From Nanoarchaeota archaeon (GTDB taxonomy: Archaea > EX4484-52 > LFW-46): DNA of 10,171 nucleotides. A model generated the notes under the pieces. That model had not been told where the DNA came from, made no database searches, and was given only the letters and a program-made list of their open reading frames with translations. The stretch covers positions 1 to 10,171 of the forward strand of contig JAHILE010000013.1 of the NCBI GenBank assembly GCA_018897155.1, written 5' to 3'. A program made the translations under genes and the position numbers. Positions 1 to 10,171 of the stretch are shown here, piece after piece. How positions within the stretch are numbered: position 1 is the stretch's first letter; every line of letters begins with the position of its first letter.

Positions 1-288
1 AAGGCAGCGCCGCCATACTATGCATACTTCCTTGCTGCGGTTGTATTGATTCTTGCTGCGGCGTATGTTATAAAGAAATATCTGAATGATGATGATGAAG
101 CGCCGCAAAACGAGCAGGTTCCGGAACCAAAAGCAAATTATTCTGTGCCTGCGCGAGTCGCATCCCCGAAAAAGATTGTTTCAGGGGACGCGCGAGATAC
201 ACAACTTCAAAATCCTGCTGCCAAAAATGACGATCTCGGCGACATTGAAAAAAGGCTTGATGAGATTAAGAAGAAGCTGAAAGAATGA
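1..288 (+). CDS. C-terminal end of a membrane-anchored protein (partial)
   Basis: The frame is open from the first base, so the gene begins upstream. The visible 95 residues start with a hydrophobic stretch of about 17 residues (roughly 8-24, from YAYFLAAVVLILAAAYV) followed by KK, which reads as one transmembrane helix with a positive flank. Next comes an acidic patch (DDDE), a polar proline-rich linker, and a short charged tail (DIEKRLDEIKKKLKE) likely to form a helix or coiled coil. A TTG at 46 lies inside the helix and is unlikely to be the true start. The layout fits a protein held in the membrane by a late helix with a soluble tail, but no family is recognisable. Sure of coding, unsure of function. 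Confidence 0.7.
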   Translation, partial: KAAPPYYAYFLAAVVLILAAAYVIKKYLNDDDEAPQNEQVPEPKANYSVPARVASPKKIVSGDARDTQLQNPAAKNDDLGDIEKRLDEIKKKLKE

Positions 289-289
289 A

Positions 290-315
290 TTATTGTCGTA
301 TATACTCGACAATAA
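290..315. repeat. 9-bp perfect inverted repeat between the membrane protein and the ATPase gene
   Basis: TTATTGTCG (290-298) pairs perfectly with CGACAATAA (307-315) across an 8-nt loop. It begins one base after the upstream stop codon. The ATTGTC core recurs at 325-330, just ahead of the ATPase TATA box, giving three half-sites (292-297, reversed at 308-313, 325-330). It may be a 3'-end hairpin for the upstream gene or an operator for the ATPase gene; the sequence alone does not decide. Confidence 0.5.
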
Positions 316-339
316 ATGCAATTAATTGTCTATCAAACC

Positions 340-347
340 TTTATATA
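340..347 (+). promoter_or_regulatory. TATA box of the ATPase gene, leaderless geometry
   Basis: TTTATATA begins exactly 30 nt before the ATG at 370. In archaea transcription starts about 25 nt downstream of the box centre, so the transcript should begin at or next to the start codon. Confidence 0.6.
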
Positions 348-369
348 GATACAAAATCAATCTAAAAGC

Positions 370-1662
370 ATGATAGATGACTCAATAAGAAGATGGAATG
401 TCTGGTGGGCAAATCCGGATGCTCTACAAAGCATGGCTGGCATAAATAGAGAAATAACCCCGAAAATATCAGAAATGGGCGGCCTGCGCCACATAAAAGA
501 CTTGATAGGCGTAAGGAGATCCGGCAAAACTACTGTGATGTATCAAATAATAAAAAATCTGATTGAAGAAGGCGCAAACGCAAAAAATATTACTCTTCTG
601 AATTTCGACGACCCCGAAATAAACTCCTTGCCGCTTAACGAGGTTCTGGACGCTGTTGAAAAAATAAATCCCAACATAGAGTATTTGTTTTTGGACGAAA
701 TTCAGCAAAAAGACGGATGGGAGAAATGGGTGCGGGTATTTTACGACACAAATAGGTTCAAGCGCATATTTGTTACCGGTTCCTCGGCATCAATTCTTTC
801 AGAGGATATTGGGCGGGTTCTTACCGGAAGGCATTTGACTTTTGCCGTATTTCCATTTTCCTTCAAGGAATATTTACAATTCTCAGATTGGAAAAATTTT
901 GATCCTGACTTTCTTGAATATAACAAAAATAGGCTGAAGCATCATCTGGAGTCATATATAAACGGAGGAGGATTTCCCGAGACTCTTGGAAAAAATGAAT
1001 ATGAAGCAAAGGCCATTCTAACACATATATACAATGACATTTTGTCAAGAGATATTGTATCAAGGCACAATGTTTCGTTTGAAACTGCGAGGAAAATAAG
1101 CTACTTTCTTCTAAGCAATTCTTCCAAAGAATTTTCTTACAGGAAAATCGCCGGCGCCCTTGCCATAAGCGTTGAAACGGCAGAAAAATACGTAAGCTAT
1201 CTTACAGAATCTTTCATGCTGATTACCCTAAATTGTTTTTCGTTTAAAATTCCGGTCCAGTTCAAGCAGAATAAAAAAGCATATTGTATCGATACGGGCC
1301 TGAAAAACGCAGTTTCTTTTAAGATTTCAGAAGACAAAGGAAGGCTGTATGAAAATGCGGTTTTGGCAGAACTAAAAAGAAAAGGCAAAGAAGTCTATTA
1401 CTGGAAAGATGAGAAAAAAAGAGAAATTGATTTTTTAGTAAAAGAAGGCGAAAAAATAACTGAATTAATTCAAGTATGCTGGAATTTGGGCGACAAAAAA
1501 ACCAAAGAACGAGAAATAAACGGCTTAATAGAAGGAATGAATCAATTTGGGCTTAAAGGCGGGATAATCATAACGGAAAATTATGAAGGAAAAGAAAATA
1601 TTGACGGAAATAAAATATTCTTCATACCTTTATGGAAGTGGCTTTTGGTACATCTGATTTGA
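370..1662 (+). CDS. AAA-type ATPase with C-terminal DUF4143 domain
   Basis: This 430-residue protein has the layout of the archaeal/bacterial ATPase family with an AAA_14-type domain followed by DUF4143. Walker A is GVRRSGKT (47-54), Walker B is YLFLDE (105-110), and VTGSS (135-139) sits at the sensor-1 position. GGFPE (200-204) is the usual hinge into the C-terminal half. A winged-helix-like stretch (about 255-290) is followed by a nuclease-like fold: E328 in GRLYENAV, then REIDFLV (351-357) and LIQVCW. The usual IEVK-type lysine of PD-(D/E)XK enzymes is replaced here by Cys, so nuclease activity is doubtful. The cellular role of the family is poorly known. The start is set by the ATG lying 30 nt after a TATA box. 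Arginine is mostly AGA/AGG, unlike gdh, which may mark an accessory gene. Confidence 0.9.
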   Translation: MIDDSIRRWNVWWANPDALQSMAGINREITPKISEMGGLRHIKDLIGVRRSGKTTVMYQIIKNLIEEGANAKNITLLNFDDPEINSLPLNEVLDAVEKINPNIEYLFLDEIQQKDGWEKWVRVFYDTNRFKRIFVTGSSASILSEDIGRVLTGRHLTFAVFPFSFKEYLQFSDWKNFDPDFLEYNKNRLKHHLESYINGGGFPETLGKNEYEAKAILTHIYNDILSRDIVSRHNVSFETARKISYFLLSNSSKEFSYRKIAGALAISVETAEKYVSYLTESFMLITLNCFSFKIPVQFKQNKKAYCIDTGLKNAVSFKISEDKGRLYENAVLAELKRKGKEVYYWKDEKKREIDFLVKEGEKITELIQVCWNLGDKKTKEREINGLIEGMNQFGLKGGIIITENYEGKENIDGNKIFFIPLWKWLLVHLI

Positions 1663-1739
1663 ACTACGTATAAAGACGGCTTGAAAAGATTAGAAAGAAA
1701 CTAAGGGAATAAAATATCCATACGATAAAAATCATCTTC

Positions 1740-1747
1740 TATATATA
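1740..1747 (+). promoter_or_regulatory. TATA box of ppsA, leaderless geometry
   Basis: TATATATA begins 30 nt before the ATG at 1770, the same spacing as the ATPase gene. No Shine-Dalgarno-like run precedes the ATG, so a leaderless message is likely. Confidence 0.6.
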
Positions 1748-1769
1748 CATAAATTCCCAATAATACGTC

Positions 1770-4244
1770 ATGATTCAAAAGAAAAATAAGGAAATTAAAC
1801 AGGATAAACTGATTCTTTGGTTCAGCGAAATACGAAATACCGACGTCGCTGTTGTTGGCGGAAAAAACGCTTCTCTTGGTGAAATGTACTCAAACCTGAC
1901 AAAAAAAGGCGTTAATATCCCTAACGGATTTGCAGTTACTGCTCAGGCTTACAAATTATTCCTTAAAGAAAGCGGCATCGAAAAAAGGATGCGCGAAATT
2001 CTCTCGGACCTTGATGTCGGAAATCTAAAAAATCTCCAAGCGCGCGGAAAAAAGGTGCGAAAAACAATACTTGCAGCAGAATTTCCGGCAGAACTGAAAA
2101 AAGAAATAGCTGCATCATACAAAACGCTCTGTAAAGAATACGGACCCAACACTGATGTTGCAGTGCGCTCATCAGCTACAGCAGAAGACCTTCCGGACGC
2201 AAGCTTTGCAGGCCAGCAGGAAACTTACCTCAATATCCATGGCGTGGATGCTCTTCTTATCGCAGCAAAAAAATGCTTCTCATCGCTTTTCACAGACCGC
2301 GCGATATCCTACCGCCATACAAAAAAATTCGGCCAGTTCGCAGTATATCTTTCAATAGGCGTGCAGAAAATGGTGCGCTCTGACCTTGCATGCTCGGGCG
2401 TAATGTTTACAATAGATACTGAAAGCGGATTCCGCGATGTGGCACTTGTCACAGGCTCATACGGCCTTGGAGAAAACATTGTGCAGGGGCGAGTGGATCC
2501 CGACCAGTTCTATGTGCACAAGCCAACGCTAAGACTTGGCAAAAAGCCGATAATTTCGCGCGTGATTGGAAGCAAGGATGTGCGCATGATATATTCAAAC
2601 AACAAGTCAAAGCCCACAGTAAATGTAAAAACATCTTTGCAAGATGCCGGAAAATTCTGCATAACAAACTCGGAAGTCCTGAATCTTGCGAAATGGGGCT
2701 GTATAATCGAGGACCACTACAAAAAGCCTATGGATATAGAATGGGCAAAAGACGGAAGAACCGGGAAGATCTTCATTGTTCAGGCAAGGCCGGAAACAGT
2801 TCAATCACGGCGCGATGTAAATGTTCTTGAGAAGTATTCGCTCCTCCAGAAAGGAAAGATTCTTATCACCGGTTTAAGCGTAGGCGAAAAAATCGGCGCT
2901 GGAAAAGCAGGTGTGATTAAGGATGTCAAGAACATCAACCAGTTCAAAAAAGGCGATGTCCTTGTGACTGAAATGACAGACCCTGACTGGGAGCCAATAA
3001 TGAGAATGTCTTCTGCAATTGTAACTGAAAAAGGCGGAAGGACATGCCATGCAGCAATAATTTCAAGAGAGCTTGGAATACCGTGCGTTGTCGGAACAGG
3101 CAACTGCACAAAAGTTCTTAAAAGCGGCAAAATGATAACAGTCTCATGCGCAGAAGGCGAAGCCGGGTATGTGTATGAAGGCGCGCTTAAATTCAATGTG
3201 AAGAAAACCAACTTGAAAAATCTGCCTGAGCTGAAAACAAAAATTATGCTAAATGTCGGAAATCCCGAGCAGGCATTTGACGATTCGTTCATCCCAAACG
3301 ACGGAGTGGGGCTTGCGCGCGAAGAATTCATAATCATGTCGTACATAAAGGTGCATCCGCTTGCGCTTCTTAATTACAGATCATCTCGTTCCACTCGAAG
3401 CTTTTTGACCAAAGGTCAAAAATCCCTTGACGCAAAACTGAAAAAGGAAATAGATGACCTTACAAAAGGATATACTGACAAGGCGAAGTTCTTCGTGGAT
3501 AAACTTGCAGAAGGCATTGGAACAATAGGTGCGGCATTCTATCCCAAAGACGTCATTGTTAGATTATCTGATTTCAAGACAAACGAATATGCAAATCTTG
3601 TCGGTGGCAGCGCGTATGAGCCAAAGGAAGAGAATCCGATGATAGGCTGGCGCGGCGCATCAAGATATTATGATGACAAGTACAAGGCTGCGTTTGCGCT
3701 TGAATGCAAGGCGCTGAAGAAGGTGCGCGATGAATTCGGGCTGAATAATGTCAAAATAATGATTCCATTCTGCAGGACTCCTGAGGAAGGTAAAAAAGTC
3801 ATTGCGGAAATGGGAAAAAACGGCCTTAAGCAGCATGAAAACGGGCTTGAAATATATGTCATGTGCGAAATACCGTCAAATGTTATACTTGCAGACAAGT
3901 TCTCTGAAATTTTTGACGGATTTTCTATCGGAAGCAATGATTTAACTCAGCTGACTTTAGGAATTGACCGCGATTCGGGAATTGTAACGCATATCGCAAA
4001 CGAGAAAAACGAGGCTGTAAAAAGAATGATATGCGCGGTGATAAAAGTTGCCAAGCAATATAAAAGAAAAATCGGCATTTGCGGGCAGGCGCCAAGCGAT
4101 TTTCCGGATTTCGCGGAATTCTTGATTGAACAGGGCATCGACTCAATATCACTGAATCCTGACAGCGTAATAAAGACGCGCATGATGCTTGGGGAAATGC
4201 AGAAGACACGGAATGGCGCGCTGGTTAAGAAGGTTTGCAGTTGA
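1770..4244 (+). CDS. ppsA: Phosphoenolpyruvate synthase (pyruvate, water dikinase)
   Basis: Converts pyruvate, ATP and water to PEP, AMP and phosphate, the entry step of gluconeogenesis in the cytoplasm. All three domains are present in 824 residues (E. coli PpsA is 792). The N-terminal ATP-binding domain has GGKNASLGEM (30-39), VRSSATAEDLPDASFAGQQE (132-151) and the VQARPET end (337-343). The swivelling phosphohistidine domain has GGRTCHAAIISRELGIP (422-438), with His427 as the phosphorylated residue. The C-terminal PEP/pyruvate barrel has NPMIGWRGASRY (622-633), CEIPSN (699-704), GSNDLTQ (721-727) and GICGQAPSD (769-777), with Cys771 as the catalytic cysteine. Residues 538-551 are an insertion coded by a palindromic repeat element, in the helical stretch between the HPLALL segment and the barrel. 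The domain order and catalytic residues are intact, so the enzyme is probably active. Confidence 0.96.
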   Translation: MIQKKNKEIKQDKLILWFSEIRNTDVAVVGGKNASLGEMYSNLTKKGVNIPNGFAVTAQAYKLFLKESGIEKRMREILSDLDVGNLKNLQARGKKVRKTILAAEFPAELKKEIAASYKTLCKEYGPNTDVAVRSSATAEDLPDASFAGQQETYLNIHGVDALLIAAKKCFSSLFTDRAISYRHTKKFGQFAVYLSIGVQKMVRSDLACSGVMFTIDTESGFRDVALVTGSYGLGENIVQGRVDPDQFYVHKPTLRLGKKPIISRVIGSKDVRMIYSNNKSKPTVNVKTSLQDAGKFCITNSEVLNLAKWGCIIEDHYKKPMDIEWAKDGRTGKIFIVQARPETVQSRRDVNVLEKYSLLQKGKILITGLSVGEKIGAGKAGVIKDVKNINQFKKGDVLVTEMTDPDWEPIMRMSSAIVTEKGGRTCHAAIISRELGIPCVVGTGNCTKVLKSGKMITVSCAEGEAGYVYEGALKFNVKKTNLKNLPELKTKIMLNVGNPEQAFDDSFIPNDGVGLAREEFIIMSYIKVHPLALLNYRSSRSTRSFLTKGQKSLDAKLKKEIDDLTKGYTDKAKFFVDKLAEGIGTIGAAFYPKDVIVRLSDFKTNEYANLVGGSAYEPKEENPMIGWRGASRYYDDKYKAAFALECKALKKVRDEFGLNNVKIMIPFCRTPEEGKKVIAEMGKNGLKQHENGLEIYVMCEIPSNVILADKFSEIFDGFSIGSNDLTQLTLGIDRDSGIVTHIANEKNEAVKRMICAVIKVAKQYKRKIGICGQAPSDFPDFAEFLIEQGIDSISLNPDSVIKTRMMLGEMQKTRNGALVKKVCS
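3381..3425 (+). repeat. In-frame palindromic repeat element, copy A, inside ppsA
   Basis: The element opens with TCATCTCGTTCC (3381-3392), continues with ACTCGAAGC (3393-3401), and ends in a perfect hairpin: TTTTTGACC (3402-3410), loop AAA, GGTCAAAAA (3414-3422). The same 12-base opening, the same ACTCGAAGC segment and an equivalent 9-bp hairpin occur on the minus strand at 7576-7632 inside the methyltransferase gene. It codes for SSRSTRSFLTKGQK, residues 538-551 of PpsA. Removing these 14 codons (42 nt, 3381-3422) gives the spacing I recall for E. coli PpsA between the HPxALL and KG(Y/F) landmarks. No target-site duplication is visible. Confidence 0.75.
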
Positions 4245-4277
4245 TGCATATTGAATAACGCCGATGCCTAATATGCA
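4245..4277. repeat. Inverted repeat just after ppsA
   Basis: TGCATATT (4245-4252) is matched by AATATGCA (4270-4277), starting right after the ppsA stop codon. It could form a hairpin at the 3' end of the message, and its right arm overlaps the weak TATA-like TAATATGC (4269-4276) ahead of the next gene. Eight AT-rich pairs could arise by chance. Confidence 0.3.
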
Positions 4278-4300
4278 ATGGCACATTTCATGAAAGAGAA

Positions 4301-4780
4301 ATGGCTTTAAAATGTGAGGGGCGGCTAATGAAATGCAGGAGATTGGAACTAGGGGATATGGCGTATGGTGTCATTATAGAGGATGAAGGAAAGAGACTTA
4401 TAGCGAACTGTATGGGATTCAGGGAATGGTGGAACCCAAAGACAAATAAAATTATGCATGGACTGATGCCGCGTGATGAAGATATAGGATATATAAAAAA
4501 GGCATATGATTATGGAATATCAGAGATAAAAGAAATGGAACAAAAGATTGAAAATGGAGAAGTACCGTTTAAAGTGAATATTATCGAAAGGATAAACATT
4601 ATGGTTGTGGGTAAAACGATATTACTGAAGATGTTGAATGAAAGAAGGAATTTTTGGGTGGAATGGAAGAAGGACTATGAAGAGAAATTAGGTGGGGGTA
4701 TAGACACTCCAATTACATTTAAAGTATTTCTCAAGGCGCAAGAAAGATTCAGAAAATCAAAAAACCTCGCGCAACATTAA
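4301..4780 (+). CDS. Hypothetical protein, charged and soluble
   Basis: I do not recognise a family for this 159-residue protein. It is highly charged and has no signal peptide or membrane helix. The N-terminal part (about 15-60) carries IIEDEGKRLI, then an aromatic stretch FREWWNPKTNK (40-50) and HGLMPRDEDIGYI (53-65). A helical charged segment with EIKEMEQKIENGE (75-87) follows, and the C-terminal end is basic (AQERFRKSKNL). An in-frame ATG at 4328 is an alternative start that would remove nine residues. A weak TATA-like TAATATGC lies 32 nt before 4301 and slightly favours the longer form. Nine of eleven Arg codons are AGA/AGG, whereas gdh next door uses mostly CGN, so it may have been acquired or be weakly expressed. 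The full-length open frame between two real genes supports coding; the function is unknown. Confidence 0.65.
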   Translation: MALKCEGRLMKCRRLELGDMAYGVIIEDEGKRLIANCMGFREWWNPKTNKIMHGLMPRDEDIGYIKKAYDYGISEIKEMEQKIENGEVPFKVNIIERINIMVVGKTILLKMLNERRNFWVEWKKDYEEKLGGGIDTPITFKVFLKAQERFRKSKNLAQH

Positions 4781-4795
4781 TTAATCTTTGCGCGA
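4767..4795 (+). promoter_or_regulatory. Inverted repeat enclosing the gdh TATA element
   Basis: TCGCGCAA (4767-4774) and TTGCGCGA (4788-4795) form an 8-bp perfect inverted repeat. The 13-nt spacer contains the self-palindromic ATTAATTAAT (4776-4785). TTAATTAA (4777-4784) begins 29 nt before the GTG at 4806, matching the TATA-to-start spacing of other genes here. The repeat therefore brackets the putative core promoter, as an operator would. It also overlaps the stop codon of the upstream gene, so a 3'-end hairpin is the alternative. Confidence 0.5.
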
Positions 4796-4805
4796 AATAT
4801 AACAA

Positions 4806-6053
4806 GTGAATTCTATGGCATCTGAAAATATTTTCGAAAAAGCATTCCAACGCCTTGAAAAGGCGATGAAATACGTCGAAATCAGCGACGATGCGCGCGC
4901 AATTCTGTCCGCGCCAAAAGAAACCTTATCATTCTCAATACCGGTTCGCATGGATTCCGGAAAAATTCAGGTATTCAACGGATACAGAGTTCATTACAAT
5001 GACGCGCGAGGCCCTTACAAAGGCGGAATACGATACCATCCGAATGTTTCGCTTGATGAAGTCATTGCGCTTTCTTTCTGGATGGCATTCAAATGCGCTG
5101 TTGCAGACATTCCTTACGGCGGCGCCAAAGGCGGCGTAGTTATAGACCCGAAAAAGCTTTCGCGGGCAGAGCTTGAGCGCCTGAGCAGAGGGTATATTCG
5201 CGGAGTCTATAAATTCATCGGCGTTGATACTGATATTCCCGCGCCCGACGTTTATACCAATGCAGAAATCATGGGCTGGATGATGGATGAATACGCACAG
5301 ATATATGGAAAGCAGATTCCGGGAGTCATAACCGGAAAGCCAATCGCTCTTGGCGGCTCACTCGGACGCGACGATGCAACAGCAAGAGGCGGATTCATAG
5401 TTATGAAAGAACTTGCGACAATTCTTAAAATGGAGCCAAAGATTACGCGAGTAGCAATACAAGGATTCGGCAATGCAGGAGCTCATTTGGCGCGCCTTAT
5501 GCATAATGCCGGATACCTCATTGTTGCAATAAGTGATTCAAAAGGCGGGATCTATAACAAAGAAGGCCTTGACATAACTGTTGTGGAAGCGCATAAAGAA
5601 AAAACTGGCAATGTGCAGAACGTTCATGGTGCAAAAAATATCACAAATGAAGAGCTGCTTGAAGTCGAATGCGAAATACTTGCCCCTTCTGCACTTGAAA
5701 ATCAATTGACTAAAAACAATGCTGCAAAAGTAAAAGCAAAAGTAGTGCTTGAGCTTGCAAACGGACCCACAACTCCTGAAGCTGACGAAATACTTACGAA
5801 AAAAGGCGTTTTGGTTGTTCCCGACATTCTTGCAAATGCAGGCGGTGTAACTGTAAGCTATTTCGAATGGGTGCAGAACCGCGAAGGATATTACTGGACA
5901 CTTCCCGAAGTGCATGAGCGCCTTGCAAAGAAAATGACGTCTGCATTTCACGGGATTTATGAGCTATCCGCGCGCGAAAAAATCGACATGAGAACTGCGG
6001 CGTATGTTATCGGGTTGCAGCGGCTTGTAAAGGCGATTGATGCGAGGATTTAA
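4806..6053 (+). CDS. gdhA: Glutamate dehydrogenase, archaeal hexameric type
   Basis: Catalyses the reversible oxidative deamination of glutamate to 2-oxoglutarate and ammonium with NAD(P), in the cytoplasm. At 415 residues it has the usual length for the archaeal family (Pyrococcus enzyme about 420). Visible signatures are ARGPYKGGIRYHP (67-79), PYGGAKGGV (103-111) with the catalytic Lys108, and PAPDVYTN (145-152) with the catalytic Asp148. The Rossmann nucleotide loop is IQGFGNAG (218-225), followed by SDSKGGIY (243-250). The C-terminal PDILANAGGVTVSYFEW (339-355) is near-invariant. Cofactor preference cannot be read off. The GTG at 4806 is favoured because a TATA-like box lies 29 nt upstream; the ATG at 4815 (start MASENIFEKAF) is the alternative. 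Together with PpsA it suggests amino-acid catabolism feeding central carbon metabolism. Its stop overlaps the stop of a convergent gene. Confidence 0.96.
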   Translation: MNSMASENIFEKAFQRLEKAMKYVEISDDARAILSAPKETLSFSIPVRMDSGKIQVFNGYRVHYNDARGPYKGGIRYHPNVSLDEVIALSFWMAFKCAVADIPYGGAKGGVVIDPKKLSRAELERLSRGYIRGVYKFIGVDTDIPAPDVYTNAEIMGWMMDEYAQIYGKQIPGVITGKPIALGGSLGRDDATARGGFIVMKELATILKMEPKITRVAIQGFGNAGAHLARLMHNAGYLIVAISDSKGGIYNKEGLDITVVEAHKEKTGNVQNVHGAKNITNEELLEVECEILAPSALENQLTKNNAAKVKAKVVLELANGPTTPEADEILTKKGVLVVPDILANAGGVTVSYFEWVQNREGYYWTLPEVHERLAKKMTSAFHGIYELSAREKIDMRTAAYVIGLQRLVKAIDARI

Positions 6054-6541
6054 TTATGTTTCTTTTGATTAATTTCAATTGCTGGACGAAGTTTAACTGA
6101 AATTACCCGTAAAATAGCGGCGAACTGAAGAATGATCCCGATAAACATTATCAAAAGCCCGTTTGCCATTGTAAATATTGGGGTGAAACACAATTGAATT
6201 ACATTAATTGGTGGTGGCAATGCAAATGGAAGTTCACTCATACTATTATTATGATATTGTCTCATATGATTATAAATCGCTCTATTCACAAACTCCCGTG
6301 ACTGATTGAATATGTACCTCATATCTGAATTAGGAATCGCATTTTCAGCAATACATGAAACATCATATAGTTTTGGTGCTGTTGCACAATTCGCAGAGCA
6401 CATACACCTTAGCGTTATCTGCAAAGCTAAAACCGAGTCATTCAAAATTCTTGCGTTCAACGCTAAGATTTGAGCAAGAATTTTGGCATATATAAATCTT
6501 ATGCAGCGGCACCTATAGTTTTGGATAAACAAAAAAATCAT
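6050..6541 (-). CDS. Hypothetical small membrane protein, start uncertain
   Basis: The open frame on the minus strand is 163 codons long and ends tail-to-tail with gdh, the two stop codons sharing the four bases 6050-6053. The coordinates give the largest frame. The C-terminal 40 residues contain one clear transmembrane helix (MANGLLIMFIGIILQFAAILRVI) followed by a basic tail. Before it lies a polar segment with SREFVNRAIYNHMRQYHN and a proline stretch ALPPPINVIQL. No family is recognised. Starts compete. The ATG at 6541 overlaps the small gene upstream and would put a TATA-like box inside the coding region. The TTG at 6460 lies 36 nt after that box. The ATG at 6403 would give a 117-residue protein whose leader forms a hairpin and has an AAGGTG motif before the ATG. 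I favour 6403 or 6460 slightly. Confidence 0.5.
   Translation of the reverse strand: MIFLFIQNYRCRCIRFIYAKILAQILALNARILNDSVLALQITLRCMCSANCATAPKLYDVSCIAENAIPNSDMRYIFNQSREFVNRAIYNHMRQYHNNSMSELPFALPPPINVIQLCFTPIFTMANGLLIMFIGIILQFAAILRVISVKLRPAIEINQKKHN
6408..6467 (-). promoter_or_regulatory. Putative structured leader upstream of the ATG at 6403
   Basis: On the minus strand CTTAGCGTT (6467-6459) pairs perfectly with AACGCTAAG (6416-6408). The TATA box at 6489-6496 predicts a transcript start near 6467, so the left arm would be the very 5' end of the message. The right arm ends in AAG of an AAGGTG motif, followed by TGT? spacing and the ATG at 6403; the arm therefore covers part of a Shine-Dalgarno-like site. 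A leader hairpin controlling translation is inferred, not shown. The arms could instead be coding if the gene starts further upstream. Confidence 0.3.
6443..6485. repeat. 12-bp perfect inverted repeat
   Basis: CAAAATTCTTGC (6443-6454) and GCAAGAATTTTG (6474-6485) are perfect reverse complements separated by 19 nt. The right arm ends four bases from the minus-strand TATA box at 6489-6496. It interlocks with the 9-bp repeat at 6408-6416/6459-6467, since each has one arm inside the other's loop, so the two hairpins could compete as a pseudoknot or switch. Confidence 0.55.
6489..6496 (-). promoter_or_regulatory. Minus-strand TATA box upstream of the small membrane protein
   Basis: TTTATATA on the minus strand predicts a transcript start near 6467. 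It sits just after the stop codon of the 47-residue gene and upstream of the likely starts at 6460 and 6403. Confidence 0.45.
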
Positions 6542-6656
6542 ACCCTCCTTTCAACATCAGAACGGTTCCAGAAAGATACAGCAAAAATATGAAAATCATT
6601 GAAAATCTGCTAGAGAATTTATTGTTTTTAAAAGAACGCTTTTTTGGATGTTTCAT
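6513..6656 (-). CDS. Small single-pass membrane protein, 47 residues
   Basis: This short frame begins at an ATG 29 nt downstream of a TTTATATA box, the same leaderless spacing as the confident genes. The product starts with a strongly basic segment (MKHPKKRSFKNNKFSSR), has one hydrophobic helix (about 19-35, FSMIFIFLLYLSGTVLML), and ends in a short aromatic tail (GGYDFFVYPKL). The positive N-terminus predicts the N-end inside and the tail outside. It lies directly upstream of the other small membrane protein on the same strand, so the two may act together. No family is recognised. Chance frames of this length are common, but the coherent membrane topology and the promoter fit raise the odds that it is real. 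Confidence 0.5.
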   Translation of the reverse strand: MKHPKKRSFKNNKFSSRFSMIFIFLLYLSGTVLMLKGGYDFFVYPKL

Positions 6657-6677
6657 AGCGTTATTTGTATATTTGCG

Positions 6678-6685
6678 TATATAAA
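6678..6685 (-). promoter_or_regulatory. TATA box of the 47-residue membrane protein
   Basis: TTTATATA on the minus strand begins 29 nt before the ATG at 6656. The overlapping plus-strand reading TATATAAA has no convincing gene downstream on the plus strand. Apart from this box I see nothing else in 6657-6734. Confidence 0.5.
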
Positions 6686-6734
6686 GATTCTAGTAATGCA
6701 TAATAATTATTTCTTCGCTTGCGCCTCTGCCACA

Positions 6735-7400
6735 TTATTTCGTTTCCGCATCATCAACCGGAAACGAATTTAATCCGTCTGCAGTAAGATATATTATTAG
6801 CGCGTCCTCAACAGCGGTTTTCAAATCCCTACTTGAGATATAAACCTCGTTGGTTTCTGCATCCTGCTCAATGTTCAATGACTGGACTATTTTATATATC
6901 TCCCGGTATGCAGGATCCACAGATTCTTTATGAAGTGCCTTAACAATCATGGCTTTTTGAAAAAGGCGATGCGGCTCTCCTGTTTGTGTATCAATCATTC
7001 TATACGAATCAAAAACCATATAGCCATTGCCGGTTTTTTCGTAATAAAAATGCATATCATGAAATCCCTTGGCCACGAGCTTTGACCGCAGCTCGACAAA
7101 CAAAACAGCAGCGCTCTTTAAATCCTCCCTGACTTTCTCGATAATCGGAATGACTATCGTTCCCATAATCGCATTATACACAACAGGATTTAAGACAAGG
7201 CTCTGCCGTATTTTGTCAGAAAGGCATTTTATGCGGATTAGATGGCCTTCTTCTGTAAAAGAAATAAGATTTGGAGCTTCAAAATGCCCTGGGTCCGGCA
7301 CAAATTTATATGTACCTTGAGCGAAAAATTCAGGAAAGGTGAGGCGCACACCATATCTTTCAAAGCCTTCGGTCGACCTGTTAATCTCGCTCATTTCCAT
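6735..7400 (-). CDS. Hypothetical protein, soluble alpha/beta
   Basis: The product is 222 residues from the chosen start MEMSEINRSTEGFERYGVRL and shows no signal peptide or membrane helix. It has alternating charged and beta-prone stretches: VRLTFPEFFAQGTYKFVPDP, HLIRIKCLSDKIRQSLVLNP, then an amphipathic helix VIPIIEKVREDLKSAAVLFV, HFYYEKTGNGYMVFDSYRMI, and near the end a helix DLKTAVEDALIIYLTADGL. I do not recognise the family. A longer frame from ATG 7463 adds 21 residues but overlaps the methyltransferase gene by 35 nt. The shorter start is preferred because TATA-like elements lie between the two, one overlapping the methyltransferase stop codon. The ATG at 7394 is a further option. It follows the methyltransferase on the same strand, so a functional link is possible but unproven. 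Confidence 0.75.
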   Translation of the reverse strand: MEMSEINRSTEGFERYGVRLTFPEFFAQGTYKFVPDPGHFEAPNLISFTEEGHLIRIKCLSDKIRQSLVLNPVVYNAIMGTIVIPIIEKVREDLKSAAVLFVELRSKLVAKGFHDMHFYYEKTGNGYMVFDSYRMIDTQTGEPHRLFQKAMIVKALHKESVDPAYREIYKIVQSLNIEQDAETNEVYISSRDLKTAVEDALIIYLTADGLNSFPVDDAETK

Positions 7401-7428
7401 GCACCAGTTATATATTTGTAGCTTATGA

Positions 7429-8103
7429 TTATATATTGTTTTTAAGCCGCGTATTTGTTTCAATAATCGCCCAGTAATTATTTCCTTCCCGCCACGCTTT
7501 ATTTACTTTCAATTCAGCTTTTTTCGCAAGCATTTCCAGCTCAGCCTTGCGAAAGAGATGATAAAACCGCGGATGTTTTGAGGGTTTGGAGCCCTCAAAA
7601 GCTTCGAGTGAAGCGTTAGCGGAACGAGATGATTCATTATTCCAGCCCAGCTGGATATCCGGGCTTTTTCTTTTTTTGAATTTTTCCTGCTCAAACGCCC
7701 AGACAGAAACAAAGAGTTCTGATTTTGAAGCGCGCGCAATTTCTTTCAATGCCAAAATCCGCTCTTTTTCTGCCTTAAAATGATGAACTACTGCAATGCA
7801 TATCGAATTATCGAATGCGTTTTCTTTAAATGGAAGCGCAAGCACGTTTCCAAGAACCCAAGGCACGCCTGTCTTTTTCTTTGCGATTTTCAACATATTT
7901 TTTGAAATATCGATACCAACTGCATCTAATCCGCGCTTTTTTGCCTCGATGATGTGCCTGCCATTTCCGCAGCCGATATCAAGAACAAAACTCTGCTTCG
8001 GCAGCTTTTCAAGAAAATCAGAGACCTCTTTCCAAGGAACTTGGCGCGTTTTCGAAAACTCTTCCGCAAATTTGTCGTAGTCCGCTTTCACTGCATTGGG
8101 CAT
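7429..8103 (-). CDS. Trm9/ALKBH8-like SAM-dependent methyltransferase
   Basis: A 224-residue class I methyltransferase. The N-terminal signature YDKFAEEFSKTRQVPW (9-24) matches the eukaryotic Trm9/ALKBH8 family, which methylates the carboxymethyl side chain of wobble uridine in tRNA. SAM-binding motif I is VLDIGCGNG (40-48), the acidic residue after strand 2 is in GIDIS (63-67), and ICIAVVHHF (101-109) is the motif IV region. RFYHLFRKAELEML (179-192) is the second family landmark. Residues 158-176 between these regions are coded by a palindromic repeat element, copy B, and lie in a loop of variable length in the family. The tRNA substrate is inferred from homology; archaea may use it for a different uridine modification. 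The gene is divergent from MBF1 with only 33 nt between starts, and its TATA box lies 30 nt before the ATG. Confidence 0.88.
   Translation of the reverse strand: MPNAVKADYDKFAEEFSKTRQVPWKEVSDFLEKLPKQSFVLDIGCGNGRHIIEAKKRGLDAVGIDISKNMLKIAKKKTGVPWVLGNVLALPFKENAFDNSICIAVVHHFKAEKERILALKEIARASKSELFVSVWAFEQEKFKKRKSPDIQLGWNNESSRSANASLEAFEGSKPSKHPRFYHLFRKAELEMLAKKAELKVNKAWREGNNYWAIIETNTRLKNNI
7576..7632 (-). repeat. In-frame palindromic repeat element, copy B, inside the methyltransferase gene
   Basis: Read on the minus strand, TCATCTCGTTCC (7632-7621) is followed by an 11-nt segment absent from copy A, then ACTCGAAGC, and then a hairpin with TTTTGAGGG and CCCTCAAAA arms (plus-strand 7592-7600 and 7576-7584) around a 7-nt loop. 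It codes for SSRSANASLEAFEGSKPSK, residues 158-176. After the first four residues the reading frame through the shared DNA differs from copy A, because the extra 11 nt shift it, yet both stay open. The total is 57 nt, again a multiple of three. Confidence 0.75.
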
Positions 8104-8106
8104 AAG

Positions 8107-8133
8107 TTATTATTCTTTAGAATAGATATATAA
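8107..8133. promoter_or_regulatory. Overlapping divergent promoters with a central palindrome
   Basis: The minus-strand box TTATATAT (8133-8126) begins 30 nt before the methyltransferase ATG, and the plus-strand TTATTATT (8107-8114) begins 30 nt before the MBF1 ATG. Between and partly over them lies the palindrome TATTCT-TT-AGAATA (8111-8124), almost centred in the 33-nt gap. A regulator bound there would cover both core promoters. Which protein would bind is not visible. Confidence 0.5.
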
Positions 8134-8136
8134 TGC

Positions 8137-8577
8137 ATGAACTGCGAAATCTGCGACAAGCGCGCCTCAAACATTGTGAAAATCAGGCTTGAAGGCGCCG
8201 TTATGAATGTCTGCGAATCATGCGCGAAACTGGGCGAACGCATTATAACACCCCCTGTTTTTGCTCCGAGGCACGAAAAAGTGATTGACTTCTCAAAAGA
8301 GGATATTGTTGAAAATTACGCATCGCTTGTGAAAAATGCGCGCGAAAGAAAGGGCTGGACGCAAGAACATCTGGCGCGCGAAATTCAGGAAAAAGAGTTT
8401 CTGATACCTCGGATAGAACAAGGGCGTATGCAACCGACAATATTCTTGGCGAAAAAACTGCAGCACGCGCTTGGAATACAACTGATTGCAATGGTTGCGC
8501 AAGGGAAAGTTGAACTTGAGAAATTGCAAAGCTCGGGATTTACGCTTGGAGATCTGATTAAAGTGAAGAAAAAGTGA
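8137..8577 (+). CDS. Multiprotein bridging factor 1-type zinc-ribbon/HTH protein
   Basis: The 146-residue product has the two-part layout of archaeal MBF1. An N-terminal zinc ribbon carries Cys3, Cys6, Cys26 and Cys29 (CEIC and CESC). A linker of about 30 residues follows, then an HTH_3/Cro-type domain starting near residue 65 (YASLVKNARERKGWTQEHLAREI) with recognition-helix region FLIPRIEQGRMQPT. The C-terminal tail ends LGDLIKVKKK. In eukaryotes MBF1 bridges activators to TBP; the archaeal protein is associated with ribosomes and translation rather than with a known bridging role. The ATG is the first codon of the zinc ribbon and has a TATA-like element 30 nt upstream. It is divergent from the methyltransferase and is followed after 10 nt by the glycosidase-like gene. 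Confidence 0.93.
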   Translation: MNCEICDKRASNIVKIRLEGAVMNVCESCAKLGERIITPPVFAPRHEKVIDFSKEDIVENYASLVKNARERKGWTQEHLAREIQEKEFLIPRIEQGRMQPTIFLAKKLQHALGIQLIAMVAQGKVELEKLQSSGFTLGDLIKVKKK

Positions 8578-8587
8578 ATGGGAGCTT

Positions 8588-10171
8588 ATGAACAAAAAAA
8601 TCATTGTAATTGGGATACTGCTTCTGATACTTCTGTCATTTGCATTTATCGGACATAAAAATGCGCGGAATGCGCCGGGTGACGAACAACAAACTCCATG
8701 CGCTTCCGCACCTACCGAATACATGTCTCTATGCGAACAAAAAGTTGCGTGGCTTGATCAAAAACTTGTGGAGTGGAAGCCCGTTGAATACAAAGCGATG
8801 GATTTCGATGTATATCATGTATATGCAAGTGATAACATGTTTGTAAAAACAAATTCAGACATAGACGCTAAAATGCTCGATGCCATTTTAGAAGTGGATC
8901 CGGATACGGTTTTATTATATATCCGTCCCAAAGAATATTTTTCTCAAAAAGAAAGATACGATAAACTTATAAATAAAATACGCGATAGCGGGAAAAAGTT
9001 GTTTATCGGCGCCCGCTTCGACGATATAGAGATGAATTTTAACAGCTATGACAAAGCATTGAGCGATTATACGAAAAATATCATAGCTTTGATAAAACCT
9101 GATTATTATGGCATTGTTATTGAGCCGGAGACGATGGAAATCAAATATAATTTTGACGCGAGCGATGCAGACTGGAAAGGGTTAGTTGGAAGAATTGCAG
9201 GGTTATCCAAGCAATTAAGCCCAAATACAAAAACTGCTGTGGCGGGGCATAAAGAAGAGCTTAGTTTTTTGCGGATAGTTTCCGATATCAAAGATTTGGA
9301 TATTGTCGGATTTGATATTTATGGCATGGAAGGAATTTATTCAGAATACTCCGGTTATTTGGGAAAAGGCGATGTGGTTGGAAGCGCAATAGATTATGCT
9401 AATTCAAAAGGAAAGGAAACATGGATTTTGGAAACATGGACATCGGCGATGATTACTTCTCAACAAACTGCCATAAGTGTTAAAGAATTTATGAAACCGA
9501 TTGATGCCAAATGGTTGCGGCTTATGATTTATTACGCGCAAATGCATAATATGAAAGCCATCGCGCCGTTTTATACGGGGAAATTTGTTTATTATGGAAG
9601 CGATCAAAATGAATTTGTCTCGGCGTTAAACAATAAGCAAAGAACGCCGGCATTTTATGCCTATAAGTCGGTTATTGAAGAAATAAGAAATAAAAAGCAA
9701 TCCGAAGCAAAGGACGGGGCAAATAGTATCGTCAATATCAATAAAGATGAAAGTATGCCGGATAGCAATAAGAAAGTAAATGATTGGATTGGGGAAGGCG
9801 CTATTTATGAAGTAAATATAGCCAGTTTCAGCACGAAAAAAACTTATTCGGAATTGACCGGTTTTATTCCCAAATTAAAATCGCTCGGGATTAAAACAAT
9901 ATATCTTTTGCCTATATGGAACTCAATCGAAACGCAAAAAAATAAAACATCGGGATACAGCCTCATAAATAGCGAGCTAAATCCCAATTATGGAACAGAA
10001 GAAGAGTTAAAACAATTAGTTGATACGGTTCATGCAAACGATATGAAAATACTTTTTGATCTGGTTATATCCTATCGGCCCGACACAAGCGTTGAATACA
10101 AAAATTCTCCTGAAATGTTTCTCCACAATAAAAATGATGGCTCTATATATAAGTGGAGGTGGGAATATTCA
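8588..10171 (+). CDS. Exported two-domain glycosidase-like protein: GH-A-like barrel plus GH13 domain (partial)
   Basis: The frame runs without a stop for 528 codons to the window edge. An N-terminal hydrophobic helix (residues 5-21 after MNKK) is a signal peptide or anchor; Cys38 and Cys49 follow. Residues about 70-370 look like a TIM-barrel glycosidase: strands TVLLYIRP, KKLFIGARFDD, YYGIVIEPE (173-181), DIVGFDIYG (238-246), TWILETWTS (278-286) and AIAPFY (324-329). Glu179 and Glu282 sit where clan GH-A enzymes have acid/base and nucleophile. A charged linker (370-398) leads to an alpha-amylase-type domain: GEGAIYEVNIASFS (402-415), LKSLGIKTIYLLPI (430-443), NPNYGTEEELKQLVD (465-479) and MKILFDLVISYRPD (486-499). 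Region I, normally D-x-x-x-N-H, reads D491-LVI-S495-Y496, so the usual Asn and His are missing. Regions II-IV lie beyond the window. It is 10 nt after MBF1 and may share its message. Confidence 0.85.
   Translation, partial: MNKKIIVIGILLLILLSFAFIGHKNARNAPGDEQQTPCASAPTEYMSLCEQKVAWLDQKLVEWKPVEYKAMDFDVYHVYASDNMFVKTNSDIDAKMLDAILEVDPDTVLLYIRPKEYFSQKERYDKLINKIRDSGKKLFIGARFDDIEMNFNSYDKALSDYTKNIIALIKPDYYGIVIEPETMEIKYNFDASDADWKGLVGRIAGLSKQLSPNTKTAVAGHKEELSFLRIVSDIKDLDIVGFDIYGMEGIYSEYSGYLGKGDVVGSAIDYANSKGKETWILETWTSAMITSQQTAISVKEFMKPIDAKWLRLMIYYAQMHNMKAIAPFYTGKFVYYGSDQNEFVSALNNKQRTPAFYAYKSVIEEIRNKKQSEAKDGANSIVNINKDESMPDSNKKVNDWIGEGAIYEVNIASFSTKKTYSELTGFIPKLKSLGIKTIYLLPIWNSIETQKNKTSGYSLINSELNPNYGTEEELKQLVDTVHANDMKILFDLVISYRPDTSVEYKNSPEMFLHNKNDGSIYKWRWEYS

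Follow-up and report, generated by a model that had tools for sequence, protein, structure and literature searches.

In Rickettsia (Rickettsia palindromic elements, RPEs) and in Wolbachia, unrelated conserved genes are known to contain palindromic repeats that keep the reading frame, and copies also lie between genes; within proteins they usually occupy non-structured segments, and they have no known dedicated transposase (PMC2229807, PMC10969869). RPEs measure 105-146 bp, carry terminal inverted repeats (PMC2229807) and encode one conserved peptide (PMC10969869). Coding palindromic repeats are also on record for an archaeon, Methanocaldococcus jannaschii (Suyama et al. 2005, FEBS Lett 579:5281, as cited in PMC2229807 and PMC2996958). 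How the protein-coding palindromes known from Rickettsia, Wolbachia and this one methanogen move is unsolved. Haloarchaea harbor palindrome-associated elements derived from IS200/IS605 (PATEs), which are several hundred bp long, have hairpin ends shared with known insertion sequences and insert without target duplication. Other small hairpin repeats include the REP, BIME and REPIN elements associated with RAYT transposases (PMC3116915, PMC3733652), the small dispersed Nostoc repeats (mentioned in PMC3116915) and the mitochondrial hairpin elements RHE and DHE (PMC2800124). Among open-licence papers, we found no report on palindromic repeats or MITEs in DPANN archaea.

The nanoarchaeal repeats that we describe here resemble RPEs and Wolbachia palindromes in being palindromic, in lying in frame in unrelated conserved genes as well as between genes, usually in non-structured segments, and in having no known dedicated transposase. 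The analogy with RPEs drawn in the original prediction stands as far as the way of working is concerned. It does not extend to membership, because our units depart from RPEs in size, ends, reading frame and sequence: they are only 40-66 bp long, consist of two hairpins, have TC..AAAA ends instead of inverted repeats, are read in all frames and in either orientation, occur chained and nested, and encode no conserved peptide. The expectation that an archaeal counterpart would be new was also only partly right, since the M. jannaschii repeats, likewise palindromic and located within archaeal protein genes, precede it; they come from a different archaeal lineage, and the likeness is drawn from their description in the citing papers. 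Elements of this kind were therefore already known from Rickettsia, Wolbachia and M. jannaschii, and what appears to be new is the sequence family, its two-hairpin architecture and its precise insertion without duplication. Compared with PATEs, our units are far shorter. With the Nostoc repeats and RHE/DHE they have in common being tiny spreading hairpins that double by tandem insertion and occasionally enter genes without frameshift, although the sequences are unrelated and those repeats belong to another domain or to an organelle.

Two-hairpin units in the window and in the genome

The window (the whole stretch of 10,171 nucleotides that was analysed) lies on contig 13 of the source genome, hereafter G000 (1.43 Mb, 62 contigs), and contains two copies of the repeat in two protein genes (Table 1). 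A Cdc6/Orc1-like ORF and the overall gene content mark G000 as archaeal, and its PpsA neighbours suggest a DPANN-like affinity. As originally proposed, both copies are present with TCATCTCGTTCC and ACTCGAAGC in common, contain a 9-bp hairpin with T-run and A-run arms, encode SSRS at their start (in-frame residues RSSRS and ESSRS) and lie in frame within conserved genes. Only the end of copy A, placed at 3425, had to be moved, as it was 3 bases too far. Unit A spans positions 3381-3422 (+), that is, 42 bp or 14 codons, and comprises an imperfect stem-loop module, Y (TCATCTCGTTCCACTCGAAGC), and a hairpin module, X (TTTTTGACC-AAA-GGTCAAAAA); unit B spans 7632-7576 (-), 57 bp or 19 codons, with Y TCATCTCGTTCCGCTAACGCTTCACTCGAAGC and X TTTTGAGGG-CTCCAAA-CCCTCAAAA. 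At the inserts, the predicted proteins read RSSRSTRSFLTK in PpsA and NASLEAFEGSKPSK in the methyltransferase. Rfam returned 0 matches within the window. A 242-aa open frame without Pfam match (6735-7463, -) is located between dehydrogenase and methyltransferase genes.

Table 1. Positions of the host genes and element modules in the window, and of a second in-frame repeat in the sister species G001.
Feature	Position	Strand	Evidence
Host gene ppsA (phosphoenolpyruvate synthase)	1770..4244	+	PF01326, PF00391, PF02896; homologue alignment; structure model
Copy A, Y module, short form, imperfect stem-loop TCATCTCG..CTCGAAGC, in ppsA	3381..3401	+	model R2, 44.5 bits
Copy A, X module, perfect 9-bp hairpin TTTTTGACC/GGTCAAAAA	3402..3422	+	exact 42-bp insert versus sister G001
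Host gene, class I SAM methyltransferase (Trm9-like)	7432..8103	-	PF08241; alignments with relatives
Copy B, Y module, long form, in Trm9-like gene	7601..7632	-	model R2, 52 bits
Copy B, X module, 9-bp hairpin TTTTGAGGG/CCCTCAAAA	7576..7600	-	exact 57-bp insert versus sister G001
Second in-frame repeat	G001 C60:17332-19195, C31:3879-5091, C31:69060, C11:25026, C8:18307		

We consider it highly probable that the two window copies are insertions of a non-autonomous two-hairpin mobile element with the structure 5'-TC[Y]GC-TTTT[X]AAAA-3'. Three aspects of its anatomy go beyond the original prediction: X is a separate module, Y exists in several sub-types, and units are chained via common A4/T4 ends, as in the three consecutive units at G000 C59:2170-2318 or in the array at G000 C25:37100-37260. 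Besides the window type (TCATCTCG..CTCGAAGC), Y occurs as TCAT-perfect stem-AAGC, as TCCTTTCGC..GCTCAAGGC and as TCCGTTCGC..GCTCTCGGC, all types having in common the frame 5'-AAAATC...GCTTTT-3', in which A4 pairs with T4, followed by a T.C mismatch and a C-G pair. Y stems carry compensatory changes: in the alignment of the long sub-type (A1), both sides are changed in 7 of 13 pairs and all of 500 shuffles fall short of the observed value for pairing as well as for covariation, and the covariation score of the window type (alignment A2) is above all shuffles. X, a perfect hairpin of the form TTTT-stem-loop-stem-AAAA whose stems vary between copies yet remain self-complementary, directly follows Y on its 3' side in 144 of 165 Y modules; in reversed sequence used as control, the same loose test found an X-like hairpin at 164 of 1143 GCTTTT sites.

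The element is dispersed and repeated, entering genes, intergenic DNA and its own copies and so building chains and nests. Letter-level reading covered 630 kb of G000 and, with some stretches masked, 1.14 Mb of a sister species of the same genus, G001, and a covariance-model search took in the whole of G000, including the remaining half or so (~0.8 Mb); several counts are based on regular expressions written for the modules. With a 66-base query from copy B, blastn retrieved 43 places in G000 at E<=10 and 20 at E<=0.01. Pieces of the family are the commonest 13-mers in the 630 kb of G000 (AAAAGCTTCGAGT, 16 times; AAATCATCTCGTT, 11 times), and regular-expression forms of the module match 48 times across both genomes and 0 times in reversed sequence, a recurrence far above chance. 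Across 34 genomes of the order (an identical set at phylum level), a covariance model of the window type (R2, built from 35 copies) gave 69 matches in G000, 60 in G001, 3-14 per genome in family f7 and up to 7 in f4, with none or single weak matches in the remaining genomes, and a model of the longer sub-type (R1) gave 48 in G000, 74 in G001 and almost none beyond the genus. No strong R2 match was found in 18 named genomes reached via PpsA homologues (best 23 bits), most of them DPANN archaea, together with two labelled Paceibacterota, a Hodarchaeote and a Euryarchaeote. The dispersed family foreseen from only two copies is thus real, and it extends to the sister species and, in smaller numbers, to other families of the phylum. 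In one of these other families, four R2 matches form a tandem array with 60-bp spacing (G004 C8:3045-3253).

Precise insertion without target duplication

Whether the extra residues occur in PpsA and Trm9 homologues had been singled out as decisive in the original prediction, and they do not: the element is missing in every one of the 23 archaeal and bacterial PpsA homologues compared, all from other organisms, and the 19 residues of copy B are missing in all aligned Trm9-like relatives (about 15; alignment gap 157-175). In G001 both sites are empty to the base, ppsA being shorter by 42 bp and the methyltransferase gene by 57 bp, with matching flanking residues. The length of PpsA does vary near the site, two of the 23 homologues having a shorter extra stretch of unrelated sequence, as variable loops of ordinary proteins that are alike by chance might do; but the presence of one DNA module in unrelated genes, in intergenic regions and in six frames, together with the base-exact empty sites, refutes this reading and leaves it a negligible probability. 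The sister Trm9-like gene carries an in-frame unit of its own (TCATGCC..GGCAAGC-TTTTGGGAACTTTGAGTCCCAAAA) at a different site (G001 C5 about 975-1020): one gene was hit independently in the two species.

The comparison of 842 G000/G001 orthologue pairs (133 kaa aligned) yielded 95 insertions of at least 8 residues, a large share of which belong to the Y/X family. For 15 of the 16 in-gene inserts examined, insert and unit TC..AAAA have the same length in the alignment and the host minus the unit aligns in register with its sister, so no target site was duplicated (some junctions were initially chosen by eye and later checked by script); single units measured in this way span 42-66 bp. At AAAA targets a 4-bp duplication would look the same as none, and here the decision comes from nested insertions: a 56-bp unit lies within TTTTGGGACAAAGGG^TTCCCAAAA (G001 C71) and a 43-bp unit within GAGGAATTAAAGG^AGTCCTC (G001 C13), both interrupted hairpins being found uninterrupted elsewhere in G001, exact over 10+10 nt. 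These cases assign the A4 to the unit and speak against our initial reading of AAAA as a target duplication. Additional exact empty and filled site pairs (10+10 nt) were found in G000 (C32, C25) and G001 (C11, C21, C28), and multi-module blocks of about 97-180 bp common to different loci start with AAAATC and end with GAAAA.

These junctions bear on two other possible origins of the units. Classical MITEs moved by a DDE transposase would likewise be small, dispersed and non-autonomous with AT-rich ends; however, our units lack terminal inverted repeats (TC.. versus ..AAAA) and produced no target-site duplication, whether in genes or nested, the C71 and C13 sites contradicting such a mechanism directly, which makes it, in our estimation, extremely improbable. 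Alternatively, the hairpins might have arisen locally, through slippage of replication or switching of templates at A/T runs, without having moved, since self-complementary X stems that differ from copy to copy can be made by local template switching, a process that may still explain the variation of X after insertion. As an origin of the units it is improbable, because the Y consensus is common to unrelated loci, the multi-module blocks recur at more than one locus and end at the A4 junction, and whole units are inserted base-exact into intact copies of other elements. Transposition of a discrete two-hairpin unit remains our preferred reading.

The units lie beside A/G-rich sequence. Immediately 5' of TC, 14 of 16 in-gene cases have an A, and A occupies 47 of 64 positions in the left flank from -4 to -1 (p about 6e-13); this flank is AAAA in about 6 of 16 cases and varies in the others (including GAAA, AGGA, TGAA and CAGA), and two nested or intergenic cases have CGTT or TCTA. 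To judge from these flanking sequences, insertion favours A/G-rich sites. At G033/G032 loci, one unit lies within the hairpin CCCCGCCTT..AAGGCGGGG and another 3' of an apparent tRNA 3' end.

Reading of the units in host proteins and genes

Within genes, the element is read from both strands and in each of the phases 0, 1 and 2, so that there is no single encoded peptide. In conserved genes the host frame is nevertheless mostly kept open, in any frame and either orientation: unit length is a multiple of 3 in 14 of 19 copies in conserved genes versus 51 of 125 elsewhere (p 0.007), and a test that was not limited to in-frame cases, and so is free of blastp bias, found 9 of 12 in frame and open and 3 of 12 disrupted. 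Shuffled Y modules are at least as open as the real ones, which gives no sign of selection for stop-free elements, so that selection after insertion is the best explanation of the frame bias. In an AlphaFold2 model of PpsA (mean pLDDT 84.6), the insert (residues 539-551) has a pLDDT below 50 and is predicted to be a disordered loop between two helices. The encoded peptides are probably near-neutral passengers; copies in frame in flexible surface loops would survive selection, and the others would be lost or kept between genes. Removal of the inserts from RNA, as archaeal introns, or their bypass in translation would leave the proteins without these residues, and the hairpin that each insert may form would suit it, but unit lengths that are mostly multiples of 3 and open would then be unneeded, and the PpsA insert lies in a loop able to tolerate it. 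We regard this possibility as very improbable.

A long X type (TTTTTAACCCAAAGAATATGGAGAATGGTTAAAAATG), found in G000 and G001, ends at the start codon of an open reading frame of at least 60 aa in 34 of 75 copies (for example, at G001 C61:3291 (-) and C21:20118 (+)), its last A being nearly always part of the ATG and its loop often containing GGAG. From its sequence, this type seems to bring a ribosome-binding site, and some copies at gene starts may have been adopted as leaders that provide it. The core of a second in-frame repeat (GCGATTGAGCGACGATGAGGAGCGAAAGCGC, peptide LNPRLSDDEERKR), which is read in differing frames, occurs 15 times in G001 and once in the G000 sample (Table 1).

Candidate mechanism of movement and its implications

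The absence of duplication and of terminal inverted repeats, the hairpin feet at both ends and the one-sided A/G-rich flank match the traces that would be left by a single-strand transposase (HUH, Y1). Our units agree with IS200/IS605-derived elements in lacking target duplication and in having a fixed orientation relative to the target, the A/G-rich flank of in-gene copies being almost always the one next to TC. Our best guess, plausible though just short of probable, is that the unit is moved by an HUH/Y1 (IS200/IS605-type) transposase acting in trans: the unit would travel as folded single-stranded DNA, be cut at the hairpin feet and be joined by the same enzyme 3' of a purine-rich target. 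We found Y1 transposase genes in both species: G000 has three (C40:67127, C35:26310 and C46:15909) and G001 has one. On visual inspection, which took in flanks of up to about 1.5 kb, these four loci show no Y/X modules at their ends, which are hairpins of IS200/IS605 type of their own, and no autonomous insertion sequence with the same ends as the unit was found among them, letter-level reading having covered 630 kb of G000. The RAYT/IS605 genes found were therefore rejected as cognate transposases.

A REP/REPIN-type system, in which hairpin doublets are moved by a dedicated RAYT tyrosine transposase, follows a similar logic, with short imperfect palindromes, conserved mismatches, doublets (REPINs are REP doublets, PMC3116915), chains, some copies in genes and apparently no target duplication, and Y1 transposases do occur in both genomes. 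We nonetheless consider it unlikely: the tag GTAG at the foot of REP palindromes is absent from the unit consensus, the foot being AAATC..GCTTTT in both consensus alignments; the unit is a doublet of unlike hairpins, one imperfect and one perfect, instead of an inverted pair of one REP; and none of the four Y1 loci holds a RAYT gene flanked by the Y/X family.

More tentatively than the involvement of an HUH/Y1 enzyme, we propose that the element may represent a new minimal class of transposable elements from an archaeal phylum of which little is known, namely a 40-66-bp unit of two unlike hairpins with freely variable stems that keep their pairing, which would be recognised by structure and not by sequence and be inserted from single strands without duplication; conserved proteins would tolerate it in whatever frame or orientation, and genes would have taken it up more than once as a leader that supplies a ribosome-binding site. 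Because the unit ends are fixed to the base and filled and empty sites are available both between sister species and within one genome, the mode of insertion is now testable, with substrate, joint and target preference all specified. For the biology of these archaea, such units give small genomes a way of extending essential enzymes by short peptides and of providing genes with new leaders, and they serve as a warning that protein inserts of this type in archaea are recent DNA insertions and not conserved functional loops.
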